Part shown: in pieces, positions 1 to 64,000 of the stretch
How the letters are laid out: each line of letters starts with the position of its first letter
How positions within the stretch are numbered: the stretch's first letter is position 1
Assembly (NCBI GenBank): GCA_003599575.1
Contig: QZKV01000090.1
Span: forward strand, 1 to 64,000
Source of the DNA: Desulfobacteraceae bacterium
GTDB lineage: Bacteria > Desulfobacterota > Desulfobacteria > Desulfobacterales > Desulfosarcinaceae
Length of the DNA stretch: 64,000 bases
Reading direction: 5' to 3'
Notes under the pieces: model-generated
Database searches by the model: none
What the model saw: the letters and a program-made list of their open reading frames with translations, nothing else
What the model was told of the DNA's origin: nothing
Position numbers and translations under genes: made by a program

Positions 1-741
1 TCCGCCCGTTTTTCACCCGTGCAATTCTTCTGGCGTGCTTTTCCGTGCACCTTTCGCCGCCATTGGCGCACGTTTGCGATCAGCCTGGCCGTCATGCTCG
101 CCGGCAGCCTTTTCGGCGGTGCGGCGGTCGTGATCGATCCGCAAGCCAAGGCGATCCTGATGCCGTTCGAACATCTGCAGATGGACCCGGCCGAACGGGT
201 CGTCAAAGAGGAAGATTCCTCCGCAGCGGACCGGCTCAAAGGCCGCAAAGGCAGTTTTTCGGCATTTTTGATGACCCACAACACCCGGGTATCCATTTTG
301 GTACTGGCCTTGGGAATGACGTGGGGAATTGGAACCGTTTTGCTGCTGTTCAGCAACGGCGTGATGCTCGGCGCCGTTGCGGCCGACTACCTGCGCGCGG
401 GGCAAAGCGCCTTTCTGATAGGCTGGCTGCTGCCGCACGGCGCTACGGAAATCCCCTCCATTCTGATCGCCGGGCAGGCCGGCCTGTTGCTGGCGGGGGC
501 GCTCATCGGAGGCACTGCGGCCCAGCCCCTGGGCGAACGGCTGAGGACTGTGGCGCCGGATGTGGTGACGCTGGTCGGCGGAGTGGCCGTGCTGCTGTTC
601 TGGGCCGGATTGGTGGAAGCCTTTTTTTCGCAGTACCATGCCCCGACCATTCCCTATGCGGCCAAAATCATTTTCGGCCTGCTGGAACTCGGCTTGCTAG
701 TTCTTTTTTTGCGCTATGCCGGGCGCCATAGAGGAATTTGA
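1..741 (+). CDS. SpoIIM/DUF95 family membrane protein (5' end missing)
   Basis: The frame is open to the window edge, so the gene probably starts upstream; a GTG at 19 is the first start codon inside the window. About 240 residues are visible. They contain several hydrophobic membrane segments, a conserved N-terminal-half block with LMTHNTRVS, a glycine-rich segment after it, and LLPHGATEIPSI, which is the hallmark of the SpoIIM (stage II sporulation protein M) family. Outside spore formers this family commonly sits beside RDD proteins, MoxR ATPases and DUF58 proteins, and an RDD gene follows here on the same strand. The role in non-sporulating bacteria is not settled. The family call is good; any function would be inference. 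Confidence 0.85.
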   Translation, partial: SARFSPVQFFWRAFPCTFRRHWRTFAISLAVMLAGSLFGGAAVVIDPQAKAILMPFEHLQMDPAERVVKEEDSSAADRLKGRKGSFSAFLMTHNTRVSILVLALGMTWGIGTVLLLFSNGVMLGAVAADYLRAGQSAFLIGWLLPHGATEIPSILIAGQAGLLLAGALIGGTAAQPLGERLRTVAPDVVTLVGGVAVLLFWAGLVEAFFSQYHAPTIPYAAKIIFGLLELGLLVLFLRYAGRHRGI

Positions 742-765
742 GATGAATTGCGACTTATGGATTTA

Positions 766-838
766 GATTTCAAATTTCAAATTTCAAATTTGAAATCCGA
801 TATAATGAAATTTGAGATTTGAAATTTCAAATCTCAAA
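766..838. repeat. AT-rich palindromic intergenic element (two adjacent inverted repeats)
   Basis: The gap between the SpoIIM-like gene and the RDD gene holds two dyads built from the same words, ATTTCAAAT and ATTTGAAAT. The first has arms at 766-776 and 787-797 that are perfect complements. The second, 811-838, is a 28-bp perfect palindrome. Tandem copies of the unit lie within 768-791. The composition is far more AT-rich than the flanking genes. It could be a dispersed intergenic repeat, a regulator site or a weak terminator; there is no T-tract. Confidence 0.75.
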
Positions 839-852
839 AGGAACAAACCTGC

Positions 853-1632
853 ATGGAACCGAACCCTGAAAGCCCTGCTCGAGAAGATGATCTGACCATC
901 CGCACGCCCGAAGGGGTCGCCTTTTCCCTGCCCCTGGCCGGACCGGTCAGTCGTTTTTTGGCCTGGCTGCTGGATTTGGCCTGTCTATCGGTGCTGTTCA
1001 AGCTGATCTCGGTCGTCGTAAATCTTCTCGGCCTCGTCAGCCGCGATGTCTCCCAGGCGTTTGGCATCGTGCTTTTCTTTGCGCTCAACATCGGCTACTC
1101 CATTTGCCTGGAATGGTTTTGGAACGGTCAGACCGCCGGTAAGCGCGTGTTGGGCCTGCGTGTCATGGATATCAACGGCCTGCGCATACGGCCCAGCCAG
1201 ATCGTGCTCCGCAACCTTCTGCGCGCCGTGGACAGTTTGCCGCTCTTCTACCTCGTGGGGGGATCGGTGTGCCTGGCGACCCGCCACCTGCAGAGGTTGG
1301 GAGATCTGGCCGCCAACACCATCGTGGTCAAGATCGCTCAGGCTGTCGAGCCCCGGGTCGATCGGGTTCTTGCGCCGCATCATTACAATTCGTTGCGGCA
1401 CTATCCACATCTGGTCGCGCGACTGCGCCAGCAAATCAGCCCCACAGAAGCGCGTGCGGCCCTGCAAGCCCTATTGCGCAGGGACGAGTTGATTCCTGCG
1501 GCGCGCGTGGAGTTGTTCTGCCTGATGGCGGATCATTTCAAAACCGCGGTAAAGTTCCCTCAGGATGCCTTGGAGGGGATTTCCGATGAACAGTACGTGC
1601 GGGATGTGACCGACGTGCTCTTCAGAAGATGA
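853..1632 (+). CDS. RDD family membrane protein
   Basis: This 259-residue protein has the RDD signature in its first half: a conserved Arg in the first membrane segment (VSRFLAWLLDLACL), a second segment, then the GKRVLGLRVMDINGLRIRP block and a third segment with DSLPLFYLVGG. The C-terminal 100 residues are hydrophilic and probably cytoplasmic. The ATG follows AAAGGA with about 8 bases between. It lies downstream of the SpoIIM-like gene, an arrangement seen in many proteobacteria, so the two may act together in the membrane. RDD proteins have been linked to ion transport in a few cases, but no substrate can be read from the sequence. Confidence 0.88.
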   Translation: MEPNPESPAREDDLTIRTPEGVAFSLPLAGPVSRFLAWLLDLACLSVLFKLISVVVNLLGLVSRDVSQAFGIVLFFALNIGYSICLEWFWNGQTAGKRVLGLRVMDINGLRIRPSQIVLRNLLRAVDSLPLFYLVGGSVCLATRHLQRLGDLAANTIVVKIAQAVEPRVDRVLAPHHYNSLRHYPHLVARLRQQISPTEARAALQALLRRDELIPAARVELFCLMADHFKTAVKFPQDALEGISDEQYVRDVTDVLFRR

Positions 1633-1701
1633 TGGGCATGGCCGGTCTTTTGCACCACGGCACCTGCGCCTCTGTATCCCCTGTGGTGAATTAGGCCAGG
1701 T

Positions 1702-2541
1702 TCACGAATGCGCCGATTCAGGATCTTGTGCAGGGGACCGCGTGAACACCCGTTCGGCGGCCAAGGAGATGAAGAAACCGGTACCCGCGGCCAGGATGAT
1801 GCAGGCGCCGGCGGTTAGGTTCAGGTAAAAAGCGGCTATCAGGCCGATTAAAGTGAATGCGGCGCTCAACACGCAGGACCACCCCATCATCTGCAGCAGG
1901 GAACGGGTGAATTTTTCGGCGATGAAAGGCGGAATGGTCAGCAGCGCGATCACCAGTATCAGGCCCACCACACGGATGGTCAGCACGACCGCCAGCGCGA
2001 GCAGGCATACCAGCAGATAATAGAGGCGTTTTACGGGCACGCGGCGGATGCGCGCAAACTCTTCATCATAGGAGAGAGCCAAAAAATCCGAATAGTACAA
2101 CAAGACGACGGCCGTCATAACCAGGGCCGCGGCCGCCATCACCCACAGGTCCGATTGGGGCACGGCCAGGATGCTGCCGAAAAGATAGCTCATCAGATCC
2201 GCCGGATAACCGGGGCTCAGATCGATGAAAACGATGCCCATGGCCATGCCCACGGCCCAAACGGCGCCGATGACCGCATCGGCGCGATGCTTGATGTTCA
2301 TGCTGGCGGCGGCCATCACGATTGCGGCCAACAGTGAGAAGCCAAAGGTCCCCAGCAGGTAGGGCCAGCGCAGCAGAAAAGCCAACCCGATGCCGCCGTA
2401 GGCCGCGTGGGCAATCCCACCGGATAAAAAAACCATGCGGTTGGCCACGGCCAGCGTGCCCATTACCCCGCAAATGAAGCTTACCAGCAAACCCGCCAGC
2501 AAGGCATTGCGCATGAACTCAAATTGAAAGATATCGATCAT
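1702..2541 (-). CDS. znuB: Metal (zinc-type) ABC transporter permease, ABC-3 family
   Basis: A polytopic inner-membrane protein of 279 residues with the ABC-3 family features: an FMRNALLAG N-terminus, FLSGGIAHAAYGGIG after the second segment, and the RVVGLILVIALLTIPP block near the C-terminus. It would form the channel of a high-affinity divalent metal importer. An AAGG lies 7 bases before the ATG. It is the third gene of a minus-strand operon (binding protein, ATPase, permease). Zinc is preferred over manganese or iron because of the His-rich loop in the binding protein, but the permease alone does not decide the metal. Confidence 0.92.
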   Translation of the reverse strand: MIDIFQFEFMRNALLAGLLVSFICGVMGTLAVANRMVFLSGGIAHAAYGGIGLAFLLRWPYLLGTFGFSLLAAIVMAAASMNIKHRADAVIGAVWAVGMAMGIVFIDLSPGYPADLMSYLFGSILAVPQSDLWVMAAAALVMTAVVLLYYSDFLALSYDEEFARIRRVPVKRLYYLLVCLLALAVVLTIRVVGLILVIALLTIPPFIAEKFTRSLLQMMGWSCVLSAAFTLIGLIAAFYLNLTAGACIILAAGTGFFISLAAERVFTRSPAQDPESAHS

Positions 2542-2613
2542 GTACGGACCTTATAAGGGAGTCATTGGAGGAGCCTGTCCATGTATAAATGGCGGATTGA
2601 TCCACACCTGCCC

Positions 2614-3393
2614 CTACTCTTCCTTGTGCTTGCGCAGCACCCGGTGCGGGACGCCGTGGGCGACCAGTTCCACCGGACAGGCTTCGCCGGGCGTATGGGG
2701 ATACATGATTTCCATCATGGCGTGGGTCAGCTCCGGCTGATCGTGATAATACAGCTGACGATTCACGCAGGCCACGGATTTTACATGGGTCGACAAGGCC
2801 AGCAAATCGTGGCTGACCATCACGATGGTCATTTCCGCATTGAGCTGTTCCAGCAGGCAGTACAGCTCGATTTGTCCTTGGGCATCGATTCCGGCCGTGG
2901 GTTCGTCCAGAAAAAGGATCTGCGGCTCCGAGGCCAGCGCCCGGGCGATAAAGACCCGCTGGCGTTGCCCGCCGGAGATATCCCCGAAGCGTCGCGCGGC
3001 CAAATCGGCCACTCCGGTTTGGGAAAGGACCTTCAGGGCCAGACTCCGCTGCGCGCGCGAGGCACGGGGCCATTTGGCGCCGGGCATCAAGCCGCCCATG
3101 AGGACCACATCCAACACCGTAATGGGAAAAGTCAGGTCGATCGTGGAACTCTGGGGCACATAGCCTATTCTATGGCTGACCTCGCGTGGCGGCCGTCCGC
3201 AGACGCGCACCGTGCCTTGGGAGGGTTCCAGCAGCCCCAGCAATACCTTCAGCAAGGTGGTCTTGCCGCCTCCGTTGGGCCCGATCACGGCGACAAAATC
3301 GCCTCGTGCGATCTGCAGATTGATTTCTTCCAGCACAGTATCGCCATTATAGGCAAACCATACCCTGCGCGATTCGATGATCGGGTCGGTCAT
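2614..3393 (-). CDS. znuC: Metal (zinc-type) ABC transporter ATP-binding protein
   Basis: A 259-residue ABC ATPase with Walker A (GPNGGGKTT), Q-loop (YVPQS), signature (SGGQRQR), Walker B (ILFLDEPTAGID) and H-loop (MVSHD) in the expected order. Its start ATG overlaps the TGA of the upstream binding-protein gene, which indicates translational coupling. It would power metal import through the permease encoded 72 bases downstream. The C-terminal tail carries several His and Cys residues, as in many ZnuC-type subunits. Confidence 0.93.
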   Translation of the reverse strand: MTDPIIESRRVWFAYNGDTVLEEINLQIARGDFVAVIGPNGGGKTTLLKVLLGLLEPSQGTVRVCGRPPREVSHRIGYVPQSSTIDLTFPITVLDVVLMGGLMPGAKWPRASRAQRSLALKVLSQTGVADLAARRFGDISGGQRQRVFIARALASEPQILFLDEPTAGIDAQGQIELYCLLEQLNAEMTIVMVSHDLLALSTHVKSVACVNRQLYYHDQPELTHAMMEIMYPHTPGEACPVELVAHGVPHRVLRKHKEE

Positions 3394-4286
3394 GGGTTTT
3401 TCCCCGGCATATTGGTTTTAATCTCTTCGGCCAGTCGCAAGAGGTGGTCCATCAGATCGGGGGCGTACGGATCGGCCGAAACAACCTTGCCGCCAATGGC
3501 GCCGGTGATCGTTTGAGCGCTGCGGCTGGAAAATTGCGGCTGCACAAAGATCACCCGGATGTCCCACTCCTTGGCCTGCCGGATCAGCTTTTGCAGCTGG
3601 GCCGGTTTGGGTTCCTTGCCGGCGATCTCGACCGGCACCTGGATCAGCCCGTAAGTATTTGCAAAATAACCCCAGGAAGGGTGGAAGACCATAAAGCGAC
3701 CGCCCCTGTGGTTCGCCAGCAGGCGCCGTATGCGTTGGTCCAGGTCATCCAGTTCCTGCAGCAGGGTTGCACAATGCCGGTCAAATTGAGCCGCGTGCGC
3801 GGGATCGGCCCTGACCAGGGCGTCCCGGATGGTGGCGGCCATGATTTTGATCAGCGGCGGCGACAGCCAGATATGCGGATCAGAATGGCTTTGCGCATGA
3901 TCGCCGCCCGCATGGTCGTGGTTCTGCAAGGGCTGTTTTTCTATTCCCCGGTCGGTGGCCACCACGTGCAATTGGCGATTGAGGGCGGAAAACTTGGGAA
4001 GCCACACGTTTTCAAACTCGATTCCGATGCTGAAGTAGAGGCTCGCCTTGGACAAGGCGGCCATCTGGGCGGGCCTGGGTTCATAGACGTGCGGGTTGGC
4101 GCCCGGCGGAACCATCACCTGAACATCCACACGGTCTTTGCCAATTTGTTGCACGATTTGTTTCTGGGGCAGGATGCTGACGAACACCGGCAGAGGGGCG
4201 GCGGAGCTCCCCCAAGCCCCCTGCAGCGCAAGCGCCAGCATGAGTATCGAATATGGGATGATCAAACATTTGTGTTTGGACATCAT
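3390..4286 (-). CDS. znuA: Periplasmic zinc-type substrate-binding protein (ZnuA/TroA family)
   Basis: A 298-residue secreted protein starting at one of two adjacent ATG codons (4286 or 4283) preceded by AGGA. It has a hydrophobic signal segment, then VFVSILPQKQIV typical of cluster A-I metal-binding proteins. GANPHVYEP supplies the first metal-ligand His. A His/Asp-rich loop (HDHAGGDHAQSHSDPH) follows, and is characteristic of zinc-specific ZnuA proteins. FMVFHPSWGYFA supplies another ligand His and VQPQFSS lies in the second lobe. A longer reading frame upstream exists but lacks a signal peptide. It is first in the operon with the ATPase and permease; a Zur-like dyad lies 74 bases upstream. 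Confidence 0.93.
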   Translation of the reverse strand: MMSKHKCLIIPYSILMLALALQGAWGSSAAPLPVFVSILPQKQIVQQIGKDRVDVQVMVPPGANPHVYEPRPAQMAALSKASLYFSIGIEFENVWLPKFSALNRQLHVVATDRGIEKQPLQNHDHAGGDHAQSHSDPHIWLSPPLIKIMAATIRDALVRADPAHAAQFDRHCATLLQELDDLDQRIRRLLANHRGGRFMVFHPSWGYFANTYGLIQVPVEIAGKEPKPAQLQKLIRQAKEWDIRVIFVQPQFSSRSAQTITGAIGGKVVSADPYAPDLMDHLLRLAEEIKTNMPGKNP

Positions 4287-4359
4287 AATGGTTCCTGAAA
4301 TCTTGTGCCGGCAGAGATCGGGCCTGTGGTGTGGAAACAGGCGGTCGGAAATCCAAAAA

Positions 4360-4374
4360 TGCAACTCATTTGCA
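4360..4374 (-). promoter_or_regulatory. Zur-like operator candidate upstream of znuA
   Basis: The dyad TGCAACTCATTTGCA has perfect outer arms (TGCAA and TTGCA) around a short centre. It lies in the 291-base gap between the znuA start and the HIT gene, 74 bases upstream of the znuA ATG, where an operator would be expected. Zur boxes are short dyads of this size, but I cannot confirm the consensus for this lineage. No regulator gene of the Fur/Zur family is present nearby. Nothing else was recognised in the gap. Confidence 0.4.
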
Positions 4375-4577
4375 CACGCGCGGTTCAAAATCAAGCACGG
4401 ACTCGGTAGTCAGCAATTCAAGCGGACAGCATGCGTGCAGCAAGAAGATGAACATCTGTTCAAAAGAGATTCCACCCACCCTTGGGGACCTTCGGCGTCT
4501 ATGCCCACAAGCTTGGCCGAATCTTTTCTTGGTCATCGCGAACTGCCGTCGATCCGGCCGGCCCTTCAACATAGGTC

Positions 4578-4925
4578 TCATCGACGCATCAGCATGGGAC
4601 CCAGGCGGCGTCCCCCGAACAGGTGCATGTGCAGGTGAAACACCACCTGGTTGGCATCTCGGTTGCAGTTGACCAGCAGCCGATAACCGCTTTCCGCAAT
4701 ACCTTCCTGCTCGGCGACGCGTTTGGCCACTGTGAACATATGTCCGATGCACTGCTCATCTTCGGGCGTCACGTCATTGACCGTTGGGATCTCCTTGTTG
4801 GGAACGATGAGAACATGGACCGGGGCCTGCGGATCGATATCGCGGAAGGCGGTTACCTGATCGTCCTGATAGACGATGGCGGCGCTGATCTCGCCTTTAA
4901 TGATTTTAGAAAAGAGTGTCGGCAT
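4578..4925 (-). CDS. HIT family (histidine triad, HINT-like) protein
   Basis: A 115-residue protein that starts at the ATG preceded by AGGAG (8-base spacing), giving [13 protein letters not shown], the standard start of HINT proteins. It ends with the histidine triad HLHMHLFGG close to the C-terminus. HINT proteins are cytoplasmic nucleotide phosphoramidate hydrolases or transferases that act on AMP conjugates; the central His of the triad is the nucleophile. The length matches the family. The gene starts 10 bases after the stop of the cation-efflux gene, so the two are probably cotranscribed. Confidence 0.93.
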
Positions 4926-4935
4926 GATGTCGCTC

Positions 4936-5991
4936 CTATCGGTTATTTTCTTCCTCCTGGGAAAGACCAGCGGAGGGTCGCACCATTCGTTCGCGGTTCC
5001 AGTCATGGCGGGAATTCGGTATGAACGTGCGCTGCTGGCAGGCCGGTTGCCTGCACACCCTGCATTCGGAGGGATGGCACGGGTCCATGTGCACCAGGAC
5101 GCCGGCGTTGCCCCTGAACTCCTCGATCAACATTTTTTCGAGGATCTTGGCTTCCCGGTGGGCCTGGTTCAGCAGAATGCCTTCGGGCAGCACCAAATGA
5201 AGATCGATGTGGATGGTCGTGCCTGCGCGCCAGGCGCGCAGCTGGTGGATGTCGATCCATTCGGGACGCCGGTTGCGGACCAGCAGAAGTGATATGCGTT
5301 CAAGCAGATCGGGGTCCGAGGCATCCATCAGGCGCTTGAAGGATTGTATGACCAACTGGCCGCCGGTAATGAGAATGGTGATCCCCACAAGACAGGCGAC
5401 GACGCCGTCGATGCGCAACCAGCCGGTCCAGTATACCAGCAGCAGGCCGATGATCACGGCCGTCGAGGAGGTGACATCGGTCAGGATGTGCTTGCCGTCC
5501 GCAGTCAGGGCCAGGGAATCGGTACGTCGCCCGACGCGAACCAAATAGATTCCCAGCAGCAGGTTGATCACTGTGGCGGCACCCAGGATCAGCAGGCCCT
5601 GTTCCAGGTGGGGCAGCGGCCGGGGGGTCAGCAGGTACTGTATGCCATGATAGAAAATGGCGAAGGCCGCACCGCTGATCAGGGCGCCTTCGAATCCGGC
5701 CGAAAAGTACTCGATCTTTCCATGTCCATAGGGGTGGCTCAGGTCCGGTGGTTTGGCCGCCATCCAGATGCTCATGACGGCGAACACACTGGCCGCGACA
5801 TTGACAACCGATTCAAGGGCATCGGACAGTACGGCCGTTGAGTTGGTCAGCCGATAGGTCAGAAACTTGAGGGCGAGAAGGAGAATGCTGACCGCCACCG
5901 ACAAACCGATGGCCTGCATGCGCATGCGCTGGGTCGCGGCAGCGCCTTGAGGGCGTGAGGCTGTTTTGGATGTCGTGGCGTTATGCGTCAT
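4936..5991 (-). CDS. Cation diffusion facilitator (CDF) metal exporter with Cys-rich tail
   Basis: A 351-residue inner-membrane protein of the CDF family. It shows the conserved ALESVVNV region of transmembrane segment 2, preceded by the Asp of SDALES, and the HPYGHGKIE loop. TM5 carries the LTSSTAV-like stretch with conserved Asp ([15 protein letters not shown]). The cytoplasmic ferredoxin-like domain follows at about residues 220-310. Proton-driven export of Zn2+, Fe2+ or Mn2+ is expected. After the normal C-terminus there is a tail with four Cys and one His within about 17 residues ([16 protein letters not shown]), which is not part of the core family and may bind metal. It is upstream of the HIT gene. 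Confidence 0.9.
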
Positions 5992-6084
5992 CGGTTATCC
6001 GGCTGGTGGAACAGGACGCTTTGTTCTTAATTAACTTGCTGAACTTATTGAAACACAATGTTAAATAGAAATGGTGGATGTCAA

Positions 6085-7005
6085 TTACAATTTTTCGAAG
6101 ACCAGCCCGGGCCGGATCCCGGCGCCGGCCAGCACTGACGGCGTCGTGACGCCCGTGAGCAGGAGCGCCGTGCGAAAAGCCATCTTCCGGCCGCCGGCGA
6201 TGTCGGAATTCAAATTGTCGCCGACCATTAAAATGGTGTCGGCCGGGATGGCGGACCCGCGCTGCTGTTCCAAATGACGATGGGCCATCTTAAATATGGG
6301 CGGATACGGTTTGCCCAAATAAATGGGCTCGATCTTCAGGCCGTATGCTTCCAGCACGCGCTGTATAAATCGTGCGACAGCGCCGGCGGCGATATGTATT
6401 TTAAATGTGTGGCCGGGATAGAATTCATCCGGATTGGGCACAATCAATGCCGCCTGGGGCCAATCGATGAAGAAGTTCACCACCGCATTGATCACCGGTT
6501 CCCAGGCATAATGATCTTCTCCGACGATCACGCCGGCACATTGTTTTAATCGGGCCAGTTCCCGCACCGGGGCGAGGCCGGCGGCCCGGGCATAACAGGG
6601 ATCACCGGTATCGCCCATGACAAAAAAGGCCTGTCCGGTAAACCCGTTTGCCTGCACCAGGGGGACAATGGCGTGGCCGCATGAAACGATTTGGCCCGGG
6701 GATACGGGCAGTCCTGAGTGCTGCAGGGTTTCTGCTTTTTCCTCAGTGGAATGATTGCCGTCATTGGTCAGCAACACGTAAGGCATGCCGTGCCGGCGCA
6801 GCCATTGCAGAAGGGTCCGGCTGCCTGGCAATCGCCGGCCGCTGTTCAGCAGAACGCCGTCGATATCAAGGATGATGCCGCCCAGTTCTGAAGAATGGCG
6901 TTCCAACCAGTCTTTTAAGGAATTTCGCATGTGGATATCTGTCCCTGCTGGGGCCGTGCTTCGTTTGGAGCCCTGCAGGTCGGCAAATTGATCGGATCTT
7001 TTCAA
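6085..7005 (-). CDS. HAD superfamily subclass IIA hydrolase (NagD-like)
   Basis: The protein has HAD motif I IILDIDGVLLNS, motif II YVLLTNDGNHS, a C2A cap, the motif III lysine region near YLGKPYPPIF, and motif IV MVGDNLNSDIAGG. The domain order fits NagD/PGP/pyridoxal phosphatases that dephosphorylate small sugar phosphates or nucleotides. The TTG at 7005 overlaps the stop of the upstream dehydrogenase gene and has GGAG 10 bases before it. An ATG at 6930 is an alternative that removes 25 poorly structured residues. The usual order of TNDGNHS and LGKP is kept. The substrate cannot be predicted. Confidence 0.88.
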   Translation of the reverse strand: MKRSDQFADLQGSKRSTAPAGTDIHMRNSLKDWLERHSSELGGIILDIDGVLLNSGRRLPGSRTLLQWLRRHGMPYVLLTNDGNHSTEEKAETLQHSGLPVSPGQIVSCGHAIVPLVQANGFTGQAFFVMGDTGDPCYARAAGLAPVRELARLKQCAGVIVGEDHYAWEPVINAVVNFFIDWPQAALIVPNPDEFYPGHTFKIHIAAGAVARFIQRVLEAYGLKIEPIYLGKPYPPIFKMAHRHLEQQRGSAIPADTILMVGDNLNSDIAGGRKMAFRTALLLTGVTTPSVLAGAGIRPGLVFEKL

Positions 7006-7892
7006 ATGATCGTCTCTCCGTTCATGCGCGCCAGGATCTTGTACAGCGCCTGGGTGCCCAATTCCTGATCGCCTTGGGCCATTGCGGCCACATAGAACTG
7101 ATGCACAAGGGCCAGCCCGGGCAGGCTCAGATGCATGCGTCGGGCCTCATCCAGGGCGATGCCCATGTCCTTGACAAAATGCCGGATATAGAAGCCGGGG
7201 TTGAAATCGTTGCGCGCAATGCGCCGGCCCAGGTTGTTGATGGCCCACGAACTGGCCGCGCCCTGGCCGATCACGTCGATGATCGCATCCGGATCCAATC
7301 CCGTCCGCCGGGCATAGAGCAGGGATTCCACGACTCCAATCATGGTGCCCGCAATCAACACCTGGTTGCACATCTTGGTATGCTGGCCGGCCCCGGCGTC
7401 TCCCATATAGGCGATATTTTTGCCCAGCAGCTGAAAAAGGGGCAGCACACGATCGAAGATCTTTTTGTCGCCGCCCACCATGATCGCCAGAGTGGCATTG
7501 CGAGCGCCGATATCACCGCCCGAAACGGGTGCATCCAGCGCTGCTGCGCCCAGGGCCTGCGCCTTGCGGTAAATGACGGCAGCCAGGTCGGGGCGCGAGG
7601 TGGTCATATCCACGACGATTTTGCCTTGCACGTCGCCGGTCAGTATGCCCTGCGGTCCGAAGAGGACCTCCTCGACATCCTGGGGATATCCCACCATGCA
7701 GAAGAGTATGTCACTGTGTTGTGCCGTTGCCCGGGGGGTGTCGCACCACTGGGCGCCTTTTTCAATCAGGGCGTCGGCCTTGCGCGGGGTGCGGTTGAAC
7801 ACATACACACGATGACCGGCGTCGATCATGTGGCCGCACATGGCCTGGCCCATCACACCCGTGCCGATCCATCCGATGGAAACAGGATTCAT
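7002..7892 (-). CDS. Beta-hydroxyacid dehydrogenase (3-hydroxyisobutyrate dehydrogenase / tartronate semialdehyde reductase family)
   Basis: The 296-residue protein begins at an ATG with AGGAGG 7 bases upstream, giving the nucleotide-binding start IGWIGTGVMGQAM. It has the substrate motif LDAPVSGGDIGARN and the catalytic-lysine block GAGQHTKMCNQVL. The C-terminal all-alpha domain contains the helix with DFNPGFYIRHFVKD. These mark the family that includes MmsB and GarR/GlxR. NRTP after beta-2 favours NADP(H), as in many members. The exact acid is unknown. The stop overlaps the TTG of the HAD hydrolase gene. Confidence 0.9.
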   Translation of the reverse strand: MNPVSIGWIGTGVMGQAMCGHMIDAGHRVYVFNRTPRKADALIEKGAQWCDTPRATAQHSDILFCMVGYPQDVEEVLFGPQGILTGDVQGKIVVDMTTSRPDLAAVIYRKAQALGAAALDAPVSGGDIGARNATLAIMVGGDKKIFDRVLPLFQLLGKNIAYMGDAGAGQHTKMCNQVLIAGTMIGVVESLLYARRTGLDPDAIIDVIGQGAASSWAINNLGRRIARNDFNPGFYIRHFVKDMGIALDEARRMHLSLPGLALVHQFYVAAMAQGDQELGTQALYKILARMNGETII

Positions 7893-8104
7893 GGTTTTGC
7901 CTCCTTTCGAATGCTGTGAGAGATGATCGCGACAGCGTTTACAGACTATCCAAAAATAGGAAAGGAGAGCTAAAGCGCAAACAGCAGGAATGTGCAATAC
8001 GGAAACGCGAAATGGGAACGAAGAATTTGTTCTCCGTTGTTCAGCCTTCAGCCTTCAAAGGCACGCGGATTTGATTTTAAAGCCGCCTCGAATTAGATTC
8101 CGGG

Positions 8105-8341
8105 ATGGAAAATATCCACGTAGAATGCTACAGCGGCTACCGTGGCGAGGAGACCCCGCGGCGCTTCTGGCTGGGCGATCGGTGCATCGGCGTGCGTCAT
8201 GTGACCGATCGCTGGTTGTCGCCCGATCATCGCTATTTCAAAGTGCTGGGGGACGACGGCGGGATCTATATCCTGCGCCATGATGCGAATGCAAATCAGT
8301 GGGAGGTGACCTTTTTTTATCAAACACCGGATTCCGTCTGA
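8105..8341 (+). CDS. Small conserved protein of unknown function
   Basis: A 78-residue soluble protein with a composition typical of a real gene: rich in aromatic and charged residues, with motifs CYSGYRGEETPRRFWLG and DHRYFKVLGDDGGIYILRH. I recognise the general pattern from small uncharacterised Desulfobacterota proteins but cannot name a domain. The ribosome binding site is weak. Its last 22 bases overlap the end of the convergent transglycosylase gene. Function unknown. Confidence 0.7.
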   Translation: MENIHVECYSGYRGEETPRRFWLGDRCIGVRHVTDRWLSPDHRYFKVLGDDGGIYILRHDANANQWEVTFFYQTPDSV

Positions 8342-10482
8342 TGCGTCTGGGCTTTGTCCATCTGGGGATCGGCTTCAGCAGGGCTTTCCGGCAAAGCGTC
8401 GATGGTTTCCTCCTCGAATCCCTCTTCCGTGCCCGGGTCGGCATTCGCAGAAGAAGCTTTTTCGACGATGGGGATCATCAGCTTCCGACCGATCGCCAGA
8501 TCGGCCAGATCCACTCCGGGATTGGAATGCATGAGCAGCCACAAAGGAATCTGGAATCTCTCCAGGCACAAGTTCCAGTAATTGTCACCCCTGCGCACCT
8601 GATAAGGATGCAGATCGCCGATGCGATAGACGGCGAAGAAATCCTCCTGCAACCTTTTGTGATACTCATAGCGGGTCTGCGCGAAAGTCTCCGCGCCGAC
8701 TCGGTGCAAGGGAATTTTGATTTTCTGATGCAGGCGCAACAGGCTATCGAAACGCAATCCATTGAGATTGCGGATGTGCTGGGTGCGCACACCGGACCAC
8801 TCCGCATAATGGCCCAGTGTTTCTTCCGGCTCCACCTGAATGATGCCGACCGTGCGTCCCTTGTCTTCGACCAGGCGCTCGAAACCAATATCGGCCGTAA
8901 CGATCTGTTCATTGCGCGCATGCAGTTGCGCTGCCGCCTGTTGAGCTTCCGTTTCGGCCTCGGTTTGCGCGGCAGGCAGGGGAATGATCGAAGCCAGCAG
9001 GGTTTGCGGGAATGGTTCGGCCTCGGCCGGTTCAGAGGCTCGCGCGGGAGCCGGTTCAACGGGGACTCCGGCATTGACCGGCTGAGGGGGTTGTGCTTGG
9101 GCCAGTGTGACCGAGCCGCCTTTTTCTGCCGAGAGAGCCAAAGTGGCCGGGATCTCCTCGCCGGGCCTGGGAATGCGCAAGGTTTGACGGGGATATACCG
9201 TTGCCCGGCGGTCCAGATTGTTGGCCGCGACCAGATCATCCACTTTTACGGCGTGCCTGCGCGCAATCTTGCCGGCCGTATCTCCATGTTGGACGGTATA
9301 GAACCGGCTGGGCTTCTGCATGTTGCGGTAAAGTGCATCCGGGATGGCGGCGGTTTCGATCGATTGGCCTGTTTCAGGGCCGACCGGGAGTCGCAATGCA
9401 TACCCCTTGGGGATATATTTCTGACCACTGAAAACCGGCTGCCGGAGGGCAAGATTCAGCTGCTTGAGTGTCTGCGGATCGACCTTGAAATGCTCCGTCA
9501 GGTCGTGGAAGGAAGCATAACCCTCCAAGACAACGGTCCTGGTCGGAACCGCGCGATCCAATTCCAAGTTGCCGAAAAAGGCCGGGTAGTTGACGGCAAC
9601 CTGCCGGGCCGCCAGAAATTCCGCATAGAAATTGCGCGAGGCAAATTTAAATGAGGGGCTGTTGTAGTGCTGGTAAATACTTGCAAAATCACCATGCAGG
9701 TTCTTGGCGCGCTGCATGCCGGCATCTCCGTGGTTGTATGCGGTGATGGCAATCGGCCAGTCGCCCAATTTGGCATGATTTTCTTTGAGCAGTTGGGCGG
9801 CGGCATGCGTCGATAGAATCGGGTCGCGCCGTTCGTCCAATGCATATCCAACCTCCATGAAACGCATGCCGGTGCTCCGGATGAACTGCCACATTCCGGC
9901 CGCCCCGAACTTGCTGTACGCATTCGGATTAAACGAAGATTCCACATGCGGAAGATAAGCAAGATCTTCGGGTAAACCGTAAGACCGGAAAATAGCCCGA
10001 ATCTCATCGATGTAAGCGCCTGAGCGGATCAGGCCTGCTTGAAAACGGTCCTTCTGGCCGATTTGGCAGCGGATGCGGGCTGCGGCCTGGGTGAACTGCC
10101 CGGCATCCCGAGTCTCTTTGAACAGGGCGGCCACGCGGCGCGCCGTAATGTCGGCCGGATTTGGATCCCGGGCCAGATGATTGAGGGCCGCTGCATATTC
10201 TTCGAGGGCCTGTTTGATCAGTTTGCGGTTGATTTCTCCGGCATTCGGCACATCGTAGGGAATCAGGTCGATGACGGCATAGATGCGTTCCAGATCGGCG
10301 TTATCATGCACGATCCCCTGGCCGGTCGTATATTGGGCATACACTTTGGTCCAGAAGGCCACATTGGGCGCAATGACTTCCGGCAGGGGGAAATGATCGT
10401 CTGCCGCCTGCGGTTGCGACACTGCGGTCAGGATCACGAATGCCAACAGGACTGCTGCTTTCGCCGTTTTTGCCCAATTCAT
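8320..10482 (-). CDS. mltD: Membrane-bound lytic murein transglycosylase (MltD-like) with LysM repeats
   Basis: A 720-residue envelope protein. The ATG at 10482 has AAAGGA before it and gives a clean signal peptide ending near SQPQAADD; no lipobox is visible. Residues about 165-290 form the SLT domain, with the catalytic Glu at about residue 181 in LPHVESSFNPNAYS, followed by FGAAGMWQF. LysM-type peptidoglycan-binding repeats follow: one near residues 395-440 (FYTVQHGDTAGKIARRH), a degenerate one around 580-630, and one at about 645-690 (YQVRRGDNYWNLC). A linker rich in Pro, Ala and Glu separates the first two. It cleaves glycan strands with 1,6-anhydromuramyl formation. Unlike E. coli MltD it lacks an obvious lipid anchor. 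Confidence 0.9.
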   Translation of the reverse strand: MNWAKTAKAAVLLAFVILTAVSQPQAADDHFPLPEVIAPNVAFWTKVYAQYTTGQGIVHDNADLERIYAVIDLIPYDVPNAGEINRKLIKQALEEYAAALNHLARDPNPADITARRVAALFKETRDAGQFTQAAARIRCQIGQKDRFQAGLIRSGAYIDEIRAIFRSYGLPEDLAYLPHVESSFNPNAYSKFGAAGMWQFIRSTGMRFMEVGYALDERRDPILSTHAAAQLLKENHAKLGDWPIAITAYNHGDAGMQRAKNLHGDFASIYQHYNSPSFKFASRNFYAEFLAARQVAVNYPAFFGNLELDRAVPTRTVVLEGYASFHDLTEHFKVDPQTLKQLNLALRQPVFSGQKYIPKGYALRLPVGPETGQSIETAAIPDALYRNMQKPSRFYTVQHGDTAGKIARRHAVKVDDLVAANNLDRRATVYPRQTLRIPRPGEEIPATLALSAEKGGSVTLAQAQPPQPVNAGVPVEPAPARASEPAEAEPFPQTLLASIIPLPAAQTEAETEAQQAAAQLHARNEQIVTADIGFERLVEDKGRTVGIIQVEPEETLGHYAEWSGVRTQHIRNLNGLRFDSLLRLHQKIKIPLHRVGAETFAQTRYEYHKRLQEDFFAVYRIGDLHPYQVRRGDNYWNLCLERFQIPLWLLMHSNPGVDLADLAIGRKLMIPIVEKASSANADPGTEEGFEEETIDALPESPAEADPQMDKAQTHQTESGV

Positions 10483-10915
10483 CAAACGTTCCTTTGGAGA
10501 CGGGTTCAGAGAGGGAAACAACCACCCACGCTCAAGCAAATTATGTACCAGAACTTGTGTATGGCGGATGCCGAATAAGCCACGCCGCTCAAGGGTTTTA
10601 TTTGGTTCGACCCCATGGTATTGCGAGCCGGAGGTGCCAAACTTTTGTAAACAGAACGGAACAAAAATGTCTCTTTTGGCGAATCGGACTCAAAAATCAG
10701 GCCACCAGTTCTTTTCCTGCCGGCATGATTTACCGCATATCATTGGATGGGTGCGATCCCCAGGCCTGGACGAAGCTTGGTTGAACCCCTGGAGACAGAC
10801 AAACCCGCTTGCAATTCAAGGTTTTCGGTTCTAAATTATTGCCAGCACAGCCTGCCGCGCCGGGTCGGGGAGCGCCTGGCGGCGGGATTGCGGATATCAT
10901 CTACAGGATCTTACC
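10483..10915. other. Gene-free stretch between divergent mltD and yceD
   Basis: About 430 bases without a credible reading frame on either strand; the short open frames show no protein-like composition. A possible promoter for yceD is annotated separately at 10808-10836. No tRNA, riboswitch or clear terminator was recognised. Confidence 0.5.
10808..10836 (+). promoter_or_regulatory. Candidate sigma-70-type promoter for yceD
   Basis: TTGCAA and TAAATT are separated by 17 bases, about 80 bases upstream of the yceD start. The two hexamers each match four or so of six consensus positions, so this is only a moderate match. Confidence 0.35.
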
Positions 10916-11491
10916 ATGAGCATGATCATCGAAATTCAGCATATCCCCGTTGAGGGGAAGAGACTGGAGTACAGTAGAAAGGCCGAATCTTTCCCGGTGC
11001 TCAAAACGCTGTCGGAAAAGGGCGAGTGCCGATTCATTGAACCTCTCGCCATAGAATTGACGGTCGTGCCCGAACGCAATTTGATTCGGGTCGACGGAGT
11101 CATCGCCACCACCATCGAACAAGCCTGCAGCCGATGCCTGGCCGATTTTAAAAGTGAACTGCAGCGGCGCTTCACCTTGCGTTTTGCCCGCGAAATCACC
11201 GCTGAGTTCCCCGCAGAGGGGCAAGCCGAAAAAGAAATTGAACTGAACGCGGACCATGTCGGTTTGAGTTTCTTCAGCGGGGAAGCGATCGATTTTACCG
11301 ACTCCGTGCAGGAACAAGTGGTTCTTACTTTACCTTACAAGCCCCTGTGCAGCGAGGCATGCAAAGGATTGTGCCCGCGTTGCGGTACCGATCTGAATGC
11401 GGGTCGCTGCAGCTGTGCGCAAGATCGAAGCCAGAATCCCTTTGCGGTGCTGAAAAATCTTTCCTGGCCGTCGCAAGGGCAGGAGAGATGA
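10916..11491 (+). CDS. yceD: YceD/DUF177 family protein
   Basis: A 191-residue protein with the DUF177 pattern: an N-terminal beta region, CSRCLADFKSEL in the middle, and a C-terminal LPYKPLCSEACKGLCPRCG that carries a four-Cys motif. In E. coli the homologue affects 23S rRNA accumulation and is coupled to ribosomal protein L32 expression. The Cys pattern in the C-terminal half suggests metal binding in this version. Normally rpmF and fatty-acid genes follow; here a lipoprotein gene follows with an ATGA overlap instead. Confidence 0.88.
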   Translation: MSMIIEIQHIPVEGKRLEYSRKAESFPVLKTLSEKGECRFIEPLAIELTVVPERNLIRVDGVIATTIEQACSRCLADFKSELQRRFTLRFAREITAEFPAEGQAEKEIELNADHVGLSFFSGEAIDFTDSVQEQVVLTLPYKPLCSEACKGLCPRCGTDLNAGRCSCAQDRSQNPFAVLKNLSWPSQGQER

Positions 11492-12168
11492 ACATGAAGA
11501 CCCCACGGCTCTTTTGGATTCTGGTGATCGCGCTGCTCGCAGGCTGCCGGTCGGAATCTATGGGGATCAACGTTGACTTTGGTCGTCCTTCAGGTCTGGC
11601 AGAGGGCGACCGGGTGCTGTTCGAAAAAAATGAAGCCGGCCATGTTCGGGCGATCCAACCCGAATCGGATGGCCGCTCCGTGATCGGGCTAAGTGTGGAC
11701 AGGAGCTTTTCCCATGCGTTGACCCAGGACTCCAGCTTTTACGTCATTAAAGATCCGGTCCGTACGGGAAGTAAAGCCGTGGACATCCGTCTTAACCGCA
11801 CGGGTGGCCCATCACTGTCCGAAGGCGCAACCGTCGACGGCGTTTCACCTGAAGAGGAGAAGGGCTCCGCATGGGGAAGGGAAGTGGAAAAAGGTTTTCA
11901 GTTTTTGGAGCGCCGGCTTCAAAAATACGGGCACGACCTGAGGGAGTTGCCCGAAAGCGCGGAGTACCGCCGTTTGAAAAAAACATTGCGCGAGTGGGCC
12001 GCTGAAATGGAACGGGCGGGTGAAAAAACCCGTGTAAAAATTGAAAAGCACTGGCTGCCCAGAATCCGCCAAGAGCTGGAAGCAATTGAAGAATGGATTC
12101 GCGAACCCAGGCGTAAAGAAGACAGGCACTCCCCGGAAAGAGAAGGCGGTACGGTCCTCAATGTTTGA
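11488..12168 (+). CDS. Lipoprotein with MlaD/MCE-like N-terminal region
   Basis: This 226-residue protein starts at the ATG overlapping the yceD stop (AGGAG just upstream). It has a signal peptide ending in the lipobox LLAGC, so it is probably lipid anchored. Residues about 28-100 resemble an MCE/MlaD beta-barrel unit (a hydrophobic run, then PSGLAEGDRVLF), the fold used in phospholipid transport. The rest is charged and helical, with many Glu, Arg and Lys residues, and may be coiled coil. The MCE assignment is by pattern and not strong. No other Mla genes are nearby, so a role in lipid transport is only a hypothesis. Confidence 0.7.
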   Translation: MNMKTPRLFWILVIALLAGCRSESMGINVDFGRPSGLAEGDRVLFEKNEAGHVRAIQPESDGRSVIGLSVDRSFSHALTQDSSFYVIKDPVRTGSKAVDIRLNRTGGPSLSEGATVDGVSPEEEKGSAWGREVEKGFQFLERRLQKYGHDLRELPESAEYRRLKKTLREWAAEMERAGEKTRVKIEKHWLPRIRQELEAIEEWIREPRRKEDRHSPEREGGTVLNV

Positions 12169-12275
12169 GCTGTTGGAAATGTTTCGCCCTACGCGCGGGC
12201 CCGTTTGCCCGTGGCAAGTTTACTATCGCCACTGTCTGAGGGGCGGACCGCAGTGACGGGGAAAGCGAACCGGTC

Positions 12276-12455
12276 ATGTCGATCAAATTGTTGGCTCATG
12301 ATCTTTACCGCTCACAAAAGGAGGTCGAGCAGTTGGAACGCCACCTGGCGGACCTTCCCTCCGACCAACGCGCCCGCATGGAAGCAAAACTCCGCCGCGC
12401 CAGAGCGGAGAGGGATTACCTGCGCCGTGCCCTGGACGGCCGCATCGGGCGATGA
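12276..12455 (+). CDS. Small helical protein, 59 residues
   Basis: An ATG at 12276 opens a short frame starting MSIKLLAHDLYRSQKEVEQL and ending in a TGA at 12453. It is strongly helical and charged, with the heptad-like spacing of a coiled coil, and shows codon usage like its neighbours. The other frames over this stretch read as low-quality shadows. The ribosome binding site is weak. It could be a small partner protein or a coiled-coil adaptor; no function is known to me. Confidence 0.6.
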   Translation: MSIKLLAHDLYRSQKEVEQLERHLADLPSDQRARMEAKLRRARAERDYLRRALDGRIGR

Positions 12456-12481
12456 TGATTCGCATTGATTTTTGGAGGTCT

Positions 12482-12847
12482 TTATTTCTTGAAAAAGATG
12501 TAAAACGCCAGGCCGATCAGGACCAACGCAAAAATCCGTTTGAAACCGGCGGTTGATACATGCTCGACCATCCGGGCGCCGACCTGGGCGCCGATCACGC
12601 CGCCGATTCCCAGCAGAATGCCGGCCCGGTAATCCACGTTGGCCAATTTGTTATGCGCGACGAGGGCCGAGATGGAGATGATCAGGATGGCCATAAATGA
12701 GGTACCCACTGCTTTCTGGGCCGGATAACCCATGAATAAAAGCAGCGGGATCATCAGAAAACCGCCTCCCAAACCGGTAAAAGAGGCGCCAACCCCCACC
12801 AGGATGCCGAACACCACCATCAAGATCAAATTAAGATGTGCGCTCAT
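12482..12847 (-). CDS. Half-size TSUP (TauE/SafE, DUF81) membrane permease
   Basis: A 121-residue integral membrane protein starting at an ATG with AGGA upstream. It contains one TauE/SafE repeat: GVGASFTGLGGGFLMIPLLL, GTSFMAILIISISA, and GGVIGAQVGAR. Full-length members are about 250 residues with two such repeats, so this would have to dimerise to make a transporter. The family includes sulfite, sulfoacetate and other organosulfonate or C2/C3 anion exporters; the substrate here is unknown. It lies beside a lipoprotein gene on the same strand. No frameshift is evident at either end, so it appears a genuine short form. Confidence 0.82.
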   Translation of the reverse strand: MSAHLNLILMVVFGILVGVGASFTGLGGGFLMIPLLLFMGYPAQKAVGTSFMAILIISISALVAHNKLANVDYRAGILLGIGGVIGAQVGARMVEHVSTAGFKRIFALVLIGLAFYIFFKK

Positions 12848-12918
12848 ACGTTTGCTTCCTTTGGATGGATTGTAAGCCTGTCTTTTCGCAAGGCTTTCGT
12901 TCGTGCGCGGGCGCGAGC

Positions 12919-13581
12919 TCATGCCGGCTCGGTTTCAAATTCCTCCAAAAACGCATTGGCTTCCCGGACCGATTGATGAATGTCGGTGATCAAGCGCTGG
13001 ACATCCGCCTCGATATCGCTCACCTCGCTCTTCAAGGAACCAATGGCCTGGGCATTCAGGTTGTGTTTCACATAAAGGACGTAGTCCTGGAGATTGTTCA
13101 GCACCGGAGTCATGCGCGTTCGGGCGGCCAGCATGGCCTTTTCCAATCGGGCATAGCGCACCTGGGTGGCTTGGAGTTGTCGATTGCTTTTGGACCTGAA
13201 CTCGGAATTGCCGATCTGGTCGATCTCCCTTTTCCACTCTTTAAAAAGATCCTCCGCGATGCGCTGCACATTTCCGATGCGCATTTCCACCTGGTCGGCG
13301 CGCTGCACGCAATTTTGGTAATCAACCGAAAGCCGGTTGTACATTTTCTCCAGATCGCCGCCCTCATAGCCGTACATTTCCTTCAATCGGGTCAGCGCAT
13401 CCTTGAACTCTTCGGAAGCCTTTTGCTGGTCGTCGCGGGCTTTTTCGATCTGGCCGCGCAACAGGTGCCGCTTTTCCTTTCCAAGCGTTTCCCATACCTT
13501 GTAGTAGGTCCTTTGACAACCTGCCGACAGAAACAGAATCGCAATGAGCGCAATCCATCCAAATGGCTTTTTTACATGCAT
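12919..13581 (-). CDS. DUF2959 family lipoprotein
   Basis: A 220-residue protein with a signal peptide and lipobox (LFLSAGC), then a long alpha-helical region rich in Glu, Lys and Gln without Pro, typical of DUF2959 proteins. Motifs such as YYKVWETLGKEKR and the central NRLSVDYQNC block fit that family. It is likely an envelope helical lipoprotein with coiled coils. No enzymatic residues are apparent and its role is unknown. The half-size TSUP gene lies just downstream. Confidence 0.82.
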   Translation of the reverse strand: MHVKKPFGWIALIAILFLSAGCQRTYYKVWETLGKEKRHLLRGQIEKARDDQQKASEEFKDALTRLKEMYGYEGGDLEKMYNRLSVDYQNCVQRADQVEMRIGNVQRIAEDLFKEWKREIDQIGNSEFRSKSNRQLQATQVRYARLEKAMLAARTRMTPVLNNLQDYVLYVKHNLNAQAIGSLKSEVSDIEADVQRLITDIHQSVREANAFLEEFETEPA

Positions 13582-13780
13582 GTCCTCTCTCCCGTATGGG
13601 TGGTCCAGAGAATATATTCAATGAAGGCTAAAATACAACTCCGGTTTCCTCTATGCAGATGGCATTCGGGGCATCCATGATTTCCGTAATTTCTTATTGG
13701 CGCGCAACCTATCCATGTTTATGTTTATCGCAGTCCTTTGATCCTTGAGAAGGTCATCATGTTTTGCAGGAGCCCATGTC

Positions 13781-16135
13781 ATGACATCATCCCCGCAGAA
13801 AGTGCATGAATTCCATTCAGCAACAAGTCTTAAACCGCTGCTCGGTTTTTGGCGTAAGCGCGTGGCGCCGGCATGTAACTATATGGCGGAAATGCTCAAA
13901 ACCTTTGAAGCGCAAATGGCGCAAATTCCGGCGCTCAGCGGTGATATTGAAGACAGTCGCGTGTTGGAGCAACACAGTCAACTGGTGAATCCGCTGATGG
14001 CGGTTGTGTTCCCATCTTCCACCTGGGAGTCGGAAATCGCCGGCGCCGTTACCCCGCTCGAAAACCGTCCATTTTTCTATACCCCGAATTTCAAACGGAT
14101 TCTTATGAATGAAGAGGGTCTCCTGAGGGGTACTTTCAAACAACCCGAGCAGGATGTCGATCGATTCCGCCGGTTGCGCGCCTTCTGGTTCATTCTGGAC
14201 AAGATTTACGGCATTGGCCAAGGCCGCAGCACACCCGTCATCAAGACGGTTAGCGACCCATCGACGGGAGTGGATCGCTTTTACCGCATTCTGCCAGACT
14301 GGCAGTTTCTGGAAGTTGAAACTCAAGGGGAGCCCCAGCCCTTGAGCCCGGAGGATCGCCTCCGAATTCTGGACAACATCGACAATCCGGATATGCTCGC
14401 CCGGCTCATAGCCCCCCAGCAATTCACATTCAGAGGGTTTATCGTGATTCGGGCCGTCGATGTCACGGAATCGGAAGTGTTTCTGGATCTCGAGAAGGAT
14501 TTGATCGACCAGGCATCGATTTTTTGCTCCGCCGGAATGAAACGCCTGCAGGGGCGTTTGCAGACGCTGCTGGGCCGGCCGGAGCTTCGCGCGGGCATGG
14601 GGGCGCTGCAGGGGGACCAGGTCTGGGTCATCAGCGATGAGGAACATTCCGAAGTCAATTGCATTTTCAAGAATTCGAAGCACATCCCCTTGTCGGAACT
14701 GAAGGGCTCCATTTGGCTGAGGGCGGTGGCCAAAGGCCAGATGATCGTCATCCCTGATCTGAGTCAGGAAAATGAGCTGTGCCGCTCGGAAAGGGAGGTT
14801 TTGAATGCCGGGATGCGCTCCTTCTTGATTGCGCCATTGTTTTATCAGGGAAATATCATCGGCACGTTTTACATCATGTCTCCCAAACCCAACGATTTTA
14901 CGGCCATGGACACGATGCTGATCCAGCCCATTGTGCCCCTTTTTTCAGTCGCTCTCAAGCGGGGAATGGATGACATCCACAACGAAGTGCAGGCGATCAT
15001 CAAGGAAAAGTGCACTGCCCTGCATTCATCCGTGGAATGGCGATTCACCCGTGCGGCCTTCAGCCATTTGGAACGGCTGCATCAGGGAAAGCCCTCCGAA
15101 CTGGAGCCGATTGTGTTTAAAAATGTCATCCCCTTGTTCGGACAGGCGGATATCCGCGGTTCCTCCGAAGCGCGCAGCAAAAGCATACAGGCCGACTTGA
15201 CCGAGCAACTGAAATTGGCCGAGGATGTGATGCGTTGGGTGGGACAAGTTAAATCATGGCCCTTGATCCAACAATACCAGCACCGCATTCAGAACCGGAT
15301 CGACGGATTGGCCAAAGGAATGCAGAGCGGCGCAGAAGCGGAAATCGGCAATTTTTTGCGCCAGGAGGTTGAACCGACCTTTGAAGAGCTGATGCGCCTT
15401 GGACCGCGGGTGGTTCAGGCCATTGAAAAATACCATCGCGCCACCGACCCTGTCAGGGGTATCGTCTACAAGCAGCGCAAAGCCTACGAAAGCAGCGTGG
15501 CATTGCTCAACGATCGCTTGTCCGCGTATCTGGACCATGAGGAGGCGGAAGCACAGAGGGAATTTCCACATTATTTCGAGAAGCACAAAACCGATGGCGT
15601 GGACTATGTCATCTACTTGGGCGCATCCATGCGCGAAGATGGTCACTTCAATTCTTTCCATCTCCAGAATCTGGTGCTGTGGCAATTGCTGCTGGCCTGC
15701 GGGATGGCGTGGCATACGGAGAACGTCAAAGCGCAAATGTCCGTTCCCCTGGAAACCTGCCATCTGATCTTGTACAACATCGCTCCCATCTCCATACGGT
15801 TCCGCTACGATGAAAAGCGCTTTGATGTGGACGGCGCTTATGATGTGCGCCAGGAAATCATTAAATCCCGCCTGGATAAAGCAATGGTTAAAGGCGGCAA
15901 GGAACGGTTGACGCAGCCCGGTCGGATTTCCATCGTCTATTCCCAGTCCCAGGAAGCCGAAGTCATGCATCGGCATATCAAATACTTGCAGGCCAAAAAC
16001 TATTTGCTGCGCGACATTGAATCGGTCGAGCTCGAAGATCTGCCCAGCGTGCGCGGGTTGAAAGCCCTGCGGATCGGTGTCAATCTGGAAGCGCAAGCCC
16101 TGGCGCAGCGGGTGGAGAGGGTCGCGTTGGGCTGA
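13781..16135 (+). CDS. Large GAF-domain protein of unknown role
   Basis: A 784-residue cytoplasmic protein. The ATG has AGGAG 8 bases upstream; an upstream in-frame TTG is less likely. A GAF-like domain spans roughly residues 240-400, with strands around QVWVISDEEH, a KGSIWLRAVAKGQMIVIPDL stretch, and SFLIAPLFYQGNIIG near its end. The N-terminal 230 residues and the C-terminal 370 residues are conserved-looking, mostly helical, and match no domain I can name. No histidine kinase, GGDEF or HTH signature is present, so the output is unknown. It is a stand-alone gene with no clear partner. Confidence 0.75.
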   Translation: MTSSPQKVHEFHSATSLKPLLGFWRKRVAPACNYMAEMLKTFEAQMAQIPALSGDIEDSRVLEQHSQLVNPLMAVVFPSSTWESEIAGAVTPLENRPFFYTPNFKRILMNEEGLLRGTFKQPEQDVDRFRRLRAFWFILDKIYGIGQGRSTPVIKTVSDPSTGVDRFYRILPDWQFLEVETQGEPQPLSPEDRLRILDNIDNPDMLARLIAPQQFTFRGFIVIRAVDVTESEVFLDLEKDLIDQASIFCSAGMKRLQGRLQTLLGRPELRAGMGALQGDQVWVISDEEHSEVNCIFKNSKHIPLSELKGSIWLRAVAKGQMIVIPDLSQENELCRSEREVLNAGMRSFLIAPLFYQGNIIGTFYIMSPKPNDFTAMDTMLIQPIVPLFSVALKRGMDDIHNEVQAIIKEKCTALHSSVEWRFTRAAFSHLERLHQGKPSELEPIVFKNVIPLFGQADIRGSSEARSKSIQADLTEQLKLAEDVMRWVGQVKSWPLIQQYQHRIQNRIDGLAKGMQSGAEAEIGNFLRQEVEPTFEELMRLGPRVVQAIEKYHRATDPVRGIVYKQRKAYESSVALLNDRLSAYLDHEEAEAQREFPHYFEKHKTDGVDYVIYLGASMREDGHFNSFHLQNLVLWQLLLACGMAWHTENVKAQMSVPLETCHLILYNIAPISIRFRYDEKRFDVDGAYDVRQEIIKSRLDKAMVKGGKERLTQPGRISIVYSQSQEAEVMHRHIKYLQAKNYLLRDIESVELEDLPSVRGLKALRIGVNLEAQALAQRVERVALG

Positions 16136-16180
16136 AGCGTCGGCGGGCAGATCACCTCTCGGCAATTCGAGAAATTGCTG

Positions 16181-16343
16181 TTGACAAATTCTTGTATTCG
16201 ATCCTAAAGGAACTGCAATCCCAGGCTGGAGCCTGAAAACTTCCCTAAGCCATTTGCGTCTAAAACAAAAGCCACGAAGGTTTGCACCACAGCCGGCAAA
16301 CGTTCGCGGCTTTTTTTAGGGCCAATGGAAGTTTTAAGGCCCA
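16181..16343 (+). promoter_or_regulatory. Structured leader with internal terminator upstream of DUF4198 gene (attenuator candidate)
   Basis: A TTGACA box lies at 16181-16186 (the matching -10 is weak). Downstream is a small structure: GGAA at 16209-16212 can pair with TTCC at 16241-16244 around a perfect five-base hairpin (16222-16235). Next come 15-base arms (16271-16285 and 16296-16310, 13 of 15 paired) followed by seven Ts. A second small hairpin (GGGCC/GGCCC, 16318-16342) sits just before the GGAGGAG ribosome site. A terminator placed inside a leader suggests attenuation. I do not recognise a known riboswitch class. Confidence 0.5.
16271..16317 (+). terminator. Rho-independent terminator
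   Basis: Arms at 16271-16285 and 16296-16310 with a 10-base loop are followed by seven Ts. It could end the GAF-gene transcript, or act as an attenuator of the DUF4198 gene whose promoter-like TTGACA lies upstream of it. Confidence 0.7.
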
Positions 16344-16359
16344 AATGGGAGGAGGAGAA

Positions 16360-17136
16360 ATGGGAAATATAGTCAAAGCGGCCCTCTGGGCGGTGGGCTG
16401 GATGATAATGGCAACCGCGCAGGCCTTTGCTCATTTCGGCATGCTGATTGCTTCGGACAATATGGTCATGCCAGATGAGCCGCCAACAATTCATTTAAGC
16501 CTGTCTTTTTCGCATCCCATGGAAATGGTCGGTATGGAAATGGCACGGCCCAACGTTTTTCAAGTGGCCGCCATCGGGCGGCATGAAGACTTGAAAAACA
16601 GCTTGGCGCCTGTCAAAAAAATGGGGCATACGGCGTGGCAGACCCGCTTTGCCGTCCAACGCCCGGGCGTCTATCACTTCCATTTCGAGCCGCAACCCTA
16701 TTGGGAACCGGCTGAGGACTGCTTTATCATTCACTTCACCAAAACAGTAATAGCCGCCTTCGGGAGCGAAGAGGGCTGGGACGCGGAACTGGGCTTGAAG
16801 ACCGAAATCGTGCCGTTGAGCCGGCCATTCGGGGTGTACGCCGGCAACCTGTTTCAGGGCATCGTGAAACTGGACGGAAAGGCCGTCCCCAATGCCCGGG
16901 TGGAGATCGAACATTACAATGCCGCCAGAATTGAAGCGCCCACTGCATACATGGTCACGCAGGTCACGAAAGCAGACGGAAATGGCGTTTTCAGTTATGC
17001 CGTACCTGAAAGCGGGTGGTGGGGGTTTGCGGCCTTGAACACCGCCGCTTACAAGCTAAAGAAGGACGGCCGGGACAAAGATGTTGAACTGGGTGCTGTG
17101 TTGTGGGTGCATTTTGAAAAATGGCCGAAGAAATAG
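16360..17136 (+). CDS. DUF4198 family periplasmic protein (metal-uptake-associated)
   Basis: A 258-residue secreted protein with a signal peptide ending around AQAFAH, so the mature N-terminus would begin with a His. That is typical of DUF4198 proteins, some of which are periplasmic components of nickel or cobalt uptake systems. HFGMLIASDN, LSFSHPMEM and YHFHFEPQPYW carry further His residues that could be ligands. The C-terminal third resembles an Ig-like or carboxypeptidase-regulatory-like beta domain (KLDGKAVPNARVEI). GGAGGAG precedes the ATG. The metal role is an inference from the family; no transporter subunit gene is next to it, only a porin gene downstream. Confidence 0.8.
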   Translation: MGNIVKAALWAVGWMIMATAQAFAHFGMLIASDNMVMPDEPPTIHLSLSFSHPMEMVGMEMARPNVFQVAAIGRHEDLKNSLAPVKKMGHTAWQTRFAVQRPGVYHFHFEPQPYWEPAEDCFIIHFTKTVIAAFGSEEGWDAELGLKTEIVPLSRPFGVYAGNLFQGIVKLDGKAVPNARVEIEHYNAARIEAPTAYMVTQVTKADGNGVFSYAVPESGWWGFAALNTAAYKLKKDGRDKDVELGAVLWVHFEKWPKK

Positions 17137-17271
17137 CACTGGTATCCGTATTGCGCTTCACCGGCCCGACGGAGCCTGCGCCGGGATCTTAAGGTTTTAA
17201 AGCGCCTGAATCGATTTTTTTTGTTTACTTTCCACGTTTACGTTGATGGGTCAGGGAGGCTTTCGACCGAA

Positions 17272-18378
17272 ATGAAAAGGACGGCGGTATCGCTTGCTGC
17301 GGCAATGGGATGGGTGCTTCTGTTTTGCACTTCCGCGCCGGCTTTGGAAATCACCCCCAAGCTGCGCCTCGATGGAAATCTGGCCGGTGTCTATCAGTAC
17401 CAAAGCATCGGCGATGCGCCGGGCTTCGAGGACGGCGGACGCGGCGCAGTGGTATTCCAGCCGGCGCTTTCGGTTCAATTGAGCGGAAAAGATCTGCTCT
17501 ACGCCAAGTTCGGCTTTGCCGCAGGTAACGCCCTGAACGCCATCACGCCATTTGGGCCGGCATCCTGGGCCGCCGATCTGGAGGCCGACGTAAAGGGCAT
17601 CAACGGCCGCGACCGCGATTACCTGCTGACCGCTTGGTACCAGCATGCTTTCGATATGGCCGCAAACGGTTCTCTTTCGATCAGCGGCGGTATCATCGAT
17701 GCCACGGAATATCTGGACCAAAACGCATATGCCAATGATGAATTTACCCAATTCATGAATTCGGCGCTGGTCAACGCCCCAAATGCCTTCTTGCCCTCCT
17801 ATGACAAAGGCGCGGCCGCGCTTTGGGTAAACGGCAACTGGTCCGCCGCCGCCGTCTACATGAGCGTTGGGGAAAACGATGCTGCAGGCAGCTTCAATTT
17901 TTACGGCATTCAGGTCGCTTACAAACTTCTTCTTGAAATGGGCGAAGGCAACTACCGCTTCCATGTGAACGGCACCAGTGAAGATTTCAACAACCCTGAG
18001 GGCCATCCGGATCATTCCAAATTCGGGCTTTTACTTTCCTGCGATCAGCAGTTCGGCCGCAGCTTGGGCGCATGGGTGCGCATCGGGTGGCAGGATGACG
18101 ATGCCTTGATCGAATACGAGCGCCTGCTTTCCGGCGGTATTGATATCGGGGGTGACCGCTGGGCGCGCGACCAGGACAATATCGGCGTTGGATTGGCCTT
18201 GCTGGATCACGGCAACAGCGACCTCTCCAGCAGCAAAGTCATCGAAATCTACTATCGCTGGGTCGTCAACGAAACGGCTGCGCTGACGCTGGACTTCCAA
18301 TATCTAATCGATGCCTATGCCGGGGGGGAGGACCCCAAAGGGTTGGTCAGCGGGCTGCGTTTGGCAGTCTCTTTTTGA
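17272..18378 (+). CDS. Outer-membrane porin, OprB-like
   Basis: A 368-residue protein with a Lys-Arg-initiated signal peptide ending near SAPALEI, followed by beta-strand-rich sequence with alternating hydrophobic residues and a final Phe (LRLAVSF), typical of outer-membrane barrels. The pattern resembles carbohydrate-selective porins (OprB). A GGAGG lies 12 bases before the chosen ATG, rather far. It follows the DUF4198 gene by about 135 bases on the same strand and could be its outer-membrane partner. The substrate is unknown. Confidence 0.75.
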   Translation: MKRTAVSLAAAMGWVLLFCTSAPALEITPKLRLDGNLAGVYQYQSIGDAPGFEDGGRGAVVFQPALSVQLSGKDLLYAKFGFAAGNALNAITPFGPASWAADLEADVKGINGRDRDYLLTAWYQHAFDMAANGSLSISGGIIDATEYLDQNAYANDEFTQFMNSALVNAPNAFLPSYDKGAAALWVNGNWSAAAVYMSVGENDAAGSFNFYGIQVAYKLLLEMGEGNYRFHVNGTSEDFNNPEGHPDHSKFGLLLSCDQQFGRSLGAWVRIGWQDDDALIEYERLLSGGIDIGGDRWARDQDNIGVGLALLDHGNSDLSSSKVIEIYYRWVVNETAALTLDFQYLIDAYAGGEDPKGLVSGLRLAVSF

Positions 18379-18462
18379 CATAAATGGCAGCACCCGAGTT
18401 CACGCTTCTTGACAAGCGAACTCCGCAGGGGTGCACTGCAGGCATGAGTTTTTAGTGTTTTG

Positions 18463-18481
18463 GGGTGCATGGAATGCACCC
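18463..18481. other. Perfect hairpin in convergent intergenic region
   Basis: GGGTGCAT and ATGCACCC flank a three-base loop in the 267-base gap between the porin gene and hflC, which converge. No T-tract follows. Another imperfect hairpin lies near 18395-18422. The gap contains no gene; the hairpins may help end transcription from either side. Confidence 0.45.
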
Positions 18482-18645
18482 CTGGCCGGGCTTTAAAACA
18501 TAGTACATGCGGTCACCCTGACTCACTTGGTATTCCGCAACAACCGGATCGATCATTCATTCAGGCTCATAGGGAGCCTCCAGAACGGGCATTTATTCGC
18601 TGCCATACGGAAGCTGTCTTGAGGACCCCTACCTGCTACAGATCT

Positions 18646-19623
18646 CTATCTCTCCGACTTGAGAAGACTCCCTTGCGGCGACGCCTGCTTCAGGTAACGA
18701 TAAAAATCACTGTCCGTGGTCAGAACCATGACCGAATTTTTATTCGGACGCTCCTCGTAAACTTCCAAGGTGCGCAGAAAAGCATAGAACTCGGGATCGC
18801 GACCGTAAGCCTTTCCGTAGATCTGAGTGGCTTCGGCATCGGCTTTGCCTTGGACTTCCTGAACTTGGCGATAAGCGGTCGAACGGATCTGGCGCAGGTC
18901 TTTTTCCATTTGACCGAGAATTTCGGCGCTGCGTCCTTCTCCTTCCGAACGGAACTGCGCGGCGATGCGTTTGCGTTCGGAAATCATGCGGTCGTATACT
19001 TTTTTACGGACGCTTTCCACGTAGTCCAGCCGCTTGATGCGCACATCCACCAGCTCGATGCCGTACTGGGGGATGATTCTGCGTGATTCGGCCAAAATGG
19101 TGCGCGTGATCTCTTCACGTCCGCGGGTGATCTCCTTTTTTAACTCTTTTTCCTGTTCTTCCGGAACATCTTTCAGTGCTTCCTGCTCGGGCACTTCCCA
19201 GGAGGAGCTGCGCACCAGCTCGACCAGTTCGCTGCTCGATACCTGATCGCGGACCACCGAATCCAAAATATCGTTCAGACGCGAAGTGGCACCTTCTTCG
19301 GTGCCTACGTTTTCCATGAATTTGATGGCATCGGCGATGCGCCAGCGCGCTGTGGTGTCCACCCATATGAATTCGCGCCCTTTGGTGGGGATCTGATTGG
19401 GATCGCCATCCCAAACCAGCAGGCGTTTTTCAAATCGGCGCACCTCCTGTATAAACGGCAGCTTAACATGCAGCCCCGCCTCTGTCACCGGTTGGCCGAC
19501 CGGTTTGCCAAACTGTACGATCACCGCCTGAAGGCCTTCCTGCAAAGTATAAACGGCGCTGTAAAGGGTCAGAAAGATTAATGCGATCGCGCCCAGGGCC
19601 ACGATTTTCAGCGTGTTGCTCAT
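18646..19623 (-). CDS. hflC: HflC, SPFH-domain protease modulator
   Basis: A 325-residue protein with an N-terminal membrane anchor followed by an SPFH/band-7 domain (GLQAVIVQFGKPVGQPVTEAGLHVKLPF) and a long helical stalk with Glu/Arg/Ala repeats. It forms the membrane HflKC complex that surrounds and controls the FtsH protease. The ATG overlaps the stop of hflK, so translation is coupled. Length and order match E. coli HflC. Confidence 0.95.
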   Translation of the reverse strand: MSNTLKIVALGAIALIFLTLYSAVYTLQEGLQAVIVQFGKPVGQPVTEAGLHVKLPFIQEVRRFEKRLLVWDGDPNQIPTKGREFIWVDTTARWRIADAIKFMENVGTEEGATSRLNDILDSVVRDQVSSSELVELVRSSSWEVPEQEALKDVPEEQEKELKKEITRGREEITRTILAESRRIIPQYGIELVDVRIKRLDYVESVRKKVYDRMISERKRIAAQFRSEGEGRSAEILGQMEKDLRQIRSTAYRQVQEVQGKADAEATQIYGKAYGRDPEFYAFLRTLEVYEERPNKNSVMVLTTDSDFYRYLKQASPQGSLLKSER

Positions 19624-20666
19624 GGTTGTTTTCCTCCCATCGGTTGAGCGGCACCGGGATCCAGCGGCAGAAACGGCAATAGGGCCTTCTGGTCCTTGTC
19701 CACAATGTAAATTCCTTTCAACTCGGAAAGGAAACCACTCATGGCCTCAAGGTACATACGCCTTCTGGTCACTTCAGGCGCGCCTCGGTATTCATCCAGG
19801 ATCGCTGCGAAGCGCGTCGCTTCGCCCTCAGCGCGATTGACCCTTTCAAGAGCGTATCCTTCGGCCTGGCTGATATTTTGTTGGGCCACACCACCGGCCT
19901 TGGGGATTTCACGGTTGGCCTGCTCCTGGGCCTGGTTGATCGTACGCTCTCTGTCCTGGCGGGCTTCGTTGACTTCGTTGAAGGCTGGTCTGACCGGTTC
20001 GGGCGGGGTGACATCCTGGAGTTCGACCGTTACAAGCCGCACGCCGGTATCGTAATCGGTTAAAATCTTCTGGATCTCATCCCTGCTCTCCGAGGCCACC
20101 TTGACGCGGTCGACCGTGAGTACCTCGCTGCCCAGCCGGTTGCCGACCACGCGGCGCATGACGGCTTCAGTGATATCACGAATGGTTTTAGAGGTGTCGC
20201 GGACATGGAACAGGAAGCGGATCGGATCCTCGATCCGGTATTGAATGATCCACTGCACATCGATGACGTTTAAATCTCCGGTCAACATGAGCGATTCGGT
20301 ACTGTAAGCACCGCTGTCCGCATAGCGCGACCGCTCGCCCGGAACGGTGGCCACGGTCCGGAAACCGAATTCCTCTTTCAACACCCGGGCGGTGGGAACC
20401 AGTTGTACGGTTTCAATCCCGAAAGGCAACTTGAAATGCAGCCCCGGGGGGGCGGTGCGGTCCACTTTGCCAAATCGCTGCACAATGCCGGTTTCCTGCG
20501 GCTGAACCGTAAACCAGACAGTGGAAAAGAAAATCAACACCACCAAGCCTGCCGCTATTAAAAGGATTGGTAAACCCTTGCGCTTGTTCCACTGTTTTCT
20601 CAATCGATCGATGATTTCGTCCAAAGACGGTTGCTGTCCCCCGGACGAGGGATGCCACTGCTGCAT
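19620..20666 (-). CDS. hflK: HflK, SPFH-domain protease modulator
   Basis: A 348-residue inner-membrane protein. The N-terminus is short and Gly/Gln-rich (SSGGQQPSLDE), followed by a single membrane helix around residues 35-53 and an SPFH domain (QPQETGIVQRFGKV, PPGLHFKLPFGIETV). The helical region carries QEQANREIPKAGG and the C-terminus is Pro/Gly-rich. AAAGGAGG precedes the ATG. It partners with HflC, encoded immediately downstream, in regulating FtsH. E. coli HflK is longer because of a Gly-rich N-terminal tail that is abbreviated here. Confidence 0.95.
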   Translation of the reverse strand: MQQWHPSSGGQQPSLDEIIDRLRKQWNKRKGLPILLIAAGLVVLIFFSTVWFTVQPQETGIVQRFGKVDRTAPPGLHFKLPFGIETVQLVPTARVLKEEFGFRTVATVPGERSRYADSGAYSTESLMLTGDLNVIDVQWIIQYRIEDPIRFLFHVRDTSKTIRDITEAVMRRVVGNRLGSEVLTVDRVKVASESRDEIQKILTDYDTGVRLVTVELQDVTPPEPVRPAFNEVNEARQDRERTINQAQEQANREIPKAGGVAQQNISQAEGYALERVNRAEGEATRFAAILDEYRGAPEVTRRRMYLEAMSGFLSELKGIYIVDKDQKALLPFLPLDPGAAQPMGGKQP

Positions 20667-20969
20667 TGGATACCTCCTTTGTTATATTGAAAAACACTAT
20701 ATAATCATCAAACTCGGAAATGCGATACGCTTCAAGATCGGCCGGATAGACAGGCGTTTGCCGAAAGAGGCGATGACTTTTGGTGCCGCACTACAAAGTC
20801 AAGATCCTCCTAATACATGCTTAACCCACTTGTGCCGTTCACGTTTTACTAATTTAATGGCTGCCATGTGCTTTCGGTTGGAACGGGTCACGCGTTAATA
20901 ACCTAGCTCCGAAGCCGTGAAAAGCGGTTCGGAAGGTGGTCCATAAACCCAAAAATGGGGAGGGAGAAG
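20667..20969. other. Gene-free stretch between hflK and the outer-membrane protein gene
   Basis: About 300 bases between divergent genes. Near hflK the sequence is AT-rich and probably holds its promoter. At about 20910-20932 a CCGAA...TTCGG hairpin sits in the leader of the plus-strand gene. No gene was seen. Confidence 0.4.
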
Positions 20970-21530
20970 ATGAGGAAGACAATTTTTGTTTTAGCGCTTA
21001 TTTCAGCTCTATGCATCGGCACAACAGCAGCGGCCCAGGAGACCACCACGCCAATGCTTCGGGAAGGGGTTAAGGAGTTGGGCCTGGAAGGTAATATCGA
21101 TCTTGAAGGCACCCAGGGGGATATCGATGCGGATCTGAACGCAAGGTTCGGGTATTTTTTAGACCGGCATCTGGAAGTCGGTCCCTTTTTCAGCTTCTCA
21201 AGGAGCAATGACGGGGATGTCATGAGTTATGGGCTGGGCGCTTTTGCAGACTGGCATCTTTTGGGATACAACATGGTCGGGTTTGCCAAAACCGTTCCTT
21301 ACATCGGGGCAAGCCTCGGATTGTACTTTTTGGATACCGACGTGGATGAAGACGAGAGCGGCTTGTCTTTCATACCGCGCGTGGGTATAAAATGGTTTTT
21401 CCGCGACTATGTGGCGGTGGACACTAATTTTTTCTTGGCCCTGGCCACCGACGATATTTACGTCAACGACAATGACACCGATAAGTATGACATCGGCATC
21501 AATATCGGCTTGCGGGTCTATTTCGAATAA
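20970..21530 (+). CDS. Small outer-membrane beta-barrel protein
   Basis: A 186-residue protein with a signal peptide (MRKTIFVLALISALCIG) ending around TTAAAQE, then amphipathic strands with acidic loops (DTDVDEDESG, YVNDNDTDKYD) and a terminal Phe-Glu after LRVYF. The pattern fits an eight-stranded OmpA/OmpW-like barrel. A purine-rich GGGAGGGAGA precedes the ATG. It is monocistronic, ended by the terminator at 21565. Function unknown; acidic loops may bind cations. Confidence 0.78.
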   Translation: MRKTIFVLALISALCIGTTAAAQETTTPMLREGVKELGLEGNIDLEGTQGDIDADLNARFGYFLDRHLEVGPFFSFSRSNDGDVMSYGLGAFADWHLLGYNMVGFAKTVPYIGASLGLYFLDTDVDEDESGLSFIPRVGIKWFFRDYVAVDTNFFLALATDDIYVNDNDTDKYDIGINIGLRVYFE

Positions 21531-21564
21531 TTTGTGGTAACCCCGTAAAGACGGACTAATTTTT

Positions 21565-21610
21565 AAACGGCCTGTCAGCAGCGGATCTGCGTGACAGGCC
21601 GTTTTGTTTT
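21565..21610 (+). terminator. Rho-independent terminator
   Basis: Thirteen-base arms (21565-21577 and 21592-21604) are perfect complements with a 14-base loop, followed by a T-rich run. It ends the transcript of the small outer-membrane protein gene. Confidence 0.9.
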
Positions 21611-21680
21611 GCCGGGCATATTGAAAAGTGCTCAATCCATGTCGCGCCGCCCGGGCGGCGCTTAAAATCAATGAAACGAA

Positions 21681-21709
21681 TTGACGTTCATTTTTGTTTC
21701 CGGTATGAA
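21681..21709 (+). promoter_or_regulatory. Sigma-70 promoter of bioB
   Basis: TTGACG and TATGAA are separated by exactly 17 bases, and the predicted transcription start (about 21716) falls at the edge of the BirA-type operator. Confidence 0.7.
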
Positions 21710-21717
21710 GCCCACAA

Positions 21718-21749
21718 TTGTTAACCCCATCGATGTATAAGTTAACATT
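21718..21749 (+). promoter_or_regulatory. Probable BirA operator upstream of bioB
   Basis: TTGTTAACC and GTTAACATT are half-sites whose 7-base cores (TGTTAAC and GTTAACA) are exact complements separated by 15 bases. This is close to the BirA consensus TTGTAAACC-N15/16-GGTTTACAA. It lies directly between the promoter and the ribosome binding site of biotin synthase, where biotinoyl-AMP-bound BirA would block transcription when biotin is plentiful. Confidence 0.75.
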
Positions 21750-21762
21750 GGCAGGAGGTTCC

Positions 21763-22761
21763 ATGCTCAACGCAACAATCATGAATACCGCCGCGAAAAT
21801 CACCACCTCTGACAATTGGTGCATTTCCCGAGAGCAATCCCTGGCTTTGGTTCCGAATCGACCGGAAGAGATCATGGATTTACTGAGCTGCGCCAACAAG
21901 ATCCGCCAGCGCTTCAAGCAGCAGCAGATGTTCAAATGCGGGATCGTCAACGCCAAGAGCGGACTTTGTGCGGAAGATTGCGCGTTCTGCGCTCAATCGG
22001 TACATCATCAGTGCCGGATCGAGGTCTACCCCCTGTGGGACAGCACGGAACTGATCGAAGCCGGACTTCGACTTGCGACTGCCGGTGTCAACCACTATTC
22101 GATAGTGACCAGCGGAACGGCCTTAAATGCCGACGAAATCGACACGGTATGCCGGGCGGCCGAAACCCTTCGAAAAAAAACTGATATGAAGCTGTGCGCC
22201 TCATTGGGCCTGCTTACGGAGGCTGCTGCTCGAAAATTGAGGGCCGCCGGCATTATGCGGTACCATCACAATATTGAGACGGCCCGCAGTCACTTTGATC
22301 AGATTTGCACCACCCATCACTTCGCTGAAGATTTAGATACCTTGCAGGCGGCCAAAGCAGCCGGGCTGGAGATTTGCAGCGGCGGCATTTTCGGTATGGG
22401 CGAGTCGTGGGAACAGCGCGTCGAGATGGCCATGATTCTCAGAGAAATGGATGTGGACACCATTCCGATCAATTTCCTCAATCCCATCGAGGGAACGCGC
22501 CTGGGGGGGAGAAAAACCATGCCTCCGCTGGAGGCATTGGCCTGCATCGCCTTGTTTCGCTTCATTCATCCCCGCCGGGACATCACCATTTGCGGAGGCC
22601 GGGAGATCACCCTGAAAGACCTTCAATCCTGGGTTTTCTTTGCGGGCGCCAATGGTTTGATGATCGGCAATTATCTGACCACCAAGGGCCGCAGTATTCC
22701 GGTCGATTTGGAGATGATCGCCGACCTGGGTTACAGTGACGCCCGAGATGTCCTGCCGTAG
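21763..22761 (+). CDS. bioB: Biotin synthase (radical SAM)
   Basis: A 332-residue enzyme that inserts sulfur into dethiobiotin. The radical-SAM cluster Cys residues are in CAEDCAFCAQS (about residues 69, 73, 76). Further conserved motifs are YHHNIETA, EICSGGIFGMGES and NFLNPIEGTRL, and the C-terminus has the IGNYLTT block. The ATG at 21763 is preceded by AGGAGG; ATG at 21781 is an alternative. No other biotin gene (bioA, bioD, bioF) is nearby, so the pathway genes are elsewhere or biotin precursors come from outside. A BirA-type operator controls it. Confidence 0.96.
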   Translation: MLNATIMNTAAKITTSDNWCISREQSLALVPNRPEEIMDLLSCANKIRQRFKQQQMFKCGIVNAKSGLCAEDCAFCAQSVHHQCRIEVYPLWDSTELIEAGLRLATAGVNHYSIVTSGTALNADEIDTVCRAAETLRKKTDMKLCASLGLLTEAAARKLRAAGIMRYHHNIETARSHFDQICTTHHFAEDLDTLQAAKAAGLEICSGGIFGMGESWEQRVEMAMILREMDVDTIPINFLNPIEGTRLGGRKTMPPLEALACIALFRFIHPRRDITICGGREITLKDLQSWVFFAGANGLMIGNYLTTKGRSIPVDLEMIADLGYSDARDVLP

Positions 22762-22840
22762 TGGCATCGAACGCACCCCATTCCTAATGAACAGTGTCCG
22801 TCCCTGTTTAAATCAAAACAATCTTCATGTTTCAACGGTA

Positions 22841-22869
22841 TTGAAATAAAGACACGTTTCGCCTATATT
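22841..22869 (+). promoter_or_regulatory. Sigma-70 promoter of the polyamine operon
   Basis: TTGAAA and TATATT separated by 17 bases, ending 58 bases before the GTG start of the arginine decarboxylase gene. Both hexamers match the consensus in five and five of six positions. Confidence 0.65.
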
Positions 22870-22927
22870 CCTCCGAATTTATTCTGGTCATTCGGGTTTC
22901 CCAATCCGTGCAGAAAGGAATGGCGCC

Positions 22928-23488
22928 GTGTATAAAATCGTACCCAAACAGATGTTCTTCACCAAAGGTGTGGGCTATCACCGCAACAAACTGCAAAGTT
23001 TTGAGTTGGCCTTAAGAGACGCCGGTATTGAAATATGCAACCTGGTCACCATATCGAGCATTTTTCCGCCGGATTGTAAAATTATCTCTAAAAGCGAAGG
23101 ATTGAAATGCCTTGTTCCCGGCCAGATCACCTTCGTCGTACTGGCGCGCGAAAGCACCAACGAGCCGAGCCGTTTGGTAACGGCCGCCGTCGGATTGGCC
23201 CAGCCTAAGGACAAGAAGCAGTACGGTTATATTTCCGAGCACCACGGCTATGGGCAGAACGCCCGGCAGTCCGGTGATTTTGCCGAAGACTTGGCAGCCA
23301 CCATGCTGGCCTCCACGCTGGGTATTGAACTGGACCCGGACCAGGCCTGGGATGAACGCAAACAGCATTACGTAGCCGGTAAGGATCGTCTGTTTGTCAG
23401 CCGCAGCATAGCCAAGGCGGCCCATGGTCACAAAGATGCACTTTGGACGACGGTGGTTGCCTGTGCCGTGATGTTGATCATTGATTAA
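22928..23488 (+). CDS. pdaD: Pyruvoyl-dependent arginine decarboxylase
   Basis: A 186-residue enzyme converting arginine to agmatine. The self-cleavage site is the Ser-Ser pair in [11 protein letters not shown] (Ser43/Ser44); the second Ser becomes the pyruvoyl group. Further conserved blocks are [16 protein letters not shown] and [14 protein letters not shown] start with AAAGGA 8 bases upstream. It is first in an apparent operon with a deoxyhypusine-synthase-like gene and agmatinase, so agmatine would pass to putrescine. Length fits the archaeal/bacterial family. Confidence 0.93.
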
Positions 23489-23509
23489 ACCCGCCGGAAA
23501 AAAGGTATC

Positions 23510-24571
23510 ATGAAATCTTTGTTCAAGGATGCGCCGGATATTATACCGGAGCGAATCAAAAAGGGATTAAGCGTTCCTGAATTGATTGAATTGATGGGCG
23601 GCACCTGTTTCGAAGCCCGCAACGTCAGGCGCGCAGCCCGTTTATTTGCCCGCATGATCGATCAGGGCGACACGATATGGTTGGGTATTGCCGGCGCCGG
23701 CATTGCCGGCGGCATGGGCGGCATGGTCATCTCCTTGCTGGAGGCGGGTTTTATCGACGTGATCTGCTCCACCGGAGCCCAAGTGTATCACGATCTGCAT
23801 TTTGCTTATGCATTGCCCGTTAAATCGATTCATCCCCATCATGATGACGATGTTCTGCGCCGCCATGGGGATACGCGGATTTACGATATCGGTATCCGCG
23901 AAAAAGAGACCCTCGAAGCCCAGGACGCGATCATCCGCAGATTCATCCAGGAACAGCACGCCAGATTGGGCGGAAAAGCGCTGTCCACATGGGAGTTCAA
24001 CTACCAACTGGGGCTCTGGGCGGCCGAAAACGCACCCTATCCGGAGCGCAGTTTTACGGTTGCCGCGGCCCGCTTGGGCGTACCTGTTTTTTGGGATTCG
24101 CTCTCCAATCACTCCATTGCGATGAACCTTGTCCGCACCGATGCACAAGGCTATCCCATCCATCTGTCGGCCCAAAAGGATATTTTCCATTCGGCCGCTA
24201 TTGCATACATGTCGCCAAAGACGGGATTTGTGGAGTTGGGCGGGGGCGGTCCCAAAAATTTCATCCAGCAGACCGGCCCAACCATCAGCCAGATTCTGGA
24301 GGTGGATTTCGAGGGCGCCGACCGCGGCATCCAGATCGGCACCGCCGTTGAGCGGGAAGGCAGTTTGTCGAGTTGCACGTTCGGCGAAGCGGTCACCTGG
24401 GGAAAATACCATCATGCCGACCAGGCCAACCTGGTACAGGTGTGGGGCGAGTACAGCATCATCTTTCCCCTGCTGGCCGCCTATGTCATCGATTCGTGCA
24501 AACCGCGCAGGCCGGGTCAGCTATGCACCCAGATCGCCGAACGGGTGCAAAAGCTGGAGGCGGCCGCTTGA
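23510..24571 (+). CDS. Deoxyhypusine synthase-like protein (probable polyamine aminobutyl transferase)
   Basis: A 353-residue protein of the deoxyhypusine synthase family. It keeps the nucleotide-binding GIAGAGIAGGMGG region, the STGAQVYHDLHFA block, ELGGGGPKNFIQQ and the EAVTWGKY motif whose Lys (about residue 299) is the catalytic residue in the family. Bacteria lack eIF5A, so a true deoxyhypusine role is unlikely; bacterial members are known or proposed to make homospermidine or spermidine by aminobutyl transfer. The position between arginine decarboxylase (22 bases upstream) and agmatinase (overlapping) supports a polyamine role. The exact product is uncertain. Confidence 0.85.
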   Translation: MKSLFKDAPDIIPERIKKGLSVPELIELMGGTCFEARNVRRAARLFARMIDQGDTIWLGIAGAGIAGGMGGMVISLLEAGFIDVICSTGAQVYHDLHFAYALPVKSIHPHHDDDVLRRHGDTRIYDIGIREKETLEAQDAIIRRFIQEQHARLGGKALSTWEFNYQLGLWAAENAPYPERSFTVAAARLGVPVFWDSLSNHSIAMNLVRTDAQGYPIHLSAQKDIFHSAAIAYMSPKTGFVELGGGGPKNFIQQTGPTISQILEVDFEGADRGIQIGTAVEREGSLSSCTFGEAVTWGKYHHADQANLVQVWGEYSIIFPLLAAYVIDSCKPRRPGQLCTQIAERVQKLEAAA

Positions 24572-25464
24572 AATCACACCCGATGCCCTTTTTGGGGCCC
24601 CCATCCCGATACTCTAATTTGAATAGCGCCCGGGTTGTGGTGCTCCCTTTCCCCTACGAGGGCGGCGTCTCATACGGCCGGGGTACGGCCAATGCTCCCC
24701 AGGCGGTGCTGGAGGCCTCCCAGCAGGTCGAGTTCTACGATGTAGAGCTGGATGCCGAACCCTTCCGGGTGGGCATTGCCACGCTGGCGAGCCCTTCAGT
24801 GCCGGATGATCCAGGCCGGATGACGGACCTCCTGGCGCAGCTCACGGACGATCTGCTGATCCGCAACAAGTTTCCGATCGTGGTCGGTGGCGATCATTCG
24901 ATTACCAGCGGCTGCGTGCGTGCGCTGAGCAAGCATTATCCGGCCCTGGGCGTCATCCAACTGGACGCGCATGCCGATCTGCGCGACAGTTATGACGGCA
25001 GCCCCCTGAGCCACGCCAGCGTCATGGCGCGCATCCGCGAGATGACGCCCCACAGCTTGCAGTTGGGCATTCGCAGCATGGACGTAGAAGAAGCGCAGCG
25101 CGTCAAAGCGGAGAAACTCCCCTTTTGCACCATGCGCCAGTGGCGGCGGGGGCAATTCGATCTGCAGGCCGCGTTGGCGGCATTGCCCGAAAAGGTGTTC
25201 ATCACCCTGGATGTGGACGTCTTCGATTGGAGCGTTATCGCCGGAACCGGAACGCCCGAGCCCGGCGGTCTTTACTGGGATGAAGCGCTCGAGTTGCTGG
25301 AAACCATTTTCGCTTCCAAAACGGTGGTCGGCTGCGACGTTGTCGAACTGGCCTGCCGTCCCCATGATCTCAATTCACCTTACGCCGTGGCCAAACTGAT
25401 CTACAAGATGATCGGCTTCAAGTTTGCCGGGCAGTTGAAATCCCTGTCCCAGTTCGTGCCCTAA
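24568..25464 (+). CDS. speB: Agmatinase (ureohydrolase family)
   Basis: A 298-residue enzyme hydrolysing agmatine to putrescine and urea. The three metal-ligand motifs of the arginase/agmatinase family are present: GGDHSIT, LDAHADLRD and LDVDVFDWS. The TTG at 24568 overlaps the stop of the upstream gene and has GGAGG 7 bases before it, so it is favoured; the next start is ATG at 24583. Agmatinase rather than arginase is preferred because an arginine decarboxylase gene is in the same operon. This would complete arginine to putrescine. Confidence 0.9.
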   Translation: MKSHPMPFLGPPSRYSNLNSARVVVLPFPYEGGVSYGRGTANAPQAVLEASQQVEFYDVELDAEPFRVGIATLASPSVPDDPGRMTDLLAQLTDDLLIRNKFPIVVGGDHSITSGCVRALSKHYPALGVIQLDAHADLRDSYDGSPLSHASVMARIREMTPHSLQLGIRSMDVEEAQRVKAEKLPFCTMRQWRRGQFDLQAALAALPEKVFITLDVDVFDWSVIAGTGTPEPGGLYWDEALELLETIFASKTVVGCDVVELACRPHDLNSPYAVAKLIYKMIGFKFAGQLKSLSQFVP

Positions 25465-25583
25465 ACGATGCTGCCGCAAATTGATACTTGCGTTCACGTC
25501 ATCCATGCAGTGTTCTTGAAGGGCGCTGGCAACAAGACCCTTTCGGAGTTGATCGAGCCGAATTTGCAGGTGATCACGCAGCC

Positions 25584-26354
25584 TCAACACAGTTCGAAAT
25601 ACCGGGTAAATTGCTCCCGCGGAGCTGTCCGGGCCGGCTCCCAGGTGCGTTCGCTGAAACGGATGTGCCCGTCGGACGCGATCATCAGCACGCTAGAAGA
25701 CCGCGTCCCGTAGTCGGGGCTGGTGATAAAGATGGGGCTCAACACTCTTTCCCAGGCAAGATCAACGCCGGTGGCCGGCAGGCGATCATCGGAGGCAAGG
25801 GTCTGGTCCTGAAGCAGCTCCAGTATGGCTTCGGGCGTGATCTTCTGGGCACTGTTGATACACCCACGCAACCGCTGTTTGCCGGTTTCGATCTTGGGCC
25901 AGGGTGTATCCAGCAAGTGATTGCTCAAGCCGTAGATGCCCGGACCTAAGGCCCGTATCACTTTCCCATGACTGGAGAAGTATAGAAGATCGTTCGCATC
26001 GCCGACGATGAGGTTGAATCCATTGTATCGATCGGCAGTGGCGGCGATTGCCTGCATATAATCCATGGGCGGCGCATGGCCTGAAAGGAAATCCGCCACA
26101 AGCTGGCCGCGGGAAAGTGCGCTGGTCTTCAGGGCGCGCGGATCCCGGAAATTGGTTAGGGCCGCCAGCCGCCCGCCGCGTGTGATCCCCATCCAGGTCC
26201 CCTTTTGCTGCAGATCACGTCCGGCCAGCACCTCCGGATGGTCCCGCCAGAACTCAAGCGGCGCCGTGGGACGGGCGTAAAATTCATCCCGATTGGCGCC
26301 CAGCACCAGGCGATAGCGGGGATGGACTTGATATGCAAAAAGTATCAGGCACAT
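25584..26354 (-). CDS. NRDE (TANGO2-like, DUF833) family protein
   Basis: A 256-residue protein beginning MCLILFAYQ, with the eponymous Asn-Arg-Asp-Glu in LVLGANRDEFYARP, then AGRDLQQKGTWMGI and ALTNFRDP. It resembles the Ntn-hydrolase fold, in which Cys2 could act as nucleophile after Met removal; that is inferred from the family fold. Family members are widespread; eukaryotic TANGO2 affects lipid and heme handling. The bacterial role is not established. It converges on the agmatinase gene and is divergent from the thiolase gene. Confidence 0.88.
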   Translation of the reverse strand: MCLILFAYQVHPRYRLVLGANRDEFYARPTAPLEFWRDHPEVLAGRDLQQKGTWMGITRGGRLAALTNFRDPRALKTSALSRGQLVADFLSGHAPPMDYMQAIAATADRYNGFNLIVGDANDLLYFSSHGKVIRALGPGIYGLSNHLLDTPWPKIETGKQRLRGCINSAQKITPEAILELLQDQTLASDDRLPATGVDLAWERVLSPIFITSPDYGTRSSSVLMIASDGHIRFSERTWEPARTAPREQFTRYFELC

Positions 26355-26411
26355 ATCGTAGTAGTGGAAAGTTGAAAGGCGTTTCTTGGGTATAGAATCC
26401 CTGTCCGTATT

Positions 26412-26445
26412 TACTGCTGTTGATTTTGTACTGCTGTTGATTTTG
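26412..26445. repeat. Tandem 17-bp direct repeat
   Basis: TACTGCTGTTGATTTTG occurs twice in immediate succession in the gap between the NRDE and thiolase genes. It is probably a slippage duplication; no larger array is present. Confidence 0.85.
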
Positions 26446-26547
26446 GTTCATGGACACGACGGCGCTCATATGGTATAGAGATTTTTTTTGTAGCACACCA
26501 TGTAAGTTAAGTCACTATCCGGTGATGATCAACTCAGAGGGGGAATC

Positions 26548-27834
26548 ATGAACAAGGTTGTGATCGTTGGCGGGGCGCGCACGGCAGTCGGGGCTTTCGG
26601 CGGTGGGTTGAAGGATGTATCCGCGGTGGAACTGGGGGCGTTGGTGATGCGGGCGGCTTTGCAGAAAGCCGGCCTCATGCCCATGGCTGATGAAGGTATG
26701 CTGGCGGTGGCGGCCGACCGGTTGAAGGGGCAGGGCTTGATCGAACTGGAAAAAGCAGCCGGTCCCTGGGACGACAATGCCCAGCCGGTGGCGGTCGATG
26801 AAGTGATCATGGGCAACGTGCTGCAAGCCGGACTGGGTCAGAATCCTGCCCGCCAAGCCATGATCAAAGCCGGTCTGCCCAAAGAGACCCCTGCCTTTAC
26901 GATCAACAAGGTGTGCGGCTCGGGGTTGAAGGCTATCGCGCTGGGCGCTCAATCGATCATGACCGGCCAGGCTGAGGTGGTGATCGCGGGGGGCCAGGAG
27001 AACATGAGCCAGGCCCCCATGGCATTGCCCAAAGCGCGCTGGGGACACCGCATGGAACTGACCGGCAAGGGCGACATCTACGATCTGATGGTTTTTGACG
27101 GCCTTTATGAAATTTTTTACGGCTACCATATGGGGCTGACCGCTGAAAATATCGCCGCGCTATATGGCATCAGCCGCCGCGAACAGGACGAACTTGGCGT
27201 CCTGAGCCATCAGCGGGCCATGTCCGCCATCAAGAAGGGATTGTTTGCCGAGGAAATCATCCCTGTGACCATTAAAGGCCGCAAGGGGGCCATAGTGGTG
27301 GACACGGATGAGCGACCCATGGAAACCGATCTCGAAAAAATGGCCAAACTGCAACCGGCCTTTAAAAAAGATGGTACCGTGACCGCAGGAAACGCTTCAG
27401 GCATCAATGACGGCGCCGGCGCCGTGGTGCTGATGAATGCGGAACGCGCTGCCGCCATGGGGCTCAAACCGATTGTCAGCATCAAGGCGTTTGCGTCCGG
27501 TGGTCTCGATCCGGCCTACATGGGCCTGGGTCCGGTACCTGCGGTCCGTAAAGCCCTTAAAGCCGCGGGCATGACCATCCGCGATATCGAATTGATCGAA
27601 CTCAACGAGGCGTTCGCGTCCCAAGCCATCGGCTGCATGAAAGAGCTGGGGATTGCCTACGACAAGCCCAATGAATTGGGATCGGGAATTTCGCTGGGTC
27701 ATCCGATCGGCGCCACCGGAGCGCGCCAGATGGTCAGCGGAATGAATCAGATGCGCCGGAAGGGATACACGACCGGGTTGATCACAATGTGCATCGGCGG
27801 CGGCATGGGCATGGCCATGGTGATCGAACGATAA
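26548..27834 (+). CDS. Acetyl-CoA C-acetyltransferase (thiolase) with N-terminal insertion
   Basis: A 428-residue thiolase with catalytic Cys in INKVCGSGLKAI (about residue 123), NEAFASQAIG, GHPIGATGARQM and the second active-site Cys in CIGGGMG. It condenses or cleaves acetyl-CoA/acetoacetyl-CoA, or acts in beta-oxidation. Typical thiolases are about 392 residues with the first Cys near 89; the excess lies between AALQKAGLMP and VDEVIMGNVLQ, a roughly 35-residue segment not found in the standard fold. A GAGGGGGAA-type site precedes the ATG. No neighbouring fatty-acid gene specifies the pathway. Confidence 0.92.
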   Translation: MNKVVIVGGARTAVGAFGGGLKDVSAVELGALVMRAALQKAGLMPMADEGMLAVAADRLKGQGLIELEKAAGPWDDNAQPVAVDEVIMGNVLQAGLGQNPARQAMIKAGLPKETPAFTINKVCGSGLKAIALGAQSIMTGQAEVVIAGGQENMSQAPMALPKARWGHRMELTGKGDIYDLMVFDGLYEIFYGYHMGLTAENIAALYGISRREQDELGVLSHQRAMSAIKKGLFAEEIIPVTIKGRKGAIVVDTDERPMETDLEKMAKLQPAFKKDGTVTAGNASGINDGAGAVVLMNAERAAAMGLKPIVSIKAFASGGLDPAYMGLGPVPAVRKALKAAGMTIRDIELIELNEAFASQAIGCMKELGIAYDKPNELGSGISLGHPIGATGARQMVSGMNQMRRKGYTTGLITMCIGGGMGMAMVIER

Positions 27835-27855
27835 AACGCCGGGACGCAGTTCGCG

Positions 27856-27892
27856 CCCGCAGGCTTGAACAGTTAGCCTGCGGGAGGTTTTT
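27856..27892 (+). terminator. Rho-independent terminator of the thiolase gene
   Basis: CCCGCAGGCT (27856-27865) and AGCCTGCGGG (27875-27884) are perfect complements with a nine-base loop; five Ts follow three bases later. Confidence 0.88.
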
Positions 27893-28043
27893 CACTTTAC
27901 ATTCTGGAGCGTTATTGTTAAAAAACATACCACTTATCGTGGGTCTCAATACAGTAGACAACCATATAAAGTGGTCCTTACGGCTGTGGGCCCTCACGCG
28001 TTGAGAGGGCGGCAGGCCGGAAACAGAAAGACGGGTTATAGCC

Positions 28044-28199
28044 ATGGAAATCAGTCGACGTTTGGCAATTTTGATTTTTTGTGGTGTTCCGGCCATTGTC
28101 GGCGGCGGGATTGTCTATGCGATGTTCGGCAATCTCACGCCGGTATGGATCTATGAGGCGCTGCTCCTCATCACCGCCGGCGCACTGGTCAGTCGCTGA
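28044..28199 (+). CDS. Small membrane protein, 51 residues
   Basis: A short frame starting MEISRRLAILIFCG and ending in GALVSR. It contains two hydrophobic segments with a short Gly-Asn-Leu turn between, typical of a small membrane protein. No strong ribosome binding site is seen. No family is recognised; it lies between the thiolase terminator and the AI-2E transporter gene. Confidence 0.5.
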   Translation: MEISRRLAILIFCGVPAIVGGGIVYAMFGNLTPVWIYEALLLITAGALVSR

Positions 28200-28225
28200 G
28201 TATCTCTTTTTGAGTATCTCTTTTT
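28198..28225. repeat. Tandem 14-bp direct repeat
   Basis: GAGTATCTCTTTTT occurs twice head to tail, overlapping the stop of the small membrane protein frame. The T-runs could assist termination, but no stem precedes them. Confidence 0.8.
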
Positions 28226-28546
28226 ACGGCCTTCAGGAGCACTCGGCGCATGAGTTGAGTTGATCCTGCGGTCAGCAATCCAATCGGATCGGCGAGCGGT
28301 CAAAGTGTGTGTGCCGTCCTCAATACAATGTTCAGTGCGCATGCTGCCTGCACCCAAAGACCGACTGTCGATAGGCATGTCTATATATTCTTCCAAGAAT
28401 AAACCGAACGTCGATCTTAACATGCGCAAGCGGATAACGATTCCAGCCGGGCCGGCTCCTTTCATTTGCCGGCCGCGTATGCAAGAGTTGTGCGGGCGTG
28501 AATTGGCATTTATGACCACGTCCTTCCGAAGGAGATATCATCGTAG
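28226..28546. other. Gene-free stretch upstream of AI-2E transporter gene
   Basis: About 320 bases with only low-quality open frames on both strands. An AAGGAG at about 28530 belongs to the transporter gene. No other element recognised. Confidence 0.4.
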
Positions 28547-29620
28547 TTGAACAACAGAAATCCCATACTGTGGTTTTTCGTGGCCTGCTTCATTGGCTCC
28601 ATATTTGTGCTCGGCTGGTTGCTTTTTCCCTTTTTATCAATATTGGTGCTCGGGGCCGTAATCAGCGGCATCAGTTATCCTATCTACTCGGCCATTCGCA
28701 AAGTGCCGAGAGTGAGCCCCTCCTTCGCGGCCTTCGTTACCTGCGCCCTGATTTTTGTGATCCTCTTCGTGCCCACCGTATTTTTCGTGGGTAGCCTGGC
28801 CCAGCAGGCGCTGGGGCTCTATCAGATGGCCAGAGACGCCGTTTTCAGCGAGCAGATCAATGCGTTGTTGCGGGATACGCGATTTCTGGACAGGGCCAAT
28901 GATATCCTGGCCAATTTTAACTATTCATTGAGCGGGGATGAAATCAAGAATGCCGTAACAGAAATCGTCAAATTTGTAGGTTTGTTCCTTTACGAACAGG
29001 CCCGGGCCATTGCGTCCAACACCCTTGCTTTCGTGGTCAACTTTTTCCTGATGATACTGGTGATTTTTTTCTTGCTGATCGATGGTGAGCGGCTGGTCTC
29101 CTATATTGTCGACCTGTCGCCTTTGCCCACGGATCAGGAACAGAAGCTGATCGGCCGATTCAAGCAGATGGCCGGCGCCATTTTGATCGTCAATGGGTTC
29201 AGCGGTTTTATACAAGGGGGCCTCGGCGGCTTGGCTTTCTGGATCTTTGGATTCAATTCGGCCTTTCTATGGGGTGTGATCATGGGGCTGCTGGCCTTCA
29301 TTCCCATTATCGGTATCGGTGTGGTATTTGTCCCCACGGCGATCTACCTTTTCTTCAAAGGCCGTATTGCCGCCGGCATCTTTTTCGTGATTTTCTATCT
29401 TATTGTGGCCGGCGGTACGGAGTATGTGTTCAAACCGAAGATGGTCGGACAGCAGGTCAATATCCATCCCCTGCTGATCTTCTTTGCGATTATCGGCGGA
29501 CTCAAGCTGTTCGGTATTCTGGGTATTATCTACGGCCCCCTGGTCGTAACGACCTTTTTGACGCTGGCCGATATTTATCGGACCAACTACCAGCGTTTCG
29601 TGGAATCAGGGGGGCGTTAG
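28547..29620 (+). CDS. AI-2E / PerM family transporter
   Basis: A 357-residue inner-membrane protein with about eight membrane segments and the family's conserved GFSGFIQGGLGGLAFWIFG and IPIIGIGVVFVPTAIYLF stretches, plus the C-terminal GGLKLFGILGIIYGPL. Members have been linked to autoinducer-2 export and, in others, to Na+/H+ antiport; the substrate here is unknown. The start is a TTG with AAGGAG 12 bases upstream, so the exact start is uncertain. It precedes gyrA on the same strand. Confidence 0.9.
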   Translation: MNNRNPILWFFVACFIGSIFVLGWLLFPFLSILVLGAVISGISYPIYSAIRKVPRVSPSFAAFVTCALIFVILFVPTVFFVGSLAQQALGLYQMARDAVFSEQINALLRDTRFLDRANDILANFNYSLSGDEIKNAVTEIVKFVGLFLYEQARAIASNTLAFVVNFFLMILVIFFLLIDGERLVSYIVDLSPLPTDQEQKLIGRFKQMAGAILIVNGFSGFIQGGLGGLAFWIFGFNSAFLWGVIMGLLAFIPIIGIGVVFVPTAIYLFFKGRIAAGIFFVIFYLIVAGGTEYVFKPKMVGQQVNIHPLLIFFAIIGGLKLFGILGIIYGPLVVTTFLTLADIYRTNYQRFVESGGR

Positions 29621-29693
29621 TCGCATTTGATGTTCTCTACTTCTTCTTCACTAAGCACTGCTTTCGAATGATGAGATACGGAAAGGTGAAACG

Positions 29694-32165
29694 ATGACCA
29701 TAACCGATTCCCAGCCCTTGGTGAGCATCGAGAAGGAAATGAAGAAATCCTATCTCGACTATGCCATGAGCGTTATTATCGGCAGGGCGCTGCCCGATGT
29801 GCGCGATGGGCTCAAGCCGGTGCACCGGCGAATTTTGTTTGCCATGCGCGAGCTGAAAAACGATTTTAACAAGCCGTACAAAAAGTCCGCCCGCATTGTG
29901 GGCGATGTGATCGGCAAGTACCACCCCCACGGCGACACGGCCGTATACGATTCCATCGTGCGCATGGCCCAGCATTTTTCGATGCGCTACACGCTGGTGG
30001 ACGGCCAAGGCAATTTCGGCTCCATCGACGGCGATTCGCCGGCGGCCATGCGTTACACCGAAGTACGCATGACCCGTTTGGCCCACGAGATGCTGGATGA
30101 CTTGGATAAAGAAACGGTCGATTTAACTCCCAACTATGACGAATCGCTTTTAGAGCCATCCGTGCTGCCGGCCAAAGTGCCCGCCTTGATCATCAACGGA
30201 TCTTCCGGTATCGCCGTAGGTATGGCCACCAACATCCCCCCGCACAATCTTTCCGAGGTGGTAGACGCCACCTGCGCTTTGATCGACCGTCCGGATGCGA
30301 CTTGCAATGAACTGATGGACTACCTTCCCGGGCCTGACTTCCCAACAGCCGGCATCATTCACGGAACCACGGGCATCAAGGAAGCCTATCGCACCGGACG
30401 TGGAATCATCCGCCTGCGGGCGCGTATCGTCGTCGAAAAGGATCGCAGCGAACGCGAAACCATCGTCGTCACCGAAATTCCCTACCAGGTCAATAAAGCC
30501 AAGCTGGTCGAAAAGATCGCCGAACTGATGAAGGAAAAACAGCTGGAGGGGATCAGTTTCGTGCGCGATGAATCCGACCGTCAAGGTCTGCGTATCGCCA
30601 TGGGCCTGAAAAAGGGGAGTGTGGCCCAGGTGCTCATCAATCAATTGTACAAACATACCCAGATGGAGACCAGTTTCGGCATTATCTTCTTGGCCGTCGT
30701 GCGTCAGCGCCCCCAAGTATTGAGCCTGAAAGAGATTCTGGCCAATTTTATAGGCCACCGCAAAGAAGTGATCATCCGCCGTACCCGCTATGACCTCAAC
30801 AAGGCCGAAGAGCGCGCGCATATCCTGGAAGGTCTCAAAATCGCCCTGGACAATCTGGACGCGGTGGTCCAGATGATCCGCCAGTCCAAAACTCCCCCCG
30901 AAGCCAAAGAGCGCCTGATCGGCAACTTCAGCTTGTCCGCCATTCAGGCCCAGGCCATCCTCGAAATGCGCTTGCAGCGCCTGACCGGCTTGGAACGGGA
31001 TAAGATCATCGAAGACTACAACGCCGTGCTCAAGGATATCGAACGGTTCAAGGAGATTTTGGGCAGCGAGCAGATCGTGCTCAACCTGATCAAGCAGGAG
31101 CTGATTGAACTCAAGGAGCAGTTCGGGGACCGCCGCAGGACCGAGATCATCGAGAGCACCCGGGAGTTGACCCTCGAGGATATGATTGTCGAAGAGGATA
31201 TGGTGGTTACCATTTCCAATTCCGGATACATCAAGCGCAATCCCATCACTCTGTACCAAGCACAACGGCGCGGAGGCAAGGGCAAGACCGGCATGGGGAT
31301 GAAAGAAGAGGATTTCGTCTCCCATCTGTTCATCGCCTCCACCCACCATAGCTTTCTCTTTTTTACCAACCGGGGTAAGGTGTACTGGTGCAAAGTCTAT
31401 GATATCCCTCCAGCCGGGCGCACCAGCAGGGGCAAAGCCATTGTCAACCTGCTCAACTTCGAGGAAGGCGAGCATATGACCACCGTGCTGGCGGTCCCCT
31501 CATTCGAGCCCGGCCACTATGTTCTGATGGCCACGAAGAATGGGACCGTGAAAAAAACCGACATTATGGCGTTCTCACGTCCCCGCGCCGGCGGTATCAT
31601 AGCGCTCGGCCTGGTGCAAGGCGATGAGCTCATCGGCGTGCGCATCACCGACGGCACGCAAAACGTATTTTTGGGAACCGCCATGGGCAAATCCATCCGT
31701 TTCCATGAATCCGATATACGGTCCAGCGGAAGACTCTCCTACGGGGTGCGCGGCATGCGCCTGTCGGAAGGGGATTTTGTGGTCGGCATGGAGGTGGTCA
31801 GGTACGGACAAACTCTTTTTGCGGTAACCGTGAACGGTTACGGCAAGCGCACATCCATTGATGAGTATCCTCTCCACAAGCGCGGCGGCAAAGGTGTGAT
31901 CACGATCAAAACCAGTGAGCGCAACGGCAACGTGGTCAGCATCCTTGAAGTCCAGGACGATGATGATATCATGCTGGTGACCGATCGCGGAAAAATCATC
32001 CGCATGCCCGTCAGCAATATTTCCGTCATCAGCCGCAACACGCAAGGGGTCCGGTTGATCGGCATGGATCCCGGAGAACGCGTGGTGAGTGCCGCCGGGC
32101 TGGCCGAAAAAGAGGAAGAGGAGGAGGGCGAGCTCCCGAATGATGACCATGGACAGCCAAGCTAA
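29694..32165 (+). CDS. gyrA: DNA gyrase subunit A
   Basis: An 823-residue type II topoisomerase subunit. The catalytic Tyr is in [10 protein letters not shown] (about residue 121). The quinolone-determining stretch [13 protein letters not shown] has Thr at the E. coli Ser83 position and Asp at the Asp87 position. The C-terminal wrapping domain contains the GyrA box [10 protein letters not shown], which separates gyrase from topoisomerase IV, and the tail is acidic. It introduces negative supercoils with GyrB. gyrB is not in the window. The 3' end overlaps gpsA by 26 bases. Confidence 0.97.
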
Positions 32166-33180
32166 TTCCAATCCGCGTATCGGTGTGGTCGGCGGTGGCA
32201 GTTGGGGCACCGCTTTGGCCAATCTGCTGGCTTTGAAAGGTTACCCGGTCCAGTGGTGGATCTACGAATCGGACCTGGTCAGGCACATACGCGAGAAGAG
32301 GGAAAACAGCGTCTTTTTACCGGGAGTCCAATTGCCGGATGTGCTGCATCCTTCCGACGATCTTTCCGCGGTGGTTCACCAGAAGGATCTGGTGGTGATC
32401 GTGGTGCCTTCGCACGTGATGCGCTCGGTCACCGGGGAAATGGCAGATCATCTCAAAATGGATGCCATTGTGGTGTCCGCCAGCAAGGGAATCGAAAACG
32501 ACACGCTGTTGACCATGTCCGGTGTGATCCGCGAGACGATCGGTCATATTGGACCGGACCGATTCGCCGCACTGTCCGGTCCCAGTTTCGCTGTTGAGGT
32601 GGCGCGGGGGGTGCCGACCGTGGTGACGGTAGCCTCCGAGGATCTGGATTGCGCCCAAAAGGTGCAGCATATTTTTGCCACCCCGTCGTTCCGGGTCTAT
32701 ACCAATGACGATATCATCGGTGTTGAGTTGGGCGGTGCGGTTAAAAATGTGATTGCCATCGCCGCAGGGATGGTCGACGGCCTAGGACTTGGACTCAACA
32801 CCAGGGCTGCTCTGATCACCCGCGGGCTGGTCGAAATCACCCGCCTGGGAAAGGCTATGGGCGCCAATCCGCATACCTTGGTCGGCTCTGCCGGATTGGG
32901 TGACCTGGTATTGACTTGTACCGGAGATTTGAGCCGTAACCACACCGTGGGGAAAAAGATCGGCCAGGGCACGAAATTAAAGGATGTTTTATCGGACATG
33001 CGCATGGTGGCGGAAGGCGTCAAAACAGCGCGCTCGGTTTACAGCCTATCCCTGCGTATGAACGTGGAAATGCCCATTTCTCAAGCGGTTTACCGCATTT
33101 TGTACGAGGATTTGGCGCCCCGCGAGGCGGTGCACCTGCTGATGACCCGAGATTTGAAAAACGAGCTGGACGATAATTGA
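32140..33180 (+). CDS. gpsA: NAD(P)-dependent glycerol-3-phosphate dehydrogenase
   Basis: About 346 residues. The N-terminus has [17 protein letters not shown], the Rossmann nucleotide-binding motif. Further conserved blocks are [13 protein letters not shown], and the catalytic Lys in [15 protein letters not shown]. The C-terminus contains [12 protein letters not shown]. It reduces dihydroxyacetone phosphate to sn-glycerol-3-phosphate for phospholipid synthesis. Start choices are ATG at 32140, 32143 or 32149; a GGAGGG lies 11 bases before the first, giving the 26-base overlap with gyrA. Confidence 0.95.
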
Positions 33181-33271
33181 CGCACGCAGTGCCGGCTTAT
33201 GCCCCTTTTGGATTGCCGAATAGTTGTTAAGTTTCCAGCAGGATAGGTGGGGGAAGGGAGAGAATATACTG

Positions 33272-33553
33272 GTGAGCAATCCCAAAGTTAAAACCAAGCC
33301 GGTCTGCTTCGGCGATCTGAAAACCGTTTTTCCTTTGGAATCGGATGGCTTGCGCGTGACCCCGGATGCATGTCTGCGTTGTCTTCACAAAACCATTTGC
33401 CTGCGTTCGGCCCTGGAAGGCGACAAGGGGCTGCAAGTTCGCGAAGAGATGATCGACCGGGCCTACCGGGGCGGTGTGATCGGTTTTTTTCAGCGGTGGT
33501 CTCAAAAGAAAACGATCCAGCGAATGCGAAAAAACGAACCACCCGGTCCCTGA
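33272..33553 (+). CDS. Small cysteine-containing protein
   Basis: A 93-residue soluble protein starting at a GTG preceded by GGGAGAG. Four Cys residues are visible: one in KPVCFGDLK and three in DACLRCLHKTICLRSAL (spacing C-x2-C-x5-C), a pattern suited to metal or Fe-S binding. The C-terminus is basic (QKKTIQRMRKNE). It sits between gpsA and pgk on the same strand and may be cotranscribed. No named family is recognised. Confidence 0.65.
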   Translation: MSNPKVKTKPVCFGDLKTVFPLESDGLRVTPDACLRCLHKTICLRSALEGDKGLQVREEMIDRAYRGGVIGFFQRWSQKKTIQRMRKNEPPGP

Positions 33554-33603
33554 AGGGGCGTTTTTCGGGCAAATTCATCTTTCAATAAACATGGAGGTGC
33601 AGC

Positions 33604-34800
33604 ATGCCTAAGATGACGGTTGAAGATCTTACCATCAAAGATCAGCGGATATTGATGCGTGTTGATTTCAATGTTCCCATCAAGGGGGGCAAGGTTGCGG
33701 ACGACAACCGCATCCGCCAAGCGCTGCCGACCATCCGCTATATTCTTGATAAAGGGGGCAAACTGATCCTGATGTCGCACCTGGGAAGACCCAAGGGTGA
33801 AAGGAAAAGCGAATTCTCCCTGAAGCCGTGTGCGGACGCTTTGTCCGGGTATTTGGAACAAGCGATTGCCTTTGCTCCGGATTGCATCGGTGATGAAGCC
33901 GAGAAAGCGGTGGCCCGACTCGAGGCAGGCCGGGTTTTGCTTCTGGAAAACCTGAGGTTTCATATGGGCGAAGAGAAAAACGATCTCATGTTTGCCAAAC
34001 AGCTGGCCGTCTTGGGGGATGTATACGTCAACGACGCCTTCGGCACAGCCCATCGTGCGCATGCCTCGACCGAAGGGATCACCCACCACCTGCAGCCGTG
34101 CGCAGCCGGCTTTCTGATGATGAAAGAACTCGATTACCTGGGACGCGTCCTCCAATCGCCGCAGCATCCATTCATTGCGATCTTGGGCGGCGCGAAAATT
34201 TCGGGCAAAATTGACGTGATTCAAAATTTACTACCCAAAGTGGATCGCCTGATTATCGGCGGCGGCATGGCCTTTACTTTTTTAAGCGCCAAGGGGCTCG
34301 GGATCGGACGCAGTCTGTTGGAGGAAGATCGTCTCGAAATGGCCAAACGGATCTTGGATGAGGCCGGAGACAAGCTTTTACTGCCGATCGATTGCGTGGT
34401 CAGCAACAACTTCGATATCGCCGCCGGCAAAGTGGAACGATTGCAAACCGTGGATGTTTCTGCGATTCCCCAGGATGCGGCCGGCCTGGATATCGGTCCG
34501 TCCAGCATTGAGATGTTCCAGAGAGCGCTCCACGGTGCGCGTACGGTTGTCTGGAATGGCCCCATGGGTGTTTTTGAAATTCGGGAGACGGCTGAAGGAA
34601 CTTTCAAGATGGCGCAAATTCTAGCTCAATTGACCGCGCAAGGAGCTGTTACGGTCATCGGCGGAGGCGATTCCGCGGCGGCGGCGGATAAAGCCGGTGT
34701 GGTGGACCGCATCTCGCATATTTCCACCGGCGGCGGGGCCTCACTGGAATTCCTGGAAGGTAAAACGCTGCCGGGAGTTGCCGCCCTGACCGAACGATAG
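33604..34800 (+). CDS. pgk: Phosphoglycerate kinase
   Basis: A 398-residue glycolytic enzyme that transfers phosphate between 1,3-bisphosphoglycerate and ADP. Conserved blocks in order: LMRVDFNVPIKGG, SHLGRPKGE, LLENLRFHMGEE, NDAFGTAHRAHAS, ILGGAKISGKIDVI, VWNGPMGVFE and GGGDSAAAADK. Cytoplasmic. An AGGTG precedes the ATG. Length fits the monomeric bacterial enzyme. Neither gapdh nor tpiA is adjacent. Confidence 0.97.
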   Translation: MPKMTVEDLTIKDQRILMRVDFNVPIKGGKVADDNRIRQALPTIRYILDKGGKLILMSHLGRPKGERKSEFSLKPCADALSGYLEQAIAFAPDCIGDEAEKAVARLEAGRVLLLENLRFHMGEEKNDLMFAKQLAVLGDVYVNDAFGTAHRAHASTEGITHHLQPCAAGFLMMKELDYLGRVLQSPQHPFIAILGGAKISGKIDVIQNLLPKVDRLIIGGGMAFTFLSAKGLGIGRSLLEEDRLEMAKRILDEAGDKLLLPIDCVVSNNFDIAAGKVERLQTVDVSAIPQDAAGLDIGPSSIEMFQRALHGARTVVWNGPMGVFEIRETAEGTFKMAQILAQLTAQGAVTVIGGGDSAAAADKAGVVDRISHISTGGGASLEFLEGKTLPGVAALTER

Positions 34801-35265
34801 CCGCTCAAGCGACTTCGATTGCGCTGCCGGAACACCGTTTGCCGCCCTTAGAGTGCGCGGCTCATGGTTGCCCAACCGTCCCGGTGAAGAAAACCGCCGT
34901 TAAAAACCGGCACCTCGGTTCCAGCGGCTGATTCAAATCTCCGGCGCGCAATGACTGAACGAAGCATTTGAGATTCAAAACCCGCCTTAAGCAACTCACA
35001 TTTTTTACCGGTCTCATCAAAAAGGCAAATGTGAATAAAAATTCGCTTAGACCCGAAAACTTGCTCCGGGTAGAAAACTGCAGTCCATCCATCTGTTAGA
35101 GCTGAATAAGACCCCTTTTTCAGAGCATTACTGCGATTGACGCTGCCGGTAATTGGTGGTAAGGCTAATCTTTACCTGACCGTCCGCCGATATTCCTTTA
35201 GAAACGTGCAACGCAGCCGGGCTGTGCTTTGACTGAATCCGTACACCTGAAATCAGGAGAAAAGA
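34801..35265. other. Gene-free stretch after pgk
   Basis: About 465 bases with no credible reading frame on either strand. Several weak hairpins occur, for example CCGgcacctCGG near 34908, but no convincing terminator, promoter pair or RNA motif was recognised. The last 20 bases hold AGGAG for the next gene. Confidence 0.4.
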
Positions 35266-36327
35266 GTGGCATTTTGGAGTGTTCGAGAAGAGTTGAGCCG
35301 GGTAAGCCGGCTTCGCAGGTCCTACTATGAGTTGTTGCGCGACGATTTGGATCAATTCATGCTGGAGTATGCGCTGGTCGCCTCCTATCTGCGCTTTTTA
35401 AGCAGCGGAACCCCGTATCCGTTTGTGGAAAAGCGCGAGCTCAAGCCCAGAGCGCGCATACCGGGAACCGAACACGAACATCAGAATACTTTTCTCGTCG
35501 TTTTTATAGAAGATACCGTACCGGCACGCTATAAAAAGTATATCCGTTTTTTCAATGTCAACCGGACCACCAAGGCCAATTTGCTCCAAGCCAGAACCTT
35601 GCCTCTACCGGATACCTTTGATCGGAACCAAAAGTACATCGAGTCCGCACAATTTTACAATTTTTTAAAAATTCTGCTTCCCGTGGATTATGCCTTGCTG
35701 ATCCAACGCGACCCGACCAGCCATCTCAGAAACAGGTATGTTCTATCCCATTTTCATGTGCGCATCGATTGGCCCATCACCGAAGCGGCCGAAGATTTGG
35801 CGCAAAGTCTGCGTTATATCTCCAAGGATTTATATGAAAAGGGCGACCAGTATGCCGAAACCGTGCAGAAAAAATTCTTCGAATATTACAGTGTTCCCGT
35901 CATGGTGGGAGGAAGGCGTACGGCCGCCATTGTCGCAGCCCAATTCTTGAAAAGAATACCCTGCATCTCCACGATCTATGTCGGCAGCAGTGAATCACGC
36001 GCACTGATTCGAATCTCCGAACGCGGCGCCTCTAAAGCGGTTTTGATTCCCCTCAGCGAGGAGGAAATGACGCAGTTGTCCAATGCCCACAACATGGCGC
36101 TTCCCACTTTCAAGAAAAACTATGTCGTTGCACGGGAAGGCAGGAGAGGTATTTGTATTTTTCAAGTAACCTACAGCTACACCAACCATGCGCGGCCTCC
36201 GGACGACGGTAAACTGCGCGAGATCAACCCGGACGTCAATTGGCTGACAGTCGGCCAGGAACATATTCTGCCCAAACCGGGAGTGTTTAAATATCCGCCG
36301 CTGCCGATCAGCTTGATATATTCCTGA
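35266..36327 (+). CDS. Protein of unknown function, 353 residues
   Basis: A GTG-started gene with AGGAG about 6 bases upstream. The protein is soluble, with no signal peptide or membrane segment. It is rich in aromatic and basic residues: a helical N-terminus (LRRSYYELLRDDLDQFMLEY), a central region containing SHFHVRIDWPI, a GGRRTAAIVAAQFLKRIPC stretch, and a C-terminus with Pro-rich KPGVFKYPPLPIS. Overall composition and codon use look normal for this window. No family or active-site motif is recognised, and the neighbours (pgk, PilZ protein) give no clear context. Confidence 0.7.
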   Translation: MAFWSVREELSRVSRLRRSYYELLRDDLDQFMLEYALVASYLRFLSSGTPYPFVEKRELKPRARIPGTEHEHQNTFLVVFIEDTVPARYKKYIRFFNVNRTTKANLLQARTLPLPDTFDRNQKYIESAQFYNFLKILLPVDYALLIQRDPTSHLRNRYVLSHFHVRIDWPITEAAEDLAQSLRYISKDLYEKGDQYAETVQKKFFEYYSVPVMVGGRRTAAIVAAQFLKRIPCISTIYVGSSESRALIRISERGASKAVLIPLSEEEMTQLSNAHNMALPTFKKNYVVAREGRRGICIFQVTYSYTNHARPPDDGKLREINPDVNWLTVGQEHILPKPGVFKYPPLPISLIYS

Positions 36328-36453
36328 TCGGCAATGGCTTGAAATCCTTAACCCGCGCAAAAAGATCCGATGGTCACCTGAAAAGAATGTTGTACTGCCC
36401 AATTGAACGCTCGGCGAGCTCCCTCATGAGGCGGGAATCGGGGGAATCCACTT

Positions 36454-36789
36454 CTAGATGATGGCCAATCCAACCAGATAGTGTCCTTGAAAACGGCCAT
36501 CTTCGTTTTTGGTGACATGCTTGATCTGTGTTTTCAATTTCTCAAATGCGCCCTGGGCATCGGTAAGGTAGTAGGTCATCTCCAAGGTATCTCCGACTTT
36601 TAGGTGATTGAGCACCTCGGAAGCTTCATTGACGAGAATGCACATGCCCTTTGGAGAGATGTTCCAAAGTTTGAACTGATAAAATGAATCAAGACCTTCC
36701 TTGGTAAATTGGACGCTGTAATACCGCGAATCGGACGCGCGTGATTCCGATCTTCTTTCAGGAACATTGTGGTGGCTGTCTTTTTCCAT
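36454..36789 (-). CDS. PilZ domain protein
   Basis: A 111-residue single-domain protein with the PilZ pattern: an Arg-rich N-terminal ERRSESRASD, then LWNISPKGMCI (the [DN]-x-S-x-x-G element) and a terminal YLVGLAI strand. PilZ domains bind cyclic di-GMP through the Arg pair and the NxSxxG motif; both are recognisable here though the Arg motif (ERRSESR) is not a textbook RxxxR. It may control motility, pili or exopolysaccharide. The window also contains a c-di-GMP riboswitch. Confidence 0.72.
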   Translation of the reverse strand: MEKDSHHNVPERRSESRASDSRYYSVQFTKEGLDSFYQFKLWNISPKGMCILVNEASEVLNHLKVGDTLEMTYYLTDAQGAFEKLKTQIKHVTKNEDGRFQGHYLVGLAII

Positions 36790-37095
36790 AGCGTCCCCCA
36801 GTTTGCCGGTTGCGCAAGGAGTTGGCGGACCTTCGAAAGGTGGTTACGCCGTTCGAAGCTCCGGCCCGCTTATTTGGCAATTGAAAGCATGAAGTGCTTC
36901 TTTTGTCTATCCGCCGTTCACTAGAATATCGCAGCTCCTTTGAAGTACCATATAATCAAATGGATATCAATGCAACTGGAGAAAAAAGCTTGTCAAGGGG
37001 CATGCGAACCGTTATTCATAATCAGCTTCGCCCAATTGTAATGGAGTATCAGTTCCGGACCGTACATACCGCCACTGTTGAAGAGGAGCTTACCC
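36790..37095. other. Gene-free stretch between PilZ gene and small membrane protein
   Basis: About 300 bases between divergent genes. It contains AT-rich runs that probably hold promoters, and a TTGGCA...AAGC sequence at 36874-36888 whose spacing is wrong for sigma-54. No gene recognised. Confidence 0.35.
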
Positions 37096-37359
37096 ATGCC
37101 GTTTCTGAAAAAAGAATGGAAAACAGTCCTCATTATCCTATGGCTTGTTGTGGTCACTTTTTTCCTGTTTCAAATCAATGGTCAGATGGAGCGGCTCAGC
37201 GCACAAAACACCAAGATCACGTCCACCCTGGACTCGGTCGAAAGCATCGTTCTCAGCACCGATTCCGGGATCGTCCGGATGGATAAAAAAGTGGGCAATA
37301 TGGAATCCCATGTCGACTTCATCGTTCAAAAGGTTCGCCGAGACAGGCATGCAAACTGA
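37096..37359 (+). CDS. Small single-span membrane protein with coiled-coil tail
   Basis: An 87-residue protein. GAGGAG lies 7 bases before the ATG. Residues about 9-26 form a membrane helix (VLIILWLVVVTFFLF); the rest is a polar helix with heptad-like spacing (GQMERLSAQNTKITSTLDSV), probably periplasmic. Its stop lies inside the start of the YhbY-type gene (11-base overlap), so the two are coupled. No named family. Confidence 0.65.
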   Translation: MPFLKKEWKTVLIILWLVVVTFFLFQINGQMERLSAQNTKITSTLDSVESIVLSTDSGIVRMDKKVGNMESHVDFIVQKVRRDRHAN

Positions 37360-37693
37360 GCAAAAGAAACTCAAGGGATATCAGCGCAAGTACCTTCGGG
37401 CGCTTGCCCACCCGTTGAAACCCGTGATTCTGATCGGGCTGCGCGGCGTCACGGACGAGGTGGCGGTCGCGCTCAAAGAAGCCCTCGACCGGCACGAACT
37501 GATCAAGATCAAATTTGTCGAGAGCAAATCCAAAGCGGATAAAAATCGTATGATAGAGGCATTGCAGAGTGCCACCCAAGCTCATCTGGTCGGCATGATC
37601 GGTCACACGGCCATTTTTTTCCGGCAGAATGCGGATCGAGACAAACAGAAGATAAGTCTGCCGCAACGGCCTGACATTCAGTCCAGTCCTTAA
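37349..37693 (+). CDS. yhbY: YhbY/CRM-type RNA-binding protein
   Basis: A 114-residue protein with the YhbY-like CRM fold: KGYQRKYLRALAHPLKPVI near the N-terminus, then LIGLRGVTDEV, which stands for the usual GxxG loop (GKxGLT), then the helix LKEALDRHELIKIKF. These proteins associate with the pre-50S ribosomal particle in E. coli. The GLRG loop is a variant. The ATG is within the end of the upstream gene. A TM-helix protein precedes it. Length matches the family. Confidence 0.85.
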   Translation: MQTEQKKLKGYQRKYLRALAHPLKPVILIGLRGVTDEVAVALKEALDRHELIKIKFVESKSKADKNRMIEALQSATQAHLVGMIGHTAIFFRQNADRDKQKISLPQRPDIQSSP

Positions 37694-37726
37694 CCGGTCG
37701 AGGCTTGATAGGTGATCAGCCGGTGA

Positions 37727-39718
37727 TTACCGCTTGAACGATTCGACCGTCGCACGATTGGTCGATTCGATCACCAGCGCTTTAACTGCCCCGGCTGCAC
37801 CGGTCCGTGTCAGTGATCCGGTTTTTGAATCGACATCAACCGGGCGCACGTCATCGGGTATATCGAAAAACATGCGGGGTTGATCCACCGATGCATGTTG
37901 CATGAAGTCCATCCAAATCGGCAGTGCCGCCCGTGCGCCCGTTTCCTCTAAGCCCAGGGTTGTATTATCGTCATTGCCGACCCACACGCCTGCGGCCACA
38001 TTCGGCGAATAACCGACGAAAAGCGCGTCTTTGAACTGACTGGTGGTCCCTGTTTTTCCCGCCAGGGGACCCGGCAGGAGCCCGGCGCTTCTGGCAGTCC
38101 CCTCTCGGATCACGGCAGTGAGCATATCGGTAATGACGGCGGCAGAGGCGCGGGCCATGGCAATGCTCTGCTCCGGCTTGGCATTCCAGATGATATTGCC
38201 GTCACGGTTGCGGATTTCGAGTATGCCGTAAGGTTTTATATACTTACCCTGATTGGCGAAAACCGCATAAGCCGCGGTCAATTCCATCAAGGTCACCTCC
38301 GATGTGCCCAAAGCCAGGGACAGATTGGGATGCATGATCGAGTTGATGCCCAAGTGATGGGCAAATTGAACCACTGAGGAAGGCCCGAGTTTTTCGATCA
38401 AACGCACTGCGGGGATGTTTTTGGATTGGGCCAAGGCCCAGCGCAAACTGATCTCGCCGGAATAAGATTTGGCGAAATTTTCGGGCTGCCAATCCGTTTC
38501 CAGGTGGTGCTGGAAAACGACCGGAGCATCCAGGATGGTCTGGGTCTGCTGGAAGCCGCGCTCAATGGCCAGGGCATAGACGATCGGTTTAAATGCGGAC
38601 CCGGGTTGGCGCCTGGCCGCAACAGCCCTGTTGTAGTTTTCCGGATGGTTGTTGCGGCCGCCGACCATACTGATGATCCCCCCGGTGTTTACATCCAGCG
38701 CCAGAAGGGCCGCTTGCGGTCGGGGGGCCGGCATTCCATTGAGTTGCATGCGGATTTCCAACCGGGCAAGGCCTTCCCGGATGGCCTCTTGGGCCGCTGT
38801 CTGGGTGCGATAGGAAAGGGTGGTATATACGGTCAAACCGCCTTTATACACCAGGTTGTCTCCAAGGATATCCTCCAATGCCCCTCGCACATAGTGTCTG
38901 AAATAGGTCGCTTTATGGTTCTCATCCTTATCGGAGGCGACACTGACGGGCGCTTCGATCGCTTTGTCATAAGTGGTTTGATCAATGGCCCCTGTCGCAC
39001 GCATCTGGCGCAGAACGACATCGCGACGCTGGCGGGCCAATTCCGGACTCACAAGCGGGCTATAGCGGGAGGGCGCTTTTGCCAGGCCTGCGATCAGAGC
39101 ACATTCGGACAAGCTTAAATCCTGAATCGCTTTGTTGAAGTAGGTCCGGGCGGCGGCCGCTACGCCGTAGGCGCCGCTGCCGAAATAGATCTGGTTCAAG
39201 TAGAGCGTCAGTAATTCATCCTTGGTATAGCGGCGTTCAAGTTGCAGGGCCAAAACGGCTTCGCGCATCTTGCGGACGAATGTCTTACGAGGTGTCAGAA
39301 ACAGGGTTTTGGCCAATTGCTGGGTCAGGGTGCTGGCACCTTCGGACAAACGGCCGCGCAACAGGTTCTTGAGTGCGGCCCTGAGGATGCCGCGCACGGC
39401 AATTCCGCTATGACGATAAAATTGCCTGTCTTCGGTGGTCAACAACGCGATCTTAAGTGCCTCCGGAATTTGAGCTAAATTAACCGGATCGCGTCTTTCA
39501 ATATACAATTCGGCCAGCAGCACCTGATCGGCCGAGTAGACGCGTGTAATAGCCGAAGGCTTAAATGATTCCAGGGATTGGATTTGAGGAAGGTCGCGCG
39601 TCAGCGCCAGAAATGCGCCCGCCGTCAAACCGCACAGGATGCCGGTGATCAGGGTTGCCCCGATGAACCAGCGCCCGCCGCGGGGCTTGCGGGTCAAAGA
39701 ATGGCTCGATGTGAACAT
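37727..39718 (-). CDS. mrcA: Class A penicillin-binding protein (PBP1A-type)
   Basis: A 663-residue bifunctional peptidoglycan synthase. The N-terminus has a basic cytoplasmic tail and a membrane anchor (about residues 19-37). The glycosyltransferase domain has catalytic Glu in LTTEDRQFYRH (about residue 96), then EGASTLTQQLAKTLF and the LLTLYLNQIYFGSGAYG block. The transpeptidase has the active-site Ser in QPGSAFKP (about residue 374), a second SxN motif (SKN) and KTGTT. The family usually is longer (about 800); no OB domain is apparent here. It is divergent from a small His-rich gene. Confidence 0.93.
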   Translation of the reverse strand: MFTSSHSLTRKPRGGRWFIGATLITGILCGLTAGAFLALTRDLPQIQSLESFKPSAITRVYSADQVLLAELYIERRDPVNLAQIPEALKIALLTTEDRQFYRHSGIAVRGILRAALKNLLRGRLSEGASTLTQQLAKTLFLTPRKTFVRKMREAVLALQLERRYTKDELLTLYLNQIYFGSGAYGVAAAARTYFNKAIQDLSLSECALIAGLAKAPSRYSPLVSPELARQRRDVVLRQMRATGAIDQTTYDKAIEAPVSVASDKDENHKATYFRHYVRGALEDILGDNLVYKGGLTVYTTLSYRTQTAAQEAIREGLARLEIRMQLNGMPAPRPQAALLALDVNTGGIISMVGGRNNHPENYNRAVAARRQPGSAFKPIVYALAIERGFQQTQTILDAPVVFQHHLETDWQPENFAKSYSGEISLRWALAQSKNIPAVRLIEKLGPSSVVQFAHHLGINSIMHPNLSLALGTSEVTLMELTAAYAVFANQGKYIKPYGILEIRNRDGNIIWNAKPEQSIAMARASAAVITDMLTAVIREGTARSAGLLPGPLAGKTGTTSQFKDALFVGYSPNVAAGVWVGNDDNTTLGLEETGARAALPIWMDFMQHASVDQPRMFFDIPDDVRPVDVDSKTGSLTRTGAAGAVKALVIESTNRATVESFKR

Positions 39719-39813
39719 GGTTGACTCTTATCATCAAGATGGATAAATAGTAAATGCTTCAGCATTCCGTGAACAACCATGCGGTGGTTTTCCCATCGAT
39801 AAAAGGAGTCCCC

Positions 39814-40071
39814 ATGGGGCATCATCATGAAGAACAAGGCCGCCCCGGCGACAAGGAGCTCACTTTCATTGAAAAAGGGAGCAAGTTGCTCAATCATTGG
39901 ATCCAGCACAATAACGACCACATTGGGAGTTATCGACAGAGGGCGTCGGAGTTCCGCGTGCACGAACTTCCCCAAGTGGCGGTTTTGCTGGAGTCGGCTG
40001 CGGAGTTGACCGATCAGATCAACCAGATCCTCGCAGAAGCGGCCAACCTTCTTCCCTCCCCAAAGGACTAG
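39814..40071 (+). CDS. Short His-rich helical protein
   Basis: An 85-residue protein. AGGAG lies 5 bases before the ATG giving MGHHHEEQGR; a longer upstream frame lacks a ribosome site. The N-terminus is rich in His, and the rest forms helices (LLNHWIQHNNDHIGSYRQRA, VLLESAAELTDQINQIL). I have the impression of similar small proteins in Desulfobacterota and other sulfate reducers but cannot name one. Metal binding through the His cluster is plausible but unproven. Confidence 0.65.
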   Translation: MGHHHEEQGRPGDKELTFIEKGSKLLNHWIQHNNDHIGSYRQRASEFRVHELPQVAVLLESAAELTDQINQILAEAANLLPSPKD

Positions 40072-40078
40072 AAGTGGT

Positions 40079-40909
40079 TTATGGGCGCGTTTCGCCCGAA
40101 GCCATCATCCTCTCGAGTACATCCAAAGAAATCTGAAGCCGTTCAAAGTTAAAGACTTCGACCGATACCGTGCCGTGGAAGCTTTGCAGAAACGCTTGCA
40201 GGAGGGTGCGCGCAGGGGGCGCCAGGCGATCCAGCGCCAGGTGGTCCTGGTCATGTGTCGCGCCATGCAGATGGATCATTTCAAGCCTGCCCCCGAACTG
40301 CGTCAGCATATCTTTTAGATTGAATCCATATCGCAGCACATGGCCGGTATCCACACATACCGAAAGATTCAACCGATCCACGATGGGTGTAAACCATTCG
40401 GGCGGATAGTCCAGAGTTTCAATGCCAATCCGTTGCGGCGCCAGCGAGGTTGCGTGCAACAGCCTGTCGAGAGATCGCAGGGTGCGTCCCTGCCATGCCT
40501 GAATGACCGATGGATTCGGATCGTTCTCTCGAAAATCTAAATGCAAGGTATACAGTGAGGTTGGCAGAGGCCGAACCCATTTGACGATCTCGATCAACCT
40601 CCGGGTATCGTGACTGCGCCGGGTTCGATCGGCAGCGCCCAATTCAAGGTCCAGGGGCAGGTGAATATTGAAGGATAGGTCGTGGCGGCCGGCCAAGGCC
40701 ATCAGTTGGTTGATTACCGATCGGGAGGGCCAGCTGTCCGGTCGGCTCTCGAACAGCAACAGTTCGATTTCGTCCACAAAGGGTCCAAGTGCTGCAACGT
40801 TTTCGGCATAGCCGGCCGGATAAATAAAAGAGGGGGCGCTCAAACGGAAAGCAAAACGTTTTTTGAAGCATCGTTTGAGTACCGGTAGCCGGTGAGGTGT
40901 AGCTGGCAT
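40079..40909 (-). CDS. cbiR: CbiR-type cobamide remodelling hydrolase (TIM barrel)
   Basis: A 276-residue protein with a xylose-isomerase/AP-endonuclease-2-like TIM barrel. Potential metal ligands lie at strand ends: IGIETLDYP (Glu), VCVDTGHVL (Asp, His), MIHLHGATHDQDH (His) and VSVEVFNF (Glu). CbiR was shown in Akkermansia to remove the lower ligand from cobamides so cobinamide can be rebuilt with a preferred base. The gene lies 7 bases after cobS and in an operon with cobU, which strongly supports this. CbiR is assigned by fold and neighbourhood; an unrelated sugar isomerase is the alternative. Confidence 0.8.
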   Translation of the reverse strand: MPATPHRLPVLKRCFKKRFAFRLSAPSFIYPAGYAENVAALGPFVDEIELLLFESRPDSWPSRSVINQLMALAGRHDLSFNIHLPLDLELGAADRTRRSHDTRRLIEIVKWVRPLPTSLYTLHLDFRENDPNPSVIQAWQGRTLRSLDRLLHATSLAPQRIGIETLDYPPEWFTPIVDRLNLSVCVDTGHVLRYGFNLKDMLTQFGGRLEMIHLHGATHDQDHLALDRLAPPARTLLQAFLQSFHGTVSVEVFNFERLQISLDVLERMMASGETRP

Positions 40910-40916
40910 GGGTTGA

Positions 40917-41654
40917 TCAATTCGACGTATTGAGCGCTGAAAGAAGCAGAAAAAGCCCTGCCTCTTCAATTTCAATCAGCGCTCCCAGCATATCACCGGT
41001 GATGCAGTTTATTTTACGCCGGTAATAGAGCAGTACCGAGAAGGCCAGGAATGCAAACCCGCCTACGATCCACAACGCCTGCCAGCCCGTGCAAAGAAAC
41101 GCCAATCCCGACAATACGGCCAGCCCCCAAAAATCCAGCATGCGAAGCGGTTGTTGAAAAAAAACGTGGCCGGTGCCGCCTTCGGGACGGCCGTAGGGCA
41201 ATGTGCGAATGCCGAACAGGACCGCACCCCGCGCAAAAGCCGGTACCAAAAGCAGCCAAACGAGACGATCGGCATGCAGGCCCGAGATACCGGCCCATTT
41301 GACGGCCAGGCAGCAGGCCACGGCAACCGTTCCAATCGAGCCGATGCGGCTGTCTTTCATGATCTCGAGGGCGCGTTGCAAAGTGCGCCGGCCATAAAGC
41401 CCGTCGGCGGTATCGGCCAGACCATCCAGATGCAAGGCCCCGCTGATCACCGCCAGCGCCACCACATCGATCACGGCGGCGGCCGGGCGTTGCCAAAAAG
41501 ATGCGGCCGCAACATCGACCATCACCAAGAGTGTGCCGATCAACAAGCCGCAAACAGGGAAAAAGGAAACCGTTCTGCGAGCGTCGAACAGCATGGTTCG
41601 GCCGCCGGGAAGAATGGTAAGAAAGCCAATGCCGCAAACGATACTTTGCCACAT
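40917..41654 (-). CDS. cobS: Adenosylcobinamide-GDP ribazoletransferase
   Basis: A 245-residue inner-membrane enzyme joining adenosylcobinamide-GDP and alpha-ribazole (phosphate) in the last step of cobamide assembly. It has several membrane segments and the acidic family motif GALHLDGLADTADGL, then KDSRIGSIGTVAV. The N-terminus starts with the expected GIGFLTILP. It is 7 bases downstream of cobU and followed by cbiR, so the whole set is translated together. Confidence 0.95.
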   Translation of the reverse strand: MWQSIVCGIGFLTILPGGRTMLFDARRTVSFFPVCGLLIGTLLVMVDVAAASFWQRPAAAVIDVVALAVISGALHLDGLADTADGLYGRRTLQRALEIMKDSRIGSIGTVAVACCLAVKWAGISGLHADRLVWLLLVPAFARGAVLFGIRTLPYGRPEGGTGHVFFQQPLRMLDFWGLAVLSGLAFLCTGWQALWIVGGFAFLAFSVLLYYRRKINCITGDMLGALIEIEEAGLFLLLSALNTSN

Positions 41655-41661
41655 GTCCGTA

Positions 41662-42192
41662 TCAGCGTCCGGGCTTAATGGTTACAGCAATACCCGCAAC
41701 CATCCAGATCACTCTCTGGGACGCGGCTGCAATCTGTTGATTGAGACGGCCGACCAGATCGCGATAGCGGCGTGCCACCGCATTCTCCGGGACGATGCCG
41801 CCGCCGACTTCGTTGGTAACCAGAATGACCTGACAAGGAGGCGCACCCAGCCATTTGCAAAGCTGATCGACGTGGTGCCAAATGGCGGCATCATTGCAGG
41901 TCATCATCAAATTGCTGGCCCACAGAGTCAGACAGTCGATCAGAACCAGGTCGTTATGCCCGGAATGCTGCGCAACGGCTTCGGTCAGCTCAAGGGGTGC
42001 CTCAATGGTATGCCAGTCGGGGCCGCGTTCTTCTTGGTGATGGCGGACACGTTCAACCATCTCGGCATCCTGCGGCTGGCAGGTAGCCACAAACCATTTG
42101 CGGCGTGCCGGCATTGCATCGCCCATGGTGACGGCCAGCCGGCTCTTTCCACTTCGGCAGCCGCCGATGATCAGGGTTGTCAAACAGTCCAT
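41662..42192 (-). CDS. cobU: Adenosylcobinamide kinase / guanylyltransferase
   Basis: A 176-residue bifunctional enzyme that phosphorylates adenosylcobinamide and adds GMP, making adenosylcobinamide-GDP. It starts with the P-loop LIIGGCRSGKSRLA; the WHTIEAP and VLIDCLTLWASNL blocks and the VTNEVGGGIVPEN motif are conserved in CobU. A P-loop gene of unknown role lies 24 bases upstream, cobS follows. This would let the cell salvage cobinamide or rebuild cobamides. Confidence 0.95.
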   Translation of the reverse strand: MDCLTTLIIGGCRSGKSRLAVTMGDAMPARRKWFVATCQPQDAEMVERVRHHQEERGPDWHTIEAPLELTEAVAQHSGHNDLVLIDCLTLWASNLMMTCNDAAIWHHVDQLCKWLGAPPCQVILVTNEVGGGIVPENAVARRYRDLVGRLNQQIAAASQRVIWMVAGIAVTIKPGR

Positions 42193-42216
42193 AGGTTGTA
42201 TTCCATATACCTTTTT

Positions 42217-42840
42217 TCAGATTCGGTGCAAATCATATGCGATCGTGTGATGGGCATACTTGCGGTAAAGCGTTTCGCGGTGCTCCAATAGGCTCCTGTA
42301 GCAACGTGAAAGTGCTTCCTTCTCTGTTTCAGACGACCTTTGGATATAAAAGTCTCCCCATATTACCGGCCGGGGTGAGGACATATAGTGTTGCGTCAGT
42401 TGATCAACATAGGCGCTTGATGTGGCCAGGTGGACCATGCGGGTAAGTTCGCCTAAACGCTTCATTACCGCATCTCCGGCATACGGTGCCGAGCCTGTGG
42501 TATCGATAATCACTTTTTCTTCGGCAGGAGAGGCTTCCAAATAGGCGACCAGTTCCCACAGGGTTTGGGTTTCAGCGGACAGGTAAGCCTTTTCTTTTTC
42601 TTTATAGCCTGCTGAATAAGGGAACCCCATCCAACGACCCAGGCAATCGACTTTCCCGACCGCACGATCACAGATATCGAACAAGCGGTCAGCAATCAGA
42701 TTGTCGCAGCAGAAACGTTTGAAGCCCTCTTTTTCCAGCAGTTTGGACCAATGGGATTTTCCCAGACCCGACATCCCGATGAGGGTGATTTTGGGGCCGA
42801 TGGTTAATAGTTCACCCAGAACACCACGCTCTTTCATCAT
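42217..42840 (-). CDS. P-loop protein (shikimate-kinase-like) of unknown role
   Basis: A 207-residue protein with a Walker A loop ITLIGMSGLGKSHWS near residue 25 and a helix-rich remainder; the arrangement resembles small nucleoside/shikimate kinases. IIDTTGSAPYAGD could be the Walker B region. No specific substrate motif is seen. It is first in the operon with cobU, cobS and cbiR, so a role in cobamide salvage is possible, but unproven. AAGG before the ATG. The two adjacent ATGs at 42840 and 42837 are alternatives. Confidence 0.7.
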   Translation of the reverse strand: MMKERGVLGELLTIGPKITLIGMSGLGKSHWSKLLEKEGFKRFCCDNLIADRLFDICDRAVGKVDCLGRWMGFPYSAGYKEKEKAYLSAETQTLWELVAYLEASPAEEKVIIDTTGSAPYAGDAVMKRLGELTRMVHLATSSAYVDQLTQHYMSSPRPVIWGDFYIQRSSETEKEALSRCYRSLLEHRETLYRKYAHHTIAYDLHRI

Positions 42841-43050
42841 TCAATACCTTGGTCCCAAAAGTGAATGCTCCCCCTCATCCATTTTGCGCAGCCGGAACAG
42901 GCCCGAGGGTGAGACAGTGTGCATCCCCAAACTGACGACGCAAGCCCAATAAATGCTAAAGTTCCACCTAAATCCGGCGATTCCTTTCTATGAATGTGCA
43001 GGGCCTTCCTATACACCGCATTTGGATCGGAAGCCAGCGCTTGATCGCTT

Positions 43051-43079
43051 TTGACGGAAATTGATTCAGCCTCATTTAA
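43051..43079 (+). promoter_or_regulatory. Candidate promoter of the chemoreceptor gene
   Basis: TTGACG and ATTTAA, 17 bases apart, immediately upstream of the chemoreceptor start. The -10 is a weak match, and the start codon would be very close to the transcription start, so confidence is low. Confidence 0.3.
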
Positions 43080-43088
43080 GGAATGCGT

Positions 43089-45140
43089 ATGCTGATGAAT
43101 ATCAAAATCAAGACCAAATTGATGGGCACCTTTCTTTTTGTCAGCCTTGTTCCCTTGACATTGGTGACCGTACTTTCCATTCACCAAGCCGGACGGGCCT
43201 TGAACAACGAGGTGGTCGCCAAATTCACCAGCGTTCAGGAGATCAAAAAAAACCACATCGAAGATTATTTCAAACGCAATGAAACTGCTTTCAGGCTTAC
43301 CAAAGATGAGCCGTATGTGCATGCAACCCTGAATGCACTCAAGGAGTCCTTTGAAACCGGCAAAGGGGTGGATAATGATCAATGGCGCATCCTGGCTGAT
43401 TTCCGCGCAGCACGCCTCAACAAGCTCGTAGAAGATAATGGGTGGCAGGACCTGTACCTAATTTCTCCCGAAGGATGGATCATATACACATCGGCACGCA
43501 AATCGGACCTGGGCATGGATCTTGTCAACAGCAAGCTGGCCTCTTCCAATTTGGGCAAAGCATTCAAAACTCTCCGCAATACGGCAACGGACCAGATTGT
43601 TTTGGCCGATTTCGATACCTATGCCCCCCGAGATGGACATCAGGTCGCTTTCATGCTTGCCAAGATGGAAAACCAGATGAACGGGCATGTCGGTTTTCTG
43701 GCGATTCAGATGTCCGCCGGCCAAATCAATGCCATTGTCCAGCAGCGCAGCGGTATGGGGAAAACCGCCGAGAGCTATTTGGTCGGTGAGGTGGACGGAC
43801 AAGCGCGCCTGCGCAGCGATCGCATTTTGAAAAATCAGCGGATCGGTGAGCCCGAATCGGATGAACACATCGAAATGGCGCTCAAAGGCCGGTCCGGAAA
43901 TGCGCTCAGGTCGCGTGAAGACGGTATCAGGGAATTCGTGCGCTACGATCCCGTGAAAATTGAAGGTCTGAACTGGTGTCTGATTACCACAGGGACCGTC
44001 GATGAAGCATTTGGGGCCGTCGCCTCCCTGCGCAACAGCATCCTGGTGTTGATCGCGGTGGTCATTGCCGTCGTGGTCGGGTTGGCGCTGTGGATCACCG
44101 GCATGCTGGTCAAGCCAATTAAGGATACCGTCGCGATGACCAAGGATATCGCCGAAGGGGAGGGCGATCTCACCAAACGGCTGCCTGTCACCGGCAAAGA
44201 CGAAATGGGGGAGATGGCGGAGTGGTTCAATACGTTTATGAACAAACTGCAGACCATGATCCGGCAGATTGCCCAGGACGCCGATACGCTCAATGAATCC
44301 TCAACAACTTTGAGCGCCATTGCCGGTCAAATGTCCAGCGGCTCGGAAAATGTTTCCCGTCGCTCCAACCAGGTAGCGGCTGCGGCTGAAGAGATGAGCG
44401 CCAACTTAAGCGGTGTTGCCGCCGCCAGTGAGCAGGCCGCCGCCAATGTCAACATGGTGGCAACAGCCGCCGAAGAGATGACCGCTACCATCCGAGAGAT
44501 TGCCCAAAATTCGGAAAAAGCGCGTTCCATCACCGGATCGGCCGTATCGCAGGCGGAGAGCGCCTCCAATAAAATCAATGATCTGGGTCGTGCGGCCAAT
44601 GACATTGGTAATGTGACCGAAGTGATTACGGAAATTTCAGAACAGACCAATCTGCTCGCCCTGAATGCAACCATCGAGGCTGCCAGGGCAGGCGAGGCGG
44701 GCAAAGGCTTTGCCGTGGTAGCCAATGAAATCAAGGAACTGGCCAAGCAAACCGCCCAGGCCACCCAGGAGATCAAGTCCCGCATCCAGGCCATCCAGGG
44801 CTCTACGGCCGCCACCGTTCACGATATCAACCAGATTTCGGTTGTTATCAAGGAGGTCAGCAATATCGTGGACACGATCGCGACGGCAGTGGAAGAACAG
44901 GCTACTACCAGCCAGGAAATCGCCGGCAATGTTTCCCAGGCATCCCAGGGAATCCATGAGGTCAACCGCAATGTCAATGAAAGCTCCACCGTTTCAGGAA
45001 CCATATCCGGAGATATGGCCGAGGTAAACGATTCCGTGCGGGAGATCTCCGTCTCCGGCGGTCAGGTCAATTTCAATGCGGAGGAGCTTGCGCGTTTGTC
45101 CCAAAAATTGCGGGCCTTGGTGGGAACATTCAAGGTTTGA
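43089..45140 (+). CDS. Methyl-accepting chemotaxis protein
   Basis: About 683 residues (ATG at 43089 has AAGGA 6 bases upstream; 43083 and 43095 are alternatives). Two membrane helices flank a periplasmic sensor domain of roughly 280 residues of the dCache type. HAMP follows ([20 protein letters not shown]). The cytoplasmic signalling domain contains the hairpin tip [21 protein letters not shown]. It would transmit ligand binding to CheA/CheW and control swimming or twitching. The ligand cannot be read. No che genes are nearby, so it is a lone receptor. Confidence 0.94.
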
Positions 45141-45148
45141 AGGCGCTG

Positions 45149-45194
45149 CAAAAAATACAAAAGGGTTTACAAGCACGACAGCTTGTAGACCCTT
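45149..45194 (-). terminator. Rho-independent terminator downstream of tRNA-Val
   Basis: Arms AAGGGTTTACAAGC (45161-45174) and GCTTGTAGACCCTT (45181-45194) pair with one mismatch; on the minus strand the hairpin is followed by a T-rich run (45149-45160). Confidence 0.85.
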
Positions 45195-45202
45195 GCTGTT
45201 TC

Positions 45203-45277
45203 TGGTGGGCGGTACAGGATTTGAACCTGTGACTTCCACCGTGTGAAGGTGGCACTCTCCCGCTGAGTTAACCGCCC
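45203..45277 (-). tRNA. tRNA-Val (anticodon CAC)
   Basis: A 75-base cloverleaf on the minus strand. The acceptor stem GGGCGGT pairs with ACCGCCC, D-arm ACTC/GAGT, anticodon stem CCACC/GGTGG with loop TTCACAC (anticodon CAC, reading GUG), and T-arm ACAGG/CCTGT with TTCGAAT loop. The 3' CCA is encoded. No variable-arm extension. Confidence 0.95.
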
Positions 45278-45327
45278 CTTGAGTTGGGCCGCTGCAAACG
45301 TTCGCATGCCCTCTCGGAATACCAGGC

Positions 45328-45357
45328 GTTATAGTGGTCCGCCCGTCGAGAAGTCAA
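45328..45357 (-). promoter_or_regulatory. Promoter of tRNA-Val
   Basis: On the minus strand, TTGACT (45357-45352) and TATAAC (45333-45328) are separated by 18 bases, with the mature tRNA starting 50 bases downstream. Confidence 0.65.
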
Positions 45358-45397
45358 GCGTTTTTTGGCTCAACCGGCAATTCCAACCCGACGTTAT

Positions 45398-46144
45398 TCA
45401 TTGTGCCTGCCCTTCCATGCCTTCTTCTGATTCATCGGGTGCTGTTTTCGCTCGGGATGGCCCCGCCTCTGAGGCATTTTCTGTCTTATCGCTTGCCTGG
45501 GCTTCGGCAGGTGATTCCGGCAATGCTTCTGAAGGGCAAGATTCTCTAGTTGCGGCTTGCGATGGTGATTGCGGCTGCTCTAGTGGCGCAGGCGCAATTT
45601 GGTTCTCCTGGGCGGCATTCAGATTGCCGCCGAAGTCGGCGATTTCTTTGGGGGTAGGCAGATCGTTCAAATCCTTCAGCTCGAACATTTCCAGAAAAAG
45701 CTTGGTGGTGGCATATATCAGCGGGCGTCCGGCGATTTCCCGGCGCCCCAGCACACGAACCAGTTTGCGTTCCAACAGTTGCCGCAAAACCCCGCCGCAA
45801 TCCACACCCCGGATATGCTCGATATCGGCCCTGATAATCGGCTGCTTGTAAGCCACCAGCGCCAGTGTTTCCAGGGCGGCTTTGCTCAGCCGTTGAGGGG
45901 CGGGTTGCAGCATTCGCCTGATCCACTCGTGATATTCCGGACGGGAGCGGATCTGCCATCCGCCGGCCACTTCCAGCAGCCGGAAGCCTCCACCGCGTTG
46001 TTCATATTCATCGGCCAGCGCCTGCAAGGCGGCGCGAATCTCCCTGCTTTCGGCGGTTTCAATAATGACGCGCAGCTTGTCCATCGGAAGGGGTTCTTCG
46101 GCGACAAACAATAAACTTTCAATGATATTTTTCAGGTCGTGCAT
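45398..46144 (-). CDS. scpB: Segregation and condensation protein B
   Basis: A 248-residue winged-helix protein that bridges the Smc-ScpA complex for chromosome organisation. It begins LKNIIESLLFVAEEPLP, and the block TLALVAYKQPIIRADIEHIRGVDCGGVLRQL is the ScpB signature. The C-terminus has an extra 70-residue tail rich in Ala, Pro, Glu and Ser. The ATG at 46144 is preferred because it starts the conserved sequence. scpA lies about 160 bases upstream on the same strand. Confidence 0.95.
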   Translation of the reverse strand: MHDLKNIIESLLFVAEEPLPMDKLRVIIETAESREIRAALQALADEYEQRGGGFRLLEVAGGWQIRSRPEYHEWIRRMLQPAPQRLSKAALETLALVAYKQPIIRADIEHIRGVDCGGVLRQLLERKLVRVLGRREIAGRPLIYATTKLFLEMFELKDLNDLPTPKEIADFGGNLNAAQENQIAPAPLEQPQSPSQAATRESCPSEALPESPAEAQASDKTENASEAGPSRAKTAPDESEEGMEGQAQ

Positions 46145-46306
46145 ACCCAGGAAACTCTCGGTGAAACCATGTCTGCACAAAATAGAAGAACGCTCAGCAC
46201 AGGCTTGTATAATCCTATGGAAATCTCCCTATCTTGAACTTCACCACTCGGACACTTGAACCGGGCTAAATACAACCATCCAGAAATTGCCATGCATCGA
46301 TCGCTT

Positions 46307-47038
46307 CTATAAATAAAAGAGCCGGAGCGTGCCGCTTTGCGAGCTCTGGACGGCTCTTACCAGATTCATTTTCATTAATTCGAGCAGCGCCAGGAACGTA
46401 ACAATGATATCATGGCGCTGCGGGTTCTGAGGAAACATTTCCAAAAAGGTGATCGATCCTTTCTCTTCCAGTACTTCGATAATGGCATTCATGCGATCCT
46501 TTACCGAAACCGTATCGGCGCTCAGATCGACGGTATGGTCTTTGGAAACTCTTTGCAAAATGCGTTGAAACGCCTCGATCAGCTCGAACAACCCAACTTG
46601 TACAAGCTCCTGCTCACCCTCGAAGTACTCTTTGTTGTTTGTGCGGCGCGTAAAGATCCGATCGCCGAGCATGTTTCGGTTGGCCAATTCCTCGGCAGCC
46701 GATTTGATCTGCAGATATTCAGCCAGAGGACGAACGATTTCCAGGCGCGGATCTTCTTCATCGTCTTCTCCGCCGTGATCGGGAAGCAGCATGCGGGATT
46801 TGATTTGGGCCAAGGTAGCGGCCATGAGAAGAAAATCACCCACATTGTCGATGTTCAGAAGCTTCATCCATTCCAGGTAGGCCAGGTATTGATCCGTGAT
46901 CAGCGCCACGGGGATATCGTAAATGTCCACCTCGTTTTTTTTGATCAGGTGGACCAGGAGGTCCATGGGCCCCTCGAATATGTTTTCCAGTTTCACCTTG
47001 TATTCTTTTTCAAATATGTGCCTAACGTCGTCGCCCAT
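46307..47038 (-). CDS. scpA: Segregation and condensation protein A
   Basis: A 243-residue kleisin that links Smc heads. Characteristic motifs: YKVKLENIFEGPMDLLVHLIKKNEVDI-type N-terminus, VGDFLLMAATLAQIKSRMLLP, and FLALLELMKMNLVRAVQS near the C-terminus. trpS follows on the same strand and scpB lies downstream. Confidence 0.95.
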   Translation of the reverse strand: MGDDVRHIFEKEYKVKLENIFEGPMDLLVHLIKKNEVDIYDIPVALITDQYLAYLEWMKLLNIDNVGDFLLMAATLAQIKSRMLLPDHGGEDDEEDPRLEIVRPLAEYLQIKSAAEELANRNMLGDRIFTRRTNNKEYFEGEQELVQVGLFELIEAFQRILQRVSKDHTVDLSADTVSVKDRMNAIIEVLEEKGSITFLEMFPQNPQRHDIIVTFLALLELMKMNLVRAVQSSQSGTLRLFYL

Positions 47039-47109
47039 GAGCTAGCCTGTTCTGGTTCTGGATGTTGACCTGCGGGTGCCGGAATGCCCTCATGCCTTCA
47101 GGCCCTTGA

Positions 47110-48102
47110 TCAATAGGTGATTTTCAAGGCCGCACGTACCTCTTGCATGGTTTGCTTGGCCACCTGGGCGGCCTTGCAGCTACCGGCAGCGATGATTTCG
47201 GTTATCATCTCCGGATGTTCCTGATAATATCGACGTTTCTCATGGATTGGCCCCAGGGCTTGGATCAGATTGCCCCCCATTGCTTTTTTGCATTCTACGC
47301 AACCGATCTGAGCCCCGCGGCATTGGGCATGGATTTGAGCGGCGTCCGCCGGTCGTGTGTACAATTTATGAAACTCATAGACGTTGCAAATGTCCGGATC
47401 GCCGGGATCGCTGCGCTTGGCCCGTTGCGGATCGGTTATCATCTGCATGACTTTGGAGCGGACTTGTTCCGGAGTATCTGACAAAAATATGGCATTGCCG
47501 TAACTTTTGCTCATTTTGCGGCGATCGGTGCCCAAAATCTTGGGCGTGTGGGTGAGAATCGCCTCCGGTTCCGGAAAAACAGGCGTGTACAGAAAATTAA
47601 AGCGGCGTGCAATCTCCCTGGTTATTTCAACATGCGGGACCTGGTCCACGCCGACCGGTACCCCTTGGGCTTTATACATGATGATGTCGGCGGCTTGGAG
47701 CACGGGATAACCCAAAAATCCGAATGTGGACAGATCCTTGTTCTGGAGTTGCAGGATCTGGTCTTTATAGGTCGGGTTGCGTTCCAGCCAAGGCACCGGT
47801 GTGATCATGCTGAGGATGAGAAAAAGCTCGGCATGCTCGGGAATCCTGGATTGAATGAACAGGGTGCTTTTTTCCGGAGAAAGTCCTGAGCTCAGCCAAT
47901 CGAGGACAAGCTCGTGTACAAAGGTTTGCATCGACCGGGGATTTTCATAATCTGTGGTCAGGGCATGCCAATCGGCCACAAAATAAAAACAGTCATATTG
48001 ATCCTGCATGGCCACCCAATTGGTCAAGGCCCCTAGATAATTGCCCATGTGAAGTGCGCCGGTGGGGCGCATGCCGCTCAGAATTCTCTTTTTCCCATCC
48101 AT
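47110..48102 (-). CDS. trpS: Tryptophanyl-tRNA synthetase
   Basis: A class I aminoacyl-tRNA synthetase of 330 residues. The HIGH-like sequence is GALHMGNYLG, the KMSKS motif is present (RRKMSKSYGNA), and the specificity region is YPVLQAADIIMYKA. The start at ATG 48102 begins the conserved SGMRPTGALHMG block; the upstream GTG at 48132 is an alternative. AGGAG lies 13 bases upstream of the ATG. It charges tRNA-Trp. Confidence 0.95.
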   Translation of the reverse strand: MDGKKRILSGMRPTGALHMGNYLGALTNWVAMQDQYDCFYFVADWHALTTDYENPRSMQTFVHELVLDWLSSGLSPEKSTLFIQSRIPEHAELFLILSMITPVPWLERNPTYKDQILQLQNKDLSTFGFLGYPVLQAADIIMYKAQGVPVGVDQVPHVEITREIARRFNFLYTPVFPEPEAILTHTPKILGTDRRKMSKSYGNAIFLSDTPEQVRSKVMQMITDPQRAKRSDPGDPDICNVYEFHKLYTRPADAAQIHAQCRGAQIGCVECKKAMGGNLIQALGPIHEKRRYYQEHPEMITEIIAAGSCKAAQVAKQTMQEVRAALKITY

Positions 48103-48211
48103 TTGGTATTGATCGCTCCTCTGATATGCCACATATGGTATGCGGTTGGATGATCCAAAAACGCCACTGTACTGATTGAGCGCTCTTGAATCAAGAAAAT
48201 TGTTGGTTGCA

Positions 48212-50941
48212 TCAATCCGGCGAACTTGGACCGGTGGGACTGTTGGGATTGTCTTTCAGCCAGCGATGAACGAATCTGATTTCATCTTCACGCGTCTCGA
48301 TCTGTCCGTTCAGCCTGGCATCCAGCAGCGTCTCGAGAATTTGGCGGAAAATCGGGCCCGGCTTCAAGCCCATTTCGATAAGATCTTTGCCGCCGAGAGC
48401 CGGCTGGGTTTTGCGCAGCAGGTTGTAATACTTGGATATGGCCTTTTTAGCGGCTTTCGCGCGGGTGGAGGCGATCATGAAAAGGATCAACTCGGTTCGA
48501 TATCCATGCAGCAGATGGTAAAGATCGGCATCGCCAACAGGCAGTTTCTGTTCCAGGGTGACCAGGCAATTTTGAGCAGCCAAGCGCTGCTGACAAATGA
48601 GATTTTCATAGCGCGGCGCTATTTCAAGTTTCCGGCAGATTTCCTGAGACGCGTCAACGTCGAAGGTCCTGATCAGGACCATGAAATAAACAGTCCAGCG
48701 TTCATAGGGATCTTCTGTAAACAGCAGATCGTGCCAGGAAATGGCGCTTTTGACGGCGTTGAGCAGATCGATCGTGTTATTGTTCATATCAATAGCTTGA
48801 TGAATCACTTTAAGCAGATCGAAATCCTGCATTCGAAGAAGCGCCGGAGTGGGGTTCTCCTCCTCAAGAATGAGCCGGATTTCCGTAAAGACGCGCCGAC
48901 CGGAAAGACGCTTGAAAAAGTCCATCTTGACGGCATTGTGAATCAGATTGGCGGTAAGCTTTCCGATCGTGAAACCAAACCGCTGTTCAAAACGCAAGGC
49001 TCTGAAAACGCGCGTGGGATCTTCGACGAAACTCAAGTTATGCAATACGTGGATGGTTTTGTCTTTGATGTCCTTTTGGGCTGAAAAAAAGTCGATCAGT
49101 TGTCCGAATTTTTCCGGATTGAGCTGGATGGCCAAGGTGTTGATCGTAAAATCCCGTCGAAAAAGGTCCAATTTAATGGAGCTCATTTCCACATCGGGCA
49201 AGGCCGCCGGCGAGCGGTAATATTCCATGCGCGCGGTTGCCACATCGATCTTAAAGCCATCCTGGAATATAATGACCGCCGTTCCGAAAGCCTTATGCGT
49301 GTGGATCCGCGCACCGAATCGGGCGGCATAAGCTTTCGCAAAAGAGATACCGTCGCCTTCCACGACGATATCGATGTCCTCATTGGTGCGGTATAAAAAC
49401 AGGTCCCGAACAAACCCGCCGACCACGTAGGCACTGTATGTCAAATCATTGGCGACCAGACCGATCGCTCTCAGCGTCTCTATGACCCGTGCGGACAACC
49501 TCTCCTGCATGAAATTGCCCACATTGCGGGTTCTTTTTTGAATGCTGTGCTTGAATGGATCCGGGGACTGATTGCCGTTCATTTGCGATTGCTGGACCAA
49601 AACCGTGAGCAGATCGGTGCGTGTGATGACGCCGACAATTTTTTCTTTTTCCATTACCGGCAAAATGCGTTGTTTATTTCCGATAATTTTTTCCTGGACC
49701 TCAAGAAGTTCGGCCTCGGGAGAAACTGAGGCTATTTCGGTGGTCATATAGTCTTTTACCGGGACATGTCCAAGATCATGATAGATTGCTTTTTCTATGA
49801 CTTGGCGGGTGATAAATCCGAGCAAACGCTGATTGTCGCCGATTTTGCTGATCACCAGCAAAGCATTGATGTTGTAACGGGTCAGCAAAGTATTGGCTTG
49901 CGCACAACTGATATCGGCCTGGACCAGGATAGGCGGAGAAGACATCAAGTGGCGCGCCTGGCGTAGGCCCTTGACGTGACGGTGGATTTCGGTAAGCAAA
50001 GCTTGTTCCACCTGCGTCAATGTCTGGCCCTTGACGGTCGCGGCGGCCGCCGACGGGTGGCCGCCGCCGCCCAGCGGGCTGAGTATTTCCCCCACGTCCA
50101 CATCATCGATTCGGCTGCGGCCCACCACATATACCTTGTTCTCCATCATGGCCAGCGCGAAAATGGCATTGATATTTTCCATTCGGACCATTTTGTGGAT
50201 GAGGAAAGCAAAATCGGGAAGATAGTAATCAAAGGACACCGTCGTGACCACGATTTCAATGCCATTGATGATATATCGCGTGGCCGCCTGAATAAGATCA
50301 TTGAGCAAACCGATTTGCTCGGGACTGATTTCCCTGGCAATCATGTTGCTTATAACCGCAATGTTGGCGCCTTTGGACACGAGAAAAGATGCGGCCTGCA
50401 GGTCCTCGGCGGTTGTAGAAGAGAAGGTGAAAGAGCCTGTATCTTCGTAGATTCCCAGGCACATGATGGTCGCTTCTTCGGCCGTGATGCTCAATCTTTT
50501 TTTTCGGATGATATCGGTCAGGATGGTTACCGTAGCGCCGGTGATGTGATGAATATCGTGGTGTCCTACAATATCATCCTTTTTGATGGGATGATGATCG
50601 TAAACATGGATTTCAAGGGATGGGTTTTGAAGTAAATCGGCCAGCTTGCCGATTCGATCGGCCCTGCGGGTATCCACCAGGACAAGACGCTTGACGCATG
50701 TCAAATCGATGTCCTTGACCTCTACCAGATTGAACAGATAGACCATGGATTGGATGAAGAAGTTGCGCAGATTTTTTTCCTGCGATCCCGGAAACACCAC
50801 CAGCGCACCGGGATAAAGCTTTTGTGCGGCCAACATGGAAGCCAAGGCATCAAAATCCGCATTGATATGCGTGGTGATAACCGTCAGCCCATTTTGCGTC
50901 GGAGAAGCGTCCAAGCGGGGTGTCGATTGGTTCGAAGGCAT
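48212..50941 (-). CDS. tRNA nucleotidyltransferase fused to DHH phosphoesterase and CBS domains
   Basis: A 909-residue multidomain protein. The N-terminal DHH domain has TTHINADFDALAS (in place of DHH), followed by DHHA1 with GGGGHPSAAAA (about residues 290). Two CBS repeats lie around 320-440 (the nucleotide-sensing pair). The C-terminal half is a class II poly(A) polymerase/CCA-adding family domain, with VVGGFVRDLFLYRTNEDIDIVVEG and RRDFTINTLAIQLNP. Such fusions in Gram-negative anaerobes act as A-adding tRNA nucleotidyltransferases, possibly with exonuclease or nucleotide-hydrolase activity in the DHH part. The genome's tRNA-Val already encodes CCA, so the enzyme may serve repair. Confidence 0.92.
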   Translation of the reverse strand: MPSNQSTPRLDASPTQNGLTVITTHINADFDALASMLAAQKLYPGALVVFPGSQEKNLRNFFIQSMVYLFNLVEVKDIDLTCVKRLVLVDTRRADRIGKLADLLQNPSLEIHVYDHHPIKKDDIVGHHDIHHITGATVTILTDIIRKKRLSITAEEATIMCLGIYEDTGSFTFSSTTAEDLQAASFLVSKGANIAVISNMIAREISPEQIGLLNDLIQAATRYIINGIEIVVTTVSFDYYLPDFAFLIHKMVRMENINAIFALAMMENKVYVVGRSRIDDVDVGEILSPLGGGGHPSAAAATVKGQTLTQVEQALLTEIHRHVKGLRQARHLMSSPPILVQADISCAQANTLLTRYNINALLVISKIGDNQRLLGFITRQVIEKAIYHDLGHVPVKDYMTTEIASVSPEAELLEVQEKIIGNKQRILPVMEKEKIVGVITRTDLLTVLVQQSQMNGNQSPDPFKHSIQKRTRNVGNFMQERLSARVIETLRAIGLVANDLTYSAYVVGGFVRDLFLYRTNEDIDIVVEGDGISFAKAYAARFGARIHTHKAFGTAVIIFQDGFKIDVATARMEYYRSPAALPDVEMSSIKLDLFRRDFTINTLAIQLNPEKFGQLIDFFSAQKDIKDKTIHVLHNLSFVEDPTRVFRALRFEQRFGFTIGKLTANLIHNAVKMDFFKRLSGRRVFTEIRLILEEENPTPALLRMQDFDLLKVIHQAIDMNNNTIDLLNAVKSAISWHDLLFTEDPYERWTVYFMVLIRTFDVDASQEICRKLEIAPRYENLICQQRLAAQNCLVTLEQKLPVGDADLYHLLHGYRTELILFMIASTRAKAAKKAISKYYNLLRKTQPALGGKDLIEMGLKPGPIFRQILETLLDARLNGQIETREDEIRFVHRWLKDNPNSPTGPSSPD

Positions 50942-51276
50942 GAAGTCCTCGTTTTATGACTCGGTTCTTCAATTCAATAGTCGGCCGGAAGCTTTGGTTT
51001 GGCAATCCGTGCCATTTTATGGTGGTATGTTAGTTGCATCAATTTGTCAATCCATGGCGGTGCAACTCCAAAAGTGCGCTGCAATAAAAGGGTTGTCGTT
51101 TAAGGTGTCTTCATGGTATTAAAATCATGAATAAAAATGACTGGCTAAGAAAAATCAACATCGGTTGCAACGATTGAGGGAACATGTGGATGCGGTTCGC
51201 TGAGCAGGATGCGACTGGTGAAAAGGTTGATTGCGTTCAGCTGCTTTGAAATGCACACAGAGCTTGGGAGAGTGCT
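50942..51276. other. Gene-free stretch between tRNA nucleotidyltransferase and pilC
   Basis: About 335 bases between divergent genes. A TGGCA-N5-TGCCA dyad lies at 51000-51014, but its spacing does not fit a sigma-54 promoter. A GGGAGAG at about 51268 serves pilC. No gene was recognised. Confidence 0.4.
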
Positions 51277-52488
51277 ATGCCGGTTTATCTTTGGGAAGGA
51301 AAAAATCGAAACAATCAAATTCAAAAAGGACAACTTGAAGCCGCAAATGAAGAAGCCGTCAAAGCCCATTTGAACCGGGTTCGAATCATCCCTAGCAAAG
51401 TCAAAAAAAAACCCAAAGATCTGTTTGAAGGTGTTTCTTTTCTTCAACCCAAGGTCAAAGAAAAAGACATCATCATATTTGCGCGCCAATTTTCGACCAT
51501 GATCGATGCCGGTCTGCCGATAATCCAGTGCATGGATATCCTCCATTCTCAGCAGGAAAACGCCACTTTCAAAAAAATGCTCAAGGATATCAAAGATCAA
51601 GTCGAAGGCGGCTCCACTTTTGCGGATGCTTTAAAGCGTTATCCCAAGCATTTCGATAACCTGTTTGTCAACATGATTACGGCCGGCGAGGCCGGCGGTA
51701 TTTTGGATGTGATTTTGAAGCGCTTGGCCGGGTATATGGAAAAAGCGGCCCGCCTCAAACGCAAAGTCAAAGGAGCCATGGTCTACCCCGCCATCACCAT
51801 TGCCGTGGCGGTCATCGTGGTCGCGGTTATTCTGATCTTTGTCATTCCGGTATTCCAGGAGATGTTTGCCGACTTCGGCAGCAGTCTTCCCGGCCCGACA
51901 CTCATCGTTATTGCCATGAGCGATTTCGTCAAATCGAAAGTCCATTTCATGGCCATCGGCCTGGTCATCTTCTTCTTTGCCTTCAAAAAGTACTACAGCA
52001 CCAATAAAGGTCGCCTGGTGGTCGATGCCGCCATACTCAAACTGCCGGTGTTCGGCATGTTGCTACGTAAGGTGGCCGTGGCCAAATTCACCCGCACCAT
52101 GGGCACCATGCTGGGAAGCGGTGTCGCCATTCTGGAAGCACTCGACATCGTGGCCAAGACCGCCGGCAACAAAATCGTTGAAAAGGCCATTTACACGGTG
52201 CGTTCCGGTATTTCCGAGGGGCGCACCATGGCCGATCCTCTGCAAGCGAGCGGCGTCTTCCCGCCCATGGTCTGCCAGATGATCGCAGTGGGTGAATCGA
52301 CGGGTGCGCTCGATGCCATGCTGGAAAAGATCGCGGATTTCTACGATGAAGAAGTGGATCAGGCTGTAGAGAATCTCACCGCCATGATCGAACCGATGAT
52401 GATTGTCTTTCTGGGAGTGATTGTAGGCGGATTGATTGTTTCCATGTATCTGCCCATCTTCAAAATGGCCGGCGCAGTCGGTGGTTGA
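51277..52488 (+). CDS. pilC: Type IV pilus inner-membrane platform protein
   Basis: A 403-residue inner-membrane protein with two GspF/PilC domains. Signature elements: the DIIIFARQFSTMIDAGLPI start of the first T2SSF domain, KVAVAKFTRTMGTMLGSGVAILEALD in the second, and three to four membrane segments. It supports pilus extension with PilB and the minor pilins. It is the first gene of a plus-strand pair with a pilS-like gene; pilA, pilB and pilT are not in this window. Confidence 0.93.
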   Translation: MPVYLWEGKNRNNQIQKGQLEAANEEAVKAHLNRVRIIPSKVKKKPKDLFEGVSFLQPKVKEKDIIIFARQFSTMIDAGLPIIQCMDILHSQQENATFKKMLKDIKDQVEGGSTFADALKRYPKHFDNLFVNMITAGEAGGILDVILKRLAGYMEKAARLKRKVKGAMVYPAITIAVAVIVVAVILIFVIPVFQEMFADFGSSLPGPTLIVIAMSDFVKSKVHFMAIGLVIFFFAFKKYYSTNKGRLVVDAAILKLPVFGMLLRKVAVAKFTRTMGTMLGSGVAILEALDIVAKTAGNKIVEKAIYTVRSGISEGRTMADPLQASGVFPPMVCQMIAVGESTGALDAMLEKIADFYDEEVDQAVENLTAMIEPMMIVFLGVIVGGLIVSMYLPIFKMAGAVGG

Positions 52489-53855
52489 TCTTGCGGGGGA
52501 TCACAACATCATTTGATCTCGAGGTTGACCAAAACGCAGTGGCGAGCTCCATCTTTACATCGCACGATTTTGCATCCGCATCCGGAACCCATCTTAAATT
52601 GAGATGGTTGATGTTTGTCCGGGTCGTCTTCACTGCCATCCTGTTGGGCGCCACACTGATTTTTCAGATGCGCCACCGCGATCAGGCCGTTGAGCCGGTG
52701 GTCACAATCTTTTATTTCTTGATTGCGGCCGTGTTCTTCCTCTCCATCCTGTATGGGATGATATTTCAGCGCGTCAAACGTCAGGCGCTTTTTGCCTACA
52801 TTCAGATAGGCATCGATTCCTTCGTTGTCTCCTTGATCATTTTGATCACAGGCGGTTTCTACAGCATGTTCTCCTTCCTTTATCTGGTCGTGATCATATA
52901 CGCCAGTATGATCTTATACATGAAAGGCGGCATCGCGCTGGCCCTGATCAGCAGTCTTCAATTTGCCGGACTGATATCGCTGCAGTTCCTTTCCATCATT
53001 CCCTTTGCGGATGCGGTTGAGGGATCCGGAGCCTTCAATCCGACCATCATGCAGATCATCTATAAGGTTCTCATTACCTCTTCGGCTTGCTTTGCAGTGG
53101 CATTTCTGAGCGGGTTGCTGACCGAGCAGAATCGAAAATCCCAGCACGAGCTCCGCGCCATGGAAGACCATGTGAAGAGGGTCGAAAAAATGGCCTATAT
53201 GGGAGAAATGGCTGCCGGGCTGGCGCATGAAATCAAAAATCCGTTGGCTTCGCTGGTGGGCTCTATTCAGTTGCTGAGAGAGGATTTACATTACGATCAG
53301 GATCATCAGCGGCTGATGGAAATCGTCTTACGGGAAACGGACCGGCTCAGTACGCTGGTCAATGAATTCCTGCTTTTTGCGCGGCCGCCGGCGGGTAAAC
53401 CGGAGATGTTGCATCTCCAGCAAGCCATTGAGGAAATCACCAGCCTGTTTGAAAGAGATACGAATCATTGCAAACGTTTCTCCCTCAAAAAGGCGCTTGA
53501 TCCGGATGTGCATGTTGTTATGGACCCCGCCCACCTGCGCCAGGTGCTCTGGAACCTTTTATTGAATGCGGCCGAGGCCGTATCGCCTGGAGGTTCGATT
53601 GCGCTGCATACGATCGCGCTCAAGAACAACGAGGTGAGTATTCAGGTGCATGACGACGGGTGCGGCATGCCACCGGAAGTAGCCGGTAAAATATTCAATC
53701 CATTCTTTACCACAAAGCCGGACGGTACAGGTTTGGGATTGTCCATCGTTCATCGCATTCTTGAGGCGTATGAAAGTCGTCTGGATGTGCAAACCGAGCT
53801 GGGGTGCGGCACGACATTTTCTTTTTCTCTGAAGAGGTCTGGAAAAATCCGCTAG
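52485..53855 (+). CDS. pilS: PilS-like sensor histidine kinase
   Basis: A 456-residue protein with an N-terminal membrane region of about six segments, followed by a HisKA domain (GEMAAGLAHEIKNPLASLVGS) and an HATPase domain with WNLLLNAAEAV, DDGCGMPPEVAG and GTGLGLSIVH. Layout matches PilS, the kinase controlling pilin transcription through PilR and sigma-54. The start is a TTG overlapping the pilC stop; no strong Shine-Dalgarno. The usual pilR partner is not downstream; instead a sigma-54 promoter follows. Confidence 0.85.
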   Translation: MILRGITTSFDLEVDQNAVASSIFTSHDFASASGTHLKLRWLMFVRVVFTAILLGATLIFQMRHRDQAVEPVVTIFYFLIAAVFFLSILYGMIFQRVKRQALFAYIQIGIDSFVVSLIILITGGFYSMFSFLYLVVIIYASMILYMKGGIALALISSLQFAGLISLQFLSIIPFADAVEGSGAFNPTIMQIIYKVLITSSACFAVAFLSGLLTEQNRKSQHELRAMEDHVKRVEKMAYMGEMAAGLAHEIKNPLASLVGSIQLLREDLHYDQDHQRLMEIVLRETDRLSTLVNEFLLFARPPAGKPEMLHLQQAIEEITSLFERDTNHCKRFSLKKALDPDVHVVMDPAHLRQVLWNLLLNAAEAVSPGGSIALHTIALKNNEVSIQVHDDGCGMPPEVAGKIFNPFFTTKPDGTGLGLSIVHRILEAYESRLDVQTELGCGTTFSFSLKRSGKIR

Positions 53856-54023
53856 TTTCCCAACTGGCATCCCGCCATGATGTTATACGATTGTAGCGCC
53901 TGGGTGTAAAATATTTCATACACTTTCTGCTCCCCTTCACATTCTATAAGCTGTCGCCAACCCAACTAAGGCTTCCTGCTGGGACTTATGCGCTAAAAAA
54001 CGGCGCGCGCGTTTAGCATATAG
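53856..54023. other. Gene-free stretch between pilS and the sigma-54 promoter
   Basis: About 170 bases with no gene or clear hairpin. Possible sites for an upstream-binding activator of the sigma-54 promoter would lie here, but none is recognised. Confidence 0.4.
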
Positions 54024-54039
54024 TGGCACGCATGTTGCT
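54024..54039 (+). promoter_or_regulatory. Sigma-54 (-24/-12) promoter
   Basis: TGGCACG, four bases, then TTGCT, with the GG and GC pairs 12 bases apart. This is a full match to the sigma-54 consensus (TGGCACG-N4-TTGCA/T). The expected transcription start is about 54050, just upstream of the c-di-GMP riboswitch. A sigma-54 activator such as PilR would be needed. Confidence 0.82.
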
Positions 54040-54089
54040 TATGAATAGCGCAATAGCTTTACCTAAGCTCTTTTTAACATAGCTCGAAA

Positions 54090-54170
54090 AAGGCAAATCA
54101 TCCGAAAGGGTGAGACGCAAAGCCACTGGCCTAATTCCTGTTCCAGGGAAATGGCGGCAGGGTTGCCGGG
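54090..54170 (+). ncRNA. c-di-GMP-I (GEMM-I) riboswitch aptamer
   Basis: All conserved elements of GEMM-I are present in order: GGCAAA (54092-54097), the P1b hairpin TCATCC-GAAA-GGGTGA with its GAAA tetraloop (54098-54113), GACGCAAAGCCAC (54113-54125), GGCCTAA, AAATGGC in the receptor side (54149-54155) and GGCAGGGTTGCC closing (54155-54167). GGCAA at the start pairs with TTGCC at the end. It lies 60 bases before the ATG of the surface protein gene. Confidence 0.92.
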
Positions 54171-54177
54171 CGAAGGC

Positions 54178-54230
54178 GACATCTCACAATCGAGACGCCG
54201 TTCGCACGGAACGAATCGATGGGAGATGTC
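54178..54230 (+). promoter_or_regulatory. Putative expression platform: anti-Shine-Dalgarno and ribosome binding site
   Basis: GACATCTC (54178-54185) is exactly complementary to GAGATGTC (54223-54230), which contains the GGGAG ribosome site's final bases and directly abuts the ATG at 54231. A second complement (TTCG/CGAA) lies inside. Pairing would hide the ribosome site, so the riboswitch may act on translation. Confidence 0.65.
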
Positions 54231-55832
54231 ATGTTTAAAAAACGCTTATCCCTTCCAAAAATTTTGCTGGCGACCGGATTTATTTGGCTCATCGCATTTT
54301 CTGCAATTGTCTCGGCCGCACAGGTCACGCTACAATGGGATGCCATTGATACGGTCCCGGACGGCTACCGGCTGTATCAACGCCTTTCAGGATTCGCTTA
54401 CAACTATACAGAACCTGCATGGTCCGGCACAGACACGACTTGTGTGATCGAAAATTTGACCCCCGGTGCTTCCTATTATTTTGTCGTTCGGGCCTTTAAA
54501 GGCGCCGACGAAAGCGCTGACTCCAACGAGGTGCAATATACTGCCGCCGTTATTGTGGAGCCCGATTTAGACAGCGATGGTGATGGATGGAATGATGCTT
54601 TGGATGCTTTTCCTTACGATTCGCTTGAATGGCTTGATACCGACAGCGACGGTATTGGCAACAATGCCGATGAGGACGATGACGGGGACGGAATGCCGGA
54701 CATATGGGAACTTGCGCATGGATTGAATCCGCTGGTTGATGATGCTTTTTCCGATTTGGATGGCGATGGAACTTTCAACATCGACGAATACACCCATGGC
54801 AGCGACCCGTCCAATGTGCCGGGTAATTCGGCACCGGCCAAACCCGTGCTCAGCCGGCCCCTCAATGGCGCCCGGACGGTCGGATTGACGCCCACCTTGA
54901 TGACCGGGGTTTTTGCGGATGCCGATGGCGACAGCCATGCCCGGACATGTTATCAGATCAGCACCACCCCCGATTTCTCTTCTCTGGTCTTTGAACGGAC
55001 TTACACGCGACATCTGACCGGGCTGAGGGTTCCGGATCTGATTCTTGATCCTGAAACCACTTATTACTGGCGCGTCAAGTTTTACGACAATCACAACAGT
55101 GCTTCCGAATGGTCCGATTTCTTCGAATTCGAGACCCTCGATTATGCGGCGGCCGGTGATGTGAACGGCAACGGTATCATCGATGTGCAGGAGTTCGGGC
55201 AAGCTTTCGATATCGATGAGGATGGCACGGCAGATGTACTTCAGTCCGGCCTGCAAGGGGTTGTCACAACGGATATTCACAATTTACGTGTGGCCGTGAA
55301 GCGTCTCAGTGCTGATGTGCAGGTGATCGGAGTAATGGCGCTGGATTTGGATGAACTGCCGCCGGCAAATAACCAACCCGAACAATTGACCGGGATCATC
55401 AGTTTCAAACTGCTGCTCTTGAATGATGCTTCAACCGCGGTGGTTACCATCTTCTTCTCACAGCCGGCGCCCCCCGATGCCAAATGGTTCAAGTTCGAGC
55501 CCGATGAGGGGTGGTCCGACTATGCCAATGCGGTTTTCAGCCAGGATCGCAAATCGGTCACCCTGGTTTTGGAAGATGGCGGTGTGGGTGATCAAGATGG
55601 CGTTCGCAACGGCATCATCGTCGATCCTTCCGGCCTGGGCTACAGCACTCAATCCTCGGAACCATCAAGTTACGCGCCGGCGGATGCGGGTGGATTGAGC
55701 TGCTTTATCGCTGCGGCATGGCCTGGAGATGCGAAATGGGCTGGCAAGGCGGTTCTCCTGCTGGCGGTGATAGCGATCCTGTTGGGGCAAGCGGCCCTTT
55801 CCCCAATCCGCTTCCGTGACCGCGAAATATAA
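54231..55832 (+). CDS. Secreted surface protein with FnIII, thrombospondin-3 repeats and C-terminal sorting segment
   Basis: A 533-residue protein. Signal peptide residues 1-30 (MFKKRLSLPKILLATG). An FnIII domain spans about 30-115 (QVTLQWDAIDTVPDGYRLYQ). Calcium-binding thrombospondin type 3 repeats follow (DSDGDGWNDALD, DTDSDGIGNNADEDDDGDG). A second FnIII-like domain is around 215-310, a dockerin-like EF segment near 312 (GDVNGNGIIDVQEF), and a choice-of-anchor-U-type domain up to 485. The C-terminus has a Gly-Leu-Ser-Cys-Phe-Ile segment and a membrane helix followed by Arg, the form of a CTERM sorting signal. It is controlled by the sigma-54 promoter and c-di-GMP riboswitch upstream. It is likely an adhesin or matrix component. 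Confidence 0.85.
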   Translation: MFKKRLSLPKILLATGFIWLIAFSAIVSAAQVTLQWDAIDTVPDGYRLYQRLSGFAYNYTEPAWSGTDTTCVIENLTPGASYYFVVRAFKGADESADSNEVQYTAAVIVEPDLDSDGDGWNDALDAFPYDSLEWLDTDSDGIGNNADEDDDGDGMPDIWELAHGLNPLVDDAFSDLDGDGTFNIDEYTHGSDPSNVPGNSAPAKPVLSRPLNGARTVGLTPTLMTGVFADADGDSHARTCYQISTTPDFSSLVFERTYTRHLTGLRVPDLILDPETTYYWRVKFYDNHNSASEWSDFFEFETLDYAAAGDVNGNGIIDVQEFGQAFDIDEDGTADVLQSGLQGVVTTDIHNLRVAVKRLSADVQVIGVMALDLDELPPANNQPEQLTGIISFKLLLLNDASTAVVTIFFSQPAPPDAKWFKFEPDEGWSDYANAVFSQDRKSVTLVLEDGGVGDQDGVRNGIIVDPSGLGYSTQSSEPSSYAPADAGGLSCFIAAAWPGDAKWAGKAVLLLAVIAILLGQAALSPIRFRDREI

Positions 55833-55865
55833 GACACGAAAATCCATCTGGATTGAACCAGCCAG

Positions 55866-55898
55866 GACCCGGGTTTCCGAGCGGAAATCCGGGTCTTT
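55866..55898 (+). terminator. Terminator of the surface protein gene
   Basis: GACCCGGGTTTCC (55866-55878) and GGAAATCCGGGTC (55883-55895) pair with one mismatch around a four-base loop. Only three Ts follow directly, so it may be weak. Confidence 0.7.
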
Positions 55899-56068
55899 GC
55901 TTAAGAAAGTCCCGAATCTCACCCCGGGTCAAATCCTGCCGAGGGCCAGGGTGTTCAATCCCAAAATAGGGTCACCTATTCTGAGGATGAACCCTGCCCA
56001 CCCGCCCATGACTTTAAAATCGCCTGAAAGTTCTGGGGACATCCATAGGATCGTTGGGCCGGTGGGCA

Positions 56069-56749
56069 TTACTCGATCACATGTCCAAAACGGGCATCTG
56101 CTTCGATGGTGATGCGGTTCAACTCATCCTCCAGGGCCTGCGCGCAGTCTTGCATTTGATCTGGATCGCTGCCGCCGGGCACCTGGATGGGGTTGCCATA
56201 AATGAGGATACACGGGCTGGCCGGGTAAGGAAGGATGAAACGATCCCAGCTGTTGAAGACTTTGCGCTGCTGGGCACTATACGTGACCGGCACGATGGGA
56301 TACCCCGTCTTCTGCGCCAAAAAAATAACTCCTGGTTGCACCTTTTCGCGCGGCCCCTGGGGGCCGTCGGGAACCACGCCGCCCGGCCGGTGGCCTGTAC
56401 GCATTCTTTTTATCATGCTTGCCAAGGCCCGAGTGCCCCCTTTGCTTGTCGACCCCCGCACGGTCATTTGACCCTGGCGCTGCAATATCCGAGCGATTAT
56501 TTCACCATCGGCTGAATCGCTCACCAATACGGCCGCCCCCAATCTTTTGTGGGCATAGGTGATCAGAAGAATGCGCGCATGCCAGAAAGCCAGGATAAAC
56601 CGTCGCGAGGCCAAAATTTCTTCAATTGGTTGGCGGCCCCGGATCTCGATCCTGGAACCGCCCAGCAGCACATCGATGAACAATTTGCCGGCCAGACCGA
56701 TCAATCGCCACTTCATATCCGAAGCGCCAGGCCTCTTCTTAAACAGCAT
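56069..56749 (-). CDS. DUF374 lysophospholipid acyltransferase family protein
   Basis: A 226-residue membrane-associated acyltransferase. The catalytic His is in LAFWHARILLI, within an H-x4-D-like context of the LPLAT family; VSDSADGEII, RGSTSKGGTRAL and VVPDGPQGPRE form the remaining conserved blocks. Family members add acyl chains, for example to lipid A in some bacteria (DUF374 proteins). It overlaps the end of lpxB by 11 bases, so a role in lipid A acylation is likely. Membrane anchoring by the N-terminus. Confidence 0.88.
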   Translation of the reverse strand: MLFKKRPGASDMKWRLIGLAGKLFIDVLLGGSRIEIRGRQPIEEILASRRFILAFWHARILLITYAHKRLGAAVLVSDSADGEIIARILQRQGQMTVRGSTSKGGTRALASMIKRMRTGHRPGGVVPDGPQGPREKVQPGVIFLAQKTGYPIVPVTYSAQQRKVFNSWDRFILPYPASPCILIYGNPIQVPGGSDPDQMQDCAQALEDELNRITIEADARFGHVIE

Positions 56750-57884
56750 GATCGCACCCCATCAAGGAACATGCGATCCGGGCGACGTTGCGCGAGGCGC
56801 CGTTTTGGCCCAAGCGCTGTCTTACCAGCGCCAATTCCTTGCATACCTCGGAATAGAGTTGGGGATCTGAGACCATGGAATAGGCGGCCTGACAGATTGC
56901 TTCCGGGGTGGCTTCATTTTGAACCAATTCGGGTACGATGCGCTTCCCCGCGATCAGGTTGACCAGGCCGATGTGTTGAACGTGGATCAGCGCCCGGCCC
57001 AACCAGTAACTCAATGGCGAAACCGCATAGGTAATGATCATGGGTGTGCCGCAGATAGCGGCCTCCAAAGTCACTGTTCCGGATGCCACGATGGCCAGGT
57101 GGCACCGCGGGAACAATTCACTGACCGGTTCATGGCTGATTTCCGCGTGCCGGAGTTGATGGTCGTTCAGAATGGAACGAATCAGCGCGTCATTGATGGA
57201 AGGGGCACAGGAGACCACAAAGCGGAGGTTCGTCATTTTATCCTGCAGACGCCGGCCGGCTTGGAGCATCAAGGGCAGGAGGCTGCGTACTTCCGATACG
57301 CGCGAGCCGGGCAGAAATCCAATCACCGGCGCGTTATGATCCGGCAATGCCGCCAGGCGAAGCGGGACCCTGCCGGTAGTGGAGTCCATCAGGGGATGGC
57401 CCACGAAAGAGACCGGTACATTGTGCTGTTCATAAAACGCTTTTTCAAAAGGCAGGATCACGGCCATATGATCTGCCCGCTTCTTGATTTTGTTGACCCG
57501 CTTGGAGCGCCAGGCCCATACTTGGGGACTGATATAATAAAGCACCGGTACGCCCAATTTCTTGGCTGTGGCGGCCAAATGGAGGTTGAAATCGGGGAAG
57601 TCGATCAAAATTAAAAGGTCGGGTCGCAAACCGGACAGCAACCGTTTGAGTTGGGCCATGGCTTTCATGATATGAGAAAGCTTGGCGATCACTTCGGTAA
57701 TGCCCACCACCGCAAGCTGATCTGCATCCACCAGGATCTTCGCCCCGGCCGCCCGCATGGCCTTGCCGCCCATGCCGCAGACAAAAACCGGACCGTGCTG
57801 CTCGTGCAAGGCATGGATCAAATGCGATCCGTGAAGATCTCCGGATGCTTCGCCGGCAACCATTACAACCGATTTGAGTGTCAT
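56739..57884 (-). CDS. lpxB: Lipid-A-disaccharide synthase
   Basis: A 381-residue glycosyltransferase joining UDP-diacylglucosamine to lipid X. Typical blocks: VVMVAGEASGDLHG, LIDFPDFNLHLA, YYISPQVWAW, ILPFEKAFYEQH, FLPGSRVSEV and the C-terminal VASGTVTLEAAICGTPMI. The ATG at 57884 begins the conserved N-terminus. It follows the Gfo/Idh gene by 7 bases and precedes the DUF374 acyltransferase, in the lipid A cluster. Confidence 0.96.
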   Translation of the reverse strand: MTLKSVVMVAGEASGDLHGSHLIHALHEQHGPVFVCGMGGKAMRAAGAKILVDADQLAVVGITEVIAKLSHIMKAMAQLKRLLSGLRPDLLILIDFPDFNLHLAATAKKLGVPVLYYISPQVWAWRSKRVNKIKKRADHMAVILPFEKAFYEQHNVPVSFVGHPLMDSTTGRVPLRLAALPDHNAPVIGFLPGSRVSEVRSLLPLMLQAGRRLQDKMTNLRFVVSCAPSINDALIRSILNDHQLRHAEISHEPVSELFPRCHLAIVASGTVTLEAAICGTPMIITYAVSPLSYWLGRALIHVQHIGLVNLIAGKRIVPELVQNEATPEAICQAAYSMVSDPQLYSEVCKELALVRQRLGQNGASRNVARIACSLMGCDHAV

Positions 57885-57891
57885 AGATATA

Positions 57892-58881
57892 CTACCGCAC
57901 CAGCCGTTCACTGGTCTGCTGAATTTGATCCATGATGCTGAGTGCGATTTTCAAAGCATCCCTTCCCATCTGCCCGGTCACTTCGGGCACCCTTCTTTCA
58001 ATCACGGCTTTAACAAAAGAGTGAATTTCATCATCCAGTGCATCGGCGTGCGAAAAGCTGCGTTGCTCGACCGCCATGCCCGGTATCACTCCCTCGTTTT
58101 TAGGTCCTTCTTGACGGATAAAGGTGATTTCGCGGTTGGCAAAATTGACGGAAATGTAGGCTTCTTTTTGAAAAAGCCGGATTTTACGTTCATTTTTCAT
58201 CGAGATGCGGCTGGCGGTCACATTGGCGATGCAGCCGCTCTCAAATTCCAGGCGCGCATTGGCGATATCGACTGTCCCCGTGATCACTGGAATACCGGCC
58301 GCATGGATGCTTTTGATACCCGAGCGGACGAAGTTCAATATGATATCGATATCGTGGATCATCAAATCGAGCACGACGCTGACATCCAATCCGCGTTCCT
58401 TGAACATGCTGAGCCGGTGCGATTCGATAAACAGCGGCTGGTGCACGATGCCTTGCAAAGCGACCACCGCCGGATTGAAGCGTTCCAAATGTCCGACCTG
58501 GATGATGCAACCGTGCTGCTCAGCCATTTGAATCAAATCATCGGCCTGTTGAAGGGTGGTTGTTATCGGCTTTTCGATCAAAACATCCACGCCTTGATCT
58601 ATAAAGTCGCGGCTGACCGCATAATGGGATTCCGTGGGCACAGCGATGCTCACCGCATCCACCTTGCCGATCAGGTCCGGATGATGATAATAGGCCGCAG
58701 TACCCAAATGGCCTGCAATTCTGTCGGCCTGGGCTCGGTCGGCATCCACCACACCGACCAATTCCACATCCGGCTGGCGGGCGTATTTTTCAGCATGAAA
58801 TTTCCCCAGGTATCCGACCCCGACGACACCGACGCGAAGCTTACGCTTGCTGAGGCCGGAGGGACGCTTTTTTGGATTCAT
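57892..58881 (-). CDS. Gfo/Idh/MocA family oxidoreductase
   Basis: A 329-residue NAD(P)-dependent oxidoreductase: Rossmann motif VGVVGVGYLGKFHAEKYA, the EKPITTTLQQADDL block with the catalytic Lys and the second domain beginning with VGHLERFNPAV. Members act on sugar derivatives. Its place between lpxI and lpxB suggests a role in lipid A sugar modification, for example of UDP-GlcNAc derivatives, as with GnnA (2-amino-3-keto intermediate); the partner aminotransferase GnnB is not seen here. The exact substrate is inferred only from neighbourhood. Confidence 0.85.
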   Translation of the reverse strand: MNPKKRPSGLSKRKLRVGVVGVGYLGKFHAEKYARQPDVELVGVVDADRAQADRIAGHLGTAAYYHHPDLIGKVDAVSIAVPTESHYAVSRDFIDQGVDVLIEKPITTTLQQADDLIQMAEQHGCIIQVGHLERFNPAVVALQGIVHQPLFIESHRLSMFKERGLDVSVVLDLMIHDIDIILNFVRSGIKSIHAAGIPVITGTVDIANARLEFESGCIANVTASRISMKNERKIRLFQKEAYISVNFANREITFIRQEGPKNEGVIPGMAVEQRSFSHADALDDEIHSFVKAVIERRVPEVTGQMGRDALKIALSIMDQIQQTSERLVR

Positions 58882-58947
58882 AATCAGCTCATGGGCAGGG
58901 AAAACACCTGCATTGAAGTGCAAGACATAGAACACAGCGGGCAGTGT

Positions 58948-59784
58948 TCAACCTTCATGCGCCTGGGTCATCTCTTGTCCATCAAAGCCGACAATGGTGA
59001 TACCCACCTCGTTGGCCCGCTGGATCATGGTGGGACGATCAAAAACCACGGTCTTGCCTGCTTCCACAGCCAAGGCTTTGACTTTGGCCTGCTGCATCGT
59101 ATGGATGGTACCCAGCCCCACGGCCGGGATATCGAAGCGTGTGTCCTGAGTCGGTTTACAGACTTTGACAACGACGGCCTGCCCTTTACCAAGGGCGCCT
59201 CCCCTGGAAATGGCGGCATCGGTCCCCTCGATCGCCTCGACGGCCAGTATGCTGCCGCGGGCCACCACCACGCATTGGCCAATGTCCAGGCGTCCAACCT
59301 CCTTGGCAATTTTCCAGCCGAGGCGCATGTCGTCACGTTCGGTGCGCGACGGTTTTCGCCTGGTCCATACGCCGGCCGGCGCCAATAGCTCGGGAAGCAA
59401 AAAGGTCGAGGATTCGATTCGTATGCCCTCCTCCTCGAGCAGGTCGGCAAACGCTCTCAGAATGGCATCATCATGGGTGTGGCGCATGCGCGCCAATAAT
59501 GCGATGGCCTTCGTGTCCGGGCGAAAGTGGGTCAGCAATCGCACCTTGGCCACCCCCCCGATCATAACGGCCTGGGTGATGCCGTGTTGGCGGAAGAACT
59601 TGATGATGCGTTTGATTTGTCCAACATAGAGCCATTCAAAGATATGGACTTGCTGCGCCAAAATCGGATCGGTTTCACCTCGGTATCCGACGGCATAGAC
59701 CTGCCATTGTTTTTCCCGCGCCGCCCGGGCGAACAAAAAGGGGAATTGACCGTTTCCCGCAATCAGGCCGATTTTCTGAGTCAT
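58948..59784 (-). CDS. lpxI: UDP-2,3-diacylglucosamine diphosphatase LpxI
   Basis: A 278-residue DUF1009 protein (ATG at 59784; a GTG at 59793 is an alternative). Conserved segments: IGLIAGNGQFPFLFA at the N-terminus, FEWLYVGQIKRIIKFF, TQAVMIGGVAKV, and C-terminal PAVGLGTIHTM plus VVFDRPTMIQRANE. LpxI hydrolyses UDP-diacylglucosamine to lipid X in the lipid A pathway and replaces LpxH in many bacteria. It lies between lpxA and the Gfo/Idh gene. Confidence 0.94.
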   Translation of the reverse strand: MTQKIGLIAGNGQFPFLFARAAREKQWQVYAVGYRGETDPILAQQVHIFEWLYVGQIKRIIKFFRQHGITQAVMIGGVAKVRLLTHFRPDTKAIALLARMRHTHDDAILRAFADLLEEEGIRIESSTFLLPELLAPAGVWTRRKPSRTERDDMRLGWKIAKEVGRLDIGQCVVVARGSILAVEAIEGTDAAISRGGALGKGQAVVVKVCKPTQDTRFDIPAVGLGTIHTMQQAKVKALAVEAGKTVVFDRPTMIQRANEVGITIVGFDGQEMTQAHEG

Positions 59785-59807
59785 TGCATTCACTCGATTT
59801 CGGATGG

Positions 59808-60578
59808 TCAGCGGGTGATGCCGCGTTCGGACGACTTGATGAAATCGATGAAATTTTTAACTTCAGGAATGGGTTCAACTTCCGCGGCAACCCGTTCGAT
59901 GGCCTCATTCAACGTCAACCCGATTCGAAAAATCAAGCGGTAGGTCTTCTTGAGTTGAGAGACGGCCGCTGCGGAAAAGCCGTGCCTTTTCAAACCTACC
60001 TGGTTCAATCCGTGGAGGGTTGCGCGGTCCCCTACGGCCAGGACGTACGGCGGTATATCCTTGACCACCGCGGACTTGCCGCCGACAAAGGCATATTCGC
60101 CCACGCGAACGAACTGGTGGATGGCCACCAGACCCCCGATGCTGGCAAAATCGCCGATGTGGATATGGCCGGCCAGGGTGGCGGCATTGGACATGACGAC
60201 GCAGCGTCCCACTTTGCAATCATGGGCGACGTGGGTGTAAGCCATCAGAAGGCAACTATCGCCAATTTGCGTCAGCCCGCCGCCCGATTGGGTACCCCGA
60301 TGAATGGTCGCAAATTCCCGAATGGTGCAGCCGTTGCCGATCTTGACCCAGGTCTCTTCATCCTTGAATTTGACGGCTTGGGGTGGGGCGCCGATGGCGG
60401 CATATTGGTAGATTTTGCAATTGGAACCTATTTCCACATACGGGTCGATCACGACATGAGACAGGATTTGGGTCCCTGCACCGATTACCACATGATCGCC
60501 GATGATGGAATAGGGCCCAATGGTGACCCCCTCACCGATTCGAGCTTTGGAACTGATGATTGCCGTTGGATGGATCAT
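59808..60578 (-). CDS. lpxA: UDP-N-acetylglucosamine acyltransferase
   Basis: A 256-residue left-handed beta-helix enzyme that puts the first acyl chain on UDP-GlcNAc. Hexapeptide repeats run over the first two thirds (IGEGVTIGPYSIIGDHVVIG), with the catalytic His in AYTHVAHDCKVG. The C-terminal helical domain is present. It is 6 bases downstream of fabZ and cotranscribed. Length is standard. Confidence 0.97.
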   Translation of the reverse strand: MIHPTAIISSKARIGEGVTIGPYSIIGDHVVIGAGTQILSHVVIDPYVEIGSNCKIYQYAAIGAPPQAVKFKDEETWVKIGNGCTIREFATIHRGTQSGGGLTQIGDSCLLMAYTHVAHDCKVGRCVVMSNAATLAGHIHIGDFASIGGLVAIHQFVRVGEYAFVGGKSAVVKDIPPYVLAVGDRATLHGLNQVGLKRHGFSAAAVSQLKKTYRLIFRIGLTLNEAIERVAAEVEPIPEVKNFIDFIKSSERGITR

Positions 60579-60584
60579 GCTTGT

Positions 60585-61025
60585 TTACCCTTCGAAAGTA
60601 GCCATGAGTTGTGCCTCGGCGGCGACCTGGCCCTCTACTTTGGCCGAGCCGGACATCTTGATGACCTTGGCACGTTTTTTCACGATTTCCAATTCCAGAA
60701 TCAATTGATCTCCCGGTACCACTTGTTTCCTGAATCGAACTTGGTCCAATCCCATAAAATACATGAGAGTGCCTGCGTCTAAATTCGGCATGGAGTGGAA
60801 AGCCAGCACCCCGCCTGCTTGGGCCATAGCCTCGATGATCAGCACGCCCGGCATAATGGGGGTCCCCGGAAAATGTCCTTGGAAAAACGGTTCATTGATC
60901 GTCACATTCTTCAATCCGATGATTTTCTGATCTGGAACGCACTCCAATATCCGATCGATCAAAAGAAAAGGATAGCGGTGCGGAAGGTGTTTCATGATGG
61001 ATCGAATATCCATAGGAAGGTCCAT
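60585..61025 (-). CDS. fabZ: 3-hydroxyacyl-ACP dehydratase
   Basis: A 146-residue hotdog-fold dehydratase of fatty acid synthesis. The active-site His is in HLPHRYPFLLIDRI and the Glu in GHFPGTPIMPGVLIIEAMAQ. GAGGAG lies 7 bases before the ATG. It acts on 3-hydroxyacyl-ACPs and is linked to the lipid A genes because both draw from hydroxyacyl-ACP; lpxA and lpxD flank it. Confidence 0.97.
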   Translation of the reverse strand: MDLPMDIRSIMKHLPHRYPFLLIDRILECVPDQKIIGLKNVTINEPFFQGHFPGTPIMPGVLIIEAMAQAGGVLAFHSMPNLDAGTLMYFMGLDQVRFRKQVVPGDQLILELEIVKKRAKVIKMSGSAKVEGQVAAEAQLMATFEG

Positions 61026-61068
61026 TGCGCGGCTCCTCGCGTGTTGTTTTGTGCACCCTCAAGAAAGG

Positions 61069-62121
61069 TTAATCTTGATCAGGCTTGCCCTTCGAGTTGA
61101 ATTTTTCCAATTGGGTCAACCGGTTTTCCAAAGCCCGGACCTGTTTTTGCAGCTCAGGCAGATTGGGTAAGACCGGTTGAACACGAAGCCAGGTCCGATG
61201 GGGCATGGCCGCCATACCGCCGGAAACAATCTGTTGGTCGGGGACCGAATGGGCCACGCCTGTTTTCGGGCCGACGATGGCGCCGTTACCGATCGAGATA
61301 TGACCGCTGATGCCGGCTTGGCCGGCCAGGATGGCATGATGACCGATGGTGGTGCTGCCGGCTATGCCGACCTGAGCGATCAGGAGGGTATGCTCCCCCA
61401 CAACGACATTATGCGCGATATGCACCTGGTTATCGGTTTTGACGCCTGTTTTAATCCATGTCTTTCCGAAACTGGCCCGGTCGATGGTATTGCTGGCTCC
61501 GATTTCAACATCGTCATCGATCTGGACGATGCCGAGCTGAGGAATTTTGTGGTGCCGACCGCCATCTTGTACAAACCCATAGCCGTCGCTGCCGATCACC
61601 GTACCGGCATGGATGATCACACGGCGGCCGATGCTGCAACGCTCCAGGATCGATACATGGGGGTAAACAACGCTGTCATCACCGATGACCACATCGTCTC
61701 CGACCACCACCAGCGGATGTATAATTGTATTGTGTCCGAGAATGATCCGAGCCCCGAGAACCGCGCCGGGACCTATGGATACATGCCTGCCGAACATACA
61801 GCCTTCTCCGACAACCGCGGTCGGGTGGATACCGGCCGGCGGTTGCTTGGCAGGATGAAATTTTTCCAAAACACGCGCAAAAGCCAGACGCGGGTTATCC
61901 ACCCGGATCAGGTTTCTGGAAGCATCCGAAAATTCCCTGGGCACCAGCAGCGCCGCGGCCTGCGTGAGCGCAATGCGTTTCAAGCCCGGGCCTTTTTCTG
62001 CGAATGTGATCTGGTGCGCGTCTGCGGCATCTATGGGGCCTGCACCTTCAATCACGCAATCCGGATCTCCGAGCAGTTCCCCACCCACCCATTGGGCGAT
62101 ATCGCGTAATAGGGCAGCCAT
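61069..62121 (-). CDS. lpxD: UDP-3-O-(3-hydroxyacyl)glucosamine N-acyltransferase
   Basis: A 350-residue left-handed beta-helix enzyme that adds the second (amide-linked) acyl chain. The ATG at 62121 has AAGGA 8 bases upstream. The N-terminal domain (LLRDIAQWVGGELLGD) binds uridine, the hexapeptide repeats run over about residues 100-300 (VSIGPGAVLGARIILGHNT), and the C-terminus is helical. The block around DNQVHIAHNVVVGEH contains the catalytic His. It is in the order bamA, ompH, lpxD, fabZ, lpxA. Confidence 0.96.
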   Translation of the reverse strand: MAALLRDIAQWVGGELLGDPDCVIEGAGPIDAADAHQITFAEKGPGLKRIALTQAAALLVPREFSDASRNLIRVDNPRLAFARVLEKFHPAKQPPAGIHPTAVVGEGCMFGRHVSIGPGAVLGARIILGHNTIIHPLVVVGDDVVIGDDSVVYPHVSILERCSIGRRVIIHAGTVIGSDGYGFVQDGGRHHKIPQLGIVQIDDDVEIGASNTIDRASFGKTWIKTGVKTDNQVHIAHNVVVGEHTLLIAQVGIAGSTTIGHHAILAGQAGISGHISIGNGAIVGPKTGVAHSVPDQQIVSGGMAAMPHRTWLRVQPVLPNLPELQKQVRALENRLTQLEKFNSKGKPDQD

Positions 62122-62125
62122 CCGC

Positions 62126-62689
62126 TTATTCCTTGGGGCCTTGATTCTTTTTGCCCTGCTTGGCGTATTGGGTGTTGTATATTTTGACGATCTCGTCGGT
62201 GATATCCACATGCCCAGGCGCATAAACGACGCTGATATCTTCGAGAATCAGCAGATATCCTTCTTTTTTGCCGTGGTCTTGGATGATTTCAAGCACGCTT
62301 TGGCGCACTTCGTTTACCAGTTGAAGCTGGAGTTCCTGGATCCTACGGTCGTACTTTTTTTTAAGCGCCTTCACATCATCGATTTTGCGCTCCAATTCCC
62401 ATTTTTGCTCTTCGCGGGCTTGCTTGCTCATGACCCCTGTGTCTTGCTCCAGCCTTTTTTCCAAGGCCTTGATTTCTTCTCCATTTTGTTTAAGATCCTG
62501 TTCCATTCGCTGCCCTTCGACATTGATCTTGTCTCGGGCGGCTTTGCCGGCCGTTGAATTTTCAAAAAGTTTCTGAAAATTAACCGTTCCGATTTTGGCA
62601 ACATCCGCACAGAATCCGAAAGGGATAGCAATGGTCAAAAGAAAAGCGGCCAGGAGAATCATCATCGTTATTGTCTTGCGCAATTGCAT
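62126..62689 (-). CDS. skp: OmpH/Skp-family periplasmic chaperone
   Basis: A 187-residue secreted protein. GGAGGTGCC precedes the ATG. The signal peptide ends near PFGFCADV. The mature part is a long coiled coil (KINVEGQRMEQDLKQNGEEI, LERKIDDVKALKKKYDRRIQ) typical of Skp, which holds unfolded outer-membrane proteins. It lies directly downstream of bamA and overlaps the lpxD leader closely (4 bases). Confidence 0.92.
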   Translation of the reverse strand: MQLRKTITMMILLAAFLLTIAIPFGFCADVAKIGTVNFQKLFENSTAGKAARDKINVEGQRMEQDLKQNGEEIKALEKRLEQDTGVMSKQAREEQKWELERKIDDVKALKKKYDRRIQELQLQLVNEVRQSVLEIIQDHGKKEGYLLILEDISVVYAPGHVDITDEIVKIYNTQYAKQGKKNQGPKE

Positions 62690-62786
62690 GGCACCTCCTC
62701 GATCAGGTTTTTGCGGCTGGGTGTATTTCAGCACCTTATGCCGTCTACTTTTGGAATAAAACGGCATTGTTTGCAAGGAATTTTGT

Positions 62787-64000
62787 TTAGAATGAGCCAC
62801 CCAGACTGAATTCCCAGTTACCGCTGGGTTCACCCTCCCGGCGGTCCAAAATGATTCCATATTCAACACGAATCGGAGCAATGGGCGACAGCCAACGTAT
62901 TCCCAACCCCGCGCTTTTACGCAAATCGGTCAAATCGATGCCGCCATCATATACGTTGCCCATATCATAGAACACAACCCCGTTGATGCCGGCGTCCTTG
63001 ATCAACGGAAAAATCAATTCCAGGTTCATTTGGACCATCGTTTCGCCGCCTACTTTGAACTGCTCTTTTTCCACAGCCACACCTTGATAGCCGAATCCGC
63101 GCAGCGAACTGATCCCGCCCAAATAGAATTTTTCATAGTCCGGAAGGATTTTGTTGGAGTCATTCTCCCGGACAAAGCCGATTTTGGCGTTGGCGAAACC
63201 GACCAAGGACTTATAGAGCGGTATGAACCACATGGTCTGCCCGACCATCTTGTTGAAGCCGATGTCCCCTCCCAAGCCGGCATATTCATAATAAATGCTG
63301 TGCCGGGACCCCTCGGTCGTGTTGAAGATGCGATCGCGGGAATCGTAGATCAGGCTGGCATTGACGCTGCTGGTGATGTTGGTGCCTTCCAAGGCACTGA
63401 TGGTCGGATCGACCTGGATCGGGTTTCCATCAAGGTCTGTCCTAATCGTGATTTCGCTTTGATCCAGGCGGTATCCCAAACGCACATGGGTGTAATCGGC
63501 GAGAGGATATCCGAACCCAAGACTGCCGCCTTGGCTGTGGCGATCATAGCCGTTGTTATCGTACTCCTTCTCTTGGTTATAGGCGGAAATCGAGCCGCTG
63601 AATTGGGAATCGAACAGGTGCGGTTCAGTGAACCCCAGTGTAAACCTGCTGGTGCGACTGCCGATCGATCCTGAGAAATCAAGGACCTGACCGCGGCCGA
63701 ACAAATTGCGCTGGGCAATGGAACCCGTCAGAAACACATTTTCATCCGTACTGTATCCGGCACCGAAGGTGAACGTGCCGGTTGGTTTTTCGGTCACATC
63801 CAGCTTGAGAATCATCGTATCGTCTGCGCTGCCCTTGAGCGTATCGACCTTGATGTCTTCAAAGAAATCGAGCCTGTACAGGTTGCGGATACTGCGTTTG
63901 AGCTCCTTGCCGCTGAAAAGGCCCCGCTCGTGGACATGCAGCTCACGGCGAATCACTTTGTCGCGCGTTCGGGTGTTGCCGGTGATAAGGATCTTTTCGA
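62787..64000 (-). CDS. bamA: Outer membrane protein assembly factor BamA (3' part)
   Basis: The reading frame stays open to the window edge and so continues beyond it; the missing part is the N-terminal POTRA region. Visible are the end of the last POTRA (VIRRELHVHERGLFSG, YRLDFFEDIKVDTL) and the C-terminal barrel with repeated strands and loop 6 containing the conserved VRGF-like sequence (SSLRGFGYQG), plus the terminal Phe after EFSLGGSF. It inserts outer-membrane proteins. It is first in the minus-strand cluster ahead of skp, lpxD and fabZ. Confidence 0.95.
   Translation of the reverse strand, partial: EKILITGNTRTRDKVIRRELHVHERGLFSGKELKRSIRNLYRLDFFEDIKVDTLKGSADDTMILKLDVTEKPTGTFTFGAGYSTDENVFLTGSIAQRNLFGRGQVLDFSGSIGSRTSRFTLGFTEPHLFDSQFSGSISAYNQEKEYDNNGYDRHSQGGSLGFGYPLADYTHVRLGYRLDQSEITIRTDLDGNPIQVDPTISALEGTNITSSVNASLIYDSRDRIFNTTEGSRHSIYYEYAGLGGDIGFNKMVGQTMWFIPLYKSLVGFANAKIGFVRENDSNKILPDYEKFYLGGISSLRGFGYQGVAVEKEQFKVGGETMVQMNLELIFPLIKDAGINGVVFYDMGNVYDGGIDLTDLRKSAGLGIRWLSPIAPIRVEYGIILDRREGEPSGNWEFSLGGSF

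Follow-up and report, generated by a model that had tools for sequence, protein, structure and literature searches.

A sigma-54 promoter joined to a c-di-GMP-I riboswitch before a surface-protein gene: recurrence in one bacterial family and a predicted translational OFF switch

The c-di-GMP-I riboswitch Vc2 of Vibrio cholerae is described in passages of PMC9262584 as a translational OFF switch, with G20 as a selectivity factor of the aptamer. The literature is not unanimous in this respect, as PMC4545359 cites Vc2 as a positive regulator. Cd1, the c-di-GMP-I riboswitch of Clostridioides difficile, is presented in PMC9262584 as a system of competing strands named P, A, T and H, in which T has A as its partner in the absence of ligand and H once the ligand is bound, and in which no P1 was detected. 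The cGAMP (GEMM-Ib) riboswitches of Geobacter have the same aptamer fold as the leader described below and are likewise associated with pilus and surface genes, according to passages of PMC6456294, but differ in ligand and in the transcriptional ON logic given for pilM in PMC9262584; the words RpoN and sigma54 are absent from the main text of PMC6456294. Geobacter sulfurreducens, with its RpoN regulon, is a further anaerobe for which sigma-54 control is known (PMC2725144), and riboswitch, GGDEF and c-di-GMP are absent as words from the main text of that paper. In Bdellovibrio, a c-di-GMP riboswitch RNA (merRNA) is described beside a secondary-sigma programme in passages of PMC3627812; this programme is, however, that of FliA (sigma 28), and merRNA is non-coding and was proposed as a c-di-GMP reservoir.

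Here we analyse a leader from a Desulfobacteraceae bacterium in which a predicted sigma-54 promoter and a c-di-GMP-I aptamer precede the gene of a surface protein. The window denotes the whole stretch of DNA analysed, 64,000 nucleotides in length. The features of the locus, all on the + strand, are as follows.

51277-52488, + strand: PilC-like protein (T2SSF; best NCBIfam match PilC), conserved, upstream of PilS
52485-53855, + strand: PilS-like sensor kinase (PF25323, HisKA, HATPase_c), the conserved upstream neighbour
54024-54039, + strand: predicted -24/-12 (sigma-54) promoter, TGGCAC-GCATG-TTGCT = TGGCACGCATGTTGCT, an exact consensus match
54082-54170, + strand: c-di-GMP-I (GEMM-I) aptamer, RF01051, P2 and P3 complete (81.3 bits, E 2e-14)
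54082-54086, + strand: 5' strand of P1, GCUCG, pairing with 54167-54171
54166-54174, + strand: 3' edge of the aptamer, CCGGGCGAA, either the P1 3' strand (54167-54171) or the 5' arm of the antisequestering helix AT
54175-54199, + strand: antisequester hairpin AS (GGCG 54175-54178 with CGCC 54196-54199; UCUC 54182-54185 with GAGA 54192-54195)
54178-54185, + strand: 5' arm of lock S, GACATCTC, exact complement of 54223-54230
54201-54209, + strand: conserved UUCGCACGG, 3' arm of AT (54201-54205 with 54170-54174; 54207-54209 with 54166-54168)
54221-54225, + strand: ribosome binding site GGGAG, read from the sequence, 5 nt before ATG 54231
54223-54230, + strand: 3' arm of lock S, GAGATGTC, from sequence and pairing in 25 leaders
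54231-55832, + strand: controlled gene, a 533-aa surface protein with signal peptide, fn3, TSP3-like Asp-rich stretch, Ig-like domain, choice-of-anchor U, and a C-terminal CFI + hydrophobic + basic tail

Across both strands of the 64-kb window, only the promoter element TGGCACGCATGTTGCT matches TGGCAC-N5-TTGCW exactly. It retains the GG and GC of the -24 and -12 elements at the correct spacing, and its 3' end lies 42 bases from the 5' end of the aptamer. When one mismatch is allowed, the window contains six such sites including this one, against a mean of 3.1 in shuffled sequences; since 13 of 100 shuffles reach six, the motif in a single sequence is weak evidence. With the 12-nt offset usual for sigma-54 promoters, transcription would be expected to start at about 54050. 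A consensus scan of the + strand of 53856-54260 gave one sigma-70-like site, within the leader at 54074-54101, and none upstream of the leader.

To place the element among its relatives, we searched 60 genomes, 49 of which, the source genome included, carry at least one RF01051 match; the source genome itself has six. The family set comprises 83 loci of the 120 matches in 30 family genomes, with weaker matches under-represented and three family matches not taken (G022:C1:6440608, G001:C15:887 and the second of the pair at G011:C1:2577800). For the promoter count, 82 of the 83 loci were used, L129 being excluded as it starts at a contig end. Each was scored by its best upstream TGGCACG-N4-TTGCW site, with a maximum of 15 under weights of our own. 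A score of at least 13 within 100 nt upstream was found at 46 of the 82 loci, compared with a mean of 0.4 and a maximum of 3 in 200 dinucleotide shuffles. These 46 loci are spread over 24 of the 28 genomes examined, and 43 of the sites sit 10-60 nt before the aptamer. In a profile extended to 400 nt, 44 of 48 forward-strand sites are at most 60 nt from the aptamer, and the only three reverse-strand sites lie about 340-360 nt away.

Leaders were sorted by eye, with the promoter scores in view, into class A (the type of the window), class B and class C. At a score of at least 13, the promoter is found in 20/27 class A, 16/22 class B and 9/9 class C leaders (45/58 pooled) but in 1/24 of the other riboswitch loci, and at a score of at least 12 in 25/27, 22/22 and 9/9 (56/58 pooled) versus 3/24. 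The spacing between promoter and aptamer (score of at least 13) is also class-specific, namely 16-24 nt in class C, 26-33 nt in 15 of 16 class B leaders, and 28-58 nt in 18 of 20 class A leaders. Outside the family, an order-level set was drawn from 40 of 80 matches, taking the first aptamer of tandem arrays, and four of the 40 loci reach a score of 13 within 150 nt. Two of these four (L149 and L153) have a leader that resembles class A by eye and a homologue of the window's surface protein. A degenerate DNA pattern of the class A leader, narrow enough for diverged leaders to escape it, gave no sign of this leader elsewhere in the phylum: across 198 genomes nine matched, the window exactly and the other eight with three mismatches, as against 12 for the reversed control. 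The family-wide counts place the stack of elements above chance, and because promoter, aptamer and lock recur together in relatives, their stacking is more than an accident of a single sequence. The consensus -24/-12 promoter that the sequence-only reading had placed before the surface gene is thus upheld, both as the sole exact match in the window and by its recurrence before family aptamers.

The same reading had called the product adhesin-like. The protein scores 75.6 bits against the choice-of-anchor U model NF041766 (curated cut-off 32), a domain matched by 22 of 23 class A products scanned (E 0.01), and the CF of its C-terminal tail is at least 90% conserved; the signal peptide and the tail were called by eye, and TSP3 falls below the Pfam cut-off. 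In a protein search, matches at 72 loci were for the most part to TSP3 repeats, the best being to a Desulfosarcina MAG at 37%. The evidence for an adhesin role extends as far as these surface-anchored fn3 and choice-of-anchor-U profile matches. ATG 54219 is also in frame, but only ATG 54231 has a ribosome site at proper spacing.

The neighbours upstream of the leader are conserved as well. A kinase homologue of 43-66% identity was found upstream of the aptamer at 17 of 82 other loci (up to 1.5 kb examined), a count that leaves aside a 28% match at L132. The order pilC-pilS-leader-surface gene holds in all 12 class A regions of 19 kb, which were chosen by us; in two of them pilS and the leader are about 2 kb apart. 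The PilC-like protein scores 567.7 bits against NCBIfam PilC, below the cut-off of 700 for that model. A link from the kinase to the promoter is attractive because PilS kinases normally act via an NtrC-type activator of sigma-54. A search for GESGTGKE- and GAFTGA-type motifs returned no activator (PilR) gene in the window or in the 12 regions of 19 kb. In the source genome, whose assembly contamination is given as 6.93%, RpoN is represented by two PF04552 matches, and 58 of 67 sigma-54-activator matches exceed 100 bits; the weak ones mean little, since that family also matches in all 14 control genomes. We also searched for an activator site, using 6-8-mers and gapped palindromes in the 198 nt upstream of the promoter at 55 loci (score of at least 12.5) with 10 shuffles. 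Only A/T-rich words rose slightly above the shuffles (AAAAAT, 37 vs a maximum of 33; TATAAAAA, 13 vs 9), with nothing site-like among them, and in class B AAAGTTCA occurred six times vs five in shuffles. It is possible that the activator of this promoter itself binds c-di-GMP, as FleQ does according to passages of PMC7288161.

The RF01051 model, by which the sequence-only reading had proposed to check its claim of a complete GEMM-I aptamer, matches the leader at 54082-54170 with 81.3 bits against a gathering score of 35. The match covers model positions 1-87 of 87 and is the one c-di-GMP-I aptamer of the window. In 25 leaders P1 is paired in 93.6% of cells, and two of its five pairs have changed on both sides. 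The ligand contacts, G of GGCAAA at the selectivity position and C of GCC, are present and invariant across 25 class A leaders, the window included. We take this selectivity position to correspond to G20 of Vc2, and the RNA would accordingly be expected to recognise c-di-GMP.

Downstream of the aptamer, the 8-base complement noticed earlier between 54178-54185 and the end of the ribosome site is exact and can be read directly. Its 3' arm covers GAG of GGGAG and abuts ATG 54231. The lock segment 54172-54236 folds at -24.3 kcal/mol (z -3.5; 0/200 shuffles equal), and when the whole leader 54050-54260 is folded without ligand the lock is already formed. A competing hairpin at 54166-54209 (AT/AS) does not figure in the sequence-only reading. 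In it, CCG.GCGAA at 54166-54174 pairs with UUCGC.CGG at 54201-54209 and is stacked on AS; folded alone, the segment 54163-54212 forms a single long hairpin of -22.3 kcal/mol (z -3.9; 1/200 shuffles equal). P1 excludes AT because both use 54167-54171, and AT/AS excludes the lock because AS uses the lock bases 54178 and 54182-54185. P1 and the lock, by contrast, do not overlap and are mutually compatible. An intrinsic terminator after the aptamer was also considered and rejected, as a scan of 53856-54260 found none.

Both folds were evaluated in alignments of natural leaders. Alignment A1 (plain MAFFT) holds 25 of the 27 class A leaders, L122 and L126 being omitted as near-copies of L121 and L125, and alignment A2 holds 20 of the 22 class B loci, without L112 and L118, whose leaders misfit. 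L112, which has PilS next to it, is possibly a diverged member of class A. In A1, in which the arms of L084, L092, L077 and L079 are poorly aligned, P1 with S is paired in 87.4% of cells (0/500 shuffles reach this; slid controls 29-52%) and has a covariation score of 0.316 vs 0.229 in shuffles, reached by 0/500. Changes on both sides are seen in 7 of 14 pairs, a number that 19/500 shuffles reach. The lock pair 111-166 is G-C in 12 leaders and A-U in 8, and because it lies outside the ribosome-site core, this pattern cannot be put down to conservation of the ribosome site. AT with AS is paired in 84.4% of cells (0/500; slid controls 27-42%) with a score of 0.214 vs 0.165 in shuffles, again reached by 0/500. 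Five of its 13 pairs show both-side changes, a count that 72/500 shuffles reach and that sliding by -2 also reaches; sliding by +2 equals its 20 both-side cells. AT/AS is supported by cell pairing and score, but by the two counting measures it cannot be told apart from slid controls. Such covariation counts refer to sequences and not to events, and the largest base-pair swaps, split between two clades, may be single events. RNAalifold returned most of helix AT unprompted from the class A alignment, together with a 3-bp pairing of the P1 5' strand with the ribosome site that, if real, speaks against the OFF direction.

The 20 class B leaders differ in sequence, and in them the run GGCAAACGGU after the aptamer pairs with ACCGNUUGUC and encloses the anti-ribosome-site strand. 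Their lock covers GGAGG with a score reached by 0/500 shuffles, and for their AT/AS the score is reached by 16/500 and the pairing percentage by 14/500. Judged from the alignments, the class B topology is that of class A, with a weaker competitor fold. The 3' arm of the lock is conserved in class A, and from the ribosome site it continues in the direction of the start codon. Together, the 45 aligned leaders provide natural variants of two translational platforms for the study of OFF-switch evolution.

Building on the observed elements, their recurrence, the conserved pairing and the synteny, we propose a two-key unit in which ligand binding, start site, activator, direction and kinetics are predictions. 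Sigma-54 transcription would be followed by c-di-GMP gating of translation, and the surface protein would be made if the activator is on and c-di-GMP is low, a reading to which we give somewhat better than even chances. As the first key, sigma-54 RNA polymerase with an NtrC-type activator, for which a PilR-like partner of the adjacent PilS-type kinase is a candidate, would start transcription at about 54050. As the second, c-di-GMP would choose the pairing partner of 54166-54174 while the aptamer emerges. Without the ligand, this edge would pair with 54201-54209, stacked on 54175-54199, and the anti-ribosome-site strand 54178-54185 would be captured, leaving the ribosome site open (ON). With c-di-GMP, P1 (54082-54086/54167-54171) would be held and the antisequester blocked, and 54178-54185 would close on 54223-54230 (OFF). 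The earlier reading gave no direction of switching; the anatomy of the leader predicts OFF with c-di-GMP.

To follow this choice during transcription, energies were compared for a transcript cut just after AT, before the 3' arm of the lock, and for the full-length leader. In the cut transcript without ligand, 23 of 25 leaders prefer AT to P1, and an assumed ligand energy of 8 kcal/mol would reverse 20 of those 23. Both exceptions (L084, L092) and both extremes (L077, L079) fit the alignment badly. At full length without ligand, the state with P1 and lock is the more stable one in 20 of 25 leaders. Whether P1 is formed or not, the modelled accessibility of the ribosome site stays under 0.4 in every one of the 25 class A leaders and in 20 of 22 class B leaders; where differences are seen, more leaders are open without ligand (e.g. 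L092, L105, L125, L099, L140) than with it (L095, L128, L130). Equilibrium folding was rejected as a direct ON/OFF read-out, the ribosome site being buried in both modelled states of most leaders. Folding with and without P1, a check proposed by the sequence-only reading, gives the lock already in the modelled ligand-free leader and leaves the ribosome site of most leaders buried either way. Since the lock is more stable at full length and the ribosome site is modelled as buried, the ON state depends on kinetics. The modelling is consistent with a co-transcriptional OFF switch, in which P1, held by c-di-GMP, would keep AT from forming and let the lock close. The earlier suggestion that sigma-54 transcription is joined to c-di-GMP-dependent translation gains support from the joint recurrence in relatives, the conserved pairing at the ribosome site, the lack of a terminator-like site and the conserved competitor hairpin.

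The same parts could act with the opposite sign, c-di-GMP opening the ribosome site. A surface protein would be expected in a sessile cell, the lock is stable enough that it may be the ligand-free ground state, and both the three class B leaders modelled as more open with P1 formed (L095, L128, L130) and the 3 bp that RNAalifold forms between the freed P1 strand and the ribosome site point in this direction. The geometry argues otherwise: P1 excludes the antisequester and not the lock, with which it has no overlap, so that the lock cannot be broken by ligand binding. With the same topology in class B, and with Vc2 called a translational OFF switch in PMC9262584, though cited as positive in PMC4545359, we regard an ON switch as fairly unlikely. 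Whether the riboswitch acts chiefly on transcription or RNA stability, for example by exposure to Rho or RNase, with ribosome-site pairing secondary, was considered as well. Judged by eye, some other riboswitch leaders in this family resemble terminators, and translationally shut mRNAs are often targets of Rho. Nevertheless, no intrinsic terminator was found in 53856-54260 and the conserved 3' arm of class A runs from the ribosome site towards the start codon, and such an action seems improbable here.

The two keys themselves also have to be weighed. The aptamer could be genuine and the -24/-12 site a chance match, with the gene served by another promoter; the sigma-54 role is a prediction from sequence, and five further one-mismatch sites lie elsewhere in the window. 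Against the 0.4 loci expected, however, 46 of 82 carry the site at a short distance from the aptamer, and the consensus scan gave no sigma-70-like site upstream of the leader on the same strand, so that we hold a chance promoter to be very unlikely. That the RNA senses 3',3'-cGAMP rather than c-di-GMP might be suspected from the A at the selectivity position (AAGCAAA) in 3 of 83 family loci, one of them in the source genome, and in 1 of 40 order-level loci, but every one of the 25 class A leaders, that of the window among them, has G there, which makes this equally hard to credit. A sigma-54 promoter in series with a c-di-GMP OFF switch remains our preferred reading.

The regulon may extend to the messenger itself. 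Class C comprises nine loci of the genus, one of them in the source genome (L005, G000:C109), in which a sigma-54 site stands 16-24 nt before an aptamer of the GCCAAAC/GGACGGAAAG type, followed by a hairpin that is terminator-like by eye. Their products contain PAS in 9/9, GGDEF in 8/9, GAF in seven and PocR in six, the one without GGDEF (L005) being cut by the end of the stretch examined. Diguanylate cyclase synthesis thus appears to be under the same sigma-54/riboswitch pair, which suggests feedback: because the cyclase shares the controls of the regulon, the messenger's own synthesis would sit inside the loop. We consider it possible, at somewhat less than even confidence, that the family has a dedicated sigma-54/c-di-GMP-I regulon, in which RpoN transcription, perhaps through PilS and a distant PilR, stands in series with c-di-GMP gating of two anchored surface-protein families (translational OFF) and of a diguanylate cyclase (terminator-type platform). 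Through such an arrangement, c-di-GMP may be linked both to its own synthesis and to a PilS-type kinase. It also offers layered control in a testable form: the promoter requires an activator and the RNA gives a veto.

Several of these parts are already known separately, namely the aptamer type, OFF switching at the level of translation and the control of surface structures by sigma-54. What stands out here is the joining of a sigma factor class to a riboswitch class within one family: in most leaders of three kinds the two lie a short distance apart, at a spacing specific to the leader class. In the open-licence PubMed Central literature, where larger result sets were covered by their top entries, we found no paper that joins a sigma-54 promoter with a c-di-GMP-I riboswitch; this recurrent coupling is the part for which no precedent was found there, an absence that is not proof. 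With Vc2 the leader shares a class I aptamer, translational control and the stability of P1 as the switch; the controlled gene differs, being VC1722 for Vc2 in passages of PMC4545359. With Cd1, as presented in PMC9262584, it shares competing strands and OFF logic; H, however, is the terminator strand in Cd1 and the ribosome-site strand in the window leader. By analogy, the window leader may be viewed as the P-A-T-H scheme of Cd1 in which a ribosome-site strand replaces the terminator strand.

The second aptamer subtype occurs at L005 and eight further riboswitch loci (L119, L120, L133, L134, L136, L138, L143 and L145), with a sigma-54 site 16-24 nt upstream of the aptamer. At all of them, the aptamer and a hairpin judged by eye to be terminator-like precede PAS/GGDEF diguanylate cyclase genes, and GGDEF is present in 8 of the 9 products, the ninth being incomplete (cut). 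This arrangement of sigma-54 site and aptamer might allow c-di-GMP feedback.

G000 (the window's genome), C109, 1501-1578, minus strand: second-subtype aptamer, L005
G000, C184, 7201-7677: RpoN (PF04552) match 1
G000, C69, 15589-16065: RpoN (PF04552) match 2

Since the contamination of G000 is estimated at 6.93%, one of its two RpoN matches possibly comes from a second source. The pilC-pilS pair upstream of the surface-protein gene is conserved in the window (51277-53855) and the 19-kb regions around class A leaders (L260-L271), where a motif search detected no sigma-54 activator motif near the pair.

G000, C118, 10322-14412: class A leader L079, aptamer at contig 12822-12912, minus strand
G010, C3, 746260-750351: class A leader L077

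The ATG following these two leaders begins a reading frame of 30 or 33 codons. This frame overlaps what may be the beginning of a longer protein of secreted type (ATGNNNCTGA), which suggests a riboswitch-controlled leader peptide translationally coupled to that protein.

Several c-di-GMP-I aptamers stand in tandem arrays at L160, L164, L165 and L181, in order-level genomes.

G000, C66, 2-90: aptamer with A at the selectivity position, L129

The aptamers of L129, L090, L108 and L159 contain AAGCAAA, and this A at the selectivity position implies that they are possibly cGAMP-type (GEMM-Ib) switches.
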